From assembly GCA_029252405.1 (NCBI GenBank), contig JAQXBM010000044.1:1-59784 (forward strand): DNA of 59,784 bases. Direction: 5' to 3'. The notes beneath the pieces were generated by a model that saw only the letters and a list, made by a program, of their open reading frames with translations, ran no database searches and was not told where the DNA came from. Both the position numbers and the translations under genes were made by a program. Below, in pieces: positions 1 through 59,784 of this stretch (position 1 is its first letter; each line of letters begins with the position of its first letter). Origin of the DNA: Crocinitomicaceae bacterium. Lineage in GTDB: Bacteria > Bacteroidota > Bacteroidia > Flavobacteriales_D > Crocinitomicaceae.

Positions 1-34
1 GTCTATAATTATCTGGATGAATGTCTTTTCTCAT
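1..34 (-). CDS. rpmE2: 50S ribosomal protein L31 type B, N-terminal fragment cut by the window edge
   Basis: On the minus strand an ATG at 34-32 opens a frame reading MRKDIHPDNYR before the window ends. This matches the conserved start of type B (zinc-independent) ribosomal protein L31, which usually begins M(K/R)KDIHP-NYR. Only 11 residues are visible, so the call rests on that motif and on the Bacteroidota -7 box about 38 bases upstream at 73-80. The protein would sit on the large ribosomal subunit. The rest of the gene lies outside the window. Confidence 0.75.
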   Translation of the reverse strand, partial: MRKDIHPDNYR

Positions 35-72
35 AACGAAATATTGTAATAATAATCCCTTTAACAGGGACG

Positions 73-80
73 CAAAGATA
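73..80 (-). promoter_or_regulatory. -7 box (TATCTTTG) of rpmE2
   Basis: On the minus strand this reads TATCTTTG, an exact match to the Bacteroidota TAnnTTTG element. It gives a leader of roughly 30 nt to the L31 start at 34. No clear TTTG was found at -33. Confidence 0.5.
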
Positions 81-247
81 TGTAAAGTTTTTTATTTAAA
101 ACCTGAGTTTTCTTAAAAATTTTATCCTGAATTCATTAAAAAGAAGAAATTGCACAATCCTTCAGCAAATTTTGAATCCAAAACAGGATAAATACTACTC
201 TTCATCAAGTTCTTTGCAAATTTAAAATATTCCTCCTCAATTTGCGT

Positions 248-255
248 TAACTTTG
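248..255 (+). promoter_or_regulatory. -7 box (TAACTTTG) of the beta-helix lipoprotein gene
   Basis: TAACTTTG matches TAnnTTTG and lies 16 bases upstream of the ATG at 272, implying a leader of about 10 nt. A correctly spaced TTTG for -33 is not evident. Confidence 0.4.
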
Positions 256-271
256 GCAACAACTGTAATAT

Positions 272-1681
272 ATGCTGCGACTTATTCTTCCTTTTATCGT
301 TCTTGTTTCTGTGCTTGGAGCTGTTAGCTTGACGAGCTGCAAGAAGACTGTAAACTTTTCAAGTGGCAATTTGACGTTCAGCAAGGATACGGTTGTTTTT
401 GACACTGTTTTCACTACAATTGGCTCGACAACGCAACAATTCAAATTTTACAATAACGATAGTCGCACGATAAATGTGCAAGAGGTGGAATTGATGGGCG
501 GTGACAACTCTCCATTTCGTGTGAACGTCGACGGTATTGTTGGAACAAACTTCGAGAATATTGAAATTGAAGGGAACGACAGCTTGTTCGTTTTCGTTGA
601 AGTTACTTTGGAGGTTAACAGTGCGACGAACCCTATGGTGATTGAAGACAGTATTCGTTTTCGAACGAACGGTGTTGATCAATACGTGAACTTAGCCGTT
701 TGGGGGCAGGATATGTATTTTCACAATAACGATTTTGTGGTGGGTACTTGGCAAAATGACAAACCTCACCTCATTTATGGAGACGCTGTCATTAACGAAA
801 ACACTTCTTTAACCATTCCTGCCGGAACTCAGGTGTTTCTTCACAAAAACTCCAAACTAACGAATTTCAGAGGGACGCTGAACATTGAAGGGACACTTGG
901 AAACGAAGTTGTATTCCAAGGCGATCGTTTGGAATCATTGTATGATGATGTTGCGGGACAATTCTATGGAATTTACCTGTTCTACGCGAAGGAGAGTAAG
1001 ATCAACTATTTGAATATTAAGAACGGAACCGTCGGAATTCACGTATTCAATGAAGACCCTGCAAATACGGATTATACCTTGCGCGTTACCAACTCGAAAA
1101 TTTCGAACAACGCTTTTTCTGGAATGCTGCTCTACTCTGGTTGTCATGTGAGGGCTGAAAACTGTGTTATTTCAAAGAATACTGTTTACGGCATAGCCAC
1201 TTTTGCTTCTGATTTTAGTTTCAACCACTGTCATATTGTTGGATACAGCAGTGCTGGTTCACAAACGCCTGCTTTGGGAATTAGTAATGTTGGTTATGAC
1301 GAAGTGGCCGATCAGGCGTATGTGACGAACATCAATGAGGGTGAAATAACGAATAGTGTTGTTTATGGTAATTTGGACACGGAATTCGTGATTGATACAA
1401 CTGATGAAACAAACGTGTTGACGTTCAACTTCAATTTCCAGTACAATTTGATTAAGAGTGAAACGGAATATGTTAATCAGTTTTTCTCAAATAATATATG
1501 GAACGACGAACCTTACTTCGTGAGTCCAACGGATAATGATTTCTTGTATTATTCGATTTCACCCTTGCACTTAAACGGAAGTGCTGCTTTCTTGAACACT
1601 GCTGCTGAGCCTGCTGATGGAATAGGAATTAATGGGGTGGTGAGATTGGCTCCTGATATTGGAGCTTACGAAATACCTTAG
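272..1681 (+). CDS. Right-handed beta-helix lipoprotein, conserved in Bacteroidota
   Basis: A 469-aa protein. It opens with a lipoprotein signal peptide (charged start, hydrophobic stretch to residue 19, lipobox LTSC with acylated C23), so it should be anchored in an envelope membrane. Residues 25-150 resemble an Ig-like/abnormal-spindle type beta domain (repeated DTVFTTIG and FKFYNND-like strands). Residues 160-400 have the spacing of parallel beta-helix rungs (ENTSLTIPAGTQV, then NITNSKISNN-type turns). The C-terminus ends in DIGAYEIP, as many Bacteroidota beta-helix proteins do. No enzyme motif is visible, so a surface carbohydrate-binding or structural role is only inferred. It is monocistronic by position, with a promoter box at 248. 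Confidence 0.8.
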   Translation: MLRLILPFIVLVSVLGAVSLTSCKKTVNFSSGNLTFSKDTVVFDTVFTTIGSTTQQFKFYNNDSRTINVQEVELMGGDNSPFRVNVDGIVGTNFENIEIEGNDSLFVFVEVTLEVNSATNPMVIEDSIRFRTNGVDQYVNLAVWGQDMYFHNNDFVVGTWQNDKPHLIYGDAVINENTSLTIPAGTQVFLHKNSKLTNFRGTLNIEGTLGNEVVFQGDRLESLYDDVAGQFYGIYLFYAKESKINYLNIKNGTVGIHVFNEDPANTDYTLRVTNSKISNNAFSGMLLYSGCHVRAENCVISKNTVYGIATFASDFSFNHCHIVGYSSAGSQTPALGISNVGYDEVADQAYVTNINEGEITNSVVYGNLDTEFVIDTTDETNVLTFNFNFQYNLIKSETEYVNQFFSNNIWNDEPYFVSPTDNDFLYYSISPLHLNGSAAFLNTAAEPADGIGINGVVRLAPDIGAYEIP

Positions 1682-1794
1682 CATTTTTAATGTCATTTCC
1701 ACTTTTTTGTTATCGCCCCAAAAAAGTTCGCAAAAAAGCGCTAGTGCTTCCTTTAGTACATTTCTCTGATTTTTTGAAATTTGATGTGTTCAAT

Positions 1795-1828
1795 GATCGC
1801 TCCGCGTCCGCTGCACGCTATCTCTAAC
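1795..1828 (-). ncRNA. Degenerate inverted partner of the 1920-1990 structured element
   Basis: On the minus strand this reads GTTAGAGATAG followed by GTGCAGCGGACGCGGAGCG, which shares the GTTAGrGATAG and AGCGG blocks with the plus-strand element at 1920-1990. The two therefore form an inverted pair about 90 bp apart. The second half (tATAGCGGAAAGCCCG) is not recognisable here, so this copy looks truncated. Function is unknown. Confidence 0.35.
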
Positions 1829-1919
1829 ATTAGCATATTTCAATTCATCATCGGCATTCCCTAAAAAAGGCACGGTCCTCAACAATCGAACGTTTACTTC
1901 GACTAAGAGCGTGATGATC

Positions 1920-1990
1920 GCGTTAGGGATAGGAGCGGCAGCTCTGGGCGATTCTGCCCAGACTATAGCGGAAAGCCCGCTCGAACGCCC
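1920..1990 (+). ncRNA. Conserved structured intergenic element of Flavobacteriia (Flavo-1-like)
   Basis: The block GCGTTAGGGATAGGAGCGGC, a hairpin (TCTGGGC 1943-1949 paired with GCCCAGA 1956-1962), then TATAGCGGAAAGCCCG form a pattern I remember as a very common intergenic element in Flavobacteriia. I believe it corresponds to the Flavo-1 RNA motif, but that is from memory. GGGAT/AGCGG at the 5' end and AGCGG/GCCCG at the 3' end flank a variable hairpin, as in other copies. It sits between the lipoprotein gene and the 3' end of glnN. Its biological role is not established. Confidence 0.55.
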
Positions 1991-1993
1991 AAA

Positions 1994-2027
1994 CAAAAAA
2001 ACCGTCCCTCTTTCGAGAAACGGTTTT
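1994..2027 (-). terminator. Intrinsic terminator of glnN
   Basis: On the minus strand, AAAACCGTTTCTC pairs with GAGGGACGGTTTT around a GAAA tetraloop (13 bp, two G-T pairs) and is followed by a run of T. It lies 24 bases beyond the glnN stop. Confidence 0.85.
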
Positions 2028-2050
2028 CTAGTAAAACTATTTGGGAGTAA

Positions 2051-4237
2051 TTATCGTGTGAATAACATTTCGCTGAATTTCGGGAATGGCCAAGTTTTGT
2101 CCTCAACTAATCCTTCTAATTTATCAGCGTGGTAACGAATTTCATCAAAGTATACTTTAACATCGTCACAGTAAGCTACTGCTTTTTCCTCGATATCTTC
2201 AATTTTGTTCGCTTTCTTACGTGCCGCTAACATATCATCGCAGGCATCTTTCATTGTATTCAAGTGATTCGAGATACGCTTGAGCAGATCAATCTGAGCA
2301 TCAGCCGCTTTTCTTCCCATGTCCTCACCTAAAACATCGTATAATCCTTGAATGTTCTTGAGCAATTTGTTTTGGTATTCGATTACAGATGGAATGATAC
2401 TTCCGATCGCCATCTCACCAATAACACGCGCTTCAATTTGCAATTTGTATACGTACAATTCGAATTCGATTTCCTGACGTGCTTCCAACTCACGTGGAGT
2501 CAAGACACCCACTTTCTCGAACAATTCAACGACTTTCTTATCGTGCCATACAGTTAATGCTCTTGGTGTATCGCGCAAGTTTGCTAGTCCGCGTCCTTCT
2601 GCTTCTTTCACCCATTCTTCACCGTATCCATTTCCTTCAAAACGGATTTTCTTCGATTCTTTGATTAAGATTTGCAGTTGCTTCAAGATCGCTTCGTCTT
2701 TCCCTTCTCCACTTTTGATTCGGGCATCAACGTCTTTCTTGAATTGCTTCAATTGGTTCGCCATGATTGTATTGATGACAATCATTGCTCCTGCGCAGTT
2801 CGCCGATGATCCAACGGCACGGAATTCAAATTTGTTTCCTGTAAATGCGAATGGAGATGTTCTATTTCGATCGGTGTTATCCAACAAGATTTGTGGAATC
2901 TTTCCGATGTTCAATTTCAATTCTGTTTTTTCCTCTGGAGTCATTTTTCCAGCCTTCACGTCCGTTTCGATTTTATCTAACAAAGCAGACAATTGCGAAC
3001 CGATGAATGCAGAAATAATCGCTGGTGGTGCTTCATTTGCTCCCAAACGGTGATCGTTTCCTGCTCCTGCGATACAAGCTCTCAACAATCCTGAGTGATC
3101 GTGAATTGCTTTGATCGTGTTTACGAAGAAAGTCAAGAACTGCAAGTTTGATTTTGGATTCTTTCCAGGCGCTAACAAGTTCACTCCTGTATCTGTTCCA
3201 AGTGACCAGTTGTTGTGTTTACCTGATCCGTTCACTCCTGCGAATGGCTTCTCGTGCAACAATACACGGAAATCATGCTTCCGCGCGATCTTTTCCATCA
3301 AGTCCATCAACAATAAGTTGTGGTCGTTTGCCAAGTTACATTCTTCGAACATTGGCGCACACTCGAATTGGTTTGGTGCAACCTCGTTATGACGCGTTGT
3401 CACTGGAATTCCCAAGCGGATAGATTCCGTTTCGAACTCACGCATGAATGCTGTTGCTCTTTCAGAAATCGACCCAAAGTAATGATCATCCAATTGCTGT
3501 CCTTTTGCCGAAGCGTGTCCGAATAAGGTACGGCCTGCCATTTGCAAATCAGGACGTGAATTGAAATATGCTTTATCTACTAAGAAGTACTCTTGCTCCC
3601 ACCCGAGAGTCGCAACTACTTTCTTTACGTTTTTATCAAAATATTGACATACATCAACGGCTGCTTCGTCTACAGCGTGCAATGCTTTCAACAATGGCAT
3701 TTTGTAATCCAATGCTTCTCCCGTGTATGAGATGAAGATTGTTGGAATGCACAATGTTTTTCCAATTACGAATGCTGGCGATGATGGATCCCAAGCTGTG
3801 TAACCACGTGCTTCGAATGTATTTCGAATTCCTCCATTCGGGAACGAAGATGCATCTGGTTCTTGTTGAACCAACAAATCACCGTCAAATTGCTCGATTG
3901 CTTTTCCAGGTCCAATTGGCTTGAAGAAAGCATCGTGTTTCTCAGCTGTCGCTCCTGTTAGTGGTTGGAACCAGTGCGTGTAATGAGTAGCACCTTTTGT
4001 CAAGGCCCAATCTTTCATTGCTGAAGCTACTTGATCCGCAATACTGCGATCCAATTGCTTTCCAGTGCTGGCTACTTCTTTCATTTTTTTGTAGGCATCA
4101 CCCGGAAGGTATTCGCGCATTACTTCAGAATGAAATACGTTTTCACCAAATAATTCAGAGATTTTTGAATTTAACTCAATGTGTTTAGGCGTTCTATGAA
4201 GTACATCATGATACGCTTGCATACGTTTGTTGGCCAT
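2051..4237 (-). CDS. glnN: Glutamine synthetase type III
   Basis: A 728-aa protein, the length typical of the large type III glutamine synthetase (GSIII) of Bacteroidota (about 729 aa in Bacteroides). It makes glutamine from glutamate, ammonia and ATP in the cytoplasm. GSIII features visible include the ATP/metal loop VNGSGKHNNWSLGT, GAGNDHRLGANEAPP, NRTSPFAFTGNKFEFRAVGS and the family-specific N-terminal FWQPLTGATAEKHD-like block. The frame stays open upstream to a TTG at 4258, but that codon overlaps the -7 promoter box at 4256-4263, so the ATG at 4237 (MANKRMQAYHD) is chosen. It is a single gene with its own promoter and terminator; no nitrogen regulator gene is adjacent. Confidence 0.95.
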   Translation of the reverse strand: MANKRMQAYHDVLHRTPKHIELNSKISELFGENVFHSEVMREYLPGDAYKKMKEVASTGKQLDRSIADQVASAMKDWALTKGATHYTHWFQPLTGATAEKHDAFFKPIGPGKAIEQFDGDLLVQQEPDASSFPNGGIRNTFEARGYTAWDPSSPAFVIGKTLCIPTIFISYTGEALDYKMPLLKALHAVDEAAVDVCQYFDKNVKKVVATLGWEQEYFLVDKAYFNSRPDLQMAGRTLFGHASAKGQQLDDHYFGSISERATAFMREFETESIRLGIPVTTRHNEVAPNQFECAPMFEECNLANDHNLLLMDLMEKIARKHDFRVLLHEKPFAGVNGSGKHNNWSLGTDTGVNLLAPGKNPKSNLQFLTFFVNTIKAIHDHSGLLRACIAGAGNDHRLGANEAPPAIISAFIGSQLSALLDKIETDVKAGKMTPEEKTELKLNIGKIPQILLDNTDRNRTSPFAFTGNKFEFRAVGSSANCAGAMIVINTIMANQLKQFKKDVDARIKSGEGKDEAILKQLQILIKESKKIRFEGNGYGEEWVKEAEGRGLANLRDTPRALTVWHDKKVVELFEKVGVLTPRELEARQEIEFELYVYKLQIEARVIGEMAIGSIIPSVIEYQNKLLKNIQGLYDVLGEDMGRKAADAQIDLLKRISNHLNTMKDACDDMLAARKKANKIEDIEEKAVAYCDDVKVYFDEIRYHADKLEGLVEDKTWPFPKFSEMLFTR

Positions 4238-4255
4238 GGAATGTGTTTTTTTTGA

Positions 4256-4289
4256 CAAATGTACTTGAAATTAGGGGGTGCATTTCAAA
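4256..4289 (-). promoter_or_regulatory. Promoter of glnN (-33 TTTG, -7 TACATTTG)
   Basis: On the minus strand TTTG (4289-4286) and TACATTTG (4263-4256) are 22 bp apart, within the range of Bacteroidota promoters. The -7 element covers the TTG codon at 4258, which rules that codon out as a normal translation start. Confidence 0.6.
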
Positions 4290-4420
4290 TTTTTACACTT
4301 TTTTATCAACAACCCCTGTTAATTTAGGGGCAACTCTATCGAAAAGTGATTTTCTAACTACTCAACACCTCAAAAACCAAGGTTTTAGAGCAGAATTTTA
4401 GAAAATTGTACTTTCACAGT

Positions 4421-5050
4421 ATGAAATTCATTCTATTTCTCTTCTCGGTACTTCCCTTTATTGGAATTTCTCAAGTTGATTTTACTTGGGCCGATTCTGT
4501 TGAAGGCGATTTCTCGTTCATTGAAAATTGGGATTACGAGGAAGGGATCTATGTCAACAAATGGGGGCAGTTGAGTTGTGATGGCTTCTGCCCGATAGAA
4601 ATTGACCGAATGAAGGATGACCAGGGCAGAATTTATGATGATTCCTTGACTGCGTTTTATTCCTACGTGGACACAACTCACCACCATTACACACATGAAG
4701 GGACAGCAAAATCTTATGGATTTGAAGAGTGTCACTACGCATCCGCGAAAGTCCTCTTAGGAAAAGTGCACATTCAAACTCATGTGAATATGTCGACGCA
4801 CACCTCTCTTCACATAGTCTTTGATCCAAATGAAGCTTTCGAAAAACGCACGTTTAAGATCTACCTAATATATAACAGTATCAGAAATGTTCCGCGCCAG
4901 TACTTTATTGCTCTAAATGGAAATGTTGAGATTTCGAAAAAGAAGTTTGATGAAGGGATTATTCAGATGAAGTTTGATTTGGTTTTTCAGTCTGAGGGTG
5001 AGGATGAATTGCAGAGTTGGGAGGGGAAGATTTTGACAAGGTTAGATTAG
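4421..5050 (+). CDS. Exported protein of unknown function
   Basis: A 209-aa protein from the ATG at 4421 (an upstream in-frame TTG at 4406 only adds MYFHS). Residues 1-18 form a signal peptide (MKFILFLFSVLPFIGIS) likely cut before QVDFTW; there is no lipobox. The mature part is rich in aromatic and acidic residues and alternates beta-strand-like segments (HTSLHIVFDP, RTFKIYLIYN, IIQMKFDLVF). It has two or three cysteines near CDGFCPIEIDRMKD, perhaps a disulfide. I do not recognise a family; a small periplasmic beta protein is the most that can be said. Confidence 0.7.
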   Translation: MKFILFLFSVLPFIGISQVDFTWADSVEGDFSFIENWDYEEGIYVNKWGQLSCDGFCPIEIDRMKDDQGRIYDDSLTAFYSYVDTTHHHYTHEGTAKSYGFEECHYASAKVLLGKVHIQTHVNMSTHTSLHIVFDPNEAFEKRTFKIYLIYNSIRNVPRQYFIALNGNVEISKKKFDEGIIQMKFDLVFQSEGEDELQSWEGKILTRLD

Positions 5051-5070
5051 CTTCGCTGATGTCTTCGGCT

Positions 5071-5130
5071 TTGATAGATTGATAGATTGATAGATTGATA
5101 GATTGATAGATTGATAGATTGATAGATTGA
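5071..5130. repeat. 8-bp tandem repeat (TTGATAGA), 7.5 copies
   Basis: Perfect head-to-tail copies of TTGATAGA fill 60 bases between two plus-strand genes and end 20 bases before the ATG at 5151. The unit length is not a multiple of three and the copies are identical, as expected for a simple repeat that changes length by slippage. Because it lies where the promoter of the 5151 gene should be, copy number could alter promoter spacing. Confidence 0.95.
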
Positions 5131-5150
5131 AAAATCGGTAATAAAACAAA

Positions 5151-5696
5151 ATGGTGAAAGGAATAATTGGATTTTTTCTAATGGTGGCAATTGTACTATT
5201 CACCATTTTTGCTGGTTCATTTACAGGTCATGATACTCGCCTCAATTCTCTTAGCAGAATAATCACCTTTATTATTTGGATCTTGTCTTTGCTAATTCTG
5301 ATATGGCGATTCAAGGTTAACCCTATTGAAGAGTTCAAAACAATATTTCAATTCAAGACAAAGTCGAAAAAATTTGAGCGTAGTTTTTTAAAGATCATGT
5401 TCGGTACTGTTTTCCCAATAGTGTTCAGCGCGCTAGTGATCTCTCCAATTATCACTTATTCGTTGATCAAAATAAATTCATCCAATTATCATAAATCTCA
5501 TCTGCAGAAAGCAAAGGTGGAAGAAGTTTATCGCACAAATGGCAAGAGAAATACAAAATACTTCGTTGACATCTTGTACGATGGAAAACCGATTACAATT
5601 AGAATCTCAAGGGACATGATGTATGATATTGAGTCCAATATGCTGATCCCCAATTTGAATAGAGGTCGTTTAGGATTTTATTTTATTCGAGATTAG
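5151..5696 (+). CDS. Two-TM membrane protein of unknown function
   Basis: A 181-aa protein starting at ATG 5151 directly after the tandem repeat. Four hydrophobic stretches are seen: residues 3-22, 37-51, 85-105 and possibly a short one near 106, so two to four membrane segments. The C-terminal 65 residues are soluble and beta-like (AKVEEVYRTNGKRNTKYFV, DGKPITIRI), which recalls the small beta domain of DUF3592-type membrane proteins, but the match is loose. No catalytic motif is seen. It is followed by a shared terminator. Confidence 0.65.
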   Translation: MVKGIIGFFLMVAIVLFTIFAGSFTGHDTRLNSLSRIITFIIWILSLLILIWRFKVNPIEEFKTIFQFKTKSKKFERSFLKIMFGTVFPIVFSALVISPIITYSLIKINSSNYHKSHLQKAKVEEVYRTNGKRNTKYFVDILYDGKPITIRISRDMMYDIESNMLIPNLNRGRLGFYFIRD

Positions 5697-5766
5697 ACAT
5701 CAATCCTTAAGATTGAAGTATTGAGCAAGGAATGGTTGATAGGTAGTTTGTAAAGTCCGAAGAATA

Positions 5767-5801
5767 AAAAAAGGCACCTACTCAATGCAGATGCCTTTTT
5801 T
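5767..5801. terminator. Bidirectional terminator between converging genes
   Basis: AAAAAAGGCA (5767-5776) pairs with TGCCTTTTTT (5792-5801). The A run on one side and the T run on the other let it end both the 5151 gene (plus) and the heme lipoprotein gene (minus, ending 5816). Confidence 0.85.
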
Positions 5802-5815
5802 CCAATTAATAATTG

Positions 5816-7216
5816 TCATTTATCTTTGTTGATACTGCCATGAATGGACCACGCAAAATCGAGTTGAACCCAACCGTTAAACATGGTGTCACTCATATCT
5901 ATGTACTGATCTCCAGTATATCCAAAAAAGCCAGAGTCACGATTGAGGGCCGCCTGAGCATGGCAACTCATACAATTTGATTGCATACCATACTGATACG
6001 TAGAATCCAGTCTATTATAGTTATTAAACTTAGACAAACCTGGCTCCAAATATGGATTGTAACCGATAATAGGAGTTACTCCTTCATTCGTACCTCCTTC
6101 AACTGGCTGATTCGGCCAAACCATTGCATAAGCAGTCGAAACAGCATAGTGACCGGCAGCACCTGTCAAATTCGTTGGTTTCAAGCCAGCCTCCCAAGTC
6201 GAACTTGGAAAATCTGGAGTAGATGGATCAGTTGTCCAGAAAAATGTTTGCCACGTCCAATTACTGATCTCTTTGGTACCTACGTGCATTGCTACAAGAA
6301 TCGCCAAGTCACCTGCTTCTACGCTTCCTGCACCCTGCTGCTTATTCATAAAGGCTGCTGCCTCTTCATCTAAAGCATAATGAATGAATTCATCAATGTT
6401 GACAATTGAACTTGTTGGAGGAGTATCAGAACTATCAGAAGTAGGAACGGCTATTTTACCCGTTGGTTGAGAATTAGTGACGTCCGCATAAACGAAAGAT
6501 CCCCATTGTGGCGTATCGTACTCCTGTTCTAGGTTGCTTGGAGGTCCTTTCCACGCAGGAATTTGAATGTACTTATCGCTTACCTTCCCCAGATAGTATG
6601 TTGGTTTAATTGTCACAGCACTATTCGGAAAGGGATCGATTCTTCCAATTCCTCCAGAATTATTCATTTTGCTATCTATCGTCGACTGATTCATTATCAT
6701 ATTCTTTGTCGCGTAACATGCTGCATTCGGATCATAGGATACCGTTACAAATAGGTTATCATCAAGATCGACATTCTCTCCTACGTTTGTGCCGAATGTA
6801 TGGTGCTGCTGTCTTGGACTTTCTAACATTTCCAAACTAGACTTTCCTGCAGTGCAACCAGCCGTCGAATCTCCATCTGCACACGCCTGTTTTATATCTG
6901 TTGCCCCAAGCCATGTTTGGTAAACGAGCAATGTGTCTTCATTATACACTTGATTAGATTTGGATGTTAACCCTTGCCAAATCCCCCAAGCGTGTTTTGT
7001 AATCTTTACAGTATCTCGATCTTCCAGCCATCCGAGAATTGTACTTTGTTGTTCTGGAAACTTGAAGTCAGCATTACCCGCGATAGTTGCCGGCAATTCC
7101 TGTGGTTCAACAGTAATTTCGATTGAGTCGGTCTCATCGTTTTCAACACAACTTTGCAGTGTCAACACGAAAGACATCAGAGTAATAACTCCGAGAATAG
7201 TGATTTTCAATTTCAT
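5816..7216 (-). CDS. Lipoprotein with a single c-type heme site
   Basis: A 466-aa protein with a lipoprotein signal (lipobox LQSC, C23), so envelope-anchored. Close to the C-terminus is one heme c attachment motif, CMSCH at residues 415-419, in the context QSNCMSCHAQAALN that is typical of cytochrome c domains. The long middle part contains tryptophan-rich blocks (WGIWQGLTS, ISNWTWQTFFWTTD, STWEAGLKP, YAMVWPNQP) also seen in large cytochrome-c-containing proteins of heterotrophic bacteria. A role in periplasmic electron transfer is inferred from the heme motif only. It is monocistronic, with promoter and terminator assigned. Confidence 0.7.
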   Translation of the reverse strand: MKLKITILGVITLMSFVLTLQSCVENDETDSIEITVEPQELPATIAGNADFKFPEQQSTILGWLEDRDTVKITKHAWGIWQGLTSKSNQVYNEDTLLVYQTWLGATDIKQACADGDSTAGCTAGKSSLEMLESPRQQHHTFGTNVGENVDLDDNLFVTVSYDPNAACYATKNMIMNQSTIDSKMNNSGGIGRIDPFPNSAVTIKPTYYLGKVSDKYIQIPAWKGPPSNLEQEYDTPQWGSFVYADVTNSQPTGKIAVPTSDSSDTPPTSSIVNIDEFIHYALDEEAAAFMNKQQGAGSVEAGDLAILVAMHVGTKEISNWTWQTFFWTTDPSTPDFPSSTWEAGLKPTNLTGAAGHYAVSTAYAMVWPNQPVEGGTNEGVTPIIGYNPYLEPGLSKFNNYNRLDSTYQYGMQSNCMSCHAQAALNRDSGFFGYTGDQYIDMSDTMFNGWVQLDFAWSIHGSINKDK

Positions 7217-7280
7217 GGTATAGTGTTTAAATTTTTAAAAAGGTAGGGAAAAAAAACGCTCCGTCTAACTTTCACAGAAT

Positions 7281-7308
7281 CAAATTTAGCAAAACCCTAT
7301 AACACAAT
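7281..7308 (-). promoter_or_regulatory. Promoter of the heme lipoprotein gene
   Basis: On the minus strand ATTG (7308-7305) and TAAATTTG (7288-7281) are separated by 16 bp. The -7 element is exact, while -33 has one mismatch. The leader would be about 58 nt. Confidence 0.5.
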
Positions 7309-7432
7309 GCAGGTAAAAACACCTGTTTACAGAATCTGAGAGTGTAAAAGCTACACCTTAAATAGGTTTACGCGAAAAGTGAATCACTGCTTAGCTCTAA
7401 TCCTGAGAGATTTACAGTGTAGTAGGTCTGAT

Positions 7433-8665
7433 CTAAAAATCAAACACCAACTCACTCAATTTATCCGAATCAAAATAGGTTTGCGCGACTTTTTGAACAT
7501 CGTCTACAGAAATCTTGTCCAATTCCTTATAGATTTCCTGCATGGTATCAACCTTACCAAAAATCAAAACGCTTTTCCCGAGGCTAAACATGAGTTCAAG
7601 GTTCGTGTCTAAGGACAAGGCCAAGTGACCTTTTAACTGTTCTTTGGCTTCCGAGATTTCGCTTGATGTCAACTGATCATGAATCAGTTTATCCAATTCT
7701 TCATGAATAAGCTTGATCGCTTTCTTCAAGTATTTCTTGTCTGTCCCGAGGTAGATATTCCAATAACCTGTATCAGAGTATGGCGTGTAATTCGCTTCCA
7801 CGTTGTAGGCGTAGCCGTATTTCTCACGAATGGATAAAATCAAACGCGAATTAAGCGCTGGGCCTCCAAGCAAATTTGTGAGTAAGGTCATTGCTCGACG
7901 ATTATCTTCATTGTAAGATGGCGCCATTCCTCCAACCAAAGTGTGGATCTGGTAATTCGCTTTTTTCTCGCGAATTTTGAATGGCGGAATCGAAACCAAA
8001 GGTGGCTCCAGTTGCGGTTTTCCATTCCCCTCAATCGATCCAAATTCCGCTTCCAGAATTTTTCGCACTTCCGATTCAGGAACATCTCCCACAAAGGAAA
8101 GTACCATATTCTTTGGCGTAAACAGGCGATCTATGTAATTCAAGATGTCATCGCGAGTAAATCCTTTCACCGATTTTTTCGTTCCGAGAATGTTATACCC
8201 GAGTGCATGTCCCTTGTATAAATGCGCTTCAAATTCGTCGTGAATTCGCTCAACTGGGCTATCCAAATAAGACATGATCTCATCCAAAATGACATCTTTC
8301 TCCTTCTTGAGCTCCTTTTCAGGGAATGTAGCACTTTGCAAAATATCTCCAATCAACTCAGCGGCAATGGAAAAATGCGCCTTGCGAAATGAGGCATGAA
8401 CTGAGATTTCTTCCTTGTTCGTATAAGCATTCAGCTCACCTCCCACTCGATCCAAATCTGAGAAAACATCGAAGGAAGTTCGTTTTTTCGTCCCTTTGAA
8501 AATACAGTGTTCGATAAAATGTGCCAAACCCTGCTCGTGGTCTTTTTCAAAACGTGATCCAGCGTGAATCATCACACCAAGGTGCGCGACATATGCCTCG
8601 CGCTTGAGGTAGACGACCTTCATCCCGTTAGAGAGTTTGAAAATTACCGGATCGAGTTCGATCAT
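7433..8665 (-). CDS. Cytoplasmic M16 (insulinase-like) zinc peptidase
   Basis: A 410-aa protein without a signal peptide. It has the inverted zinc motif HFIEH (H49, E52, H53) and the third ligand E130 in ILDEI, the normal spacing for M16B processing-peptidase-like enzymes. The second half carries the M16 C-terminal domain (NSRLILSIREKYGYAYNVEA-type motif; the R/Y pair that contacts substrate lies in REKYGYAY). It hydrolyses peptides. It is last in a minus-strand run with DUF4494 (9353) and pdxH (8698), with gaps of 13 and 32 bases, so it is probably cotranscribed with them. Two further M16 genes, both exported, lie at 13327-16926. Confidence 0.93.
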   Translation of the reverse strand: MIELDPVIFKLSNGMKVVYLKREAYVAHLGVMIHAGSRFEKDHEQGLAHFIEHCIFKGTKKRTSFDVFSDLDRVGGELNAYTNKEEISVHASFRKAHFSIAAELIGDILQSATFPEKELKKEKDVILDEIMSYLDSPVERIHDEFEAHLYKGHALGYNILGTKKSVKGFTRDDILNYIDRLFTPKNMVLSFVGDVPESEVRKILEAEFGSIEGNGKPQLEPPLVSIPPFKIREKKANYQIHTLVGGMAPSYNEDNRRAMTLLTNLLGGPALNSRLILSIREKYGYAYNVEANYTPYSDTGYWNIYLGTDKKYLKKAIKLIHEELDKLIHDQLTSSEISEAKEQLKGHLALSLDTNLELMFSLGKSVLIFGKVDTMQEIYKELDKISVDDVQKVAQTYFDSDKLSELVFDF

Positions 8666-8697
8666 TATTTACCTATTTAATTGCCTCACCAAGTAGG

Positions 8698-9339
8698 CTA
8701 AGGATTCTTTCTGTAGATTTTCCAACCGTCATCAACGCGATCAAAAATAACGCGTTCATGCAAGCGTGATTTTTTGCCCATCCAAAACTCAAAGCGTGTT
8801 GGTTGAATTTGATATCCACCCCAAAAATCTGGGCGCGGTACTTCGTTTGGATATTTGAGTTCTAACTCTGCAACGCGCTCAGTCAATGCAGACATGCTGG
8901 AAAGTTCCGCACTTTGCTGAGAAGCCCAAGCTCCAATTTTACTTCCACGCGGACGAGAATTGAAGTAAGCATCACTCACCGACTCATCGGCTTTTGTGCA
9001 AATGCCCTCCACTCTAATCTGACGAGAAGATTTCGGATAGAAAAACAACATGGAAACCTTAGGGTTTGCGGCTATTTCTTGTCCTTTTTGACTATTGTAG
9101 TTCGTGTAGAAAATGAGTTGATCATCCAAAATCTCTTTCAAATAGAGAATGCGCGTACTTGACTGCTGATCGGCAGAAGTTGTACCCAACACAAAAGCAT
9201 TCGCTTCCAATTCTTCGGCTTCGTGCGCAAACGCGAACCATTCTTTGAAAACGGCAATCGGATCTTTGCCCAAATCACTCGTAACATCGTGCTGAAACTC
9301 GTGATGGCTATCTCTGTATTGATCGAGTGGATTATTCAT
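8698..9339 (-). CDS. pdxH: Pyridoxamine 5'-phosphate oxidase
   Basis: A 213-aa protein of the FMN-dependent PNPOx family, matching the usual length. It oxidises pyridoxine/pyridoxamine phosphate to pyridoxal phosphate in vitamin B6 salvage and synthesis. Diagnostic stretches are RILYLKEI, FYTNYNSQKG (FMN/phosphate binding), YFNSRPRGSKIGAWASQQS, and the C-terminal FWGGYQIQPTRFEFW, GKKSRLHERV and WKIYRKNP (normally RLSP/RLAP). The start ATG at 9339 gives the standard NPL-QYR opening. The DUF4494 gene lies 13 bases upstream and an M16 peptidase 32 bases downstream. The PLP product is used by the decarboxylase at 31562, but the two loci are not linked. Confidence 0.96.
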   Translation of the reverse strand: MNNPLDQYRDSHHEFQHDVTSDLGKDPIAVFKEWFAFAHEAEELEANAFVLGTTSADQQSSTRILYLKEILDDQLIFYTNYNSQKGQEIAANPKVSMLFFYPKSSRQIRVEGICTKADESVSDAYFNSRPRGSKIGAWASQQSAELSSMSALTERVAELELKYPNEVPRPDFWGGYQIQPTRFEFWMGKKSRLHERVIFDRVDDGWKIYRKNP

Positions 9340-9352
9340 GCTAAACCTGTAC

Positions 9353-9976
9353 TTATTCTCCGTCGAATTCGTCAGCTATTTCACTGTCGCTTTCTTCAGC
9401 TTCGTCTTCAGAATCTTCTTCGTCATCAACATCTGATCCAGAAGCAGAGAACACCACATTACCCGGCTGATCATCGTCCTCATCCTCTTCTTCCTCAGTT
9501 TCAGTTTCAACCTCATCAATTGGAGTGCGTGACAACTCTTTATCCAAGTTTTCAGTGTAAGGGAAGATTTCAACGATTGGTGAAACGATAATCGACGGAA
9601 TTTCAAAATCCACCATCAACGTAGAAAGGCTCTCTTGAATTCGTTCATACGCCTCTTTCACTGAAGCTGCGGAAACCAAAAAGTTTTGATTCACTTTACG
9701 CGCTTTCTCAGTATCTGCATCCATGCTTTCGTAACGCACCTTGCATTTGTACCAAACGTCGGCATCGTCATAAGCGAAAATATCGTGAATCTCTGTTCGA
9801 GTAATTCCCACAACGTTAAACTCTCCACGGATAATCTGTCCAAGTTCTTCATATATACGTGCCTCAGCATCTGTAAAAGTCATTGCAGCCAACAAATACG
9901 GCTCTGAAACTCGCTTCAAGGCGCCATTATCCAACTGCTTCGTATATTTCACTTTTACTGTAAACCAATTATTCAT
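9353..9976 (-). CDS. DUF4494 protein with acidic tail
   Basis: A 207-aa protein. The N-terminal 150 residues (MNNWFTVKVKYTKQLDNG, then SEPYLLAAMTFTDAEARIYEEL and WYKCKVRYESMDADTEKARKV) match the Bacteroidota-specific DUF4494 family. The last 55 residues are almost entirely Glu, Asp and Ser, a disordered acidic tail. The open frame runs 32 codons further upstream, but a -7 box at 9997-10004 lies inside that extension and family members begin at MNNWF, so ATG 9976 is used. Function is unknown. It is likely the first gene of the unit with pdxH and the M16 peptidase. Confidence 0.88.
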   Translation of the reverse strand: MNNWFTVKVKYTKQLDNGALKRVSEPYLLAAMTFTDAEARIYEELGQIIRGEFNVVGITRTEIHDIFAYDDADVWYKCKVRYESMDADTEKARKVNQNFLVSAASVKEAYERIQESLSTLMVDFEIPSIIVSPIVEIFPYTENLDKELSRTPIDEVETETEEEEDEDDDQPGNVVFSASGSDVDDEEDSEDEAEESDSEIADEFDGE

Positions 9977-9996
9977 ATCTGTCAATTTATGTCTCA

Positions 9997-10004
9997 CAAA
10001 GATA
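9997..10004 (-). promoter_or_regulatory. -7 box (TATCTTTG) of the DUF4494-pdxH-M16 unit
   Basis: Exact TAnnTTTG on the minus strand, 20 bases upstream of the ATG at 9976. No well-placed -33 TTTG was seen. It supports the short form of the DUF4494 protein. Confidence 0.5.
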
Positions 10005-10129
10005 CACAGAGATTTGATTTTGATCCGTGATTCACCGGTAGAATTCATCCAAAAAACGGGAAAGTTATTCACAATGAATTGATCCTCTTAGAACTACATT
10101 TAAAAGCCTTGCATCTTCGATATTTTTTC

Positions 10130-10137
10130 TATTTTTG
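10130..10137 (+). promoter_or_regulatory. -7 box (TATTTTTG) directly before the FkbM gene
   Basis: Exact TAnnTTTG with only three bases between it and the ATG at 10141. If used, transcription would begin at or next to the start codon, giving a leaderless message. Confidence 0.4.
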
Positions 10138-10140
10138 GGT

Positions 10141-10941
10141 ATGAAGAGAACTCAGCTAAGAGATGGGACCAAAGTGTTCTGTCTGCGCGCTCCAGAAGCC
10201 AAAATGCTTGATCACCATGTAGATGGTTACCTCAATCACGGAATTGAAATCAATGATGGCGATGTAATATTCGACGTTGGCGCCAACATAGGTGTTTTCG
10301 GAGTTCGAGCGGTTCAAAACCATCTAAATACGGTGGTTTATTGCTTCGAGCCGATTCCAGACATCAATGCTGTTCTTCAGAAAAACGCTGATACGTTCGC
10401 TGCCGACCGAATGAAGGTGATGCCTTATGGGATTTCAGATGAGGAAATGACGGCAACTTTCTCGTATTTCCCAAATACTCCTGCTCTATCTACTGCCAAT
10501 CCAGAAGATTGGGAAAATGATCCAGGCGCTTTCAAAAAAGCGGTAAAAGGAAACATGAAAAATCCACCTCCAGGAATGAAGTGGATGCGGATGATTCCAA
10601 CGGCGTTCTCAGGCATAATCGCTAGACAATTGGTCAAAGGAAAGAAAAGCGTTGATTGCGAATTGAAGCGCTTATCAACGATCATTAAGCAAGAGAATGT
10701 TGATCGAATTGATTTGTTGAAAGTCGACTGCGAAGGAGCGGAATTAGGCGTAATCAAAAGTATTGATGCTGATGACTGGCCAAAAATAAAATCCTTGGTG
10801 GTTGAAGTTCACGACTCAAACGGACGATTGGAAACGATAAAATCGATCCTGACAGAGCAAGGTTTCACTTCTCTCTACGTTGAAAGAGAAGCAGGATTGG
10901 AAGAAACACAATTGTTTAACTTATTTGCCACACGATCATGA
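10141..10941 (+). CDS. FkbM-family SAM-dependent methyltransferase
   Basis: A 266-aa protein from ATG 10141 (a TTG at 10135 overlaps the promoter box). The SAM-binding motif I is VIFDVGANIGVFGV, followed by an acidic strand end VYCFEPIPD. The FkbM signature DLLKVDCEGAELGVIKSI lies in the second half. Family members O-methylate sugars, polyketides or lipids; the substrate here is unknown. The ATG of the downstream fatty acid hydroxylase overlaps its stop (ATGA at 10938-10941), so the two are translationally coupled. With DUF2141 this makes a three-gene overlapping unit that probably modifies a membrane lipid or pigment. Confidence 0.9.
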   Translation: MKRTQLRDGTKVFCLRAPEAKMLDHHVDGYLNHGIEINDGDVIFDVGANIGVFGVRAVQNHLNTVVYCFEPIPDINAVLQKNADTFAADRMKVMPYGISDEEMTATFSYFPNTPALSTANPEDWENDPGAFKKAVKGNMKNPPPGMKWMRMIPTAFSGIIARQLVKGKKSVDCELKRLSTIIKQENVDRIDLLKVDCEGAELGVIKSIDADDWPKIKSLVVEVHDSNGRLETIKSILTEQGFTSLYVEREAGLEETQLFNLFATRS

Positions 10942-11648
10942 GCTTTACAACTATGCTTATCATCACGCTGTGCCTTTTCATGGCTGGGAATATTTTCGGA
11001 ATCATATATTCCTACTTGGTATTGAGCACCACAGTATTCGAAAAGTACCGCATACAGAAAAAGCCTTATAAAAAGGGAGTTTTTAAAGATCGGTTTCCAC
11101 TCTACATTTTTAATGTGTTTTTGCTCACGATCTCCTCAACAATTGGGATTTATTTTCTCTATGATAGCGTCGAATCTAACTTTCCGGCTTGGTGGGTTCT
11201 CATCGTTCAAGTGCTGATTATTTTTCTTGCCGACGATGTTTGGTTTTATTTCTTCCATCGTTGGATGCACACGAATAAGACTGTTTTGAAGAAGGTTCAT
11301 AGCATTCATCACAGAGCACATACTCCTTTTCCTTTGGATTATTTGTACGTTCATCCTTTCGAGTGGACATTCGGAATTATTGGAGCTGTAGTTGCTATTT
11401 TGGCAATGATTAATTTTTGGGATCTAAGCATTTACTCCTTTTGGGGATTTGTTTTTTTGAGAAATCTTCACGAAATTCATATCCATTCAGATTTGAAATT
11501 ACCACTGCTAAAAAACATACCATTGATTAGCCCTGTTGAAGATCACGATGTTCACCATGAGAAACTTGATGGTAATTATGCGTCAACATTTCGGATTTGG
11601 GACTGGATCATGAAAACACGATTTAAAGAAAAGAATGTCGCTGAATAA
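10938..11648 (+). CDS. Fatty acid hydroxylase / sterol desaturase family protein
   Basis: A 236-aa integral membrane di-iron enzyme. Membrane segments are near residues 3-30, 55-75, 83-100 and 145-175. The histidine boxes of the superfamily are present: HRWMH (107-111), HSIHH (121-125), HEIHIH (178-183) and HDVHH (203-207). These enzymes use oxygen to hydroxylate or desaturate lipids, sterols or carotenoids. The exact substrate cannot be read from sequence; a carotenoid- or lipid-hydroxylase role is one possibility in a flavobacterium. It overlaps FkbM by 4 bases and DUF2141 by 14 bases, indicating tight coupling. Confidence 0.93.
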   Translation: MSFTTMLIITLCLFMAGNIFGIIYSYLVLSTTVFEKYRIQKKPYKKGVFKDRFPLYIFNVFLLTISSTIGIYFLYDSVESNFPAWWVLIVQVLIIFLADDVWFYFFHRWMHTNKTVLKKVHSIHHRAHTPFPLDYLYVHPFEWTFGIIGAVVAILAMINFWDLSIYSFWGFVFLRNLHEIHIHSDLKLPLLKNIPLISPVEDHDVHHEKLDGNYASTFRIWDWIMKTRFKEKNVAE

Positions 11649-12090
11649 ACGAAAAATAGGATTGTTCATCGGAAAGCTACTTTTGGTTTTCGGAATATTC
11701 GTTATTCAAGGATATCGTACTAGTGGCACGCACACTCTCACAGTTAAAATCACTCGACTCAAGCACAAACGTGGCGTTGTAGAAATTGGATTGTACGAAA
11801 AGGGAACCAACTGGCCCAAAGTAGGAAAGCAATTCAAAAAAGCGCGTGTTAAGGTATCAGGAAACACGGCTACTTATCAGTTCAAAGGCTTAAAGAATGG
11901 TGATTATGCCATTGCGACTTATCACGATGAAAATGGTGATAAATGTTGCAATAAAAACATGTTTGGTGTCCCGACCGAAGCGTATGCCTTTTCAAATAAC
12001 ATCCGTCCTTTCTTGAGTGCACCGAAGTTCAACTCCTGCCGTTTCTGGGTAACAGAAGATCGTACGTTGTATATCAGAATGGTTTATTGA
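11635..12090 (+). CDS. DUF2141 exported protein
   Basis: A 151-aa protein. An N-terminal hydrophobic segment (residues 8-25, FIGKLLLVFGIFVIQGY) acts as signal or anchor. The rest is the DUF2141 beta-sandwich domain with its hallmarks LTVKITRLKHKRGVVEIGLYE, YQFKGLKNGDYAIATYHDENGD and FGVPTEAYAFSNN. It would sit in the periplasm. DUF2141 genes commonly neighbour lipid or pigment enzymes in Bacteroidota, which agrees with its position after the fatty acid hydroxylase. Its stop codon (12088-12090) directly abuts the stop of the converging gene at 12091, with no spacer. Confidence 0.9.
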   Translation: MSLNKRKIGLFIGKLLLVFGIFVIQGYRTSGTHTLTVKITRLKHKRGVVEIGLYEKGTNWPKVGKQFKKARVKVSGNTATYQFKGLKNGDYAIATYHDENGDKCCNKNMFGVPTEAYAFSNNIRPFLSAPKFNSCRFWVTEDRTLYIRMVY

Positions 12091-13173
12091 TTAATTGCGG
12101 TATTCTTTGTCCTCGATAAACAAATTGAATGTACTGTTCATTGACTCCAACAATACTGCATTTCCATGAATGGAATATTTCATATTCATCAGATTCGTCA
12201 GCGTTTTTAGCTTACCATCAATTAGCGCATCTACTCCACCCATTACATTGGTAAACGCAATTACGTTGTTTTTCAGTTGATATCCTTTCACGATAAACCT
12301 TGCAAGCTCGACCTTCTTGCCGTTAGCATATCCATAGGTGAATCCGTTTTCTGTCCAAATGACAACGTCATCCACTACTTCGTAGAAATCAGCACCGAAA
12401 TTCGTGAGTTTTGCTGTTTCTCCATCTTTGTAGATCATCAGGTCGTTGTTCACGTTCTCATACACGACAAATCCCCGGCCTGTTTTGTAGGAGTTCATTC
12501 TGAAATCCTCAACATCGAAGAACTCACCATTTTCAAAAATCGCAAAGGTTCCATTAATTGGGTCATTGAAGGCTAGAATGTCTGTTCCAGCACTAAATGG
12601 ATATGGATCGTGCCACACATCAAGTTCGTAAATCTGTCCATTCCAGAATACTTTGTTGAAGTTTCCATTATCTCGGAAGGCAACGATGTTCTCCCCAACT
12701 ATATCTGGCATCGCTACAATTCCAGATGACTTATACAACTCGTATATCTCCCCATCGAAATAAACATGAACCGAATTAAAACGTGTATCGTTGAAGACAA
12801 CTATACTATCGCGTACAACATACTGATCTGCAAAATAGGTCAATGTTCTCATCGCTCCACCGTCCCAAAGGTTCAATGTTGGGCCGATTTTCCAGGTCAT
12901 TAAATGATCGGAAACTTCATACTCCACTTGCACATTGGAAATATCTAATGGCTTTGTTCCATCGAACACACGAAGATTGCCACGATAGTCGATGTAAGCA
13001 ACGACATCATCTCCCGTTTTAAATTCGCGAACTCGCTGAAATTCAATCTGACGAAAGAAGCCATTTTGATAACTTTTAAAGAATCCACTGAAGTCCGTAA
13101 AAGGCACAACGTTCTGAGCTGAAGAGCTAAAAGACAAGAGGATAATCGCAAATAACGAAAGATAGTACTTCAT
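12091..13173 (-). CDS. Secreted beta-propeller-like protein, unknown function
   Basis: A 360-aa protein with a signal peptide (MKYYLSLFAIILLSFSSSAQ, cut after A-Q). The mature protein repeats a unit of about 40-50 residues of the form 'vvaf-D--g---vf-nG--yel', for example DDVVAYIDYRGNLRVFDG, ENIVAFRDNGNFNKVFWNG, TDILAFNDPINGTFAIFENG and NNVIAFTNVMGGVDALIDG. That pattern suggests a six- to seven-bladed propeller. There is no C-terminal sorting domain, so it may stay in the periplasm. It is a single gene with a -7 box only 4 bases before its ATG. No function is known. Confidence 0.8.
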   Translation of the reverse strand: MKYYLSLFAIILLSFSSSAQNVVPFTDFSGFFKSYQNGFFRQIEFQRVREFKTGDDVVAYIDYRGNLRVFDGTKPLDISNVQVEYEVSDHLMTWKIGPTLNLWDGGAMRTLTYFADQYVVRDSIVVFNDTRFNSVHVYFDGEIYELYKSSGIVAMPDIVGENIVAFRDNGNFNKVFWNGQIYELDVWHDPYPFSAGTDILAFNDPINGTFAIFENGEFFDVEDFRMNSYKTGRGFVVYENVNNDLMIYKDGETAKLTNFGADFYEVVDDVVIWTENGFTYGYANGKKVELARFIVKGYQLKNNVIAFTNVMGGVDALIDGKLKTLTNLMNMKYSIHGNAVLLESMNSTFNLFIEDKEYRN

Positions 13174-13177
13174 AAAT

Positions 13178-13185
13178 CAAAGTTA
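13178..13185 (-). promoter_or_regulatory. -7 box (TAACTTTG) of the propeller-like gene
   Basis: Exact TAnnTTTG on the minus strand with four bases to the ATG at 13173, another arrangement that would give a leaderless or nearly leaderless mRNA. Confidence 0.4.
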
Positions 13186-13326
13186 AACAAAATTCACGCC
13201 AGAGTAATGACAACGAGCGGTGGTTTTCGATATTGCCGTTTATCCAAATAAAAATCCAATTGTACCAAAGGAATTAATGTTAAAACTATTCTCCTTAAAT
13301 TGCGAAAGATCAATAATTCTAGAATA

Positions 13327-14808
13327 ATGAAATACATCCTTTTATCGGGACTTTGCTCTATTATGGCGTTCTCAGGACATAGCCAAAGAGAGATTGAGTA
13401 CCTTGAATATGATTTGGACAATGGAATCCATGTCATTCTCCACGAAGAACCAGCGACTCCGATCGTTGCTGTTTCCGTTTTGTATCACGTAGGTTCAAAA
13501 AACGAACAAACTGACAGAACAGGATTCGCACACTTTTTTGAGCACCTTCTTTTTGAAGGATCTGCAAACATCGAACGTGGTGAATACAGTGAATTAGTTG
13601 AGAAAAATGGGGGGACGTTGAATGCGAACACATCGCAAGACAGAACGTTCTACTATGAAATATTGCCTTCGAATCAATTGGAACTTGGAATCTGGTTGGA
13701 AAGCGAGCGTATGCTGCATGCAAATGTTGACATCGAGGGAATCGAAACGCAACGTAGCGTTGTAAAAGAGGAAAAACGTCAGCGTGTTGACAACCAACCA
13801 TACGCTTCATTCATTACTGAAATGTTCTCACGCATGTTCAAAAAACATCCGTACAATTGGGTGCCAATTGGAAGTATGGAACACTTGGATGCTGCTCAAG
13901 AGGAAGACTACGTGAATTTCTACCGTACGTTCTACGTTCCAGCCAACGCGACTTTGTCGATTGCTGGAGATATTGATATTGAAGAAACAAAAGCTTGGGT
14001 TGACAAATACTTCTCTTCTATTCCTAAAGGAGAAGCGATTAACCTTTACAGAGATGTTGAGAACTTGACGGCTGAGGAGTTTGTAGCTAAATACAACGTC
14101 GATAAATCAAAAGTCGACTTAATGAACTTCAATGCTCAATCAGATGCTGGAGCGAAAGAATTAGTTAAGAAGTATTCAGCGATGGAAATTGACATTCCTC
14201 GTCCAGAAAAAGCAGACGAGCAATTGTCAGGAATTGTGAAAGATGTCGTTTACGATAACATTCAACTTCCAGCCTTATTCATGGGATACCGTTTCCCGGA
14301 TCAGACGCATGCAGATTTCCACGCACTGGAAATGATGAATGATGTGCTTTCAGGTGGAGCAAGCTCTAGAATCAACAAAAACCTTGTTGAGAAACAACAA
14401 ATTGCGCAATTTGCTTTCTCATTCGCTTACGGATTAGAAGATGCAGGTGTTGGAATTTTTGCCGCGATCGCCGCTCAAGGAAAAGACTTAGACTCTATCC
14501 AGATGGCTTTCGACGCACAAATCGATATGATTAAGAGTGAGTTGATTTCTGAGGAAGAATTTGAGAAAATTCGCAACCAATACGAAAATCAGTTTATTTC
14601 TACCAACTCAACGATTGCAGGAATCGCTGAAAGTTTAGCTGACAACCATGTTTACTCTGGTGGGGCTGAGAAAATCAACACAGAATTATCAGAATACTTG
14701 GCTGTTACACGAGAAGATATTCAGCGTGTAGCGAAAAAGTACTTAACTCAGGATGCGCGAATCATCTTGCATTACTTACCAATGGAAGAGAATCCTGATA
14801 ATAAATAA
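13327..14808 (+). CDS. Exported M16 zinc peptidase, catalytic partner
   Basis: A 493-aa protein from ATG 13327 (an upstream TTG at 13300 would put residues before the signal peptide). The signal peptide is MKYILLSGLCSIMAFSGHSQ. The zinc site is HFFEH (H69, E72, H73) plus E149 in VVKEEKRQRV. The middle and C-terminal parts carry the second M16 domain (GGASSRINKNLVEKQQIAQ, SFAYGLEDAG). It degrades or processes peptides in the periplasm. The next gene, an M16 homologue without the zinc motif, begins 9 bases downstream; paired active and inactive subunits forming heterodimers are well known for M16B enzymes. Confidence 0.93.
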   Translation: MKYILLSGLCSIMAFSGHSQREIEYLEYDLDNGIHVILHEEPATPIVAVSVLYHVGSKNEQTDRTGFAHFFEHLLFEGSANIERGEYSELVEKNGGTLNANTSQDRTFYYEILPSNQLELGIWLESERMLHANVDIEGIETQRSVVKEEKRQRVDNQPYASFITEMFSRMFKKHPYNWVPIGSMEHLDAAQEEDYVNFYRTFYVPANATLSIAGDIDIEETKAWVDKYFSSIPKGEAINLYRDVENLTAEEFVAKYNVDKSKVDLMNFNAQSDAGAKELVKKYSAMEIDIPRPEKADEQLSGIVKDVVYDNIQLPALFMGYRFPDQTHADFHALEMMNDVLSGGASSRINKNLVEKQQIAQFAFSFAYGLEDAGVGIFAAIAAQGKDLDSIQMAFDAQIDMIKSELISEEEFEKIRNQYENQFISTNSTIAGIAESLADNHVYSGGAEKINTELSEYLAVTREDIQRVAKKYLTQDARIILHYLPMEENPDNK

Positions 14809-14817
14809 TTGAAGATC

Positions 14818-16926
14818 ATGAAAAAATATATCATAGCAATTGGACTTTTCGTACCTACACTTTTGTTCGGACAAATCGATCGTTCTGTTCGCCCGGAAGC
14901 AGCTCCTGCTCCAACAATCAACATTAAGGATTCCAAAGTTTTTAAAACTGATAACGGAATCACCGTAATTCTTTCTGAAAATCACAAAATTCCACGTGTA
15001 TCGTACAATTTGGTAATGGGTTCTGATCCAATGCTAGAAAGAGATCAGACAGGTTTATCTGATATCGCTGGAACATTGGTGATGTCAGGAACGGATAATC
15101 GCACAAAGGATGTATTGGATAGCGAAATCGATAATATTGGTGCGACTCTCTCTGCTGGGAGCAGCTCGATTTACATGTCCAGCTTAACGAAGCACTCGAA
15201 CAAAGCTCTGACATTGATGTCGGACGTTTTAATGAACGCCAACTTCCCGCAAAGTGAAGTTGACCGTATCATCTCTCAAAATGAATCAAATTTGACTTCA
15301 ACTAAGTCGGATGCTGGTTCTATGGCCTCTAACGCTGAGGCTGCTGCGAATTTCCCAAAAGGACACCCTTACGGAGAAATCATGACGCCAGAAAGCTTGG
15401 CGAATATTGATCGCGGTTCAATTGTAGATTACTACAAGCGAATGTACAGTCCAAAAGGAAGCTATTTGGTAGTTGTAGGAGACATCACTTTGGAAGAAAC
15501 AAAGAAGATGGTCGATACCTATTTCGGTAAGTGGAATGGAAACGATCCACACAAAGCTGAATGGGGTACTGGAAAATTCAATAAAGGAAATCGTGTGTTG
15601 TTCGTTGAGAAACCTGGAGCTGTTCAGTCGGTTGTTTACGTTTCATTCCCAATGAACATTACTCCATCTCACCCAGATTACTTGAAGTTGAAAGTACTCA
15701 ACAACATTATGGGAGCTGGAGGATTTGCTTCTCGCTTGATGCAAAATCTTCGTGAGGATAAAGCGTTCACTTATGGATGTTACTCAAGAATGAATGTGAC
15801 GGAAGACGGAAGTTGGTTATCAGCTGGAGGGAACTTTAGAAATGAAGTGACAGACAGTGCAATCACTGAAATCTTATACGAATTGGACAAAATCGTTGAT
15901 GACTTCGTAACGGACAAAGAATTGGATTTGGCTAAATCATCTATGGCGGGATCTTTCGGACGTTCTTTGGAAAGACCATCAACTATTGCTCGATTCGCTT
16001 TGAATATCATTCGAAACGAATTGCCAAAAGATTACTACCAAACATACCTCAAGCAATTGGAGGCAATCACGAAGCAAGACCTATTGGACGTAGCTCAGAA
16101 ATACTGGACAGGATCTAACTGCAACATTGTTGTCGTAGGTAACGAAGAAGTTGTTCCTACTTTGACGAAATTCGATACGGATGGAGAAATCGAACGATTC
16201 GATGCTTTTGGAAACAAGAAAGTAGAGAAAATCCCTTCAGATTTAACTGCAGATGAGATTCTTGAAAACTATTTATCAGCAGTAATTCCAAACATTCAGG
16301 CGAAGAAAAGCAAGAAGTTAGCAAAGAAGAGAGCGAAATTCTTCAAAGGAATTACTTCGATGGAGACAGTGATTGAAATGACTTCTGCTCAGATTCCATT
16401 CCCGATTACAACGAAAGATGCTTGGATATCTCCGAACATCAATGCTCAAATGACAGAAGGTAAAGGAATGACATTCTCTTCTTCATACTCGGATGGAACA
16501 ACGGGTCAGCAAACAGCTATGGGTGTTGGAAAATCTGAAATGACTCCAGAATCAATTGCAGCAGACAACAAGTCAATCGGAATTATACCTGAGTTGAACT
16601 ACGCTACTTCTGGAATGAAGTATGAAGTCGTTGGGGTCGAAACATTCAATAAAACTGAATGCTACGTCCTAAAACTGGACGACGGAATAAAGGTGTCATT
16701 TGTATATTTCAATCGTGAGACCTTCATGAAAGTTGGAACAATGTCTATTGAAACACAGGGCGAGGAAACGCAAGAAGCAACTTCAACTTATTCAAACTAC
16801 GTTGAAGCTGAAGGAATATTATTCCCTTCTGTAATCAACATTTCAACTGGCCAGGCTAATCTGGAAGGAAAGGTTATTTCGCGTACGTTTAACGCAGAAA
16901 TCGACTTAGCACCATACAAACAATAA
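14818..16926 (+). CDS. Exported M16 homologue lacking the zinc motif, with extra C-terminal domain
   Basis: A 702-aa protein starting at ATG 14818 with signal peptide MKKYIIAIGLFVPTLLFGQ. Residues 40-450 align with both halves of an M16 peptidase, but where HxxEH is expected the sequence reads TGLSDIAGTLVMSGT, so zinc cannot be bound. The GGFASRLMQNLREDKAFTYG stretch keeps the substrate-contacting R and Y of non-catalytic subunits. Residues 480-702 are an additional beta-rich domain (KYEVVGVETFNKTECYVLKL, GILFPSVINISTGQANLEG) resembling LolA/outer-membrane-lipoprotein-sorting folds, by appearance only. It probably pairs with the catalytic subunit encoded just upstream. A terminator follows at 16937. 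Confidence 0.9.
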   Translation: MKKYIIAIGLFVPTLLFGQIDRSVRPEAAPAPTINIKDSKVFKTDNGITVILSENHKIPRVSYNLVMGSDPMLERDQTGLSDIAGTLVMSGTDNRTKDVLDSEIDNIGATLSAGSSSIYMSSLTKHSNKALTLMSDVLMNANFPQSEVDRIISQNESNLTSTKSDAGSMASNAEAAANFPKGHPYGEIMTPESLANIDRGSIVDYYKRMYSPKGSYLVVVGDITLEETKKMVDTYFGKWNGNDPHKAEWGTGKFNKGNRVLFVEKPGAVQSVVYVSFPMNITPSHPDYLKLKVLNNIMGAGGFASRLMQNLREDKAFTYGCYSRMNVTEDGSWLSAGGNFRNEVTDSAITEILYELDKIVDDFVTDKELDLAKSSMAGSFGRSLERPSTIARFALNIIRNELPKDYYQTYLKQLEAITKQDLLDVAQKYWTGSNCNIVVVGNEEVVPTLTKFDTDGEIERFDAFGNKKVEKIPSDLTADEILENYLSAVIPNIQAKKSKKLAKKRAKFFKGITSMETVIEMTSAQIPFPITTKDAWISPNINAQMTEGKGMTFSSSYSDGTTGQQTAMGVGKSEMTPESIAADNKSIGIIPELNYATSGMKYEVVGVETFNKTECYVLKLDDGIKVSFVYFNRETFMKVGTMSIETQGEETQEATSTYSNYVEAEGILFPSVINISTGQANLEGKVISRTFNAEIDLAPYKQ

Positions 16927-16936
16927 CAGTATTTAA

Positions 16937-16983
16937 TGCCTCGACGATCCCGATAATAATCGGAATGTCGGGGCATTTTTTTT
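16937..16983 (+). terminator. Intrinsic terminator after the M16 pair
   Basis: TGCCTCGAC (16937-16945) pairs with GTCGGGGCA (16967-16975), with an inner CCGAT/ATCGG stem and a following run of eight T. Confidence 0.85.
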
Positions 16984-16990
16984 AATCAAG

Positions 16991-17476
16991 TTGGTAATCG
17001 CGAAAAGTAGCAAAGCATATCCAAAATTAAATCGAGTTGCAAAGCGGCTTGCGTTTTCAATTTCGTTGATATTATTCATCTCTCCGAACATTCACGCGTC
17101 AGAGCTTGCATTGGAAGACACGACCAAGCAGCGCCCTTATGAACACGACATTAAATTCGAAGGAGCGAACATTCACATCGATGGAAATTATCAATACTTG
17201 CTCGAAACCATCGTTGATTATTTGTTGAAGAATCCTGAAATCTATGTGCATATTCGCGGTCACGTTTGCTGTCGCCCAGGAAAACGAATCAGCCGAAGAC
17301 GTGCTCGTAATGTCTATCGCTTTCTAAAGCGCCAAGGGATCTCCAAACAACGCATGTCGCATGCAGGATACAGCAACACTATCCCTCTTGCCTTTCCTGA
17401 AAAAACGGACGAGGACGAACGACAAAATCGCCGAGTTGATTTTGTGCTCAGCAAAGAGCGGATTGAAAAGAAATGA
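16991..17476 (+). CDS. OmpA-like C-terminal domain protein, TTG start
   Basis: A 161-aa exported protein. The signal peptide (KRLAFSISLILFISPNIHA) is followed by an OmpA/MotB-type peptidoglycan-binding domain: FEGANIHIDGNYQYLLETIVDYL, NPEIYVHIRGHVCC, RISRRRARNVYRFLKRQGIS, YSNTIPLAFP and DERQNRRVDFVL. An unusual CC pair replaces the normal hydrophilic residues after GH. There is no ATG in frame ahead of the signal peptide, so TTG 16991 is the most likely start. The terminator of the preceding gene ends only 8 bases upstream, so a promoter inside or beyond that hairpin, or read-through, is needed. Confidence 0.8.
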   Translation: MVIAKSSKAYPKLNRVAKRLAFSISLILFISPNIHASELALEDTTKQRPYEHDIKFEGANIHIDGNYQYLLETIVDYLLKNPEIYVHIRGHVCCRPGKRISRRRARNVYRFLKRQGISKQRMSHAGYSNTIPLAFPEKTDEDERQNRRVDFVLSKERIEKK

Positions 17477-17503
17477 TTATTACTTTTAAAGAAAACATTT
17501 ATC

Positions 17504-18190
17504 ATGCCTCAAATCAAAGCATCCAACTTCAAGTTCCTTAAAGACCTACAGAAGAACAACAACCGCGATTGGTTCACTGAGAACAAAAAGCGCTATACAG
17601 GTGAGCACGAAGAAATCATCGAATTTGCCGATGCATTGTTAGCGAAAATGAATGAGCATGATGCAATTGAAACGCCAACCGGAAAGAAAAGCCTGTATCG
17701 TATTTACAGAGACGTTCGTTTCTCGAAAGATAAATCACCTTACAAGACACACTGGTCGGGAGGATTTAAACGTGCTACGGCTGCGAGACGTGGAGGATAC
17801 TATTTTCACATTCAACCAGGTGGACAATCATTTATCGGTGGTGGATTCTGGGGCCCCAACAAAGACGATTTGCAGCGAATTCGTGAAGAAATCGCTACAG
17901 ATGCCACTGAAATGAGGGAAATCATAACAGATCCTACCTTTGTTTCGACATTCGGAAGTTTGGATGGTGATCAACTGAAAACGGCTCCAAAAGGCTTCGA
18001 TAAAGAACATCCGAACGTTGACCTGCTCCGCTACAAACAGTTCATTTTTGGACGGAACTTTGCCGATAAAGAAGTGCAAAGTACGGACTTTTTAGAATTG
18101 GCCAACAGCACATTCAAAGCTATGCGTCCTTTCTTCGATTACATGAGTGATATTCTAACAACGGACTCTAACGGCGAGTCAATTATATAA
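17504..18190 (+). CDS. DUF2461 (TIGR02453) family protein
   Basis: A 228-aa cytoplasmic protein matching the DUF2461 family: FLKDLQKNNNRDWFTENKKRY, SLYRIYRDVRFSKDKSPYKTH, GGYYFHIQPGGQSFIGGGFW and HPNVDLLRYKQF. These blocks are strongly conserved but no biochemical role is settled. The start ATG 17504 gives the standard opening. The stop overlaps the ATG of ogt (TAATG at 18188-18192), so the two genes are coupled; the company of a DNA repair gene is suggestive but not proof of function. A TACTTTTA sequence at 17481 resembles a -7 box. Confidence 0.92.
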   Translation: MPQIKASNFKFLKDLQKNNNRDWFTENKKRYTGEHEEIIEFADALLAKMNEHDAIETPTGKKSLYRIYRDVRFSKDKSPYKTHWSGGFKRATAARRGGYYFHIQPGGQSFIGGGFWGPNKDDLQRIREEIATDATEMREIITDPTFVSTFGSLDGDQLKTAPKGFDKEHPNVDLLRYKQFIFGRNFADKEVQSTDFLELANSTFKAMRPFFDYMSDILTTDSNGESII

Positions 18191-18708
18191 TGTCTCCGAT
18201 TTATTACGACGAAATTTCGACTCCTCTTGGAAATATGCAAGTTGGGATAACCGAAGCGGGCATCGTAATGTTTGAATTCCCCATCGAGGAAAGGATTTCT
18301 CAGCACAAGAAGAAGTTTTCGAAATTGTTTGAAGAGACTTCTACTCCACCCAACAACACTTTAGGGAATCTTGAGACACAGATTACAGAGTACTTTGAAG
18401 GCAATCGAACCTCATTCGATCTTACATTAAACTTTATTGGTACGGATTTTCAACACCAAGTTTGGAGTGCGTTATTAGAAATACCTTTTGGAAAAACAAT
18501 AAGCTATTTGGATTTGGCGAAGTCGCTGAACAATCCTGAAGATGTTCGTGCTGTTGCTCATGCCAACGGTCAAAACAGATTGCCAATCTTAGTTCCATGT
18601 CACAGGGTTCTGGCTTCAGATGGGAAACTTACGGGGTTTTCAGGTGGGATTACTCGGAAAGAAACACTTCTGTCTCTTGAGAGCGGTCAGGGTCGCCTTA
18701 GCTTTTAA
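18190..18708 (+). CDS. ogt: Methylated-DNA--protein-cysteine methyltransferase
   Basis: A 172-aa O6-alkylguanine-DNA alkyltransferase, the usual length for Ogt. It transfers the alkyl group from damaged guanine to its own cysteine in a suicidal repair reaction. The active-site motif is PCHRV with C137; the helix-turn-helix with the arginine finger lies in DVRAVAHANGQNR, followed by PILVPCHRV. The N-terminal domain (residues 1-80) is present. The start overlaps the DUF2461 stop by one base. Its 3' end overlaps the 3' end of the DUF3606-like gene on the other strand by 11 bases. Confidence 0.96.
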   Translation: MSPIYYDEISTPLGNMQVGITEAGIVMFEFPIEERISQHKKKFSKLFEETSTPPNNTLGNLETQITEYFEGNRTSFDLTLNFIGTDFQHQVWSALLEIPFGKTISYLDLAKSLNNPEDVRAVAHANGQNRLPILVPCHRVLASDGKLTGFSGGITRKETLLSLESGQGRLSF

Positions 18709-18886
18709 CCGTTTCGAACTTTTGAAGCAGACGATCTTTATTCATTTGCCAATATGCCTCGATTGCAGGGAGCGATGGGCCAATTTGCAGCATGCAGTAA
18801 CGAACGATGTCAATTGGGCAGTCAATAATTTCTGAGATTCGTTTGATCTCTTCGGAGTTTGATAGTAGATGTGGCGAATTATTCAC
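18698..18886 (-). CDS. Small DUF3606-like protein, GTG start
   Basis: A 62-aa protein if read from the GTG at 18886. The body EEIKRISEIIDCPIDIVRYCMLQIGPSLPAIEAYW has the helix-helix spacing and the 'L--av-k-G-s-eavr-yL' pattern of DUF3606 proteins, which are small and uncharacterised. The frame remains open to a TTG at 18919, but that TTG is part of a very good promoter -7 box, so a start downstream is needed and GTG 18886 is the only standard candidate before residue 43. The gene is easy to miss because it has no ATG and converges on ogt. Confidence 0.6.
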   Translation of the reverse strand: MNNSPHLLSNSEEIKRISEIIDCPIDIVRYCMLQIGPSLPAIEAYWQMNKDRLLQKFETVKS

Positions 18887-18916
18887 ACAATTGTTTTTAA
18901 GATTTTCGTAGCAATT

Positions 18917-18947
18917 CAAAGCTAAGGGAAATTAAAATGCCATCAAA
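18917..18947 (-). promoter_or_regulatory. Promoter of the DUF3606-like gene (TTTG - 19 bp - TAGCTTTG)
   Basis: On the minus strand TTTG (18947-18944) and TAGCTTTG (18924-18917) are exact matches with the ideal 19-bp spacer, one of the best promoters in the window. It has two TGCGGAA-like boxes directly upstream (see 18948-18981). Confidence 0.7.
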
Positions 18948-18981
18948 TACGGGAAAAACTACTTTTTAATGCGGAATTCCG
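18948..18981. promoter_or_regulatory. Candidate two-box operator upstream of the DUF3606-like promoter
   Basis: Box A (TACGGGAAAA, from 18948) starts right after the -33 TTTG. Box B (TGCGGAATTCCG, from 18970, containing the palindrome CGGAATTCCG) starts 22 bp further. The same arrangement occurs at the small-RNA promoter (21783 and 21805). The boxes also lie in the leader region of the signalling operon starting at 19143. Confidence 0.4.
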
Positions 18982-19142
18982 AATCAAAAAAACGGAGACC
19001 TCGAAAAATGATGTTACAAAAATGACACAAGCACTGATTTTACTAAAGCTTTAGAGGGTGTCCCAAATTTTCTCAATATTGAAGTTCGAGATAAGCCTAA
19101 GTTTTTACTACTTTCAAGACTTAATACTTAAATAAATACACT

Positions 19143-19451
19143 ATGGCATTTGACGGAACAGAAGGAGGCGCTATTACACTCTCAGAAGGCGCAGCTTTAA
19201 CAAAAGAACATCGATTAAGAAATCCAACAGCTCACAAAGGGCATTTCTTCGGGAAAGAAATTTTGAACCAAATCCTTGATCAAGAAGGTTGCATGGGAAT
19301 TCGATTCTATAATGGACAAGACGAAGACGGTAACAGACAACTCGTGATTGTAGGGGCAGATGAATTCGAAGATGATATGTTGGATTTAGTAGGAGATTTT
19401 TCCGCAGCATGTCCATCCAACTGCTCTACGCCCAACGCTTTAAACTCGTAG
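19143..19451 (+). CDS. Conserved 102-aa Bacteroidota protein ahead of a two-component system
   Basis: A 102-aa soluble protein. The pattern TEGGAITLSEGA, LTKEHRLRNP, AHFFGKEILNQILDQEGCMGIRFYNGQDEDGNRQLVIVGAD is one I recall from small Bacteroidota proteins of unknown function; KGHFFGKEIL and QEGCMGIR are the best conserved. Three cysteines (one in EGCMG, two near the end in CPSNC) might form a disulfide or bind metal. It is the first gene of a tight unit: the multi-TM protein begins 1 base after its stop, followed by the kinase and regulator. A sensory input or effector role in that unit is inferred from position. Confidence 0.75.
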   Translation: MAFDGTEGGAITLSEGAALTKEHRLRNPTAHKGHFFGKEILNQILDQEGCMGIRFYNGQDEDGNRQLVIVGADEFEDDMLDLVGDFSAACPSNCSTPNALNS

Positions 19452-19452
19452 A

Positions 19453-20076
19453 GTGCCTTTATACTTAATTTCGACATTCTCTATTTTAGTCCCTCTAATT
19501 AGTGCGGGAATTTTGTACAGACGCATGAATAAAACGCTTAAGAGATTAAGCGTTTTTATTCTTTTTAGCACTATCACGGAGACGCTCGCCATCATTTACT
19601 TCGAAAATGCTTGGAACAATATGGCCATATCTCATTTGTATGCCTTTTTCCAAGTACCATTGCTAGCCTGGATTTTCAGTTCTTTTATTACTGGCGTGAG
19701 AAAAAAACTCATATTCTTTTCCTGTATTGCATTTTTGTTATTTTCACTAGTGAACCTAGCCTTTTGGGAAGATCTGAATGAGTTCAACTCTAATCAGCGA
19801 TATTTCGCAGCGATTGTAATTCTCATGTACTGTTTCTTCTACTTTATTCAAGTTTTTGTCGAGGCAACAGTTGTGCGAATAGAAGCCGAGTATAACTTTT
19901 GGATGAGTGGATCAATTCTGCTTTACACAGCAGGAACTTTCTTCTTGTTTATATTGAAGAATGAGTTAAATGAATCGTCATCTTATGACTATTGGGACTT
20001 AAATTGCACTTTAAATATTATTCTTAATATAGGATTAACCGTATCGTTATGGATGGGAAGAAGGAAATCGAGTTAA
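19453..20076 (+). CDS. Multi-TM (about 7) putative sensor membrane protein, GTG start
   Basis: A 207-aa, very hydrophobic protein with segments near residues 2-22, 32-50, 58-78, 85-104, 117-137, 148-168 and 180-200, so six or seven membrane helices. The GTG at 19453 is needed to include the first helix; the first ATG would remove it. It has few charged loops and no enzyme motif. Its 3' end overlaps the histidine kinase gene by 28 bases, and it follows the 102-aa gene by one base. The kinase has only one membrane helix and no periplasmic domain, so this protein is a good candidate for its signal-sensing partner (inference). Confidence 0.75.
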   Translation: MPLYLISTFSILVPLISAGILYRRMNKTLKRLSVFILFSTITETLAIIYFENAWNNMAISHLYAFFQVPLLAWIFSSFITGVRKKLIFFSCIAFLLFSLVNLAFWEDLNEFNSNQRYFAAIVILMYCFFYFIQVFVEATVVRIEAEYNFWMSGSILLYTAGTFFLFILKNELNESSSYDYWDLNCTLNIILNIGLTVSLWMGRRKSS

Positions 20077-20834
20077 CACTTTTGCTGGGTACAGCGGTAA
20101 TGGTAACATTGGCGCTTTTCATTATCATCTTCGTGGTAATTTACCAACGTAGACTTTACTCCAAGCAGCGTGAAATGAGCGAACTCGAACTTGACGCGCA
20201 ACGCAATCTCATGGAAGCCGTTATTCTCGCCAAAGAAAAAGAGCAAAAACGAATGGCCCAGGAACTGCATGATGGGATTGGTTCGGCGCTTACCGCATTA
20301 AAAATGTCCATCATCCAAATGAACTTGGTTCCAGAGCACAAAAAGCAGATCGACACAAACATAAAAGCAATCAGCGTAGATGTACGTCGAATATCAAACG
20401 AACTGATGCCTTCCGTGCTTGAAGACATGGGATTACAGGCAGCTTTGGAACGCCTTGCACAACGCACGCGAAGTGCTACTCTTATTGATTGTAAATATTC
20501 GAGAAATAATGCACTGGATTCCTTGCATAATGATCAGGCTCAATTAGCTTTGTATCGTGTTGTTCAAGAACTGGTGAACAATATTATAAAATACGCGAAG
20601 GCGACAGAAATTTCGATTGCTGAGGAGATAATTGACGGAAATTACGTATTATCGATATCAGATAACGGAATGGGATTTGAACCTTCGGAAAGTGAACTAT
20701 CTAAACCTGGTTCGCTTGGATTGAAGAATATTAAGAGTCGTATTCAACAAGTAGGAGGAACAATTTCGTACCAGAAACTATCTCCGAAAGGGACGAACGT
20801 TAACATAGAAATTCAAAACTATGAAGAACATTAG
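20049..20834 (+). CDS. Sensor histidine kinase, NarX/DegS type (HisKA_3 + HATPase)
   Basis: A 261-aa kinase. One membrane helix lies at residues 8-32 with almost nothing outside. A coiled linker (35-65) leads to the HisKA_3 phosphoacceptor motif ELHDGIGSAL with H74. The ATP-binding domain has the N box (QELVNNIIKYAKA), G1 (DNGMGF) and G2 (GSLGLKNIKSR). It autophosphorylates and passes phosphate to the regulator encoded immediately downstream, overlapping by 14 bases. The lack of an extracellular sensor domain suggests it listens through the multi-TM partner encoded upstream. Confidence 0.94.
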   Translation: MDGKKEIELTLLLGTAVMVTLALFIIIFVVIYQRRLYSKQREMSELELDAQRNLMEAVILAKEKEQKRMAQELHDGIGSALTALKMSIIQMNLVPEHKKQIDTNIKAISVDVRRISNELMPSVLEDMGLQAALERLAQRTRSATLIDCKYSRNNALDSLHNDQAQLALYRVVQELVNNIIKYAKATEISIAEEIIDGNYVLSISDNGMGFEPSESELSKPGSLGLKNIKSRIQQVGGTISYQKLSPKGTNVNIEIQNYEEH

Positions 20835-21477
20835 TGTAGGAATAGCAGAGGATCAAGAAATATTTAGATCCGCACTCGGGCATTTACTGAACAGTTTCAC
20901 TGGAGTGTCGGTAGTGGCTCAGGCCGAAAACGGCAAATTGCTTGTCGAACACGTCGATATTGACAATGTTGATATTGCTATTATCGATTACAAAATGCCA
21001 ATCATGGGGGGAATCGAGACGAGTAAACTACTACGTACGAAGCACCCGAACATGAAAATTATCATTCTATCCATGTTTGATGATGAAAGTTTCGTTGAAA
21101 AAGCGATCGAAAATGGGGCAAATGCCTACTTGTCGAAAGACGATGATTTAGAAGAATTAGAGATGGCAATGCACAGTGTCTTGGATAACGAATACTACTT
21201 CAACGACCGAATCTCTAAGATCTTCATTCGATCGATGATCAGCAAAGGGAAAATTGCTCCAACATTCATCAACAATGAATTGAGCTTTACACAAATGGAG
21301 GTTTCTATTTTGGATCTCATGTCTAAAGAGTTGACAACTCAGGAAATTGCCGATAAATTGTACCGAAGTACACGTACAATAGATAAACACAGAAGTGAAA
21401 TGATGAAAAAGACTGGAACGAAGAATTCCATTGGACTCATCATGTACGGAATCAAAAAAGGCTTAATCAAAGCTTAG
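20821..21477 (+). CDS. NarL/FixJ-family response regulator
   Basis: A 218-aa regulator. The receiver domain (residues 3-120) has acidic residues E10/D11, phosphoacceptor D56 in IIDYKMP and K106 in YLSKDD. The LuxR-type helix-turn-helix domain (150-215) reads ELSFTQMEVSILDLMSKELTTQEIADKLYRSTRTIDKHRSEMMKKT. It is the partner of the upstream kinase (14-base overlap). A terminator follows. Candidate binding sites are the TGCGGAA-type boxes found on both sides of this operon at 18948-18981 and 21783-21816, by inference from location and arrangement. Confidence 0.95.
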   Translation: MKNISVGIAEDQEIFRSALGHLLNSFTGVSVVAQAENGKLLVEHVDIDNVDIAIIDYKMPIMGGIETSKLLRTKHPNMKIIILSMFDDESFVEKAIENGANAYLSKDDDLEELEMAMHSVLDNEYYFNDRISKIFIRSMISKGKIAPTFINNELSFTQMEVSILDLMSKELTTQEIADKLYRSTRTIDKHRSEMMKKTGTKNSIGLIMYGIKKGLIKA

Positions 21478-21502
21478 TACAAACTCTACATAAAATATTG
21501 AT

Positions 21503-21536
21503 AATCGTCCCTACTACTTTTGGGGCGATTTTTTTT
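21503..21536 (+). terminator. Terminator of the two-component operon
   Basis: AATCGTCCC (21503-21511) pairs with GGGGCGATT (21522-21530), followed by further T residues. It lies 26 bases after the response regulator stop. Confidence 0.85.
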
Positions 21537-21553
21537 GTGGCAAAAAGTCATTG

Positions 21554-21589
21554 AAAAAAAAAAGTCCAGTTTCGAATACGAAACTGGAC
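21554..21589 (-). terminator. Terminator of the small RNA
   Basis: GTCCAGTTTCG (21564-21574) and CGAAACTGGAC (21579-21589) form a perfect 11-bp stem with a 4-base loop. On the minus strand it is followed by ten consecutive T, so it acts on minus-strand transcripts, although no minus-strand protein gene lies upstream. Confidence 0.85.
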
Positions 21590-21746
21590 CCCTACTACTA
21601 GAAATTAGATTTGTCGTCAACACAGCCTATGAATCACTACGAAACGATTGTTAGATTCATCAATGAATGAATAAACTTGAAGACTCCCGGCTTGCTTGCT
21701 ATCCTCTTAACTCACTGACTTAACTCTCTGTGTTGTCACCCTCTAA
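21554..21746 (-). ncRNA. Candidate structured small RNA of about 193 nt, own promoter and terminator
   Basis: No protein gene fits here, yet the minus strand has a promoter (ATTG, 20 bp, TAGATTTG) about 6 bases before 21746 and a perfect intrinsic terminator at 21554-21589 ending in ten T. Between them the RNA can fold: outer TTAGA/TCTAA, then CAACACAG (21735-21728) with CTGTGTTG (21625-21618), closing a region of about 100 nt that contains an upper hairpin (ATTCAT with ATGAAT, extended by GTT/AAC). A long closing stem, a large open middle and a terminal stem-loop at this length resemble 6S RNA (a 6S-Flavo class is described), but I could not confirm the match. A regulatory small RNA controlled by the neighbouring two-component system is the alternative. 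Confidence 0.5.
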
Positions 21747-21751
21747 TACTT

Positions 21752-21783
21752 CAAATCTAACTATCCAATTCCGATTAATCAAT
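21752..21783 (-). promoter_or_regulatory. Promoter of the small RNA (ATTG - 20 bp - TAGATTTG)
   Basis: On the minus strand ATTG (21783-21780) and the exact -7 TAGATTTG (21759-21752) are 20 bp apart. Expected transcription start is about 21746. Confidence 0.5.
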
Positions 21784-21816
21784 GCGGAAAACTGTATTTG
21801 TGAGTGCGGAAAATAC
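21783..21816. promoter_or_regulatory. Candidate two-box operator upstream of the small RNA
   Basis: TGCGGAAAA at 21783-21791 and TGCGGAAAATAC at 21805-21816 are direct repeats 22 bp apart, centred about 41 and 63 bp upstream of the predicted start, where activators commonly bind. The spacing and place relative to -33 match the pair at 18948-18981. Confidence 0.4.
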
Positions 21817-21888
21817 TACTTATTAAGTTTTAAGTCCGAACAAACACCCCTAAAAGCCCCAACTATACGGTTTTAGTTCGATTTAAGG

Positions 21889-21922
21889 AAAAATGCGGAA
21901 AATACGCCTAATCGCATTTTTT
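21889..21922. other. Inverted repeat holding a third TGCGGAAAATAC box
   Basis: AAAAATGCG (21889-21897) and CGCATTTTT (21913-21921) form a perfect 9-bp inverted repeat. The left arm overlaps another TGCGGAAAATAC (21894-21905). It could be a terminator-like hairpin (T run on both strands) or an operator for the TetR regulator encoded about 75 bases downstream. The remaining DNA between here and 21998 is AT-rich without further clear signals. Confidence 0.4.
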
Positions 21923-21997
21923 AATAAAAATTTGATGCCAACACTACACGTATCAATAGTATTACTATTATATTAGCACTCATTAATTATAAAAAGG

Positions 21998-22693
21998 TTG
22001 AAACAACTTCTGTCAAATATTGAAATCTGCGTTAACTCGAGCATCTATTTAAAAGATCCTGCATCGAGCGAACTCGGCAAGAAAATTATTCAAGGTAGCA
22101 TTGAATTGATCTACGATATTGGATTTGAATCTTTTACCTTCCGCAAATTAGCTAAGGCGATATCTTCTACAGAGGCTTCTGTTTACAGATACTTCGAAAG
22201 CAAACACAAGTTGCTTGTTTACTTGACATCTTGGTACTGGTCTTGGTTAGAATACAGACTGGTTTTCGCCATTGCCAACGTTGAAAATCCTGTTATTCGA
22301 TTGGAAAGAGCAATCCTCATTGTTACAAAGCAAGTTGAGGAGGATGGAAATTTCGCGCACATTAACGAAATCAAGCTTCATCAAATCGTTATTGCTGAAT
22401 CATCGAAAGCATACTTGACGAAAGAAGTTGATGAAGACAATAAAATTGGTTCCTTCGCAGGCTACAAGCAGTTAGTTGAGCGAATCAGCCAGATAATTAC
22501 TGAAATTAAACCCAACTATAAGTATCCTCACATGCTCGTTTCGACAATGATCGAAGGAATGCATCACCAACGCTATTTCGCAGAGCATTTGCCCCGACTG
22601 ACCGACTCAGTGGCTGGTGAAGATGCCATCACAAATTTTTACAAGCACATGGTACTGAACACGCTTGAAATTAAACCTTCAGGAAAGTACTAA
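21998..22693 (+). CDS. TetR-family transcriptional regulator, TTG start
   Basis: A 231-aa regulator. The N-terminal DNA-binding domain reads KKIIQGSIELIYDIGFESFTFRKLAKAISSTEASVYRYFESKHKLLVYL, a clear TetR helix-turn-helix. The remaining 160 residues are helical and form the ligand/dimer domain, with no recognisable ligand signature. No ATG occurs before residue 190, so a TTG at 21998 preceded by AAAAAGG is the best start. The SulP transporter gene follows after 19 bases, so the regulator probably controls its own operon with that transporter. Confidence 0.85.
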   Translation: MKQLLSNIEICVNSSIYLKDPASSELGKKIIQGSIELIYDIGFESFTFRKLAKAISSTEASVYRYFESKHKLLVYLTSWYWSWLEYRLVFAIANVENPVIRLERAILIVTKQVEEDGNFAHINEIKLHQIVIAESSKAYLTKEVDEDNKIGSFAGYKQLVERISQIITEIKPNYKYPHMLVSTMIEGMHHQRYFAEHLPRLTDSVAGEDAITNFYKHMVLNTLEIKPSGKY

Positions 22694-22712
22694 CACCCAT
22701 TAACTAACACCC

Positions 22713-24326
22713 ATGAGTAAAGCAGATCAAAACATTTTCAAAAATTTAAAATTTGACCTGCCAGCAGGTCTGGTCGTCTTCCTAGTCGCAATCCCCCTTT
22801 GTTTGGGAATTGCCTTGGCTTCGGGTGTACCAGCTTTTTCTGGATTAATCGCGGGAATCGTGGGAGGTATCGTGGTCGGATCAGTTTCAAACTCGCGAAT
22901 TGGGGTTTCAGGACCAGCCGCAGGATTGATCGCTATTATCATTACTGCTCTCGCTACGTTTAGAAACGAAATTGGTGCTGAAGGCTTAACAGAGACGGAG
23001 ATAAATCTCATGGCCTTGCAGATGCTTGGCTTCTCAGTACTCATCGCAGGGGTTATTCAATTGACGTTAGGGTTATTGAAGGCTGGATTTATCGGCTACT
23101 ACTTCCCGAACGTGGTCATTAAAGGAATGCTCGCTGCCATCGGTTTAATCTTGATCAAAAAAGAATTGACGCACGGTTTGGGTTACGACAAAGATGGACT
23201 TGCCGATTTCTACAACTCAGGAGAGCAACATATATCGTTCTTTCAAGAAATGAAGGCGATTATTCTGAATCCCAGCGAGATGTCTTTGACAATAATCATC
23301 ATCACGTTATCCTCTTTGGCTATTTTGATTTTATGGGAGACGAAAATCATTAAGAAAACGTTTTTGAAAAATGTCCCAGGAGCCGTATTAGTTGTAACGC
23401 TCGGTATTCTTTACACTTACTTTACGCAAGGTCAAGATATCGGTATTAGTTCGGAACACAGAGTTTCTTTAGGGATTTCTGGAAAGCAATTCTCAGAATT
23501 ATTTGCCTTCCCTTTATTTGAAGCAGCTGGATCGGCATCGATATGGATTACTGGGGCTACGATAGCCATTGTAGCGAGTATAGAAACGCTTCTTTGTGTT
23601 GAGGCGACGGATAAGCTGGATCCCGAAAAGCACGTAACCAATCCGAACCGAGAGCTAGTTGCACAAGGAATTGGAAATACCATTGCTGGATTCTTAGGCG
23701 GATTACCTATCACCCAAGTAATTGTGAGAAGTTCCGCAAACATCAACTCTGGAGGGAAGACGAAAATGTCTGCGATTTTCCACGGTGTTTTGATCGTTGG
23801 ATTCATCGCGCTTCTTCCGGGAGTACTCAACATGATTCCTTACGCCAGTTTAGCAGCTATCTTATTCATGGTCGGTTACAAATTGGCAAAGCCATCATTA
23901 TTCAGGGTTATTTACAAAAAAGGATGGGCTGAGTTCATTCCATTTGTTGCGACAATCGTCGGAATTTTGATGACTGACCTATTGAAAGGTATTGGAATTG
24001 GATTGGTATTCTCCATCTTCTTTATTCTCTATACAAACTTCAAACACTCACATTACCTTCAAAAGTTAACGGATGGACCAAAGGACATGTTCGTTGTGCA
24101 ATTGTCGGAAAATATGACATTCCTTAACAAGGCGAGTCTGAATGCTGAGTTGGATTCCATTCCAGAAGACGTGAAGGTGACATTAGATTACTCGCGTGTA
24201 AAGCACTTGAGTAATGACATCAAGGAAATCATCGAAGAATTCAAAGTCAGGGCCCAGAACGAGGACATTGAAATTGATATTAAAGATGGACAGTATCTCA
24301 AAAAGAAAGAAGCTGTAACAGCATAA
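22713..24326 (+). CDS. SulP-family anion transporter with STAS domain
   Basis: A 537-aa inner-membrane protein. It opens with the SulP hallmark DLPAGLVVFLVAIPLCLGIALASGVPAFSGLIAGIVGG and has NSRIGVSGPAAGL, a dozen or so membrane helices up to residue 440, and a C-terminal STAS domain (residues 445-530, VVQLSENMTFLNKASLN, VTLDYSRVKHLSNDI). Bacterial members carry sulfate, bicarbonate, fumarate or other anions; Bacteroidota members are often proposed as bicarbonate carriers, but the substrate is not determined by the sequence. It follows the TetR gene by 19 bases and ends at a terminator. Confidence 0.93.
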   Translation: MSKADQNIFKNLKFDLPAGLVVFLVAIPLCLGIALASGVPAFSGLIAGIVGGIVVGSVSNSRIGVSGPAAGLIAIIITALATFRNEIGAEGLTETEINLMALQMLGFSVLIAGVIQLTLGLLKAGFIGYYFPNVVIKGMLAAIGLILIKKELTHGLGYDKDGLADFYNSGEQHISFFQEMKAIILNPSEMSLTIIIITLSSLAILILWETKIIKKTFLKNVPGAVLVVTLGILYTYFTQGQDIGISSEHRVSLGISGKQFSELFAFPLFEAAGSASIWITGATIAIVASIETLLCVEATDKLDPEKHVTNPNRELVAQGIGNTIAGFLGGLPITQVIVRSSANINSGGKTKMSAIFHGVLIVGFIALLPGVLNMIPYASLAAILFMVGYKLAKPSLFRVIYKKGWAEFIPFVATIVGILMTDLLKGIGIGLVFSIFFILYTNFKHSHYLQKLTDGPKDMFVVQLSENMTFLNKASLNAELDSIPEDVKVTLDYSRVKHLSNDIKEIIEEFKVRAQNEDIEIDIKDGQYLKKKEAVTA

Positions 24327-24332
24327 AAATTG

Positions 24333-24363
24333 AAAGCCCTGACGATAAGTTGGGGCTTTTTTT
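24333..24363 (+). terminator. Terminator after the SulP gene
   Basis: AAAGCCC (24333-24339) pairs with GGGCTTT (24353-24359), followed by T residues, 6 bases after the stop. Confidence 0.8.
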
Positions 24364-24410
24364 ATTGGAATAATCGCCAACCAAATAGTTTGTAATCGCG
24401 TTATGGCTGT

Positions 24411-24800
24411 ATGAAATTTATCTTAACTCTATTCATCATCTTAGCCTTGGCTTCTTGCAAAAAAGTTAGACTTACTGGCCCAAAGGAAAATGATTTTCTG
24501 AGAGGAAAATATGAATGGGTATACAGCTACGGATATTCAGATAATGAATCTGAATCATTCGAAACAGTTAGCGACAGATATGCAATGAAATTCAAGAGTA
24601 GTGGAAATATTCTAATCTATAAAAATGGAGAACTGATAAAAAAAGGATACGTCTCATCAATAGGGGGAGTTTACAACAACAAGAGAACCATCGGTACAGC
24701 CAATCTCGCAATTGGGAACGGTTTAATGTACACAAACAATACGCTGGAAATCTACTCATGGCCCATTGAAGATCAAGTCAACTTATTTCAGAAACAGTGA
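24411..24800 (+). CDS. Small lipoprotein, unknown function
   Basis: A 129-aa lipoprotein: signal peptide MKFILTLFIILA with lipobox LASC (C16). The body has a lipocalin-like strand pattern (GKYEWVYSYGYSD, DRYAMKFKSSGNILIYKNGELIKKGYV) with regular beta strands, as is common for small Bacteroidota lipoproteins, but no family is recognised. The stop overlaps the GTG start of the next lipoprotein gene (GTGA at 24797-24800), so the two are cotranslated. Confidence 0.75.
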   Translation: MKFILTLFIILALASCKKVRLTGPKENDFLRGKYEWVYSYGYSDNESESFETVSDRYAMKFKSSGNILIYKNGELIKKGYVSSIGGVYNNKRTIGTANLAIGNGLMYTNNTLEIYSWPIEDQVNLFQKQ

Positions 24801-25186
24801 AGTTTAACGTCCTAACATACCTAATCTGCGCTTCAATCATCTCAGCATGCGGAAAGTATAAGCACGAACCTTCGAATCCGACATCCTGTGAGTTATGCGC
24901 ACACGCTATAACTCTTGAGGGCACCTATCGCGGTCAAGTATATATTAACGAGTTATTTCCAAGCAACGAAATCACTGATTCGGCTACAATTACCGTATCT
25001 CAACTATTTCTGAATAACAATACTTACGATGATTCTACTACCATGTACTTTCTTACTGCCTTTGCGCGTGATAGCCTACCAAATACTATTATCTATGATA
25101 CTGTGAATATTCACGACACCAATGGAATAATTGAATACAACGAGCGTGAAAAACATTGGATACGTAATGATTCCATTTATCACTAA
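24797..25186 (+). CDS. Small lipoprotein, GTG start, unknown function
   Basis: A 129-aa lipoprotein with lipobox ISAC (C18). It has a CELC motif at about residues 31-34, then a beta-rich body (EGTYRGQVYINELF, DSATITVSQLFLNNNTYDDSTTMYFLTAFA). The start codon is GTG within the overlapping GTGA of the upstream lipoprotein gene. Two consecutive lipoprotein genes of equal length suggest a pair that works together, but they show no clear sequence similarity to each other. The 104 bases after it hold nothing I recognise. Confidence 0.7.
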   Translation: MKFNVLTYLICASIISACGKYKHEPSNPTSCELCAHAITLEGTYRGQVYINELFPSNEITDSATITVSQLFLNNNTYDDSTTMYFLTAFARDSLPNTIIYDTVNIHDTNGIIEYNEREKHWIRNDSIYH

Positions 25187-25290
25187 CGGAAATTTGGGAA
25201 TTGGTTCTCAAGTTTCACTATAATATACGACGGCTTGTTTCTTCGACAATAATACTTATCCGCGGATATCAATTGCCTCAAAACACTTAC

Positions 25291-27265
25291 TTACTCCTTC
25301 ACCAATCGAACGACTGCTTTCTTCCCTTCTGATTCAATCTTCAAAAAGTACACTCCAGCCGCCTCGTCCAACTTCAACTCAAACAATCTACCTTCCTGAT
25401 AAACATTTGATTGTATCAACTTTCCACTTAAGTCTGAAATGGAAATTTCAACAGACTGGTACTCATATCCTAAATCAATTGAAAACTTCCCTTCCGTAGG
25501 ATTTGGATAAATGACGCAGCTCTCACCAAAATCATTTTCAATGAACCCCAAACCAGTGATGTCATCACAGGCAGAAGTATCCGAACAACCTCCTGAGCTT
25601 ACGATTACCGCATACGATCCGTTTACAGTAGGCGTAAACGATTGATTCGTCTCACCTGCGATTGCTGTTAACTCTGGGCAATTGATCCACTGGTAGCCAG
25701 CCCCTGATTCATTAGCCGTCAACATAGGAGACGCATTTGTTACGGTATTGTCGACAGAATTTACAGTGATGTTTATCGTAACAGTACTATCACAATTGTA
25801 AGGTCCCACATTCGTGAAAACTTCTGTCGCTCCAGTAACTGCCAAGTCATAAGTCGTTCCGTTGATAACGATGCTCTCTCCTTCACAGATGGTTTCATTC
25901 ATTGTTCCTGTTAATGGTGTGAGCACCGTCAAATTGATCGTTACCACACTATCACAACCACTCGAACCAACATTGGTAAACACCAACTGTTCCCCCTGTG
26001 GCTCCATTTGTTCCTCCAACGGGGCAATTCGATTGTAATGCACTGGCAATTATCCCAGGAGCTCCGCCGTTCAGAGTATACGTAATATTGGTTGGAATTG
26101 TAGCTTGATTTACCCAGAGTACTCCTCCACTTCCGCCACCACCTGGCCCATTGCAATTCGAGGTCCCGCTCCCGTTCGTGCTTCCGCCATCAGAACCGAT
26201 GGCGTTTACATTGACTGTTCCTGTGTAAGTTCCAACATTCATCAAAACACTTCCTCCAGCACCTCCACCGCCTGCTCCATCAAAACAATCCGCTGGTCCT
26301 GTCGCACCATTGGCATTAATCGCTTGTCCATTTCCTGTAAGCGAATTCGCTTTAATGATTGCAATTCCACCGCCATTGACACCGGCACTTCCTTCTCCTT
26401 GATTGTTTTCATGACCGGCACCGCCTCCTCCACCTAAGAAAATCTTATTGGCTGAGTTTGAATACGTATTTGCCTTTCCTCCTACTCCTGGAGCGTTGCA
26501 GGCACAGGTGAATGCGGTTGCAGGAATTCGGTCACCTCCCAGTCCACCGGCGGATCCATTGGCGCCGCCGCCGCCACCTCCGTTGTGGTCGTTCGATCCT
26601 CCTCCTCCATTCGCTTGAGCTCCTCGACCTCCCGTTTTATTTGCGATATACAAAGCCACACCCTCACCTTTTTTGGCGCCTCTTCCATCGAGGATATCAT
26701 AGAAATAATCATTAACTGAGTTAAACCATGAGCAACTATAGGTCGATACGGTAATTTCTCTACCTCTAAACCCCAGTCCTGTTAAATCTATTACTGAGTT
26801 CATAGTCAGCGTTCCTGTACATTCGAAGACCAAAATACCACCGACGGAACCATCCTAAGGATCAGCCGTTAGCGTGTCTGTAACTGTTGCATCGTCATAA
26901 ATCGGAACGGAAACAACTTGAACGTTTCCAGCTACCGTATACGTTCGTTGAAGACTGTTTACTTCAATTTGAGTAGCATTTGGAACGGAACAAACCGTCG
27001 CAAATTCATAATTCCCCGCGTCACCGATCGACGTGATATCACCAAAATTACTAGTGTTGGTCTCGTTAATCGCAGCTCCTTGCATCTGAATGACTAGAAC
27101 CTGATCTCCCACGGAATAACCAGCAGATGACCCAACAGAAATCGTTGAGCCAGAAATTGCCGTAACGATTGTATAACTGTTGACGACACCAGAAATATTG
27201 GTATTCTGTCCATAAGAGAACAGAGCAAGACAACTCAACATCGATGTATACAATAACTTTTTCAT
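25291..27265 (-). pseudogene. Broken glycine-rich T9SS-secreted surface protein
   Basis: Three minus-strand pieces form one gene. Piece 1 (27265-26855): signal peptide MKKLLYTSMLSCLALFSYGQ and a domain of about 115 residues ending LTADP. It stops at a TAG (26857-26855) in the same frame as piece 2 (26854-25952), which continues DGSVGGILVFECTGTL; homologous proteins read W here (DPWDG), so a TGG to TAG change is likely. Piece 2 is a glycine-rich autotransporter-like region. A frame change near 25990 leads to piece 3 (to 25291), with repeats CDS-VTIN-TV, GESIVINGTTYDL and a type A sorting CTD (YPNPTEGKFSIDL, SGKLIQSNVY, AGVYFLKIESEGK). The frame change falls where part of a repeat unit seems missing. 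Sequencing error is the alternative to true decay. Confidence 0.8.
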
Positions 27266-27444
27266 AAGGGATGATGTTAGTAATAGTTTTCTGTTGAGGT
27301 TTGAACAAAAAGTTCACAGTAGTTTACCGAAGATAAGAAAGTATTATGAACTTATAAAAAGAAATTGATCGCTCAACTCGCTGTTAATCGGAGGTAAACA
27401 ATTCAATTTGAGCGCTTTCCATTTCACCACAGACCAGGTCTGAA

Positions 27445-28278
27445 CTATGGTAGATGAGCATCTAAATAGGTATTTAGCGTTTTGAAAAGCTCACACGCTT
27501 CCTGCAAATCATAGGTTTCCTTCGCTGCTTTTGCCACTTTACTTTTCGCGTAGTACTCACCCGTTGTTAGCTCTGAAACTGGTTTATCAATCAAATGAAT
27601 GTGCGTTCGTGCTCCCTTTTTCGTTGATATTCCAAGTAATTTAAAAATCGTGCGAGAAAACCAACCTGCTCGATCCGCAAGTTGTGTTTTAACGAGTCCT
27701 GGGTGAACGCTGTAAAAAGAAATTCCAGAAAACTCCGGTAACTTTGCCCAAAGTCGCGTGATTAAAATGACTCCTAATTTCGACTGACGGTAAGCCTTAA
27801 ATCCTGAGAAGTTCTTTTTATACTCGAGATCATCGTATTGAATGCTTCCTTGGTGCAAGGCAGAAGCCGTTAGCATTACCTTTGATGATCCATCCGTTGG
27901 AATGATTTGTTTCAATTTCTGAAATAACAGAGCTGGAGCCAGCAAATTCACTTGGAATGTTTCCTCAATCCCATCTTTCGATTCTCGATATTCAAAATTC
28001 CAAAGACCAGCATTCAGGACAAGTAAGTCAATCCGATCATAGCGCTCACGGATCTCTTCACAGGCATTCGAAATTGAATCCAACGAGGATAGGTCACATA
28101 AAATGTATTCGGCTCTATCTTCTCCATCGGAGATTTTCTGAATTAATGCTTTTGCTTTGCTTTCAGTTCTAGCAAGGAACACTAGCTTGTGCTTGGTATC
28201 TATCAAATGTTGCGCAACAACTTGACCAAAGCCGGATGTTGCTCCCGTCATGACTGCAATTTTTTCTCGCTTCTTCAT
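27445..28278 (-). CDS. Short-chain dehydrogenase/reductase
   Basis: A 277-aa NAD(P)-dependent SDR from ATG 28278; an ATG at 28335 would add 19 residues not typical for the family. Features are TGATSGFG at 11-18 (cofactor binding), CDLSSLDS (about 61-68), LVLNAG (NAG 89-91), S139, and catalytic Y163-x3-K167 in AYRQSKLG. The C-terminus resembles retinol-dehydrogenase/WW-domain oxidoreductase-like members, which reduce or oxidise small carbonyl compounds; the substrate is unknown. It is monocistronic, with a good promoter at 28376-28406. Confidence 0.93.
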   Translation of the reverse strand: MKKREKIAVMTGATSGFGQVVAQHLIDTKHKLVFLARTESKAKALIQKISDGEDRAEYILCDLSSLDSISNACEEIRERYDRIDLLVLNAGLWNFEYRESKDGIEETFQVNLLAPALLFQKLKQIIPTDGSSKVMLTASALHQGSIQYDDLEYKKNFSGFKAYRQSKLGVILITRLWAKLPEFSGISFYSVHPGLVKTQLADRAGWFSRTIFKLLGISTKKGARTHIHLIDKPVSELTTGEYYAKSKVAKAAKETYDLQEACELFKTLNTYLDAHLP

Positions 28279-28375
28279 ACGCTTTGGTTTGTTATCCGTT
28301 AATGTGTTGATTTTGCTTCGCAGAATGACCAACATTGGTGTCCGTAAGCTTCAAAATCCACACCACTCGTTTTAC

Positions 28376-28406
28376 TAAAGATACGCCGAACGCATTGAAA
28401 TTCAAA
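28376..28406 (-). promoter_or_regulatory. Promoter of the SDR gene (TTTG - 19 bp - TATCTTTA)
   Basis: On the minus strand TTTG (28406-28403) and TATCTTTA (28383-28376) are 19 bp apart; only the last base of -7 differs from consensus. Confidence 0.55.
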
Positions 28407-28440
28407 TGACTTACGTCATCTATTCAAAAAAAATGAAGCC

Positions 28441-28483
28441 AAAAAAAACCCTGACTCCCGATATTATCGGAATTGTCAGGGTT
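28441..28483 (-). terminator. Terminator of the 102-aa acidic protein gene
   Basis: AACCCTGAC (28447-28455) pairs with GTCAGGGTT (28475-28483) with an inner CCGAT/ATCGG stem. On the minus strand it is followed by a T run. Confidence 0.85.
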
Positions 28484-28515
28484 CACTATTTTTAGTTTAT
28501 CTGCTAATCAGAACC

Positions 28516-28824
28516 TTATCCAAGTCCTTTTTTCACCTCAGCAAGTAATTCCTCTTCCTGTGCTTTAGCTTCAGCTTCAGTTAAAGGAGTAATTTTTCCA
28601 GGTGAACTAATCTCTTTCAGTTGATCAGCTGCTGCACTCTCGTCCACAGAAGGGTTTGCAACAAGCTCAGCTTTGATCGCAGCAATTTCCGCGTCACCGC
28701 TAAGAGCGGGCTCTTCAACTGGTGGCGTTGCCATTTGCTTTTTGAATTCGTCGTGTAACTCTTGTGGTAAAGCTGCCAAAATTTCAGTTTCGTTTGCTTT
28801 TAAACTTTCGTGAATTTTACTCAT
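28516..28824 (-). CDS. Small acidic helical protein, unknown function
   Basis: A 102-aa protein with no signal peptide. It is dominated by Ala, Glu and Lys with predicted long helices (KIHESLKANETEILAALPQEL, LTEAEAKAQEEELLAEVKKGL) joined by a Pro-rich stretch (ATPPVEEPAL). No family is recognised. Support comes from an ATG start, a good terminator just after the stop, and the absence of any competing frame. Confidence 0.6.
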   Translation of the reverse strand: MSKIHESLKANETEILAALPQELHDEFKKQMATPPVEEPALSGDAEIAAIKAELVANPSVDESAAADQLKEISSPGKITPLTEAEAKAQEEELLAEVKKGLG

Positions 28825-29124
28825 GATAATAGGCGTTATGGTTATGTGAATTTTGCTGATGAAGTTAATAATTTTATCTGGAACTAGACAGAAATCTACC
28901 GCGATTAACTCCTAAAGGCATTAGGAATGTTGTGAACTGCCGATCATAATTCTCTATGAACGATGACATCACTGAGATATTCAATGACGTTATTCTTCTC
29001 GTCAGGATGTTCATAATTAACGATTAGTTATCGAGAAGAGAAGATTTTCAACTTCGAATCGGAATTCCTGTGTATTCATTAAACCGCACGCATTAGGCCT
29101 TTAACTATCAAATTATCAATCAGT
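28825..29124. other. Intergenic region with no recognised feature
   Basis: A 300-base AT-rich stretch between two minus-strand genes. It should contain the promoter of the 28516 gene, but no good TAnnTTTG with a spaced TTTG was found. A short CCTAA/TTAGG hairpin near 28909-28924 is the only structure noticed. Confidence 0.5.
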
Positions 29125-30723
29125 TTAAACATCATCGATGAGTTGCGGGTTTGAAGGGTTTTTGCCTTCGTCCTCCTCATCCGATTCATAAGTGCCCGCA
29201 TCAATTTGTTCGATCATCTCGACAGCTTCAGGTCTCGGCGGGTAAATTTTGGAAACAATGAATCCCATGATCATCGCCATCGCAAATGAAGGCGCCAAAA
29301 CATCCAACTCAACGAAGTACTTGCCAATATCATCCATTTCTGACACCACAAACTTGAAAACAATCACAGATACAAATCCTGTCACCATGGAAGCAATTGC
29401 CCCCCTCTCGGAGTATCCTTTCCAAAATAAGGACATAATGATTACTGGACAGAAAGTCGCAGCTATCCCGGACCAGCCAAAGATCATCACCCAGAAAATC
29501 TTCCTCTCTGGGTACAAATTATAGAGTAAGATTGCAATTCCAAGTGCCGAAAGTGCCATCACGACGGTAGCTACTCTAGAGAATCGCGTCAAGTTTTCAC
29601 TTTTCAAATTCGGTTTGAAAATCTTCTGGTAGAAATCGCGTGTAATAGCACTTGAGGCAAGAATCAACAATGAATCTATAGTAGACATAATTGCCGAAAG
29701 CACAATTGCGATAAATATCGCTACGAGTATCGTCGGAAGGAATTCGTTGGTCACCATACTCAACACGTCTTCCCCTCCCGTTCCAAGAACAACTTCGGGA
29801 TCTTGTCCTTCACTTGTGAAATAGATTCGACCGAGAATACCAATGGTCACTGCAGCTGCATCCGTTAACAAGGTAAACACCATCGCCACCCATTTTCCTT
29901 TGTCTATTTCTCGTTCGGCCTTAATCGACATGAACCGAACGTACACTTGAGGTGAACCTAAAAATCCAAGTCCAATCATCGAGAAACCTAGAATGGTAAA
30001 CAAATTCATCAATCCATCGTCGCTTCGCCCCATTACTTGAGTCAAAGTAGGATCGATTGCATTCAAACCGTCTGTTACTCCTGTTCCATGATCCATGGAA
30101 AACCAAATCACTACCGGAAGTAAAATCAATCCAAAAAACATCAAAACTCCTTGGAACATATCCGACCAAACAGCCGCAACGAAACCTCCAATGAAGATGT
30201 AAATAAGTACAATTACAAAACCTATAAGCGCTCCTGATTCATAGGGAATATCAAGCATTGACTCGAACGCAATTCCCGTAACGTCCATTTGAGAAGCCAC
30301 GTAAATCGTCACAAAAATGACCAAAACTGCAGCGGCAATCACTCGTAAAGTGTGTGAAGCTGTCTTGAAGTGAGCTTGTAAATAATCGGGAATGGTGATG
30401 GCCTTATAGCTGTCCGACCTTCGCTTAAAGCGTTTCGCCATGAACTGCCAGGAAATCAATACTCCGAGCAACTCACCCGCGACGACCCAGTACCCAGAAT
30501 ATCCGGCGATTGCCCCCATTCCAGTAAGTCCAATCAGTAACCAGCCCGATTCACCCGTAGCTCGTGCAGAAAATGCAACTGCCCAAAACCCCATGTTCTT
30601 GCCACCTACATAGTAGTCGCTCATGTTCTTGATACGACGTGATGCCAAAATCCCAATGAGAAAGAGAATTCCGACGTAAATCGCTAAAACAGTTACTTTA
30701 ATCGCAAAATTTTGACCTTCCAT
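29125..30723 (-). CDS. putP: Sodium/proline-type symporter (SSS family)
   Basis: A 532-aa inner-membrane transporter of the sodium:solute symporter family with about 13 helices. Typical PutP blocks are SDYYVGGKNMGFWAVAFSARATGESGWLLIGLTGMGA, a GELLG stretch, the family motif around GLGFLGSPQVYVRFM, and ILVAIFIAIVLSAIMSTIDSLLILASSAITRDFY (the sodium-site region). It imports proline or a related solute with Na+. The C-terminus ends with an acidic soluble tail (DEEDEGKNPSNPQ). It is divergent from the cysteine dioxygenase operon; no proline dehydrogenase gene is adjacent, so proline is likely but not certain. Confidence 0.9.
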   Translation of the reverse strand: MEGQNFAIKVTVLAIYVGILFLIGILASRRIKNMSDYYVGGKNMGFWAVAFSARATGESGWLLIGLTGMGAIAGYSGYWVVAGELLGVLISWQFMAKRFKRRSDSYKAITIPDYLQAHFKTASHTLRVIAAAVLVIFVTIYVASQMDVTGIAFESMLDIPYESGALIGFVIVLIYIFIGGFVAAVWSDMFQGVLMFFGLILLPVVIWFSMDHGTGVTDGLNAIDPTLTQVMGRSDDGLMNLFTILGFSMIGLGFLGSPQVYVRFMSIKAEREIDKGKWVAMVFTLLTDAAAVTIGILGRIYFTSEGQDPEVVLGTGGEDVLSMVTNEFLPTILVAIFIAIVLSAIMSTIDSLLILASSAITRDFYQKIFKPNLKSENLTRFSRVATVVMALSALGIAILLYNLYPERKIFWVMIFGWSGIAATFCPVIIMSLFWKGYSERGAIASMVTGFVSVIVFKFVVSEMDDIGKYFVELDVLAPSFAMAMIMGFIVSKIYPPRPEAVEMIEQIDAGTYESDEEDEGKNPSNPQLIDDV

Positions 30724-30892
30724 AGTAGATAAACTTGATAATCGATGAATACAATTTTGTAGAAGCTGAAATCCAAAAAAAACCTCTTTCTTAGATTCCG
30801 CAAAATGCTCAAAAAAATGTGATAATCACCCATTTTTTAGAACTAAATCGGTTAAAACTGCTCAAAAAGTGGCAAAATCGATTAAAAATCGC

Positions 30893-30900
30893 TATTTTTG
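30893..30900 (+). promoter_or_regulatory. -7 box (TATTTTTG) for the cysteine dioxygenase operon
   Basis: Exact TAnnTTTG on the plus strand about 77 bases ahead of the likely TTG start at 30977. No -33 TTTG is present. The region between the divergent genes also holds two copies of TGCTCAAAAA about 50 bp apart. Confidence 0.4.
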
Positions 30901-30976
30901 TAGGACTAGAAATTGATTGAAAATCTGATCGAAAATTCTGGTTGAATTTAGGGATTGACCTTGGATTTCACATATA

Positions 30977-31546
30977 TTGACAAAAAGCACAGCTCTTTTG
31001 GATTCTGATAAAAGTACATCAACAAACATACACTCAATCGACGAACTCGTCACCGCTCTATCTGATGGTGAGAGGGCGACTTTCAACGAAATAGCACGCT
31101 CATTCGATATTCCCATTAGTGAATTTGAAAATTTCTGTTCCTGGTCAGAGGATGGTTACACGCGCAACTGCGTATTTGAAAACGAGGAATTCGAACTCAT
31201 TCTACTTTGCTGGGAACCTGGACAAAAAACACCGATTCATGATCATGGCGGTGAAGAATGCTGGGTAAAGGCTGTCAAAGGTGAATTTGAAGAAGTGATC
31301 TACAAAATGGATGAGAATGATGCACTCAAATTAGTAAAATCAGATATTTCTAAAACGAATGACATCACTTACATGATCGATTTCATGGGCTTCCACAGCC
31401 TACAAAACATTTCAAACGAACGAAGCATGTCCCTCCACTTGTATGCAAAGCCTATCAAAAATTGCAACAGCTACTGTGAAGATGCACACAAGCTTATCAA
31501 TCGGGAATTGGTAGACAGTACAGTTCCAGCATCCGTAAAAAATTAA
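30977..31546 (+). CDS. cdo: Cysteine dioxygenase type I
   Basis: A 189-aa cupin that oxidises L-cysteine to cysteine sulfinate with O2 and Fe(II). The iron ligands are H88 and H90 in PIHDHGGEEC and H140 in FMGFHSLQN. R63 in YTRN matches the carboxylate-binding Arg of mammalian CDO. C95 and Y156 (in SLHLYAKP) match the residues that form the Cys-Tyr crosslink in the animal enzyme, while many bacterial CDOs carry Gly at the cysteine position. No ATG precedes the domain; TTG 30977 (or TTG 30998) must be the start. The next gene, 15 bases on, is a sulfinate-type decarboxylase, giving a cysteine to hypotaurine route. Confidence 0.92.
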   Translation: MTKSTALLDSDKSTSTNIHSIDELVTALSDGERATFNEIARSFDIPISEFENFCSWSEDGYTRNCVFENEEFELILLCWEPGQKTPIHDHGGEECWVKAVKGEFEEVIYKMDENDALKLVKSDISKTNDITYMIDFMGFHSLQNISNERSMSLHLYAKPIKNCNSYCEDAHKLINRELVDSTVPASVKN

Positions 31547-31561
31547 AAATACTCAAATTAC

Positions 31562-32941
31562 ATGTCGAATATTAATAGCGATTTAGCTCTCTTCAATGAA
31601 CTTGTTGAAGCTTTATTAAATGAAGAGGAAAAAAATCCTGTGGCTGATAGAATTGAAGCCGATAAATTGTATGAATCGATTGATCTTTCATTGAGCGATT
31701 CTCCAATGGTTGATGACGAATTCAAAAAAGTACTTCGCGAAGTGCTCGTGTCAACTCCTAAAACTGCGACGAACTTATTCTTCAATCAATTGTTTGGAGG
31801 AAGACAAGGAAAAGCCGTTCTCGGTGATCTACTCGCGGTAATGCTCAACAACAGCATGTACACCTACAAAGTGGCTGGTCCGCAGGTTGGAATTGAACAA
31901 GAAATCATCCGACAATCGTGTGATTTGGTGGGATATGGCTCTGAAAGCAATGGAACCTTCCCTACTGGTGGATCGATGAGTAATTACATGGCGCTCGTTA
32001 TGGGACGTGATGCGAAAGATCCAGATGCTCGCGCTGAAGGTGTTCGAAAACCATTGATCGCGTATTCATCAAAAGAATCGCACTATTCGAATGCGAAAAA
32101 TGCCAGCTTTGCTGGATTCGGAAGAAACAATGTTCGATACATTGAAGCTGATTCGAAAGGACGCATGATTCCTGAAAAGTTAGAGGAGCAAATCAAGAAA
32201 GATATTGCAGATGGATTTATTCCAACGTATGTGACAGCAACTGCTGGAACAACGGTTCTCGGAGCATTCGATCAAATTGATAAAATTGCAGATGTCACTG
32301 AAAAGTACGATATCTGGCTTCACGTTGATGGAGCGTATTGTGGAAGTTTGATCTTCAGCGAAAAATACAAGCATCTTTTGAAAGGAATGGAGCGATCTGA
32401 TTCTTTCAGTTACAACGCTCACAAAATGATCGGTACTCCAATGACGTGCTCAATCATTCTCGTTAAGGATAAGAAATATTTGCACGGATCATTCAGTAAT
32501 GATGCCGATTACCTTTATCAAACGGACGGTGACGACTTCAACCTCGGGAAGACTTCTTTTCAATGTGGACGAAGAAACGACGCCTTGAAATTTTGGACGC
32601 TCTGGAAGTCTGTTGGAACAGAAGGTTTGAGGGATATTGTTGATCAACAGTTCTATTTGGCTGATGTTTGTAGAGAGTACATTCGAAGTAATCCGGATTA
32701 CACTTTATACAGTTTCGACGAGTCGATTTCGATTTGCTTTAACTACAAAGACATCGATCCAATTACACTTTGTACGGCGTTGTATGAGCATCAGATTACC
32801 GTTGTTGGTTTTGGAAAGTTCAATGAAGATACCTTTGTACGTTTGGTGACAATTAACGCAACCAACACCAAGGAAGACTTGTTGAACTTCTTTAAGGTGA
32901 TGGAAGAGTTCGTTGCAAAGGATGCAGCAGTGCTTGCTTAG
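31562..32941 (+). CDS. csad: PLP-dependent decarboxylase, probable cysteine sulfinate decarboxylase
   Basis: A 459-aa group II decarboxylase (GAD/CSAD/aromatic family), usual length. PLP residues: Lys288 in SYNAHKMIGTP (Schiff base), D256 in HVDGAYCG, H174 in ESHYS (ring stacking), TGGSMSN (phosphate). The substrate region NNSMYTYKVAGPQVGIEQE resembles CSAD-type enzymes more than glutamate decarboxylase, by eye. With the cysteine dioxygenase 15 bases upstream, the reaction is most likely cysteine sulfinate to hypotaurine plus CO2. Glutamate or aspartate decarboxylation is the alternative. The symbol csad is by analogy with the animal gene. Confidence 0.88.
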   Translation: MSNINSDLALFNELVEALLNEEEKNPVADRIEADKLYESIDLSLSDSPMVDDEFKKVLREVLVSTPKTATNLFFNQLFGGRQGKAVLGDLLAVMLNNSMYTYKVAGPQVGIEQEIIRQSCDLVGYGSESNGTFPTGGSMSNYMALVMGRDAKDPDARAEGVRKPLIAYSSKESHYSNAKNASFAGFGRNNVRYIEADSKGRMIPEKLEEQIKKDIADGFIPTYVTATAGTTVLGAFDQIDKIADVTEKYDIWLHVDGAYCGSLIFSEKYKHLLKGMERSDSFSYNAHKMIGTPMTCSIILVKDKKYLHGSFSNDADYLYQTDGDDFNLGKTSFQCGRRNDALKFWTLWKSVGTEGLRDIVDQQFYLADVCREYIRSNPDYTLYSFDESISICFNYKDIDPITLCTALYEHQITVVGFGKFNEDTFVRLVTINATNTKEDLLNFFKVMEEFVAKDAAVLA

Positions 32942-32998
32942 CATCCCTTGAAGATTATCGGCAATTCCTGGTCGAATACTAAGTATTTGAACTGAAAA

Positions 32999-33466
32999 TT
33001 ATTCTGATTTATCGAGAATTAATCCGATTTCCATTGCGAAATGCAAAGGGTCTCGTGGCATGATGTGTTCTACTTTGAAGCTGTGGGTTCCACTTTCATC
33101 GAATTTCATCTTCTCTTCGACTAGGTGCTCGCTATCCCAGATATCAAGTGCTGCTTCTCCAATGTAATCGCCGTTTTCGTCGCGAACTTTCATACTGTAT
33201 TCATTCTCGATTTCCTTTCCTGAAGGACTAATTTGAGTGACTTTCACTTTCGCCACATCATACTGGTACCCTTCAGTATAGCGAAACGTTAAACTCATAT
33301 CGTAGGTGGAACCGATATCTTCTACTGGAACCTTAAATGTTACTGCATCATCCTTTAACCATTCCAGATTGGCAGAAAGCTCCTTGTTCTCGGAGAAAAT
33401 TCTTCCCTCAGGTTGACAGGAGATCATTGTTACCGATAAAAGTAGGATTGCTAGCAGCTTGTTCAT
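32999..33466 (-). CDS. GldH-like gliding-motility lipoprotein
   Basis: A 155-aa lipoprotein (lipobox MISC, C17). The pattern VPVEDIGSTYDMSLTFRYTEGYQYDVAKVKVTQISPSGK, GDYIGEAALDIWDSE and the C-terminal SFKVEHIMPRDPLHFAMEIGLIL follows the layout of GldH, a lipoprotein required for gliding motility and T9SS function in Flavobacteriia (F-I-qaMRd-L-gi-dvGl). The MPRDPL stretch replaces the usual MRxxxL. It stands apart from other gld genes, 98 bases after the dehydrogenase gene on the same strand. The match is by pattern, so 'GldH-like' is as far as I go. Confidence 0.6.
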   Translation of the reverse strand: MNKLLAILLLSVTMISCQPEGRIFSENKELSANLEWLKDDAVTFKVPVEDIGSTYDMSLTFRYTEGYQYDVAKVKVTQISPSGKEIENEYSMKVRDENGDYIGEAALDIWDSEHLVEEKMKFDESGTHSFKVEHIMPRDPLHFAMEIGLILDKSE

Positions 33467-33564
33467 GTTTCTTGTTTTGGTTCAACAAGGTAATGCCTTC
33501 GATCGGATAAAGTAACGCATCCTCTGAAATAAATGCGTTTTGCCTCAATTAGATTAAAATCAAT

Positions 33565-34488
33565 TCAAAGATATTTCTCAGGAACACATGGCAAAATCAC
33601 GTTGCACGATTCTTTCAACAAGGCCAATTCTGTTTCATTGGGTTGATATGATTCCAAAGGCTGTGCTCCATTTTTATTGATACGTGAATTCAAGCTAAGA
33701 TATATTGATTCATTGTCCAATTCAGGTTTCAAATAACCTGGAATCAGTGCGCTCACAGGACAGATTCCACCCTTTTCCGATAGTAGCATTTCGAAGATTC
33801 TAATGGCGCAATAGCTCACTCCGTAGATCGTTGCATCCTGTGTCGTTTTAATCTCTTCCGCTGATCGCTTTACCTGTTTCATGTATTCCGTCAAGGTGGG
33901 GAAATCGAAATTTTCGTCGAAACTGGAACCATTCACTTTTGACAATTGTCTGCTAAAAAACGCTGCCGATCCGTGCTCTCCAAGCAACACTGCATTCACA
34001 TCTGCCACATTAGGATTCTCCTCTTTGACAATTTGATTCATTCGAATGGAATCGAGAAAAGTTCCCGTTCCAATGACATGACTGGCTGGCAGACCTGTTA
34101 GTTTGTGTGTTACCAATGAAATGATTTCCACAGGATTTGCCACAACAATAACGAATGGTTCTTTGGTTGGCTTGAAATCGCTAAAAACGGCTTCGGTAAT
34201 CTCAATGCTTTGCTGGCAGGTGTACAATCTTGATTTTCCTTTTGGAACAGAAGCTCCCGCGCAATGAAATATGAAATCTGAGTTATTCAACAGTGATTGA
34301 TCATTGTGCACGACTGCATGATTCGGAAAGAGTTCCTTTCCGTGCTTCATATCAATGATCGCACCGTTAACCGTATCATCAACATCGATGATATTTATGA
34401 CAAATTCAGAATCCTTAAATGGCAAAAGTAAAGCGCAAATGAGCTTTCCGATATTGCCGAAGCCTACTATGCTGATTACTTTATTCAT
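33565..34488 (-). CDS. Lactate/malate dehydrogenase family protein with unusual specificity residue
   Basis: A 307-aa NAD-dependent 2-hydroxyacid dehydrogenase of the LDH/MDH fold. GFGNIG (9-14) and D35 bind NAD. R87 is the mobile-loop Arg, D146 and R149 lie in GTFLDSIRM, and H172 in GEHGSAAF is the catalytic His. At the position that separates LDH (Gln) from MDH (Arg), the loop reads GASVPKGKSR, giving Val81. A lactate or malate substrate is therefore uncertain; a bulkier 2-oxo acid is possible. It is the last gene of the minus-strand run from DUF2157, 19 bases after a TonB-like gene. Confidence 0.85.
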   Translation of the reverse strand: MNKVISIVGFGNIGKLICALLLPFKDSEFVINIIDVDDTVNGAIIDMKHGKELFPNHAVVHNDQSLLNNSDFIFHCAGASVPKGKSRLYTCQQSIEITEAVFSDFKPTKEPFVIVVANPVEIISLVTHKLTGLPASHVIGTGTFLDSIRMNQIVKEENPNVADVNAVLLGEHGSAAFFSRQLSKVNGSSFDENFDFPTLTEYMKQVKRSAEEIKTTQDATIYGVSYCAIRIFEMLLSEKGGICPVSALIPGYLKPELDNESIYLSLNSRINKNGAQPLESYQPNETELALLKESCNVILPCVPEKYL

Positions 34489-34507
34489 TTGCTTTTTGTG
34501 GGTTCAA

Positions 34508-34972
34508 TTACTTGTCATCGTCGTCCAACGCTAAAGTAAACGTAATCGGCAAACGACAACGTGCTCTTACTTTTTTATTTTTCACTTCAGCAGCTTTCCA
34601 CTTTGGCATGTTTCGTACTAAGCGCTTCGCTTCTCTGTTTATTTCAGGTGAAACACCTCCCCGCATTGCTTCAACACCCGTTATCGATCCATCAGGCTCT
34701 ACGATAAATGTTACGTAAACTCTTCCCTGATCACCATTTTTTCTCGCCTTTTCGGGGTAGTGCACATTATCCTGAATGTATTTCTTCAAAGCTTCTGGAC
34801 CTCCTGGAAACTCGGCTTCAACGTCAGGGAAATCAATGATCTCTGCTTGAACCACTGGTGTAGTTGAGACTGATGGTGGCGGAGGTGGCACTGGAACTGG
34901 CGGATTCTCCTGAGCACTAACCGTTCCAATTAACAATACACTTGCAATCAATAATCCGTTCTTTAATTTCAT
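34508..34972 (-). CDS. Exported TonB C-terminal domain protein, proline-rich
   Basis: A 154-aa protein. The N-terminal segment (MKLKNGLLIASVLLIGTVSAQ) looks like a cleavable signal peptide, then a short Pro-rich linker (NPPVPVPPPPPSV), then a TonB C-terminal domain: AEFPGGPEALKKYIQDNVHYPEKAR, GRVYVTFIVEPDGSITGV and NMPKWKAAEVKNKKVRARCRLPITF. TonB proper is anchored in the inner membrane; here cleavage after SAQ would leave a free periplasmic domain. A second copy of the domain is encoded 14 bases upstream. It could bind TonB boxes or peptidoglycan; its role is not known. Confidence 0.85.
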   Translation of the reverse strand: MKLKNGLLIASVLLIGTVSAQENPPVPVPPPPPSVSTTPVVQAEIIDFPDVEAEFPGGPEALKKYIQDNVHYPEKARKNGDQGRVYVTFIVEPDGSITGVEAMRGGVSPEINREAKRLVRNMPKWKAAEVKNKKVRARCRLPITFTLALDDDDK

Positions 34973-34986
34973 CTTTTTCTATTTAA

Positions 34987-35409
34987 TTATTTTGATTCTT
35001 TTCTAATTCGTCGTTTGGCTTTACGAAATGACTTTGCGTCCATCTCAAAGTTAATTGGCATCCGACATTTCACGCGAATATTTTCTCCTTCCAGTTTCCC
35101 TGGAGTCCACTTAGGCATTAAAGCAAAAATTCTTAACCCTTCAGCATCTAGATCCTGAGTGATACTGTTAATTAGATGAACGTCACTCAAGCTTCCGTCA
35201 GCTTCTACAATAAATGAAACATAAACGCGTCCCTTATCTTTGTTCAAAATCGCTGATTCAGGATAACGAAGATTCGTCTTAATGAATTTCTTCAATTCAC
35301 TAGCACCACCTGGAAATTCTGTTTCTGTAGTTGGAAGCGGGAATTCTTCACCTTGCGCTTTGACTCCGCTCAGCATGAAAATAGATAGGACTAGTATCAA
35401 CGCTCTCAT
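34987..35409 (-). CDS. Exported TonB C-terminal domain protein
   Basis: A 140-aa protein, from ATG 35409 (overlapping the TlpA-like stop as TGATG). The signal peptide is MRALILVLSIFMLSGVKAQ, then a TonB C-terminal domain: TEFPGGASELKKFIKTNLRYPESAI, GRVYVSFIVEADGSLSDV and LMPKWTPGKLEGENIRVKCRMPINF. A basic tail (KSFRKAKRRIRKESK) follows. It is a paralogue of the next gene (34508), without its Pro-rich linker. Translational coupling to the thioredoxin gene suggests a shared envelope role. Confidence 0.85.
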   Translation of the reverse strand: MRALILVLSIFMLSGVKAQGEEFPLPTTETEFPGGASELKKFIKTNLRYPESAILNKDKGRVYVSFIVEADGSLSDVHLINSITQDLDAEGLRIFALMPKWTPGKLEGENIRVKCRMPINFEMDAKSFRKAKRRIRKESK

Positions 35410-35903
35410 CACTTATTCAATATTTCTTCAATTTCCTTCAAACTTTTCTCTCCCAGTAATTTGCCTTCTGGTGAGATCAAAAACATTTTTGGAATCTCCG
35501 TTACACCATAATCCTGCGCCGTTGATGACATCATCACAAACTGCGATTCTTCGACAATTTGGTACTTCCACGTAAATCCGTCTTGCTTGGCTGCCGCCTC
35601 TCCTGCTTTTGACTCTTTCTCCAAAGCAACACTTACTACTTTCAATTTTGATGCATGTTTCTGATGAAATTGAACCAATGCTGGAGCTTTGACTCGGCAC
35701 GGCCCGCACCACGATCCCCAAAAACTCAGCAGGACGTAATCTCCTTGTAAATCGCTCAATTTAAATTTCGAACCATCAACCAACTCAGCACTAATCTGCG
35801 GAGCGGGATCGCCCTCACTCGCTGCTTTGCTCTTGATGTAAACAAAGCCAATCGCAACAAGTGCGACTGCTACCAGCAAAGTGATTTTGAAGAATTTTGG
35901 CAT
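35409..35903 (-). CDS. TlpA/ResA-like membrane-anchored thioredoxin
   Basis: A 164-aa protein with an N-terminal membrane anchor (residues 6-23) and a thioredoxin domain on the outer side. The redox motif is WCGPC (C66, C69) in SFWGSWCGPCRVKAPALVQFH, and the cis-Pro lies in GVTEIPKMFLISP. It would exchange disulfides in the periplasm. It overlaps the GDYXXLXY gene by one base (TAATG) and the next TonB-like gene by one base, so all three are tightly coupled. Confidence 0.93.
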   Translation of the reverse strand: MPKFFKITLLVAVALVAIGFVYIKSKAASEGDPAPQISAELVDGSKFKLSDLQGDYVLLSFWGSWCGPCRVKAPALVQFHQKHASKLKVVSVALEKESKAGEAAAKQDGFTWKYQIVEESQFVMMSSTAQDYGVTEIPKMFLISPEGKLLGEKSLKEIEEILNK

Positions 35904-36514
35904 TACTTTTTATCGTGGATGTAATCCAATATCGGCTGATCAAAGACGTAAATATCCTTCATCCCAGCTCTTCCATCTAATATTCGAACATCAACATAAA
36001 TATTCTCGCGCTCACGTGCGAAAACCTTCTCTGCTTTCAATGCATCATCCTCGTTAATGAAAAACTTGTTCATGTTATCAGGAATCTCAATGTTGATGGA
36101 ACTTCGTGTGTCAAGTGATTCAATATTGAACGCTTCATCTTCAAATGCATTTTCAAAATCTCTGAGCAAAGAATTACCCATACCAGACCAGTTAACCGTT
36201 GATTTTAGGTAATCTTTTTCCTTCGGTGGTGATTTGAATGCTTCCTCAAAAAAGGCATATCCTTCTTTATCCACACCAATTGATACATACACCGTTTCAC
36301 CTTCGTCAAAATCAAATTTCGTTGGAATGTCGCCTGTGTCATAATTCACGCGCAAAAACTTCCCTCGAGCGAGATCAAAGGGATCGTAGGCCATTGGTCT
36401 GAACTTGTACATCTTTCCGTTGTTCAGCACATTCTGAGAGCTCACCGCCACATAAACTGGCACGAACACTATGATCGCTGCAAAAGCAAAAAACAGTCCT
36501 TTTCTAATAGTCAT
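35903..36514 (-). CDS. GDYXXLXY family protein
   Basis: A 203-aa protein starting at ATG 36514 (an upstream TTG at 36538 is unlikely). A signal/anchor helix spans residues 6-24. The family motif appears as ARGKFLRVNYD where GDYxxLxY is usual, so the GD is replaced by GK. Proteins of this family are found next to DUF2157/DUF4401 membrane proteins, exactly as here; the two genes overlap by 11 bases. The function of the pair is unknown. Confidence 0.85.
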   Translation of the reverse strand: MTIRKGLFFAFAAIIVFVPVYVAVSSQNVLNNGKMYKFRPMAYDPFDLARGKFLRVNYDTGDIPTKFDFDEGETVYVSIGVDKEGYAFFEEAFKSPPKEKDYLKSTVNWSGMGNSLLRDFENAFEDEAFNIESLDTRSSINIEIPDNMNKFFINEDDALKAEKVFARERENIYVDVRILDGRAGMKDIYVFDQPILDYIHDKK

Positions 36515-37967
36515 CTCTTCTCGTTTTGTTGCGTTCAATTCGTTCCAACTTGCTCTTCTGTGTCAAATTAAGTAGGAAGAAACTTCCTCCAATCGCGATA
36601 AACATCAATCCTTTCAAAATGAAGTTCCAATCGGTATCAATGTATCGGAACCAGAGTAATACGGATACCAGTACGAAACCGAACACCATTTGTGCAACAT
36701 TCTGATTTTCACTCCCAGTAATCATCGCATTGAAACCAATCAAGAGGACCAGCCCGTTAATCAAGAGAACGATGAACCAATCTGGGAAAACGTACTCGTG
36801 CAAGATCATGATTAACAGTATAAAAATCGGAGTGAATAGAATGAGTTTGCTGACATCCTTGAAGTGTTTTCGGAAATAAAAATAAACAAAGTAGATCGCT
36901 GCCAATACTGCCAGAGCAAGCACGAAATAGAACATCTGATCTTCATAAGGATTGAAATCTGGACCGTACTTTTCATCTAGTGGTTTGAAGAGGTTAAGAA
37001 AGGATTCTTGCTTCAATGTGAACGCCAAAGTCGTTTTGTTTGACAAGGATACGAGTGCCGCTACGATCCACAATTGACCAAATAACTGAAACGGTCGAGC
37101 AAAGATATTTTGGTTTTTACCCATGAATCGTTTTCCGATCAGATAGAAACCGGCACTTGTCGTGAAGATCCAAAGAACATAATTTCCTTTGATGGTCATA
37201 AACAAGGCGATCATAAACGATAAGTACAGCGCATAAGACATATAAATAATGCGTACGCTTTGAGAGCGGCTATCTTCGTGAGAACTTATGCGCAATCGAT
37301 TCAAACTTAAGAAACCTGTTACGAGATCGTCCTTGATGAGTTTACCCTTATTGAGCGCCAAATAGTAATGAGGAATGAATCCAATCAACAAGAACCAGTA
37401 CCAAATGTTGTTTTCATTTTCTCCAAAACTCGGAATGAAGAAAAAGCCAAAGGTTACTTTGACCACCAAAACGGTTATCAATCCCAAATACAAGATGGTT
37501 ATTCCAGATGCACGCGCGAAATAAAACAAAGGTAATGAGAGTAAGGCCCATACTTTGATGAATTTGTTGAAGTCACCGTCTAGCTGATACGTCTGACTGA
37601 CCAAAGCTATGGAAGCTCCAATCATCAGCATGAGGAAAACAGAACTCGCTTCAATCCAAGAACGAGATTTAGGGTGATGAAAAAGTGCGCGATAATAGAA
37701 ATACAGTCCAACTAATGCAGGCACAACACTGAAAATTCCACGAATGTACTTTGGATAATCGTCCCAGTTATGACTGATAATCGAGAAGATTCCTGCTGAG
37801 CAGAACAGCGCGCCCATGATTCCAGAGACAATCAAAAACAGCTCGATCGGAGTAGAATCCTCCAGTTTGCGAATATAGCTTCGCATTTTAATCGCCGTCG
37901 ATTGATTGACAATCTCTTTTTGTTCGATTTTATCCGCAAATTTGAGCAGGAATTGCGTTGCGTTCAT
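36504..37967 (-). CDS. DUF2157 multi-spanning membrane protein
   Basis: A 487-aa inner-membrane protein read from ATG 37967 (MNATQFLLKFADKIEQ); an ATG at 38018 would add 17 residues. The N-terminal soluble helix region is followed by about 12 to 14 membrane segments. The DUF2157 hallmark lies in the third segment, GASIALVSQTYQLDGDFNKFIKVWALLSLPL. It forms a unit with GDYXXLXY, TlpA-like and two TonB-like genes downstream, all overlapping or within 20 bases. No biochemical role is known. Confidence 0.87.
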   Translation of the reverse strand: MNATQFLLKFADKIEQKEIVNQSTAIKMRSYIRKLEDSTPIELFLIVSGIMGALFCSAGIFSIISHNWDDYPKYIRGIFSVVPALVGLYFYYRALFHHPKSRSWIEASSVFLMLMIGASIALVSQTYQLDGDFNKFIKVWALLSLPLFYFARASGITILYLGLITVLVVKVTFGFFFIPSFGENENNIWYWFLLIGFIPHYYLALNKGKLIKDDLVTGFLSLNRLRISSHEDSRSQSVRIIYMSYALYLSFMIALFMTIKGNYVLWIFTTSAGFYLIGKRFMGKNQNIFARPFQLFGQLWIVAALVSLSNKTTLAFTLKQESFLNLFKPLDEKYGPDFNPYEDQMFYFVLALAVLAAIYFVYFYFRKHFKDVSKLILFTPIFILLIMILHEYVFPDWFIVLLINGLVLLIGFNAMITGSENQNVAQMVFGFVLVSVLLWFRYIDTDWNFILKGLMFIAIGGSFFLLNLTQKSKLERIERNKTRRDDY

Positions 37968-38063
37968 AGGTTTGAGTTTCGAATTGGTAAACAAGATAAT
38001 CAATTCCCATACATTCATCTCGAATTCAAATCTATTTTCTTTCTTTGATACTCACTTTGAACT

Positions 38064-38648
38064 ATGAAAGAGTTAGAATCACTTCGTGGCATTGATGTTT
38101 ACCTCATCGACCAATTGCTGAAAGGGCGAGTAAATTCGGAAAGTAAGATCCTCGATGCGGGCTGTGGAAGTGGACGAAACATTCACTATTTGATTGAGAA
38201 TAACTTGAATGTTTCTGGGGTTGATGCGAACGCGGAAGTCATTCATCAGCTCAGGGAAAATTATCCAAAAACTAAGCATCGATTCCATTATTCTACACTG
38301 GAAGACTTCACCTCGAGCGATCGTTTCGATTTCGTGATTTGTAATGCCGTACTCCACTTTGCTCGAGATCATGAGCACTTTTCGAAGATGTTTGCTTCGC
38401 TGATTTCCCTATTATCAAAAAACGGCATTTTGTTCATTCGAATGACTTCGGATATTGGGTTAGATCTTCATCAAAATGGACGAGACGGAGTATTTGACTT
38501 GTCCGATGGTTCAGAACGTTATTTGATCACCCGTGAAAGGATAAATGAATTGTTGAAAGAGTATGATCTTTCCTTGATTGAGCCAGTAAAAACAGTAAAA
38601 GTTGAGGAATTGAGATCGATGTCTACGATTGTTTTGACGAAGCATTAA
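38064..38648 (+). CDS. Class I SAM-dependent methyltransferase
   Basis: A 194-aa methyltransferase. Motif I is ILDAGCGSGRNIHYLI, followed by the acidic strand end VSGVDANAEVI, motif II/III FDFVICNAVLHFARDHEHFSKMF and LLSKNGILFIRM. These resemble Tellurite-resistance/UbiE-type small-molecule methyltransferases. It is divergent from DUF2157, and its stop overlaps the stop of the Crp/Fnr gene on the other strand (TTAA at 38645-38648). Confidence 0.9.
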   Translation: MKELESLRGIDVYLIDQLLKGRVNSESKILDAGCGSGRNIHYLIENNLNVSGVDANAEVIHQLRENYPKTKHRFHYSTLEDFTSSDRFDFVICNAVLHFARDHEHFSKMFASLISLLSKNGILFIRMTSDIGLDLHQNGRDGVFDLSDGSERYLITRERINELLKEYDLSLIEPVKTVKVEELRSMSTIVLTKH

Positions 38649-39277
38649 AACTCCAAAACTTCCAATTTATTCCTTGATATTTTGATCTTTCCTTCTTTCT
38701 CGAGACTTTTTAAGAGTCGCGAAATTACAACGCGTGATGAATGCAAATCATTGGCAATTTCTTGGTGAGTCACATCCAATTCAGTTGTTTTCGTCACCAT
38801 GACTTTGTCTTTCAAATAGCGGTAAATTCTGTCGTGCATATTACTAAAAGCAAGACTATCAATGGCTTCAAGCATTTCCGTGAAACGGTTCGAGTAACTA
38901 TCAAATACGAAACTCATCCAACCCGTGTACTTCTGAATCCAATTGGCCATGTTTTCAACGGGAATCATAATCAACGTACTGTCTTTTTCAGCGACCGCTC
39001 GAATTTCGCTCTTTGTGTTTCCCATGCAGCAGGTCATTGTCATGGTGCACGTATCGCCTGACTCCAAAAAATACAGCAGCAATTCATCACCATCAGAATC
39101 TTGTCGCATGATCTTAATCGCACCTTCCAAAAGAAGTGGCATGTATCGCACCGATTGATCGTAATCGATCACTACTTCCCCTTGCTCCAAAGACTGGACA
39201 TGCCCAACCTTGAGAATTTCATCGATTAATGCATCTTCAAAAAGATATCCGTAGTTGTCGATTAATGCTTGTTTCAT
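38645..39277 (-). CDS. Crp/Fnr-family transcriptional regulator
   Basis: A 210-aa regulator from ATG 39277 (homologues start here; the frame runs 24 codons further). The cyclic-nucleotide-binding beta roll covers residues 20-125 and contains C77, C83 and C84 in GDTCTMTMTCCMGNTKSEIRAV, a Cys pattern seen in a group of Bacteroidota Crp/Fnr proteins. The C-terminal winged HTH reads TELDVTHQEIANDLHSSRVVISRLLKSLEKEGKI. The ligand is unknown; the cysteines hint at redox or metal sensing (inference). A near-consensus -7 (TATCTTTA at 39297-39304) lies 19 bases upstream. Confidence 0.92.
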   Translation of the reverse strand: MKQALIDNYGYLFEDALIDEILKVGHVQSLEQGEVVIDYDQSVRYMPLLLEGAIKIMRQDSDGDELLLYFLESGDTCTMTMTCCMGNTKSEIRAVAEKDSTLIMIPVENMANWIQKYTGWMSFVFDSYSNRFTEMLEAIDSLAFSNMHDRIYRYLKDKVMVTKTTELDVTHQEIANDLHSSRVVISRLLKSLEKEGKIKISRNKLEVLEF

Positions 39278-39417
39278 GACTGCTAAATTGTATCGATAAA
39301 GATAAACAAAGCGGCTAAAATTCGACCTGAGAATATAATTATTGATCATTTTTCACTCTTTTGGTTAGGTAATCAGAACTTCCCGTCACTAATCTGTAAA
39401 ACACAAAACTTTTACAG

Positions 39418-42400
39418 ATGAAAAAAAACATTCTACCCTTAATTTTATTGATGTCCCTTTTGGGTTATCAGTGCCATGCGCAAAGCACAATCTATGTGGA
39501 TCAAGCTGCAACTGGCACAAATACTGGCTCCACGTGGACGGATGCTTATACTGATTTTCAATCAGCTTTGGATGCAGCGCTCTCGGGAGACATCATTAAC
39601 GTTGGTGTTGGGACGTACTATCCATCAAAAGATATGACGGGAAGTGCTACTCCTGGCGACCCAAGAACGGTCACTTTCTTCTTTGATGTTGACGTCGAAG
39701 TACACGGAGGGTTCGTCGGAGGAGTTCAAATTTGTGACACAAACAACGCGACCGTATTTAGCGGAGACATTGGAGTTTTGAATGATCCTATTGATAACGC
39801 CTACAATGTGTGTTACTCAGAATTCCTCACTAATTCCACTAACATCGACTGTATTACCATACAAAATGGTACTGCCGAAGCAGCGACACTAAGCGGCGCT
39901 GGATGGTACAATGACGGATCTGGTTCTGGAAACAGCTCCAATCCAAATTTCTTGAATTGTTACTTTAATAACAATGGAGCTGGACAAGGAGGAGCAATCA
40001 TTAACCTCGGGTCGAATGGTGGAAATGCTTCCCCAAACATTACGGGCTGTATTTTCTTGAAAAACATCAGTGAGCAAGGTGGCGCCATCTTCAACAATGG
40101 AGAAAACAACGGAACCTCATCTCCAATCATTTCACAATGTCAATTCATCGAGAATTATTCAGGCGAAGGCGGTGCGATTTTCAATTACACAGATCTCAAC
40201 GGTACATCAAAACCAACTGTATCAAACTCAACGTTCCTTGCGAACGAGGTATACGGAGATGGTGGTGCAGTATTCATTTATGGTGCTTTCGGAGATGGAG
40301 AAGCTGTCTTCAACAACTGTATTTTCACAGGAAATGGAGCTGACGGAAATGGAGGTGCGATGTCAATTGGAACCTTTGGAACTACTTTCACATCACCGCA
40401 AATTAACAACTGCGTGTTTAATGGAAATTTAGCAACCAACAATGGTGGTGCGATTTGGTGTGATGTAAGTAGTCCAACAATTGACGGATGTACATTTGAG
40501 CAAAATCAGTGCGGAACGAGCGGCGGTGCGATCATGTGTAACGGAACTCAAGGTCAAGTTTCCTCTCCTGATATTTTAAACACAACATTCAAATTGAATG
40601 CCAGCGCACTTCGAGGTGGTGCAGTAATGCTTGATGGATTGGCAGGAACATGTAATCCTACATTTCACTATTGCAAATTCATCCAAAACGATTCACAGGA
40701 TGGTGGTGCAGTATATGCTGATGGAACAATTGGACTCTGTCAGCCTGAATTCGTTAACACGATATTTTCTCGAAACTACGCGACTAATGATGGTGGAGGA
40801 TTGTACTTCAAAAGTAACCAAGGAACTACAGAACCTCGACTCGAACACTGCAGTTTGTCTAAAAATCAATCTGGAGGTTTAGGAACAATTTTCGCTTTCT
40901 ACTCACAAAACGGAGGAATATGCGCTGGACAGATTTTCAACTCAGTTTCTCACGGACAAAATGGAATTGGATTGTACATCACGCCAGGTTCTAGTTTCAC
41001 AGGGCAAAATACAATGCACGAAAATGGATGGTCGTCACTTTGGTCATTCGTGAATGGTGGAAACTGCGTAGTTGGCTTCCCTCTTTACAACGATCCTTTG
41101 AACGATGATTTAACACTTCAGTCTGTATCACCAGCCATTGATGCCGGATCAGCAACATTCACCACGCTTACTCAAGACCTGAATGGAAATGCGCGAATTG
41201 TTGGAGCTAATCCAGACATGGGAGCGTATGAAAGTAATCCTTGTCCTATAAAATTATTCGTTGACATAGATGCTACTGGAGCCAACACAGGATTGGATTG
41301 GACAAACGCTTTCAACAGTTTGCAAGATGCTATTGATTTAGCTCGTTCGTGCATGGTTGATACGATTTGGGTTGCAGAAGGAACCTACAAACCAAGCAAA
41401 ACAAGTGCTGGAAGTGCTGCGAATCCAAACAATCGTGCGAACACGTTTTATGTAAACTTTGATGTAGTCATTCAAGGTGGATTCCAAGGATTTGAAACAC
41501 AGGAATCTCAACGAGACTGGGTGGCATATGAAACAATTCTTGATGGAAACTTAGGAGCAGCAGGCACAAACGCCGACAATAGTTATACAGTTGTTGAGTA
41601 TAACACATGTACCAATGTTAGCCAGTTGGATGGTTTCACTGTCAGAGGTGGTAACTCAAACGGATGGTCAGGAGCAACTGGAATTGGCGGAGGAATTTTG
41701 ATCGGTTCAGATCCAATTATTCGCAATTGCCTAATCACTTCTAACTATGGTTCGAACGCTGGAGGTATTTCTGTTAGTTCTTCAAGCGCTAATGCCCAAT
41801 CTGGTATCATAAATTGCGACTTTATTAATAATTCAGGAGGTGTGTGTGCCGGACTAATGATCAACACGTACGGAGGCACAAACACAACATATATTGCGAA
41901 CTGCACATTCCGTGGAAACTCGGCTTCAAATGGAGGAGCACTCGCATTCTACGCCTTCAACGCAGGAGCAAACTGTAACCCAACGATGGTTAACTGTGAA
42001 GTGTGGAACAACAGCGCCCAATTAGGAGCGATTTTACTAATTCGCGATGCGAACGGTACAATTTCAAACTGTACTTTCGGCAATAACGTTGGCTCTAGCG
42101 GCAAATTCTACAACGGTTACGCAGGAACACGTTCAACACGTATCGAGAACTCGATCATCTGGGACTCGGGAACGGAAATTTCAAATGTTATTGGTGCTCC
42201 TTTCGTGTTTGACAACTGTATTGTGCGAGGTGGATATGCTTTAGGAACGAACATTACGAATTCAGATCCTTTATATGTCAACGCGGCTACTGGAGATCTT
42301 CGAGTTAGCGCAGGATCACCTGCAATAAATACTGGAGTGAATTCATTTCTTGGAACTGATATCTACGATATCGATCTTGATGGAAATGCAACAGAACAAC

Positions 42401-42735
42401 TTGATATTGATCTTGGAGGTTCTCTGCGAGTTCAAGCCACAACAATCGACCTTGGCTGCTATGAATTCGGCAACTTATTAGACACAGAGGAAGAAATTTT
42501 GGAAACAATAGCCAGCAAAGTGTACCCGAATCCTTTCAGCTCAGGGACAAACTTGACAATTGAACGTTCTTCTGATGAAGCAGTGCAATTATTCGTTTTC
42601 AATGCCATGGGACAGATGATTTACAGCACTGAAGTGAGCGATTCAACATCAACGATTGATACTTCAGATTGGTTATCTGGACTGTATATCGTTCGAATTG
42701 GTGAAGAAACGCTAAAGGTGGTTAAGTCGAACTAA
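39418..42735 (+). CDS. Large T9SS-secreted right-handed beta-helix protein
   Basis: An 1105-aa surface protein. A signal peptide (residues 1-22) is followed by two similar blocks, each opening with a 'vDqaATGtNTGstWTdAytdfQsALDaA' segment (residues 25-60 and about 620-655). Each has pectate-lyase/POMP-like beta-helix rungs (repeated GGAIFNNG, GGAVYADG, CIFLKNIS). The last 80 residues are a type A sorting domain (VYPNPFSSGTNLTIERS, VFNAMGQMIYSTEVS, SGLYIVRIGEETLKVVKSN). It would be exported by the T9SS and attached to the cell surface. A terminator follows at 42756. Ligand unknown; adhesin or polysaccharide binding are possibilities. Confidence 0.9.
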   Translation: MKKNILPLILLMSLLGYQCHAQSTIYVDQAATGTNTGSTWTDAYTDFQSALDAALSGDIINVGVGTYYPSKDMTGSATPGDPRTVTFFFDVDVEVHGGFVGGVQICDTNNATVFSGDIGVLNDPIDNAYNVCYSEFLTNSTNIDCITIQNGTAEAATLSGAGWYNDGSGSGNSSNPNFLNCYFNNNGAGQGGAIINLGSNGGNASPNITGCIFLKNISEQGGAIFNNGENNGTSSPIISQCQFIENYSGEGGAIFNYTDLNGTSKPTVSNSTFLANEVYGDGGAVFIYGAFGDGEAVFNNCIFTGNGADGNGGAMSIGTFGTTFTSPQINNCVFNGNLATNNGGAIWCDVSSPTIDGCTFEQNQCGTSGGAIMCNGTQGQVSSPDILNTTFKLNASALRGGAVMLDGLAGTCNPTFHYCKFIQNDSQDGGAVYADGTIGLCQPEFVNTIFSRNYATNDGGGLYFKSNQGTTEPRLEHCSLSKNQSGGLGTIFAFYSQNGGICAGQIFNSVSHGQNGIGLYITPGSSFTGQNTMHENGWSSLWSFVNGGNCVVGFPLYNDPLNDDLTLQSVSPAIDAGSATFTTLTQDLNGNARIVGANPDMGAYESNPCPIKLFVDIDATGANTGLDWTNAFNSLQDAIDLARSCMVDTIWVAEGTYKPSKTSAGSAANPNNRANTFYVNFDVVIQGGFQGFETQESQRDWVAYETILDGNLGAAGTNADNSYTVVEYNTCTNVSQLDGFTVRGGNSNGWSGATGIGGGILIGSDPIIRNCLITSNYGSNAGGISVSSSSANAQSGIINCDFINNSGGVCAGLMINTYGGTNTTYIANCTFRGNSASNGGALAFYAFNAGANCNPTMVNCEVWNNSAQLGAILLIRDANGTISNCTFGNNVGSSGKFYNGYAGTRSTRIENSIIWDSGTEISNVIGAPFVFDNCIVRGGYALGTNITNSDPLYVNAATGDLRVSAGSPAINTGVNSFLGTDIYDIDLDGNATEQLDIDLGGSLRVQATTIDLGCYEFGNLLDTEEEILETIASKVYPNPFSSGTNLTIERSSDEAVQLFVFNAMGQMIYSTEVSDSTSTIDTSDWLSGLYIVRIGEETLKVVKSN

Positions 42736-42755
42736 GCATTCAAAAACGCCACTTG

Positions 42756-42791
42756 AAAGCCTGTGAACATTCCGTTTGCAGGCTTTTTTTT
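42756..42791 (+). terminator. Terminator of the beta-helix gene
   Basis: AAAGCCTG (42756-42763) pairs with CAGGCTTT (42779-42786), then a T run. Confidence 0.85.
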
Positions 42792-42850
42792 GATTCAATG
42801 GAGTAAGAGAAATTTGTATCTTGCTTGAAAATCAATCGTGCTACGTTTTT

Positions 42851-43879
42851 ATGAAGGTCCTTTGTTCTTTCTGTTTCATTCTTAGTTTTTTATTTGCAAA
42901 TGACGCTCAGGCGCAAGTCTTGGATCAAATGCAACACAACGGAATTACGCGGGAATTCTATTATTACACGCCAAGTACATGGAATGGAACGGATAACCTT
43001 CCACTGTTAATCGTATTGCACGGACTAACACAAACGGCGGGTGGAATTATGACCATCACCGATTTCAATCTCATTGCTGAGGCCAATAATTTTATCGTGG
43101 TTTACCCAGATGGAATCAACAATGCATGGAATGCCAATATGAATGTCTCCGTTTCTCAAGAAGATGATCTCGGATTTATTGAACAATTAGCGACTCACTT
43201 TCAAACGGACTTTTCTACAAATCCACTTCGTCAGTATTTGTGTGGATTTTCCAACGGCGGGTTCATGAGTCACAAAATTGCGTGCGAATCATCGATGTGT
43301 TTTGCTGGAATCGCTACTGTTTCTGGAGGAATGAGCGACACTGTTTATCAGAATTGCAATCCGAGTCATGCTCCAAATATTCTGCACATTCACGGTACCT
43401 TGGACGCTGTTGTTCCCTACGGAGGATCGATTACAACAGGCGTTTCTGTAGACGATATGCTGGAGTTTTGGCAAAATCATTTGTCGTGCGACCTCGCGCC
43501 AAGCTTTAGCGCAATGCCTAATCCTGATTTGTTGGACCTTTCCTATCCTGAGCGATACACGTACACGAATTGCACTCAAGGACAACTGGAACACATTAAA
43601 GTGATTGGAGGTGGACATCAATGGCCAGGAATTTCAACTTTGGTCGGTGGCGTTGGAACCATCAACATGGATTTTTATTCTCCGCAAGAGATTTGGGATT
43701 TCTTGGATGGACGCGAATGTCCCGATACCGTTAATGTCACTGAATTAGAAAATGATGCCAATAAAACGGTCGCCAAAATCTATGATTTACTCGGAAGAGA
43801 GACAACATTCAAACCAAATACGCCCCTGCTCTATCAGTATTCCGATGGCAGTGTTGAGAAAAAAATGATGTTGGATTAA
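42851..43879 (+). CDS. Secreted PHB-depolymerase/feruloyl-esterase-like hydrolase
   Basis: A 342-aa alpha/beta hydrolase of the LpqC/poly(3-hydroxybutyrate) depolymerase family, starting at ATG 42851 with signal peptide MKVLCSFCFILSFLFANDAQAQ. The oxyanion region is LIVLHGLTQTAGG, the nucleophile S134 lies in CGFSNGGFMS, D185 in HGTLDAVVPY and H256 in GGGHQWPG. It cleaves ester bonds outside the cell; the substrate could be a polyester or feruloyl polysaccharide. The last 40 residues (KTVAKIYDLLGRET, LLYQYSDGSVEKKMML) form a separate module that I remember at the ends of other exported Flavobacteriales proteins and may be a sorting signal. Confidence 0.85.
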   Translation: MKVLCSFCFILSFLFANDAQAQVLDQMQHNGITREFYYYTPSTWNGTDNLPLLIVLHGLTQTAGGIMTITDFNLIAEANNFIVVYPDGINNAWNANMNVSVSQEDDLGFIEQLATHFQTDFSTNPLRQYLCGFSNGGFMSHKIACESSMCFAGIATVSGGMSDTVYQNCNPSHAPNILHIHGTLDAVVPYGGSITTGVSVDDMLEFWQNHLSCDLAPSFSAMPNPDLLDLSYPERYTYTNCTQGQLEHIKVIGGGHQWPGISTLVGGVGTINMDFYSPQEIWDFLDGRECPDTVNVTELENDANKTVAKIYDLLGRETTFKPNTPLLYQYSDGSVEKKMMLD

Positions 43880-43885
43880 CGCCTG

Positions 43886-45448
43886 TCACGAACTACACGA
43901 CAGCATCGAGCAACCTACTTTGTTGAGTGCCCAATCTGGGCGTTTTGCGAACCACTTCTCCATTTCTGGTTGATCATCATATGGGCGAAGCAACAATTGA
44001 TACAATTCATCAACCAAACTGTAATCCTCCTTTTCGGCAGCCTCAATCGCCAATTGCGCCATGTAATTTCTCAAGACGTATTTTGGATTGATGGAATGCA
44101 TTGCCTCCACCCGATCTACATTGCTTCTGTTCTCACCTTGCAATCGAACGGCGTAATCGCTTAGCCACGACATCCAGGAATCAACAAAGCTATTGAATGC
44201 TTCATCTTCCAGATAACTAGCATCACGAACATCATCTATAAAAGAATTCGGATTTTCGAATTGACCCAAGTTTCGGAAGAAAATCGTCATGTCAATGGAT
44301 GAATTTTCCAGCAATTCTTTGAGTTCATCGATGAGTTGCCCATCGATATTGGTTCTCTTTTCGAGTCCAATTTTCGACAACATCATTTCCAGGTATTCTG
44401 AAGTGTATGCTTCTTTGAATCCGTGCAAAATCTTCTCAAGCGGTTCCGCTTCATCGATTAAAGGATAGAGGGCGTTTGCCAGTTGAGTCAAATTCCAAAG
44501 TGCCACCGAAGGTTGATTTCCATATCTGTATCGGCGATGTTGCGCATCCGTCGTATTGGGCGTCCAAGTTGGATCGAAATTCTCCAACCAGCCGTATGGT
44601 CCATAATCAATCGTGAGGCCAAGAATGGACATGTTATCCGTGTTCATTACTCCATGCACAAATCCAACGCGCTGCCAATGAATGATCATTGTTTTCGTTC
44701 GGTCGACGAGCTCTTCAAAGAACTTCAAGTAGGTTTCTTTTGATGGCTCACCGAGATGCGTGTAAAGTTCTCTGATCGCATGATCTGTCAACTTCGTTAA
44801 GTTGTCAATGTCTCGTCTAGATGAAAAAATTTCAAAGCTACCGAATCGAACAAAGCTTGGCGAAACACGACAAACGATTGCTCCAGGTTCATCTTTGACA
44901 TCTCCGCTGTACATAATGTCCCTTGGAACTTGATCTCCTGATGTCACCAAAGACAGCGCTCGAGTGGTTGGAACGCCCAAATGATGCATTGCTTCGCTGC
45001 ACAAATACTCGCGAATGGAAGATCGTAAAACCGCCAATCCATCTGATCCACGTGAATAAGGCGTCGGCCCTGCTCCTTTCAGTTGAAATTTCCAGTTCGA
45101 AGAATTGATGTTCAATTCTGCAACATTCGTCGCTCTGCCATCTCCTAATTGTCCGGCCCAATTTCCAAACTGATGACCTCCATAACACATCGCATATTGC
45201 GCAGCTGAAGGATAAGGAATGGCTCCACTCACGACTTTCAAAAACTGCTCTTCATCGCCAATTTGCACGTTCAACTCCTTCAAAAATGCCGAAGAAAGGT
45301 GCACGAGCTTCGGATTGGAAGGAACCTTCGTTTTCACAAAGGAATAGCAAGCTTCCAATACTTGTCTTGACGTATTCAAAGAAAGATGATCTGCGGGAAG
45401 ACTGTTCGCAAAGCGTTGATCCAATTCGAGTTCAAGGAAATTCACCAT
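43886..45448 (-). CDS. selO: SelO family protein adenylyltransferase (YdiU/UPF0061)
   Basis: A 520-aa pseudokinase-fold AMPylase, normal length. Conserved blocks are MCYGGHQFGNWAGQLGDGRA, WKFQLKGAGPTPYSRGSDGLAVLRSSIREYLCSEAMHHLG, and VGFVHGVMNTDNMSILGLTIDYGPYGWLE (metal binding), plus the C-terminal CSMLSCSS, where Cys replaces the selenocysteine of some homologues. It transfers AMP from ATP to proteins, linked in other organisms to redox stress. It converges with the esterase gene, with only 6 bases between the stops. Confidence 0.96.
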   Translation of the reverse strand: MVNFLELELDQRFANSLPADHLSLNTSRQVLEACYSFVKTKVPSNPKLVHLSSAFLKELNVQIGDEEQFLKVVSGAIPYPSAAQYAMCYGGHQFGNWAGQLGDGRATNVAELNINSSNWKFQLKGAGPTPYSRGSDGLAVLRSSIREYLCSEAMHHLGVPTTRALSLVTSGDQVPRDIMYSGDVKDEPGAIVCRVSPSFVRFGSFEIFSSRRDIDNLTKLTDHAIRELYTHLGEPSKETYLKFFEELVDRTKTMIIHWQRVGFVHGVMNTDNMSILGLTIDYGPYGWLENFDPTWTPNTTDAQHRRYRYGNQPSVALWNLTQLANALYPLIDEAEPLEKILHGFKEAYTSEYLEMMLSKIGLEKRTNIDGQLIDELKELLENSSIDMTIFFRNLGQFENPNSFIDDVRDASYLEDEAFNSFVDSWMSWLSDYAVRLQGENRSNVDRVEAMHSINPKYVLRNYMAQLAIEAAEKEDYSLVDELYQLLLRPYDDQPEMEKWFAKRPDWALNKVGCSMLSCSS

Positions 45449-45540
45449 TGTCTTGTCGTGTGTTGAGTTACGAAGTTAGCAGAAATGTATGGATTGATTA
45501 GTAACTGACGAAACATAGATGCACACCATCAGTGAAAAAG

Positions 45541-45583
45541 AAAAACCCTGACGATGCGTTAATAGACGCATGTCAGGGTTTTC
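45541..45583 (-). terminator. Terminator of the Omp28-like T9SS gene
   Basis: AAAACCCTGAC pairs with GTCAGGGTTTT, with an inner ATGCGT/ACGCAT stem. It resembles the terminator at 28441-28483 in its CCCTGAC/GTCAGGG arms. Confidence 0.85.
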
Positions 45584-45603
45584 TGAAATTTAATTAGTGG
45601 ATG

Positions 45604-47640
45604 TTATTTAACAACCAACTTTTCAGTGAGAGAGTGGTTGTCAGTTAAGATTGTTACGTAGTAAACTCCTGTTGATAAATCACCAACTGATGCTTGGATC
45701 GTTTGAGATCCTTCTGCGTAAGTTCCTGAAGCAATTTTACTCACTTGTTGTCCTGCAGTGTTGTAAATCACGATATCTGCATCCGTTGCCTGGCGCAAGT
45801 CCAACTCAATTGTGAATTGATCTTCTACTGGGTTTGGCGCAATTGTCAATGATCCAATCAAGCTTTGCTCATCCAAAGATGCTTCGCTCAATTTCTTCTC
45901 ATCTGCATTCAAAATTTCTCGTTCTCCGATAACTCCTGGGTTCGTGTAAGACACAAATCCAATTACTGAGATTTCATTCTCGTCGTAAGTTGCTGGAATC
46001 ACGTATGTGAATGTTTCAGAGTAAGTTGATCCCGGTGCCGCTGGAGAAGGAATTATTCCTGCATTTCCAAATACACCTGGCTCATTGGCACGCAATACGT
46101 GACCATGGTTAAATCCTACAATTGGGTCTCCTGCTCCCTCGTAAGGGTGACCAGCAGTTGTGTTCAAGTAATTTACTTGATCATATCCTGTTCCTGATCC
46201 AGTTACATTATCCTCAGTAACCATCATTACGAAACGCATATCTCCCGCAGCGTAATCAACGAAATCCGCTGTAACCGTTGCTGTAATTGTTCGTGTTGCT
46301 GCATCATACGTATGATCTACTGATACTTCAACTGGTGTGTAACGTGTCAACTGAGCATTCACGTTAGCTGCCCATTGACCTCTTGAGTGTGGCTCATCTG
46401 GCTCACCAGGGAATACTTTACGATCTATCTGTCCATTCGGGTAAGCAGACACTCCAAATTCTGAACGAATTCCTTCGTTGTATTCCATTGCATCACCATC
46501 GTGAACTGAAATTCCGATTACTTTTCCTGGGTTTGCTGCAATCAAATCTTCCATGATTACTGCTCCGTCTGGACACCATCCACACCAAGATCCAGTAAAT
46601 TCTTCAAGAACTGTTTTCACTACTGTAGCTCCAGTTCCGTTATTTGAGAAGATGTCTACGCAAATTTCATCGTTACATGTGCGCTCATCAGCATTTCCAT
46701 TGATATTATCGATCCAAACACAAACAGTGTGCTGCTCACCTCCATTGGCAATTGTCAATGGTGTTCCGTGAGAGTACGTTCCTGTTCCGCCTAATCCTGT
46801 AATGTTCACACCCGTCACTGATTCAGTAACCGCTGCTCCACCATCAACTGTATAGTTCAAATCGTAAGAAGTAATTGTTTGAGAACCGTAGTTCGCGAAT
46901 GATCCTGAAACCGTGTTGGCTCCAATACCTACGAAGCTTCCGAAATCCGAAGAAGTTACTGCTGCGTCATATGAAATGGCATCTGAGTAGAAAGAATAAA
47001 CGATATCATCTGCTCCACCAGCAGTTAAAGCTGGATAATCGTAAGATGGACCTTCAACCATTACTCCGTTTGATCCTGTTGCGTCTTCACAACCAATCGT
47101 TGCAGACATTCCAGTTGCGTTTCCGTAATTTAAGATTACGTCAAAGTCTCCACACTCGTGCAAACGAATTGCACAATACATGAATCCTGAACCACTCGCT
47201 GGAGTAGCCGAAAACCATTGAATTACGTGTGTTCTGTTTGGGGCTGATCCGTAGTTGAATGATCGAACCTCATCTGTTGATCCTGATCCCGATACGATCC
47301 CGATATCATCCCAAAAAGCATAGATAGCGTTGTTCGGACCACCTGCATCTGGAATAGTTGTGTTCGCTGGTTCACTAACCGAAGCGCCCGTGTCGAATGT
47401 AATGTATCCGTTATCACTCGCCTTGTAAGATGTTACGGGCGAACCAAAATAGTTCCAAGCGAATGGAATCGTTTGAGCACTGGATAAAATGTCTTGAGCG
47501 GGAATTGAAAGAATTGCCGTCCCAGCGTTGTTGTAAGCATATGGATCAGCCGTACCTGTACTGGTTCCATAGTCGTAGCTCTGCGCGCTGCCGTAAAGAG
47601 CAAGACCTGAGCACATTAACAAGGTAAGTGTTTTTTTCAT
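45604..47640 (-). CDS. Omp28-like thioredoxin-fold protein with T9SS type A sorting domain
   Basis: A 678-aa secreted protein. Signal peptide (MKKTLTLLMCSGLALYGSAQ), then a beta domain (50-340) with DNGYITFDTG and FWDDIGI motifs typical of adhesin-like modules. Next comes an Omp28-family region starting VLEEFTGSWCGWCPDGAVIMEDLIAANPGKVIGISVHDGDAM, which carries a CGWC redox-like motif around residue 353. The C-terminus is a type A CTD (IAPNPVEDQFTIELDL, YNTAGQQVSKIASGTY, STGVYYVTILTDNHSLTEKLVVK). It should be exported by the T9SS and kept at the surface. Whether CGWC is redox active is unknown. It is monocistronic. Confidence 0.9.
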   Translation of the reverse strand: MKKTLTLLMCSGLALYGSAQSYDYGTSTGTADPYAYNNAGTAILSIPAQDILSSAQTIPFAWNYFGSPVTSYKASDNGYITFDTGASVSEPANTTIPDAGGPNNAIYAFWDDIGIVSGSGSTDEVRSFNYGSAPNRTHVIQWFSATPASGSGFMYCAIRLHECGDFDVILNYGNATGMSATIGCEDATGSNGVMVEGPSYDYPALTAGGADDIVYSFYSDAISYDAAVTSSDFGSFVGIGANTVSGSFANYGSQTITSYDLNYTVDGGAAVTESVTGVNITGLGGTGTYSHGTPLTIANGGEQHTVCVWIDNINGNADERTCNDEICVDIFSNNGTGATVVKTVLEEFTGSWCGWCPDGAVIMEDLIAANPGKVIGISVHDGDAMEYNEGIRSEFGVSAYPNGQIDRKVFPGEPDEPHSRGQWAANVNAQLTRYTPVEVSVDHTYDAATRTITATVTADFVDYAAGDMRFVMMVTEDNVTGSGTGYDQVNYLNTTAGHPYEGAGDPIVGFNHGHVLRANEPGVFGNAGIIPSPAAPGSTYSETFTYVIPATYDENEISVIGFVSYTNPGVIGEREILNADEKKLSEASLDEQSLIGSLTIAPNPVEDQFTIELDLRQATDADIVIYNTAGQQVSKIASGTYAEGSQTIQASVGDLSTGVYYVTILTDNHSLTEKLVVK

Positions 47641-47899
47641 AGTGATGAATTTTCGTATTTGGTAGTTAACTGTTTAACAATAGTTTACAAGGTAAGCATA
47701 CTCTGCCGAACCCAAAAACCAAAAGTGATTATTTTAACAAATTGTTGGATAGCTACAAATTGAAATAATCAACGATAATCGAGAGAAATGTACTATATCT
47801 GAACAAAACGTCAATTTTCCTGCTAAAGAAAAGGGTATTTCGCCGAAAGTAGATCGAAGGTTTTCGTTATTTTGACGCACGTTAAATGCAATCGTACTC

Positions 47900-48379
47900 A
47901 TGAACAAACAATCTACAGAGAAACTACTGAAACAAGTACAGGAATTGGAATCTAGCATTTCACACTTTGATTCCAAACAAGAATCGGTTTCGAAAGTTCC
48001 GATAGCATGGCATCTTGAGCACATTATGCTGGTAATTAATGGCGTTATCGGTACAATGGTTCTTTCTGATCCAAAGGATTTCAATCCTAAATTCAACGCT
48101 AAGAAGAAGCTGTTCTTCGCCATAGGAAAGTTCCCAAAAGGTCGAGCTCGTGCGCCAAAATCTGTTACACCGAAAACAGAAATTACCGAAGAACGTTTAC
48201 GAGATCACATATCGAAAACCAAGCATCAAACTGCAAAATTATCTTCGCTCCCAGAAAAGGCGTTTTTTAAACATGCTATTTTTGGCGAACTCCACCTCAA
48301 CGATTCCATTCGATTCTTGGAAATGCATAACGAACATCATCTAAAAATTGTTCGTTCGATAAAGCAAGCTGATAAATAA
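47900..48379 (+). CDS. DinB-like / DUF1569-type protein
   Basis: A 159-aa cytoplasmic helical protein. Four-helix bundle signs of the DinB/YfiT superfamily: WHLEHIMLVINGV (first His pair), then FFKHAIFGELHLNDSIRFLEMHNEHHLKIV with further His that may complete a metal site (H-x3-H-H). DUF1569 members show HPxFG and HxxHH in the same places. Some relatives are thiol transferases; the activity here is unknown. It converges with PorP/SprF, with a gap of 7 bases. Confidence 0.75.
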   Translation: MNKQSTEKLLKQVQELESSISHFDSKQESVSKVPIAWHLEHIMLVINGVIGTMVLSDPKDFNPKFNAKKKLFFAIGKFPKGRARAPKSVTPKTEITEERLRDHISKTKHQTAKLSSLPEKAFFKHAIFGELHLNDSIRFLEMHNEHHLKIVRSIKQADK

Positions 48380-48386
48380 TCCCTCG

Positions 48387-49316
48387 CTAAAAACGTGGAG
48401 AGCTAATCTTGAGCGGTGACAAGGCACTTTTCAAATCCACGAGCAGCATTACTTCATGACTTCCCGTCGAGAAATCACTCAATCGATTCAAGGCATAATC
48501 ATACGAATAGGACAACTTGAACATGTCTGTTATTCTATATTGAACTACAGCAGCCAGATCACCATTTGTTCTTCCTGATAAGCCAATCCCAAACTTCTCT
48601 TTGAATTCTACCAAGGCATTGAAATCAAATTGAACAGGAGCTCCAGCAGCATATTTCATCAAGGTTGAAGCATGAAGATCAGTCGTTTCATTGATTGTGA
48701 ATCGGTATCCTCCCTGAAGAAACAAATGGGTTTGAGAAAGATCTGCTCTATTCTCAGCCACATACTCGCTGGCATAAATGATGTCGTTTTGCAACAATTT
48801 TGGTGTCGCCAATCCCACGTAGAAACGATCTTTCTGATAATAGATTCCAAGTTTCACATTTGGCGCGAGAAGTGTTGGTGTGTTATCCGTAAAAAGTGGA
48901 TCATTGATTCCGTTCGTCTGCACGCTCGCATAATCACTTTGCATCAAAGAGAGAATTCCAGACACCCCAAAACTCAATCTAGATTCGTTGGTGAATCTCA
49001 AAGTATATGCATAGTTCACAGAAATATCCGTAACATCATTTACGCCCACTTGGTCATTGATAACGCTCAACCCAATGTTACTATTTCCCTTTCCGATTGG
49101 AGAATTGACATTGAGACCAGCTACGCGAGGCGCTCCATCAAACCCAACATATTGCGCTCGATAGAACAAGGCTCCGTTCAAATTTGTCTTCGCTCCAGCC
49201 GCAGCAGGATTGATAAATGGTTGGTGAACCATGTATTGCGTCATGTGGAATTGATTCTGTGCCTTCGCTTGCGAAATCGGCAGTAGAATGAGTGCAATTA
49301 CTATTAACTTTTTCAT
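48387..49316 (-). CDS. PorP/SprF family outer-membrane protein
   Basis: A 309-aa beta-barrel protein with signal peptide MKKLIVIALILLPISQAKAQ. PorP/SprF hallmarks follow: QFHMTQYMVHQPFINPAAAGAKTNLNGALFYRAQYVGFDGAPR, then alternating strands, with IGLSVINDQVGVND and LGIYYQKDRFYVGLA. Family members attach or help export a partner adhesin through the T9SS (SprF with SprB in Flavobacterium). The gene lies 29 bases after a giant repeat protein with a type B CTD, exactly that partnership, and after a PorE-like lipoprotein. Confidence 0.95.
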   Translation of the reverse strand: MKKLIVIALILLPISQAKAQNQFHMTQYMVHQPFINPAAAGAKTNLNGALFYRAQYVGFDGAPRVAGLNVNSPIGKGNSNIGLSVINDQVGVNDVTDISVNYAYTLRFTNESRLSFGVSGILSLMQSDYASVQTNGINDPLFTDNTPTLLAPNVKLGIYYQKDRFYVGLATPKLLQNDIIYASEYVAENRADLSQTHLFLQGGYRFTINETTDLHASTLMKYAAGAPVQFDFNALVEFKEKFGIGLSGRTNGDLAAVVQYRITDMFKLSYSYDYALNRLSDFSTGSHEVMLLVDLKSALSPLKISSPRF

Positions 49317-49345
49317 AATATCTTTTTTTGTCGCTCGGCAACTAA

Positions 49346-52300
49346 TTAATCTCTTTTCAATTCAAGTGTTCCTGTCATTGGATCTACATCGTCGGCAAGA
49401 TCTAGCACATACAAATACGTTCCTGATGTCAATCTCTCTCCGATGATCAAACCATTTACATTTGACGTTCCGTCCCAGTCGTTGTTATATGGCGAAGCTT
49501 GGTATACAAGATTTCCCCAACGGTTGTAAACGCTGAGCGTGTTGTCAGGGAAGTTTTCCAATCCAAGGATGTTGAAAGTCTCATTTGTACCGTCATCATT
49601 TGGAGAGAATCCTCCAGATACTTGAACATCAATATCATTCTCAACGGTAAGCTCAACCGTAGCAGTATCGCAGTACACGGAGCAATTCGCATCGCAGATA
49701 GTGTACGTAAATGAATCTGGTCCTGTATATCCTGTATTCGAAGTGTAGGAAATAGTACCATCTCCATTTGCCACAGCCTGACCGTTTGTTGGGCCACTGA
49801 GCACCGAAACTACACCATTCAAGAAGGTGTCATTTGACCCCACATCGAGAACAGTGGTCACTCCAGTTATCACGTTGTACTGATCATCAATGGCTTGGAT
49901 TGTTCCCGGATCGATGATCGTAATCTGCACCGAATCCTCTGCTGAACATCCATTTGTTGCCGTTCCTGTTACGTTGTAGTAAGTCGTCACTGTTGGCGAA
50001 ACAGAAATCGTTGCGGATGTTTCTGATGTACTCCAAACGAAATCAGGAGCTCCTGTTGCCGTCAAGTTTGTTGAGAATCCAGGACACAATGTTTGATTTG
50101 GCCCTGCATCCACTATAGGTGCAGCGTTCACTGTCACTGCAAATGGAGAAAGTGCTCCTAAACTTGTACACCCGTTACTTCCAACCGCTTCAACATAATA
50201 CGTTGTGCTAGTCGTTGGTGCAACCATCAGTGGTGTTGTTCCGAGATTTGTTCCGTTCGTGGCAGCGTCGTATACATTGTATGTTGCTCCTGCTCCACTT
50301 CCACTTCCGATCAGTTCGAGTTGCTCACCTTCACAGATTTCGGTCACTCCAGATGTTGAAGTTACGTTTGGCGGTCCTGGTGATGCTTCAATGGTAATTG
50401 TCTCAGTTGAGAAAGCACCACAGGCTCCTGAGATGATGTAAGAAATATCGTATGTTCCTGAAGTACTCGTTGTGAAATCAATGATTCCAGTAGTTGGGTC
50501 AATTGACAAGCCTGCAGGAGTGGCAGCAAATACTCCACCTGTGTTTCCTGTAATGTTTGCCGTATCACTGACACTGGACTGACAATACGTTGGGCTCGCA
50601 AAACTGAAGCTTGCATCAGCATCTAAATCTACTTGAATCGTGACTTGATCTGTGCTTGCCGTACATGGCGCATTGGTTATTGTCCATTCGTACACATAAG
50701 TTCCTGGAGTTGTCATTCCCGTAACTGTGGATGTTGCACTTGTTGGTGCAGAGATACTACTCGTCGGACCACTTACTTGAGTCCAAATTCCTGTTCCAAC
50801 AGCTGGCGAGTTTCCTGCAAGCGTTATTGTTGCAGCTGCGACACAAATCGTTTGATTCGGTCCTGCTACGGAAGTCGTCGGATCTGCATCAACGTCGATC
50901 TGAACATCATCCGTTGCAGTACATCCGTTGGCGCCTGTTAAAGTTACCGTATAGGTCGTTGGGGAAGTTGGACTTGCCACAGGGTTTGCAATGTTTGGAT
51001 CAGATAAACCAGTTGCTGGTGACCACGAGAATGTTCCCGTTCCTGTCGCAGCTAAAGTCACCGATGACGATCCACATGGAATTGACTGATCTGTTCCAGC
51101 GCTCACCGTAGGTGCTGATTCATCGACTGTGACTGTTACCGCATCTGTGTCCGTACATCCATTCGCTCCAGTAACAGTTACCGTGTACGTTTGAGTGCTT
51201 GCAGGATCTGCTGTTGGATTGGCAATGTTCGCATTTGATAATCCCGTTGCAGGCGACCAACTATAAGATGCTCCCCCAGTTGCGTTCAATACTTGCGTTG
51301 GATTGGTACACGTTGTCGTTTGGTTTGATCCTGCATCTGCTGTTGGTGCTGTTTCATCGACCGTTACCGTCACGGCATCCGTATCTGTACATCCGTTTGC
51401 ACCCGTTACTGTTAAGGTATATGTTTGAGTACTGGCAGGATCGGCCGTTGGATTTGCAATGTTTGGATTAGACAATCCCGTTGATGGTGACCAACTATAG
51501 CTTCCGCCTCCACTTCCACTCAAGACTTGAGTTGGATTGGTACAGGTCGTTGTTTGATTTGATCCCGCGCCTGCTGTTGGTGCTGTTTCATCTACTGTAA
51601 CTGTTACTGCATCTGTGTCAGTACAACCGTTCAATCCCGTAACTGTAAGCGTATAGGTTTGTGTACTCGAAGGATTCGCTGTTGGATTCGCAATATTTGG
51701 ATTCGATAAACCAGTTGATGGCGACCAACTGTAGCTTCCACCTCCACTTCCACTCAAGGTTTGAGTTGGAGTTGTACATGTCGTTGTTGAATTAGCTCCT
51801 GCGTTTGCACTTGGCGGTGTTTCGTTCACCGTTACCGTCACAGCGTCTGTATCTGTACATCCGTTCAACCCTGTTACCGTTAAGGTATAGGTTTGTGTAC
51901 TCGAAGGATTGGCTGTCGGATTCGCAATGTTTGGATTCGATAATCCCGTTGACGGCGACCAACTGTAGCTTCCTCCTCCACTTCCGTTCAAGGTTTGAGT
52001 TGGAGTTGTACACGTCGTTGTTGAATTGGATCCCGCGTTTGCAGTTGGTGCTGTTTCGTTCACGGTAACTGTCACCGCATCTGTATCGGTACATCCGTTT
52101 GCCCCGGTGACGGTCAGCGTATAGGTTTGCGTACTGGATGGATTCGCTGTTGGATTCGCAATATTTGGATTGGACAAGCCCGTTGATGGTGACCAACTAT
52201 AGCTTCCGCCTCCACTTCCGCTCAATACTTGCGTTGGATTGGTACAGGTTGTCGTTTGGTTCGATCCTGCGTTTGCATTCGGAGGAGTTTCATCTACAGT

Positions 52301-52939
52301 TACTGTAACTTGATCTGTATCCGAACATCCGCCTGAATCATTAATCGTTAAGGTATAAATTGTTGTTGAACCTGGGTTCGCCGTTGGGTTCGCAATGTTT
52401 GGATTCGATAATCCTGTAGTTGGCGACCAACTGTACGTGTATCCCGGTGTTCCACCATTCGCAGATCCGCTTAAACTTACCGTTGGACTGCTACATGTAG
52501 TCGTTTGGTTGAATCCAGCATTCGCATTACAGGGCGGTGGATTAGTCGCCGTGATATTCTGCGCTGGGAAAGTTGAGACAAATCCTGCAACGCCCGTACA
52601 GTGTCCTCCGTCTGTTTCAAACCCGAAAACATAATTTCCAGGATTGTTAAACACAATAGAAAATGTCGCCCAGACTCCGCCTGACACACATGGAAACAGC
52701 CCGTTCGTTGTTGTGACGTTAAATCCATTTACGGTAATATCTATCCCTGGACCTCCACTGTAACTCGACACGAAGAAACACATCGATTGCGGGCTACACG
52801 TTGTATATTGAAAGGAATAATTGTAGGAAGTGGTCCCATTGGCGGTTACACTTGTCGGTCCTGACATGGCGCCTTGTGAAAATACTTCACTTGTGAAAGC
52901 ACTACAAAGTAGAATTAATAATAGTATGCTCTTTTTCAT
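49346..52939 (-). CDS. Repeat adhesin with gliding-motility-associated (type B) C-terminal domain
   Basis: A 1197-aa SprB-like surface protein. A signal peptide (1-22) is followed by a unique domain (to about 130) and seven units of about 78 aa (P-ANAGSNQTTTC, SGGGSYSWSPSTGLSNPNIANPTA, YTLTVTGANGCTDTDAVTVTV), each with a Cys pair likely forming a disulfide. Then come further PKD/Ig-like domains and a type B CTD (FSPNDDGTNETFNILGLENFPDNTL, VYNRWGNLVYQA, YNNDWDG, SGTYLYVLDLADD). It should be exported by the T9SS and held at the surface by the PorP/SprF protein encoded 29 bases downstream. Role in attachment or gliding inferred. Confidence 0.92.
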   Translation of the reverse strand: MKKSILLLILLCSAFTSEVFSQGAMSGPTSVTANGTTSYNYSFQYTTCSPQSMCFFVSSYSGGPGIDITVNGFNVTTTNGLFPCVSGGVWATFSIVFNNPGNYVFGFETDGGHCTGVAGFVSTFPAQNITATNPPPCNANAGFNQTTTCSSPTVSLSGSANGGTPGYTYSWSPTTGLSNPNIANPTANPGSTTIYTLTINDSGGCSDTDQVTVTVDETPPNANAGSNQTTTCTNPTQVLSGSGGGSYSWSPSTGLSNPNIANPTANPSSTQTYTLTVTGANGCTDTDAVTVTVNETAPTANAGSNSTTTCTTPTQTLNGSGGGSYSWSPSTGLSNPNIANPTANPSSTQTYTLTVTGLNGCTDTDAVTVTVNETPPSANAGANSTTTCTTPTQTLSGSGGGSYSWSPSTGLSNPNIANPTANPSSTQTYTLTVTGLNGCTDTDAVTVTVDETAPTAGAGSNQTTTCTNPTQVLSGSGGGSYSWSPSTGLSNPNIANPTADPASTQTYTLTVTGANGCTDTDAVTVTVDETAPTADAGSNQTTTCTNPTQVLNATGGASYSWSPATGLSNANIANPTADPASTQTYTVTVTGANGCTDTDAVTVTVDESAPTVSAGTDQSIPCGSSSVTLAATGTGTFSWSPATGLSDPNIANPVASPTSPTTYTVTLTGANGCTATDDVQIDVDADPTTSVAGPNQTICVAAATITLAGNSPAVGTGIWTQVSGPTSSISAPTSATSTVTGMTTPGTYVYEWTITNAPCTASTDQVTIQVDLDADASFSFASPTYCQSSVSDTANITGNTGGVFAATPAGLSIDPTTGIIDFTTSTSGTYDISYIISGACGAFSTETITIEASPGPPNVTSTSGVTEICEGEQLELIGSGSGAGATYNVYDAATNGTNLGTTPLMVAPTTSTTYYVEAVGSNGCTSLGALSPFAVTVNAAPIVDAGPNQTLCPGFSTNLTATGAPDFVWSTSETSATISVSPTVTTYYNVTGTATNGCSAEDSVQITIIDPGTIQAIDDQYNVITGVTTVLDVGSNDTFLNGVVSVLSGPTNGQAVANGDGTISYTSNTGYTGPDSFTYTICDANCSVYCDTATVELTVENDIDVQVSGGFSPNDDGTNETFNILGLENFPDNTLSVYNRWGNLVYQASPYNNDWDGTSNVNGLIIGERLTSGTYLYVLDLADDVDPMTGTLELKRD
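50905..52540. repeat. Seven coding repeats of about 234 bp in the adhesin gene
   Basis: Seven in-frame copies of a unit of about 78 codons. Protein units are up to about 95 percent alike by eye between the central copies, but third positions differ between copies, so they are not freshly duplicated. They could recombine to change adhesin length. Confidence 0.85.
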
Positions 52940-52984
52940 ATTCGTTTATTAAGTAGTATCGTATTTGAATCTCTTTTGATCTTT

Positions 52985-55150
52985 TTATTCGCTCAGAACT
53001 TTCAACTCCATTCTTCGGTTGACAGCGTGTTCTTCGTCGGTACAAGTCACTCCGTTTCGACAACGGTTGAGTAATTGCGTTTCTCCGTATCCTTTGTATT
53101 TCAAACGTGAAGCACTGATGTTTTTTGAAACCAAATAATCGTAACATGTTTTCGCTCGGCGTTCAGACAATTTCTTGTTGTAGTAATCTGATCCAGTTGC
53201 ATCGGAATGCGCACCCAGCTCAACCTTAATTGTCGGACGATCATTCATGAAAGACACAATGTTGTCCATAATGGCAAACGACTCTTGTTTCAATTCGTCT
53301 GAGTTGTAATCGAAGTACACGTTTGGAATGTTGATCTTATCTCCTTCTTTGCTTTCTTGAAGCATTCCAACAAGCGTCAACTCTTTCAGTTTTTCCAAAT
53401 TCGTTGCGTCGTAGGTATAATCTTCGTAGCCGTCTTTTGAGAACGTCAATTTGTAGTTCGTTCCGGGTTTTACGTCAAATTCCCAATTTCCATCATCCGT
53501 ATTTTTGAATGTCTCCGTGATTCTTTCTCCACTTTGATTGTCGTAGGAAGAAGTAATGCTCACATCGTCCAATCCCTGATCCGAAATTCTGTCCTGAATG
53601 ACTCCTTTCGATTTTTGCCAATCCAGCATTACCGTCTCAAGCTCACCAATTTCTTGTTCGCGAACAGATGGGTCGTCCGGGTCCAGCGTGGAAACATACA
53701 GTGTTTTCTCTTCTAGTCCGACCGAAGAATAGACCAATTTGTACGCCTTGTTCTTTTTCAGTTCGATGCCTTCAATCAATCCAGAATCATTTGTCATAAT
53801 TCTGCCTTGCACGATCCAGTTGTCATCTTCGTCCTTCATGAAAATCATGACTTGACCTGGGATAGCCGCTTCATTATCAGCATTCAAGAGCAACGAATTA
53901 ATGCGGTCCGCATCGTTCAATTTGAAGTAGTACACCTCATCTCCTCCACCGGAATTGCGATTCGTCGCCATGTACCCCGTATTCTCGGTCAGCATAGCCG
54001 CCATCATATCATCGGACGAGCTGTTGAAAGGGCGCATCATGTTCTCTACTTTACCCGTTGTGATTTCTCCACCTGCCATATTCAAAGCACAGCGGAACAC
54101 ATCCAATCCTCCGAAGTTTTGGTGACCTCGCGAAGAGAAATACAGGTTCTTCCCATCCGAAATAGGCATCACATCATCGTATGAAGAGTTCATTTCTAAC
54201 CATTTCGGCTCCGACCAAGTTCCAGACTTCAAAATTGAATAATAGACATCCATGTTTCCGGCCTCTCTTCTATCTGAGGAGAAAAACAAAATGGTGTCGT
54301 TCAAAATATGTGGGTGCGTGTTGTTGCACGATTGCTTGTTGATCGATTCAGGCAAAGGCGTCACCGTTTCAGAATTCCCGACCGTCGTAGTGAAAATCCC
54401 AAGGTTGTTCATCATGGATTCCTTGTTCCACTCGACCATCTTGGCAGGATTCGCTGAGATTCCCTCAAACATGCTCATCGAATAGAATAAGTTTCCTTTG
54501 GAATCAATTGTTGGTGATGTACTGTAAGCGCGAGATTTCTCTGCCCCTCCAATCGCGTTGGCCCAAGTTCCGACCAATTCATTGTTTTTAAATCCAACCG
54601 TTTCAACGCTGTAATGCGAAACGCCCAATTCTTCTTTTTTGGATTTCTTCCCCATGTACAGTTTGTCGTTCGCAGCATCAATATGCAATCCAGTAAACGA
54701 CTCATTCTGATACATCAGTGGCGCTTTCTTCATTTCCATTTCACCCACCGCATTGTTGTTCGCGGGCCATGTGTAGAACTGCTCAATCTGCTCTTCGTGA
54801 AGTGATGATGTATGATCACCCGTACTGTAATCTCCAGCGTTTCGCTTCAAATTGAGGACAATGTCCTTCGTTCGAGGCTCAGCCAAGAGTTGATCTTGAC
54901 TCATACCAGAAAGCAATTCATTCGCTTCTTTGTATTTGTGTTGACCGAAAAGTGAAATGAGTAATTCGGCTTGCTCAGCTTCGGCATTTTTCGACTTTGC
55001 GAGATCGCGTTCGGCTTGAACGTAGTATCCGTTGTCGTTAAGTTGTCCTGGTGTGAAAAATAGCTGCGAGCAACTGCTCAGTGTAAGAATGGAGATCGAA
55101 AACAGCGCATGGCGCACCTTCAATTGTCCAAGTGAAATTGGTTTTATCAT
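52985..55150 (-). CDS. PorE-like OmpA-family lipoprotein
   Basis: A 721-aa lipoprotein (lipobox LSSC, C27). In order it has a short TPR-like helical part (32-90), a WD40/PD40 propeller (about 100-430; HPHILNDTILFFSSDRREAGNMDVYYS, NLYFSSRGHQNFGGLDVFRC, GYMATNRNSGGGDEVYYF), a carboxypeptidase-regulatory-like beta domain (490-590) and an OmpA C-terminal domain that binds peptidoglycan (NIPNVYFDYNSDELKQES, LGAHSDATGSDYYNKKLSERRAKTCYDYL, NRRMELKVL). This order is that described for PorE of Porphyromonas gingivalis. It heads the operon with the repeat adhesin and PorP/SprF, and probably ties the outer-membrane complex to the wall. Confidence 0.92.
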   Translation of the reverse strand: MIKPISLGQLKVRHALFSISILTLSSCSQLFFTPGQLNDNGYYVQAERDLAKSKNAEAEQAELLISLFGQHKYKEANELLSGMSQDQLLAEPRTKDIVLNLKRNAGDYSTGDHTSSLHEEQIEQFYTWPANNNAVGEMEMKKAPLMYQNESFTGLHIDAANDKLYMGKKSKKEELGVSHYSVETVGFKNNELVGTWANAIGGAEKSRAYSTSPTIDSKGNLFYSMSMFEGISANPAKMVEWNKESMMNNLGIFTTTVGNSETVTPLPESINKQSCNNTHPHILNDTILFFSSDRREAGNMDVYYSILKSGTWSEPKWLEMNSSYDDVMPISDGKNLYFSSRGHQNFGGLDVFRCALNMAGGEITTGKVENMMRPFNSSSDDMMAAMLTENTGYMATNRNSGGGDEVYYFKLNDADRINSLLLNADNEAAIPGQVMIFMKDEDDNWIVQGRIMTNDSGLIEGIELKKNKAYKLVYSSVGLEEKTLYVSTLDPDDPSVREQEIGELETVMLDWQKSKGVIQDRISDQGLDDVSITSSYDNQSGERITETFKNTDDGNWEFDVKPGTNYKLTFSKDGYEDYTYDATNLEKLKELTLVGMLQESKEGDKINIPNVYFDYNSDELKQESFAIMDNIVSFMNDRPTIKVELGAHSDATGSDYYNKKLSERRAKTCYDYLVSKNISASRLKYKGYGETQLLNRCRNGVTCTDEEHAVNRRMELKVLSE

Positions 55151-55611
55151 TCGTAGATCGTTTCTGTAGTACTAGTGATGATGCTCGAAATAGCTATCGT
55201 AAAGCATCAGGTTGATATAAATATACTAAAGTTTTTGGGTTTGATTTTCAGTGTGTAAATTATAAACAGAAGGGGTGGATTTGAGTTTGAATTTCAACAC
55301 AAATGGCTTACCTTTTTCTTTCATCTCTTCTTTTTGCTTGAACAGAAAGAAGCAAAAATTCAAGAGCAATCGAAGGCTGTTGCTTCGCACCATGACTCAA
55401 AGCGTTCTCCACGCATACTGCGGGGCAGCGCGATTACGAGCGTTGAGCCATTACAGCTGCCGATTGCTCGGGACGCTAGAGTTGATTTAGAACGGATGCC
55501 CACGGTAGGTTACTTTCGGAAAATCAGGTGATCTGAAAATCGGAAGATCGATTATCATTCGACCGCCATCACTTGAAAAAAAATGCCACTCAAATGACTA
55601 ACTTTGGAGTC
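55151..55611. repeat. Intergenic region with a GC-richer inverted-repeat block resembling a Bacteroidota repeat element
   Basis: This 461-base gap holds a run TTTTTGCTTGAACAGAAAG/AAGCAAAAATTCAAG near 55333-55364 and then a GC-richer block, framed by a perfect inverted repeat GAGCAATCG (55364-55372) and CGATTGCTC (55461-55469). Similar 'TTTTGCTTG...caaaaa.tcaag' stretches occur repeatedly between genes in Bacteroidota as I remember them. Open frames here (for example 55275-55490 and 55334-55531) lack starts, signals and normal codon use and are not genes. The promoter of the PorE-like gene must be at the left end; TATATTTA near 55218-55225 is a weak candidate. Confidence 0.4.
55599..55606 (+). 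promoter_or_regulatory. -7 box (TAACTTTG) of ywbE
   Basis: Exact TAnnTTTG with five bases to the ATG at 55612. TTG at 55573-55575 could be -33 with a 23-bp spacer. It rules out the longer frame that begins at that TTG. Confidence 0.5.
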
Positions 55612-55818
55612 ATGGACGGAAGAAAGCGCGAAAATATCGAGATTGGATTGGAGGTTGAAGTGGTGTTGAAGAAAGATCAAGGAAGTGGCGATTTGACGCA
55701 TGGCTTTGTGAAGCGGATATTGACGAATTCGAAGTTTCATCCGCATGGGATTAAGGTGATGTTGGATGATGGGAAGGTTGGGAGAGTGAAGGAGGTTTTG
55801 AGTGAGGAGGAGGATTGA
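55612..55818 (+). CDS. ywbE: YwbE family small protein (DUF2196)
   Basis: A 68-aa protein from ATG 55612. The sequence GRKRENIEIGLEVEVVLKKDQGSGDLTHGFVKRILTNSKFHPHGIKVMLDDGKVGRV is the full YwbE domain, a small beta-barrel-like fold (KOW/SH3-like) found in many bacteria. GxxTHGxVKrILTnSxxHPhGIKVrL is the family signature. Nucleic-acid association has been guessed for it, without proof. It converges on the PD-(D/E)XK nuclease gene, with a gap of 19 bases. Confidence 0.93.
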   Translation: MDGRKRENIEIGLEVEVVLKKDQGSGDLTHGFVKRILTNSKFHPHGIKVMLDDGKVGRVKEVLSEEED

Positions 55819-55837
55819 AATACTATCCAGTACTATT

Positions 55838-56857
55838 TCACCCAAACCTTTCTGATGCAACAGGATGCACTTTATCAAAGAAACTTAATAAGCGTTCGAC
55901 GACAGCATCCACTCCAAAATCTTCATTCTCTGGTAGTTCACTGAAAAAGTCTTCTTTATAGATGAAACAACTTCTCACCTGTCTTCTGGTCAGTCTCCCG
56001 AATTTTGCAGATTCAGGTGAATCAACAATCGACTCTCGAGCATGCACAAACAATGGCTCAACGAGGGCAGCATCACCAGAATGACAATAGTACTTCAACG
56101 CTCTGCCTTGAAATTGAATGAGTAATTCGGCTTCGCCTTCTTGGTTCCATGCATCTGGAACGATGTTCAATACGGGCACACTTGTGTTCCCAGGATTCAG
56201 ATCATAGCGTTTAATGGTAACGTTTCGATCACGAAATTCCTCCTCCAATTTTTGCACAATGATGCAGTTTATCAGGCGTAGCCAAAACTTGCTGCTCTTG
56301 TCATTCGTTCTTTCATAGAGGTTTCGACATGAATTCATGCGAATGGAATATTGCTCAAAGTACCCTCTGAGAAACTCCGAATAATGTCGTATAAAGTATT
56401 CTTTTTCAGGAAATAACCCATGATCTGTATTCAAAAATCGATCTACAACTTGATACACCTCTTCGTATCCGATAAAGTGCCAGTCACCCCGATCGAAGAG
56501 CACCAATTCAGGATCAAAACACAACAAGTACTTCGTTAAGTGCTTGTTCGGGTGATGATGTGCATAAATTGCCTCGTATTCGTCCAATTGCTTCTTGTAA
56601 GGAAAGGATTTGAATTTGTTCTCTACGATCAAAATATGTTCGCCGTCTTCCGACCATGCCTCGATATCAATGCGTTTTCGATTGTATCCTTTTTCCAATT
56701 CAATTGACTCCGTGTTCAGTTCTTTTTGAAATTGAGGAAAGAGCGCACTCATGAAATAGTTGCTGGTTTCTTCGTCTTCGATGAGAAACTTGATGAACGA
56801 CGAATGAATGAGTTCTTTGTCGTCTTTGGAAAGGACTTTGAAATAGTTGAAGGGCAT
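55838..56857 (-). CDS. PD-(D/E)XK superfamily nuclease
   Basis: A 339-aa protein. The N-terminal 150 residues match the PDDEXK_4-type nuclease fold: SSFIKFLIEDEETSNYF, KGYNRKRIDIEAWSEDGEHILIVENKF with D64, E79 and K81 as the catalytic D-ExK, and QLDEYEAIYAHH. The remainder is unassigned but contains LLIQFQGRALKYYCHSGD. These proteins are common in defence islands and near restriction genes. It is the last gene of a minus-strand run with the GIY-YIG gene (6 bases apart) and the HsdR-like gene, so a DNA-cleaving role in that locus is inferred. Confidence 0.85.
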   Translation of the reverse strand: MPFNYFKVLSKDDKELIHSSFIKFLIEDEETSNYFMSALFPQFQKELNTESIELEKGYNRKRIDIEAWSEDGEHILIVENKFKSFPYKKQLDEYEAIYAHHHPNKHLTKYLLCFDPELVLFDRGDWHFIGYEEVYQVVDRFLNTDHGLFPEKEYFIRHYSEFLRGYFEQYSIRMNSCRNLYERTNDKSSKFWLRLINCIIVQKLEEEFRDRNVTIKRYDLNPGNTSVPVLNIVPDAWNQEGEAELLIQFQGRALKYYCHSGDAALVEPLFVHARESIVDSPESAKFGRLTRRQVRSCFIYKEDFFSELPENEDFGVDAVVERLLSFFDKVHPVASERFG

Positions 56858-56863
56858 AAGAAA

Positions 56864-57700
56864 TTATTTTCGTTTAAGTTCGTCTAGCGTTTTTCCATCT
56901 TTGTTTTTCCATTCGGTCCAACCATTTGAACTACGTCCTAGAATTGCAGCGGAAGCTGCGCTTGGAGATTTAAAAATAAAATCTAACTGAAACTCAAGGA
57001 CGCCATTTACTTCCTTCAATGCGTTGTCATCGATCAATGATTTACGCAAACCTAATACCCAATTACGGACTTTAGGGCTTTCTTCTTTGTTGGCTACACT
57101 TCCTTTATAGACAACGAATCCATCATCTGTAAGTTCACCTTTCGCCTTCGCATCTTTTCCCTTACAGAAAAACAATTCTTTCGTTGATTTTGCTTTCCGT
57201 TTCTCCTCAAATAGTGGATAACCTAATGTTGCCAACAGGATCTTTAAGGTCTCAAAATTATCGAGTAAATCGTATTCTCTACTTTCTGGGATCGAGGGCT
57301 TTTTAGAACCTGTATCATTATCTGTTTTATATCGGCCAATATTCTCTGCCTGATTCAAACAATAGTGTTCTAAATATTTACCATCGGTTTTGGTGAGTTC
57401 GTTGGTTTTAGTAGTTACAACTACACAATGCGTCCAAAAATCTTTGTTCCGATTGTGTGCTTGAATACGTTTGTAACAATCCTCCCCTTCTCCAACGTAT
57501 ACCATTGGATTGCTTCCATCTTCATCTGTTCCAAATAAGAAATAAACTCCTGTATAGTGAACCATCTCCCGCTTCGCGACTTCTTGTATCTTATTACGAG
57601 GAAATAGAATAGCCTTAAGTAGGCGATTCGTAATCTCCGCTTCTCGCACGCTGGTTGGTGATCCATCGGGAAGAAATATTTGTATCGTTTGAGGTCTCAT
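56864..57700 (-). CDS. GIY-YIG nuclease-like protein with DUF4357 domain
   Basis: A 278-aa protein. The GIY-YIG domain covers about 45-120: HYTGVYFLFG (GVY 51-53), MVYVGEGEDCYKRIQAH (VYVG 67-70, R78), and E110 in KYLEHYCLNQA, all in the expected positions of the metal-dependent nuclease core. The C-terminus (PSAASAAILGRSSNGWTEWKNKDGKTLDEL) is a DUF4357 domain, a fusion seen next to type I restriction systems. It begins 23 bases after the HsdR-like gene. Confidence 0.9.
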   Translation of the reverse strand: MRPQTIQIFLPDGSPTSVREAEITNRLLKAILFPRNKIQEVAKREMVHYTGVYFLFGTDEDGSNPMVYVGEGEDCYKRIQAHNRNKDFWTHCVVVTTKTNELTKTDGKYLEHYCLNQAENIGRYKTDNDTGSKKPSIPESREYDLLDNFETLKILLATLGYPLFEEKRKAKSTKELFFCKGKDAKAKGELTDDGFVVYKGSVANKEESPKVRNWVLGLRKSLIDDNALKEVNGVLEFQLDFIFKSPSAASAAILGRSSNGWTEWKNKDGKTLDELKRK

Positions 57701-57723
57701 GGCTACTCTCTATTAATGATGTT

Positions 57724-59784
57724 CTACCCCACCTCAACATTTCTATTCACCTCATCAACCAAACTAATAATCTTAGTTGCCTGTGCATCATCGAAAATGC
57801 CGATAATTCCATCTTGGTGTTGTTCTGTGAATGGTGGCTCGAAAAGCATTTTCTTTTCCAGCTTGCCGTTTTTGGTAAGGTATTTAATAATGTTATGAAT
57901 AAATGTCATTTGATCGGCACGAAGATTACCTGACTGAAGGAACTCCGCAAAAACGTCATTCGCTGCTTCGATATCCAAACCTAAAATGCTTCGAATGAAC
58001 GAAGTTAAGGGTTGATCACCATAATTTGCTTTGTATTCTTCGCGCGTTCCACAATTCTCACCGTCAAACAGTATGTCCTCCAACTGGTGCAATTCCATTT
58101 CTGATATTCGCTCGTTGTTGGTGATTTTATGAATGACCAAATGATCACGGTTTTCTCTTAAATAACGTTCTACTCGGTCTTTGTATCCCCGCAATGCTTG
58201 GTATTGAGGAACAACATCTCTTACCATCGTTTTCTCTGAATCTAAGTCGTCTTGGAAGGATGTATAGACCTTTTCTTGCTTTTCATATTCGATGAACTTC
58301 ACCAAATCGCGCAATGCCACACGCAGCTCTTCGATGCCATTTAACGACCTGTTATTCCAATACCGTTCTTCCTGTAATTTGCCAATGAGTGGCATTTGAT
58401 TGGCGACAACTGGCACGTTCCCTAACTTGCTCAAATTACGCGCAATTTCAACCACACGATTCACATACTTAGAATCATCCAAATCTTGGAGCATGCACAA
58501 CTGTATCAACAAAGTCAAATAATCGAAACGCCTTGCGAGTTGATCATTCCCTTGGGGTTCTGGTAAATGCGATAAATGACCGCAGATATCCAACACATCT
58601 CCTTTGGTGAGATTGTTCCAACGTTCACGCTTGGTATATTCGTTCACCTTGCGCAATTCTTTTCGAACCACGAAACGTTCTTGATTCAAGGAAGCAATAG
58701 ACGTGTGCAATTCATCCACATACGTCAACATTAATTGCGCGTCTTTCTCCGTCTTGTTCTTGGCATCTTTGATTAGTTGAGAAACCTCTAACTTGGCTTC
58801 GAAAATCTTTTGTGAAATTGGCTTTTGAGCTTTTCCACTCACTCCATCTGGATGCTCATCGAAGAATTCGAAGTTTTGACAGAAATCGAAAATATAAAAC
58901 TCCGTCTTATCTTCTCCGGGGCCAAATAGGTCAGGTCGTAAACGTGTTCCGCGACCAATCATTTGCCAAAACTTGGAGGCTGACTTCACCAATTTGAAGA
59001 ACACCAAGTTGAGAACTCGTGGAGCATCTACTCCTGTGTCCATCATATCTACTGATACTGCAATTTGTGGATCTTCTGGAATGAAGTTTTTATTTAATTC
59101 ATCGAAGGTGAATTTATCCAATAAATCTTGTGCCTTTGGCTCGTAGTTATCGATCACGCGCAGGAATTTGCCACTATATTGAGGATAATTCTTATTGAAA
59201 CGCTCTTCTATGAAAATGGCATGGTAGTGGTTCTTAGCGAAGATGATGGTTTTCCCCAATTTATCTCCCCCATCGACTTTGAGTCCATTTGTCATGAGGT
59301 GATGCAGTACTTTGTCAACTGTATCTGTATTGAACAACCACTTATTGAGTGCGGCACTTCCAATTTCATCTACGTTGTGAAGTGTAGGATCGCCAAATTT
59401 CTCTTCGTACTCCTCCTGTTCTTTTTCGTTCAGTTCATGGTACTTGATTCCTTCTCGCAAGAACTTGAGCGGAACCGAAGCTCCTTTTGGTGGCACTAAA
59501 AACTTGTCTCCAACCGCCTGATTCAATTCATAGGCAAATGTTGGATTATCATCTTCTATTTCGAATAGTTCGTAAGTATTGTGATCGACATCTTTCTTAG
59601 GTGTAGCTGTTAGACCCACCACCATGGAATCGAAGTAATCGAAAATGGCTTTGTATTTCTGATAGACCTAACGGTGTGCCTCATCCACAAAAATGACATC
59701 AAAATGTCCCACTCCGTAAAAACGACCATCGTCAGTTTTGACGCTGTCGATCTTGTTCATCATGGTTGGATACGTTGAAAACAC
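57724..59784 (-). pseudogene. hsdR: Type I restriction endonuclease subunit R-like helicase, partial, interrupted by TAG
   Basis: The C-terminal part of an HsdR-like SF2 helicase; the N-terminus is beyond the window. From the right edge the frame reads [28 protein letters not shown] (DEAH motif II), then a TAG at 59670-59668, then VYQKYKAIFDYFDSMVVGLTATPK (motif III). Homologues read S between R and VYQ, so one base has changed to make the stop. Further motifs: SVDMMDTGVDAPRVLNLVFF (V) and KFWQMIGRGTRLRP (VI). The long C-terminal part matches HsdR/EcoEI-type R proteins. The uninterrupted piece runs 59625-57724 (633 aa). A sequence error is the alternative to real loss. Confidence 0.85.

Follow-up and report, generated by a model that had tools for sequence, protein, structure and literature searches.

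A putative clade-specific small RNA as the probable output of a neighbouring two-component system in a Crocinitomicaceae bacterium

The stretch of DNA analysed in this study (the window, 59,784 nucleotides of a Crocinitomicaceae genome) contains a plus-strand operon for a two-component system. A divergent small protein gene lies at one end of the operon, and an apparent small RNA (sRNA) gene, convergent with the regulator gene, lies at the other (Table 1). The genome from which the window was taken is labelled G000, and the other G-codes, as well as the L-codes, denote the genomes and loci compared. The DNA search was performed in 60 genomes (the own genome included), and the genus and order sets consisted of 34 and 399 genomes, respectively.

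Table 1. Features of the sRNA locus and the adjoining operon (positions in the window).
Feature	Position	Strand	Basis and remarks
Divergent small protein gene, ~62 aa, GTG start	18698..18886	minus	Homologs in L033, L034, L035
Promoter of the small protein gene, with TAGCTTTG	18917..18976	minus	Twin site 18944-18976, second copy TCCCG
102-aa protein, operon head	19143..19451	plus	Conserved in G008, G007, G017; no Pfam family
Probable multi-pass membrane protein, candidate sensor	19453..20076	plus	Membrane nature by eye; no Pfam family
Histidine kinase (HisKA_3, HATPase_c)	20049..20834	plus	Pfam; one likely membrane segment by eye
Response regulator, receiver and LuxR/GerE HTH; candidate activator	20821..21477	plus	PF00072, PF00196
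Small RNA gene, ~190 nt	21554..21747	minus	Expected +1 at 21747 to end of T run; promoter, terminator, homologs
Intrinsic terminator, 11-bp stem and ten T	21554..21589	minus	Stem 21564-21589, T run 21554-21563
Conserved block 2, CAAAUCUAAUUUCUAGUAGUAG	21592..21613	minus	Single change in G017; G006 retains UUUCUAGUAGUAG
Conserved block 1, AGCCGGGAGUCU	21681..21692	minus	Identical in window, G008, G007, G017 and G013 remnant
-7 element TAGATTTG (TAnnTTTG)	21752..21759	minus	TAnnTTTG equally placed in G008, G007, G017; G006 has TACCTTTA
-33 element ATTG	21780..21783	minus	ATTG also in G007, G017, G006; lost in G008
Twin upstream site, TTCCG 21807-21811 and 21785-21789	21785..21811	minus	Copies 22 bp apart; probable activator site

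The earlier note on this DNA had proposed a minus-strand promoter with a 20-bp spacing, an 11-bp terminator stem followed by ten T, and no fitting reading frame, and all of this was borne out by the letters. The ATTG and TAGATTTG elements lie exactly 20 bp apart on the minus strand, with the expected start at ~21747, and the terminator stem GTCCAGTTTCG/CGAAACTGGAC starts 158 nt past it. No ORF of at least 60 aa in the ORF list of the window overlaps positions 21554–21746. With its own promoter and terminator and no such ORF, the interval thus reads as an sRNA gene. Promoter elements of these kinds are described, in the cited parts of the respective papers, for a flavobacterium (TAnnTTTG at -12 to -5, PMC9723704) and for Bacteroides (-7/-33, PMC7366714). 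Among the related copies, the terminator stem is intact in G007, contains a G-U pair in G008 and internal mismatches in G017, and G006 has another stem.

In G000, G007, G017 and G006, the immediate neighbour of the regulator gene on its downstream side is the sRNA gene. The operon order together with the adjoining sRNA is as in the window in G007 and G017, and G008 has an extra gene (MscS-like by eye) between the regulator and the sRNA. The kinase, the regulator and the sRNA are present in G006, and the two genes preceding the kinase and the small protein gene were not seen there. A regulator at least 78% identical to that of the window was found in six of the 34 genus genomes (the own genome included), five of which have the sRNA; in the sixth, G032, the contig stops right after the regulator gene. 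Genomes G002 and G019, with more distant regulators (66 and 49% identity), have no room for the sRNA directly after the regulator gene. The homologs of the small protein share 66, 44 and 32% identity with that of the window, and the size is 62–69 aa; DUF3606 was not claimed as its family, as Pfam gave an E-value of 0.12 in just one of the four members. It was also observed that the genes of the 102-aa and membrane proteins precede the kinase gene in G008, G007 and G017 too; both proteins are candidate sensor parts.

The sRNA is present as a single copy in its own genome. In the genus, four clear copies (that of the window included), one shorter copy found via synteny (G006) and one promoterless remnant (G013) were identified. 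The five best DNA matches in the 60 genomes (E<=5e-8) were the own sequence, G008 (91% identity), G013 (84%) and the 3' parts of the copies in G007 and G017. The matches in other genomes began at an E-value of 0.005 and were short, 54 of the 60 genomes having some match at E<=1. The G006 copy is shorter and divergent, and was located by reading the DNA downstream of the orthologous regulator gene. A covariance model (R1) was constructed from the copies of the window, G008, G007 and G017. In the 399 order genomes, convincing R1 matches were confined to G000, G007, G008, G017 and the G013 remnant, and G002 had no match. It should be noted that R1 overlooked the G006 copy in this search, and in a separate run scored just its 3' end; distant copies may therefore be missed, and the search is not exhaustive. 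The R1 matches in 19 further genomes (E-values from 1.7e-5 to 0.08) were rejected, as the conserved blocks are absent from them: CCGGGAGTC, AATCTAATTT, TTTCTAGTAG and CTAGTAGTAG are missing from all 19, five of which carry a lone GTTTTCCG or GATTTCCG outside the matched part. When the best 10 of the 28 R1 matches were aligned, they agreed mainly at the terminator, and L125 agreed more along its length. The expectation that the interval would be conserved in related genomes was confirmed, since the homologs retain the promoter, the blocks and the terminator. Taken from its sequence, the locus looks like a genuine sRNA gene kept in a few related bacteria.

The two blocks of the sRNA are 12 and 22 nt long. 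Four elements are invariant across the four clear copies: TTAGA shortly after the start, AGCCGGGAGTCT, CAAATCTAATTTCTAGTAG and the core of the terminator. The G006 copy retains TTTCTAGTAGTAG. The RNA had been described in the earlier note as structured and able to close with the helices TTAGA/TCTAA and CAACACAG/CTGTGTTG. The arms of both helices were indeed found in the window sequence, but the stability beyond that of shuffled sequences was lost without the terminator. The z-score of the full-length RNA was -2.56 owing to the terminator. After its removal, the z-scores (100 mononucleotide shuffles) were +0.57 in the window, -0.56 in G008, +0.92 in G007 and +0.50 in G017; only the short G006 copy surpassed its shuffles (z -2.92, with one of the 100 shuffles as low). 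The inner helix is not conserved in all copies either. All eight pairs of this helix form in the window and in G008, and pairing falls to three of the eight in G007 and G017, so that the helix is kept in two of the four copies. The outer UUAGA/UCUAA pairing never varies and is therefore uninformative as proof of pairing. As the four main copies are no stabler than shuffles and the inner helix is not kept, it is the sequence blocks, rather than a conserved fold, by which the sRNA is recognised.

The note had offered two identities for the transcript, 6S RNA or a new regulatory RNA, of which the latter was supported. As a 6S RNA it would form a long rod with a central bulge and bind RNA polymerase. 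This reading is favoured by a single 190-nt transcript with pairable ends, and by the 5-bp and 8-bp closing helices in the window and G008. However, it fails on the Rfam comparison, on the inner helix and on the distribution. No 6S family was among the nine Rfam matches obtained at E<=10 for positions 21450–22000, no Rfam family reached its gathering score anywhere in the window, and the five homolog loci gave two matches at E<=1, neither of them 6S. The 6S-Flavo model had no match in the own genome at E<=10 either, and the proposed check against the Rfam 6S and 6S-Flavo models thus came out negative. The weak match to the L20 leader (RF00558; 24.8 bits against a cut-off of 58.7, E-value 0.012) was rejected, as it consists mostly of the terminator and no ribosomal protein operon lies downstream; the other weak Rfam matches at the sRNA were terminator-like or chance. 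The long closing stem around a central bulge that characterises 6S RNA is not conserved among the sRNA copies. They are found in few genomes, and 6S RNA is expected as one housekeeping copy in nearly every relative. Among the known families, 6S-Flavo (RF01685) and Bacteroidales-1 (RF01693), the latter of which Rfam suggests to be a 6S RNA, are of similar size to the sRNA; their kind of closing stem occurs in the window and G008 copies only, the sRNA matches neither, and a different locus of the own genome fits the 6S pattern.

This other RNA shows the 6S outline. Sub-threshold matches to 6S-Flavo were found at eight places in seven of the 34 genus genomes, the best scoring 33.6 bits against a cut-off of 85. 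Five of the eight places align with one another, and one is in G017, on the same contig as the sRNA of that genome but elsewhere. A model of the 6S-like RNA (R2), built from these five loci, matched 28 of the 34 genus genomes at E<=1.6e-26, the own copy being G000:C81:7352-7562 (equal to L168:2001-2211). A 29th genome, G019, had two weak matches, and five genomes had none at E<=0.01. When 28 copies were aligned, among them those five from which the model was built, pairing cells made up 96.8%, and both sides had changed in 26 of the 45 pairs, compared with 13.6 in shuffles and 4–9 in slid versions; it should be noted that the alignment was fitted to the R2 model, which favours these figures. 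No Rfam family reached its cut-off in a scan of 20 of the 6S-like loci. One locus gave a weak Bacteroidales-1 match (32 bits, cut-off 60) at E<=0.1, and another overlaps a sub-threshold match to the rimP leader (36.8 bits, cut-off 47). Judging from the outline and the strong covariation, this separate RNA would act as 6S, and the finding of a divergent 6S-like RNA below the 6S-Flavo cut-off fills an annotation gap in the genus. In the window, R2 found nothing convincing (best E-value 0.4, away from the sRNA position). Since a separate 6S-like RNA exists elsewhere and R2 is unconvincing here, the sRNA is very unlikely to be 6S RNA, a reading that its structure and distribution refute.

The promoter of the sRNA shares its architecture with a second promoter beside the operon. 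The twin TTCCG site is placed upstream of the -33 element of the sRNA, and its spacing is identical in G007, G017, G008 and G006 (first copy CTCCG in the latter). The small protein gene has the same arrangement in the window, G007 and G017, and a distance of 23 bp in G008 (by count). For the examination of its distribution, the pattern TTCCG-N17-TTCCG-NN-TTG-N20-TAnnTTTG was searched in the 34 genus genomes. Exactly five matches without mismatches were found, at the sRNA in G000, G007 and G017 and at the small protein gene in G007 and G017, and all five flank the kinase/LuxR-type regulator operon. At up to two mismatches, there were 15 matches in ten genomes. Eight flank the operon (the five exact ones, the small protein gene in G000 and G032, and the sRNA in G006) and seven lie elsewhere; a control with the backwards pattern gave five matches, so that the seven are about at the control level. 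The -33 element of G008 is degenerate, and its sRNA promoter fits just at three mismatches, a level at which a run over eight genomes gave more scattered matches. When the twin-site pattern was loosened, 29 matches turned up in 20 of the 34 genomes; in 16 of these 29, TAnnTTTG was never found at the right distance, the nearest (G006:C140) having TAATTTTC. As two promoters at the two ends of the operon have this rare site in common, the regulator encoded between them is the candidate to bind it, and the sRNA is probably one of the products that the adjoining two-component system controls.

The explanation that we prefer, with a probability of roughly two in three, is that of an independent, clade-specific, trans-acting sRNA, produced as the output of the neighbouring two-component system via the twin TTCCG sites. 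It builds on the gene anatomy, the conservation, the common promoter architecture and the presence of exact pattern copies only beside the operon in the 34 genus genomes, all of which are observed. The activating role of the regulator, the production of the sRNA and its mode of action are what we infer from them. The membrane protein and the kinase would sense a signal, and the phosphorylated LuxR-type regulator would bind the pair of TTCCG sites (spacing 22 bp) that directly precedes the -33 element. The bound regulator would then help the sigma-A RNA polymerase to start the ~190-nt RNA, as well as the divergent mRNA of the small protein. The sRNA itself may act in trans, and the likeliest mechanism would be that its two conserved blocks form short duplexes with mRNAs.

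The complements of the blocks bear on the mode of action. The complement of the block 1 core, GACTCCCGG, has seven sites in four genomes, of which four are the sRNA locus itself, one is in G008 and two are in G017; no perfect 9-base complement exists elsewhere in G000 or G007. A 13-base piece of block 2 is matched at one further place in G000 and at no other place in G007. The occurrences of TTTCTAGTAGNAG outside the sRNA (eight of 13 matches, one in G000) lack the sRNA anatomy and were set aside. Pairing through a long perfect seed is therefore improbable, which leaves a short seed or a partner protein. No consistent duplex site was predicted in five local mRNAs of four genomes, the z-scores of the duplex with the regulator mRNA being -2.3 in the window, -3.2 in G008, -1.2 in G007 and +1.4 in G017.

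With the same gene and the same control, the sRNA might be a decoy for an RNA-binding protein, like RsmY/RsmZ, instead of pairing with mRNAs. The length of the blocks, the lack of a perfect complement of the block 1 core in G000 and G007, and the control by a LuxR-type regulator, which recalls GacA/RsmY, would suit a decoy, but a repeated binding motif is not evident by eye. CsrA/RsmA proteins are rare in Bacteroidota. We regard the decoy as an unlikely variant, though one to be reckoned with. It is decidedly less probable that the conserved 22-nt block acts as DNA, its plus-strand end TTAGATTTG (a TAnnTTTG box) serving as a promoter from which an antisense transcript, or one of the DNA downstream, would start. 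This box is unchanged in the window, G008, G007 and G017, and is altered in the decayed G013 copy; however, G006 retains UUUCUAGUAGUAG without the box, inspection by eye revealed no conserved -33 element at a suitable spacing, and the downstream genes vary among genomes. Little chance is given to a short mRNA encoding a tiny peptide. A 10-codon ATG frame follows right after GGGAG in G007 and G017, but its place is not shared by the window and G008, whose 7-codon frame sits farther on, and no frame was seen in G006 (all by eye).

RcsB and GacA both belong to the LuxR/NarL type, and the gene of RprA is not adjacent to its regulator gene. RprA of Escherichia coli is activated by RcsB (PMC3465796). 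The present sRNA would resemble it in being driven from its promoter by a response regulator that carries a LuxR-type HTH; RprA differs in having known targets. RsmY and RsmZ are activated by GacA at TGTAAG-N6-CTTACA (PMC4950607, cited part). They have in common with the circuit predicted here a response regulator, dedicated upstream sites and a small-RNA output, but their site is an 18-bp inverted repeat, whereas the site found here consists of two TTCCG direct repeats 22 bp apart. Rfp18 of Flavobacterium psychrophilum, from the same order, is likewise a stand-alone sRNA with its own transcription unit (PMC9723704); set beside the present sRNA by description only, it has no two-component link in the cited part of that description, unlike the link proposed here. 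No published description of the present RNA was found in the literature searched on sRNAs of Crocinitomicaceae, flavobacteria and Bacteroidetes. On the best reading, the sRNA is clade-specific and not filed in Rfam, and its kind, a regulator-driven sRNA, is already known elsewhere.

The distribution of the promoter pattern allows a further suggestion, which we make tentatively and hold to be possible at most: the direct genome-wide targets of the regulator may be just the two promoters at the ends of its own operon, those of the small protein and the sRNA. If so, the membrane sensor, the kinase and the regulator would make up a closed signalling island in Flavobacteriales, and nearly all the output of the system would pass through these two products, a GacA/RsmY-like logic in Bacteroidota. 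To our knowledge, few activators of small RNAs have been established in Bacteroidota. The sequence of the present locus points to a candidate activator, to the DNA site for it and to a small protein regulated along with the sRNA, so that a complete circuit can be tested.

The remnant in G013 (L225, G013:C88) differs from the other copies in what surrounds it. Its alignment leaps from position 18252 of the window to 21385 and from 21727 to 21891. The first gap (18253–21384) removes the small protein gene, the sensor genes, the kinase gene and the regulator gene bar its end, and the second (21728–21890) removes the sRNA promoter, the twin site and the first ~20 nt of the sRNA. No regulator match was found in G013 at E<=1e-20. 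What is left is a remnant of the regulator gene and the sRNA body, 84% identical over the matched part; on this one draft contig, the pattern fits an sRNA that lost its use along with its regulator.

A minor observation concerns the plus-strand terminator after the regulator gene in the window (21506–21535). It holds CCCTACTACT, which is complementary to AGUAGUAGGG of the sRNA (21592–21604); inspection by eye shows no such terminator in G007, G017 and G006, so the complementarity may be due to chance.
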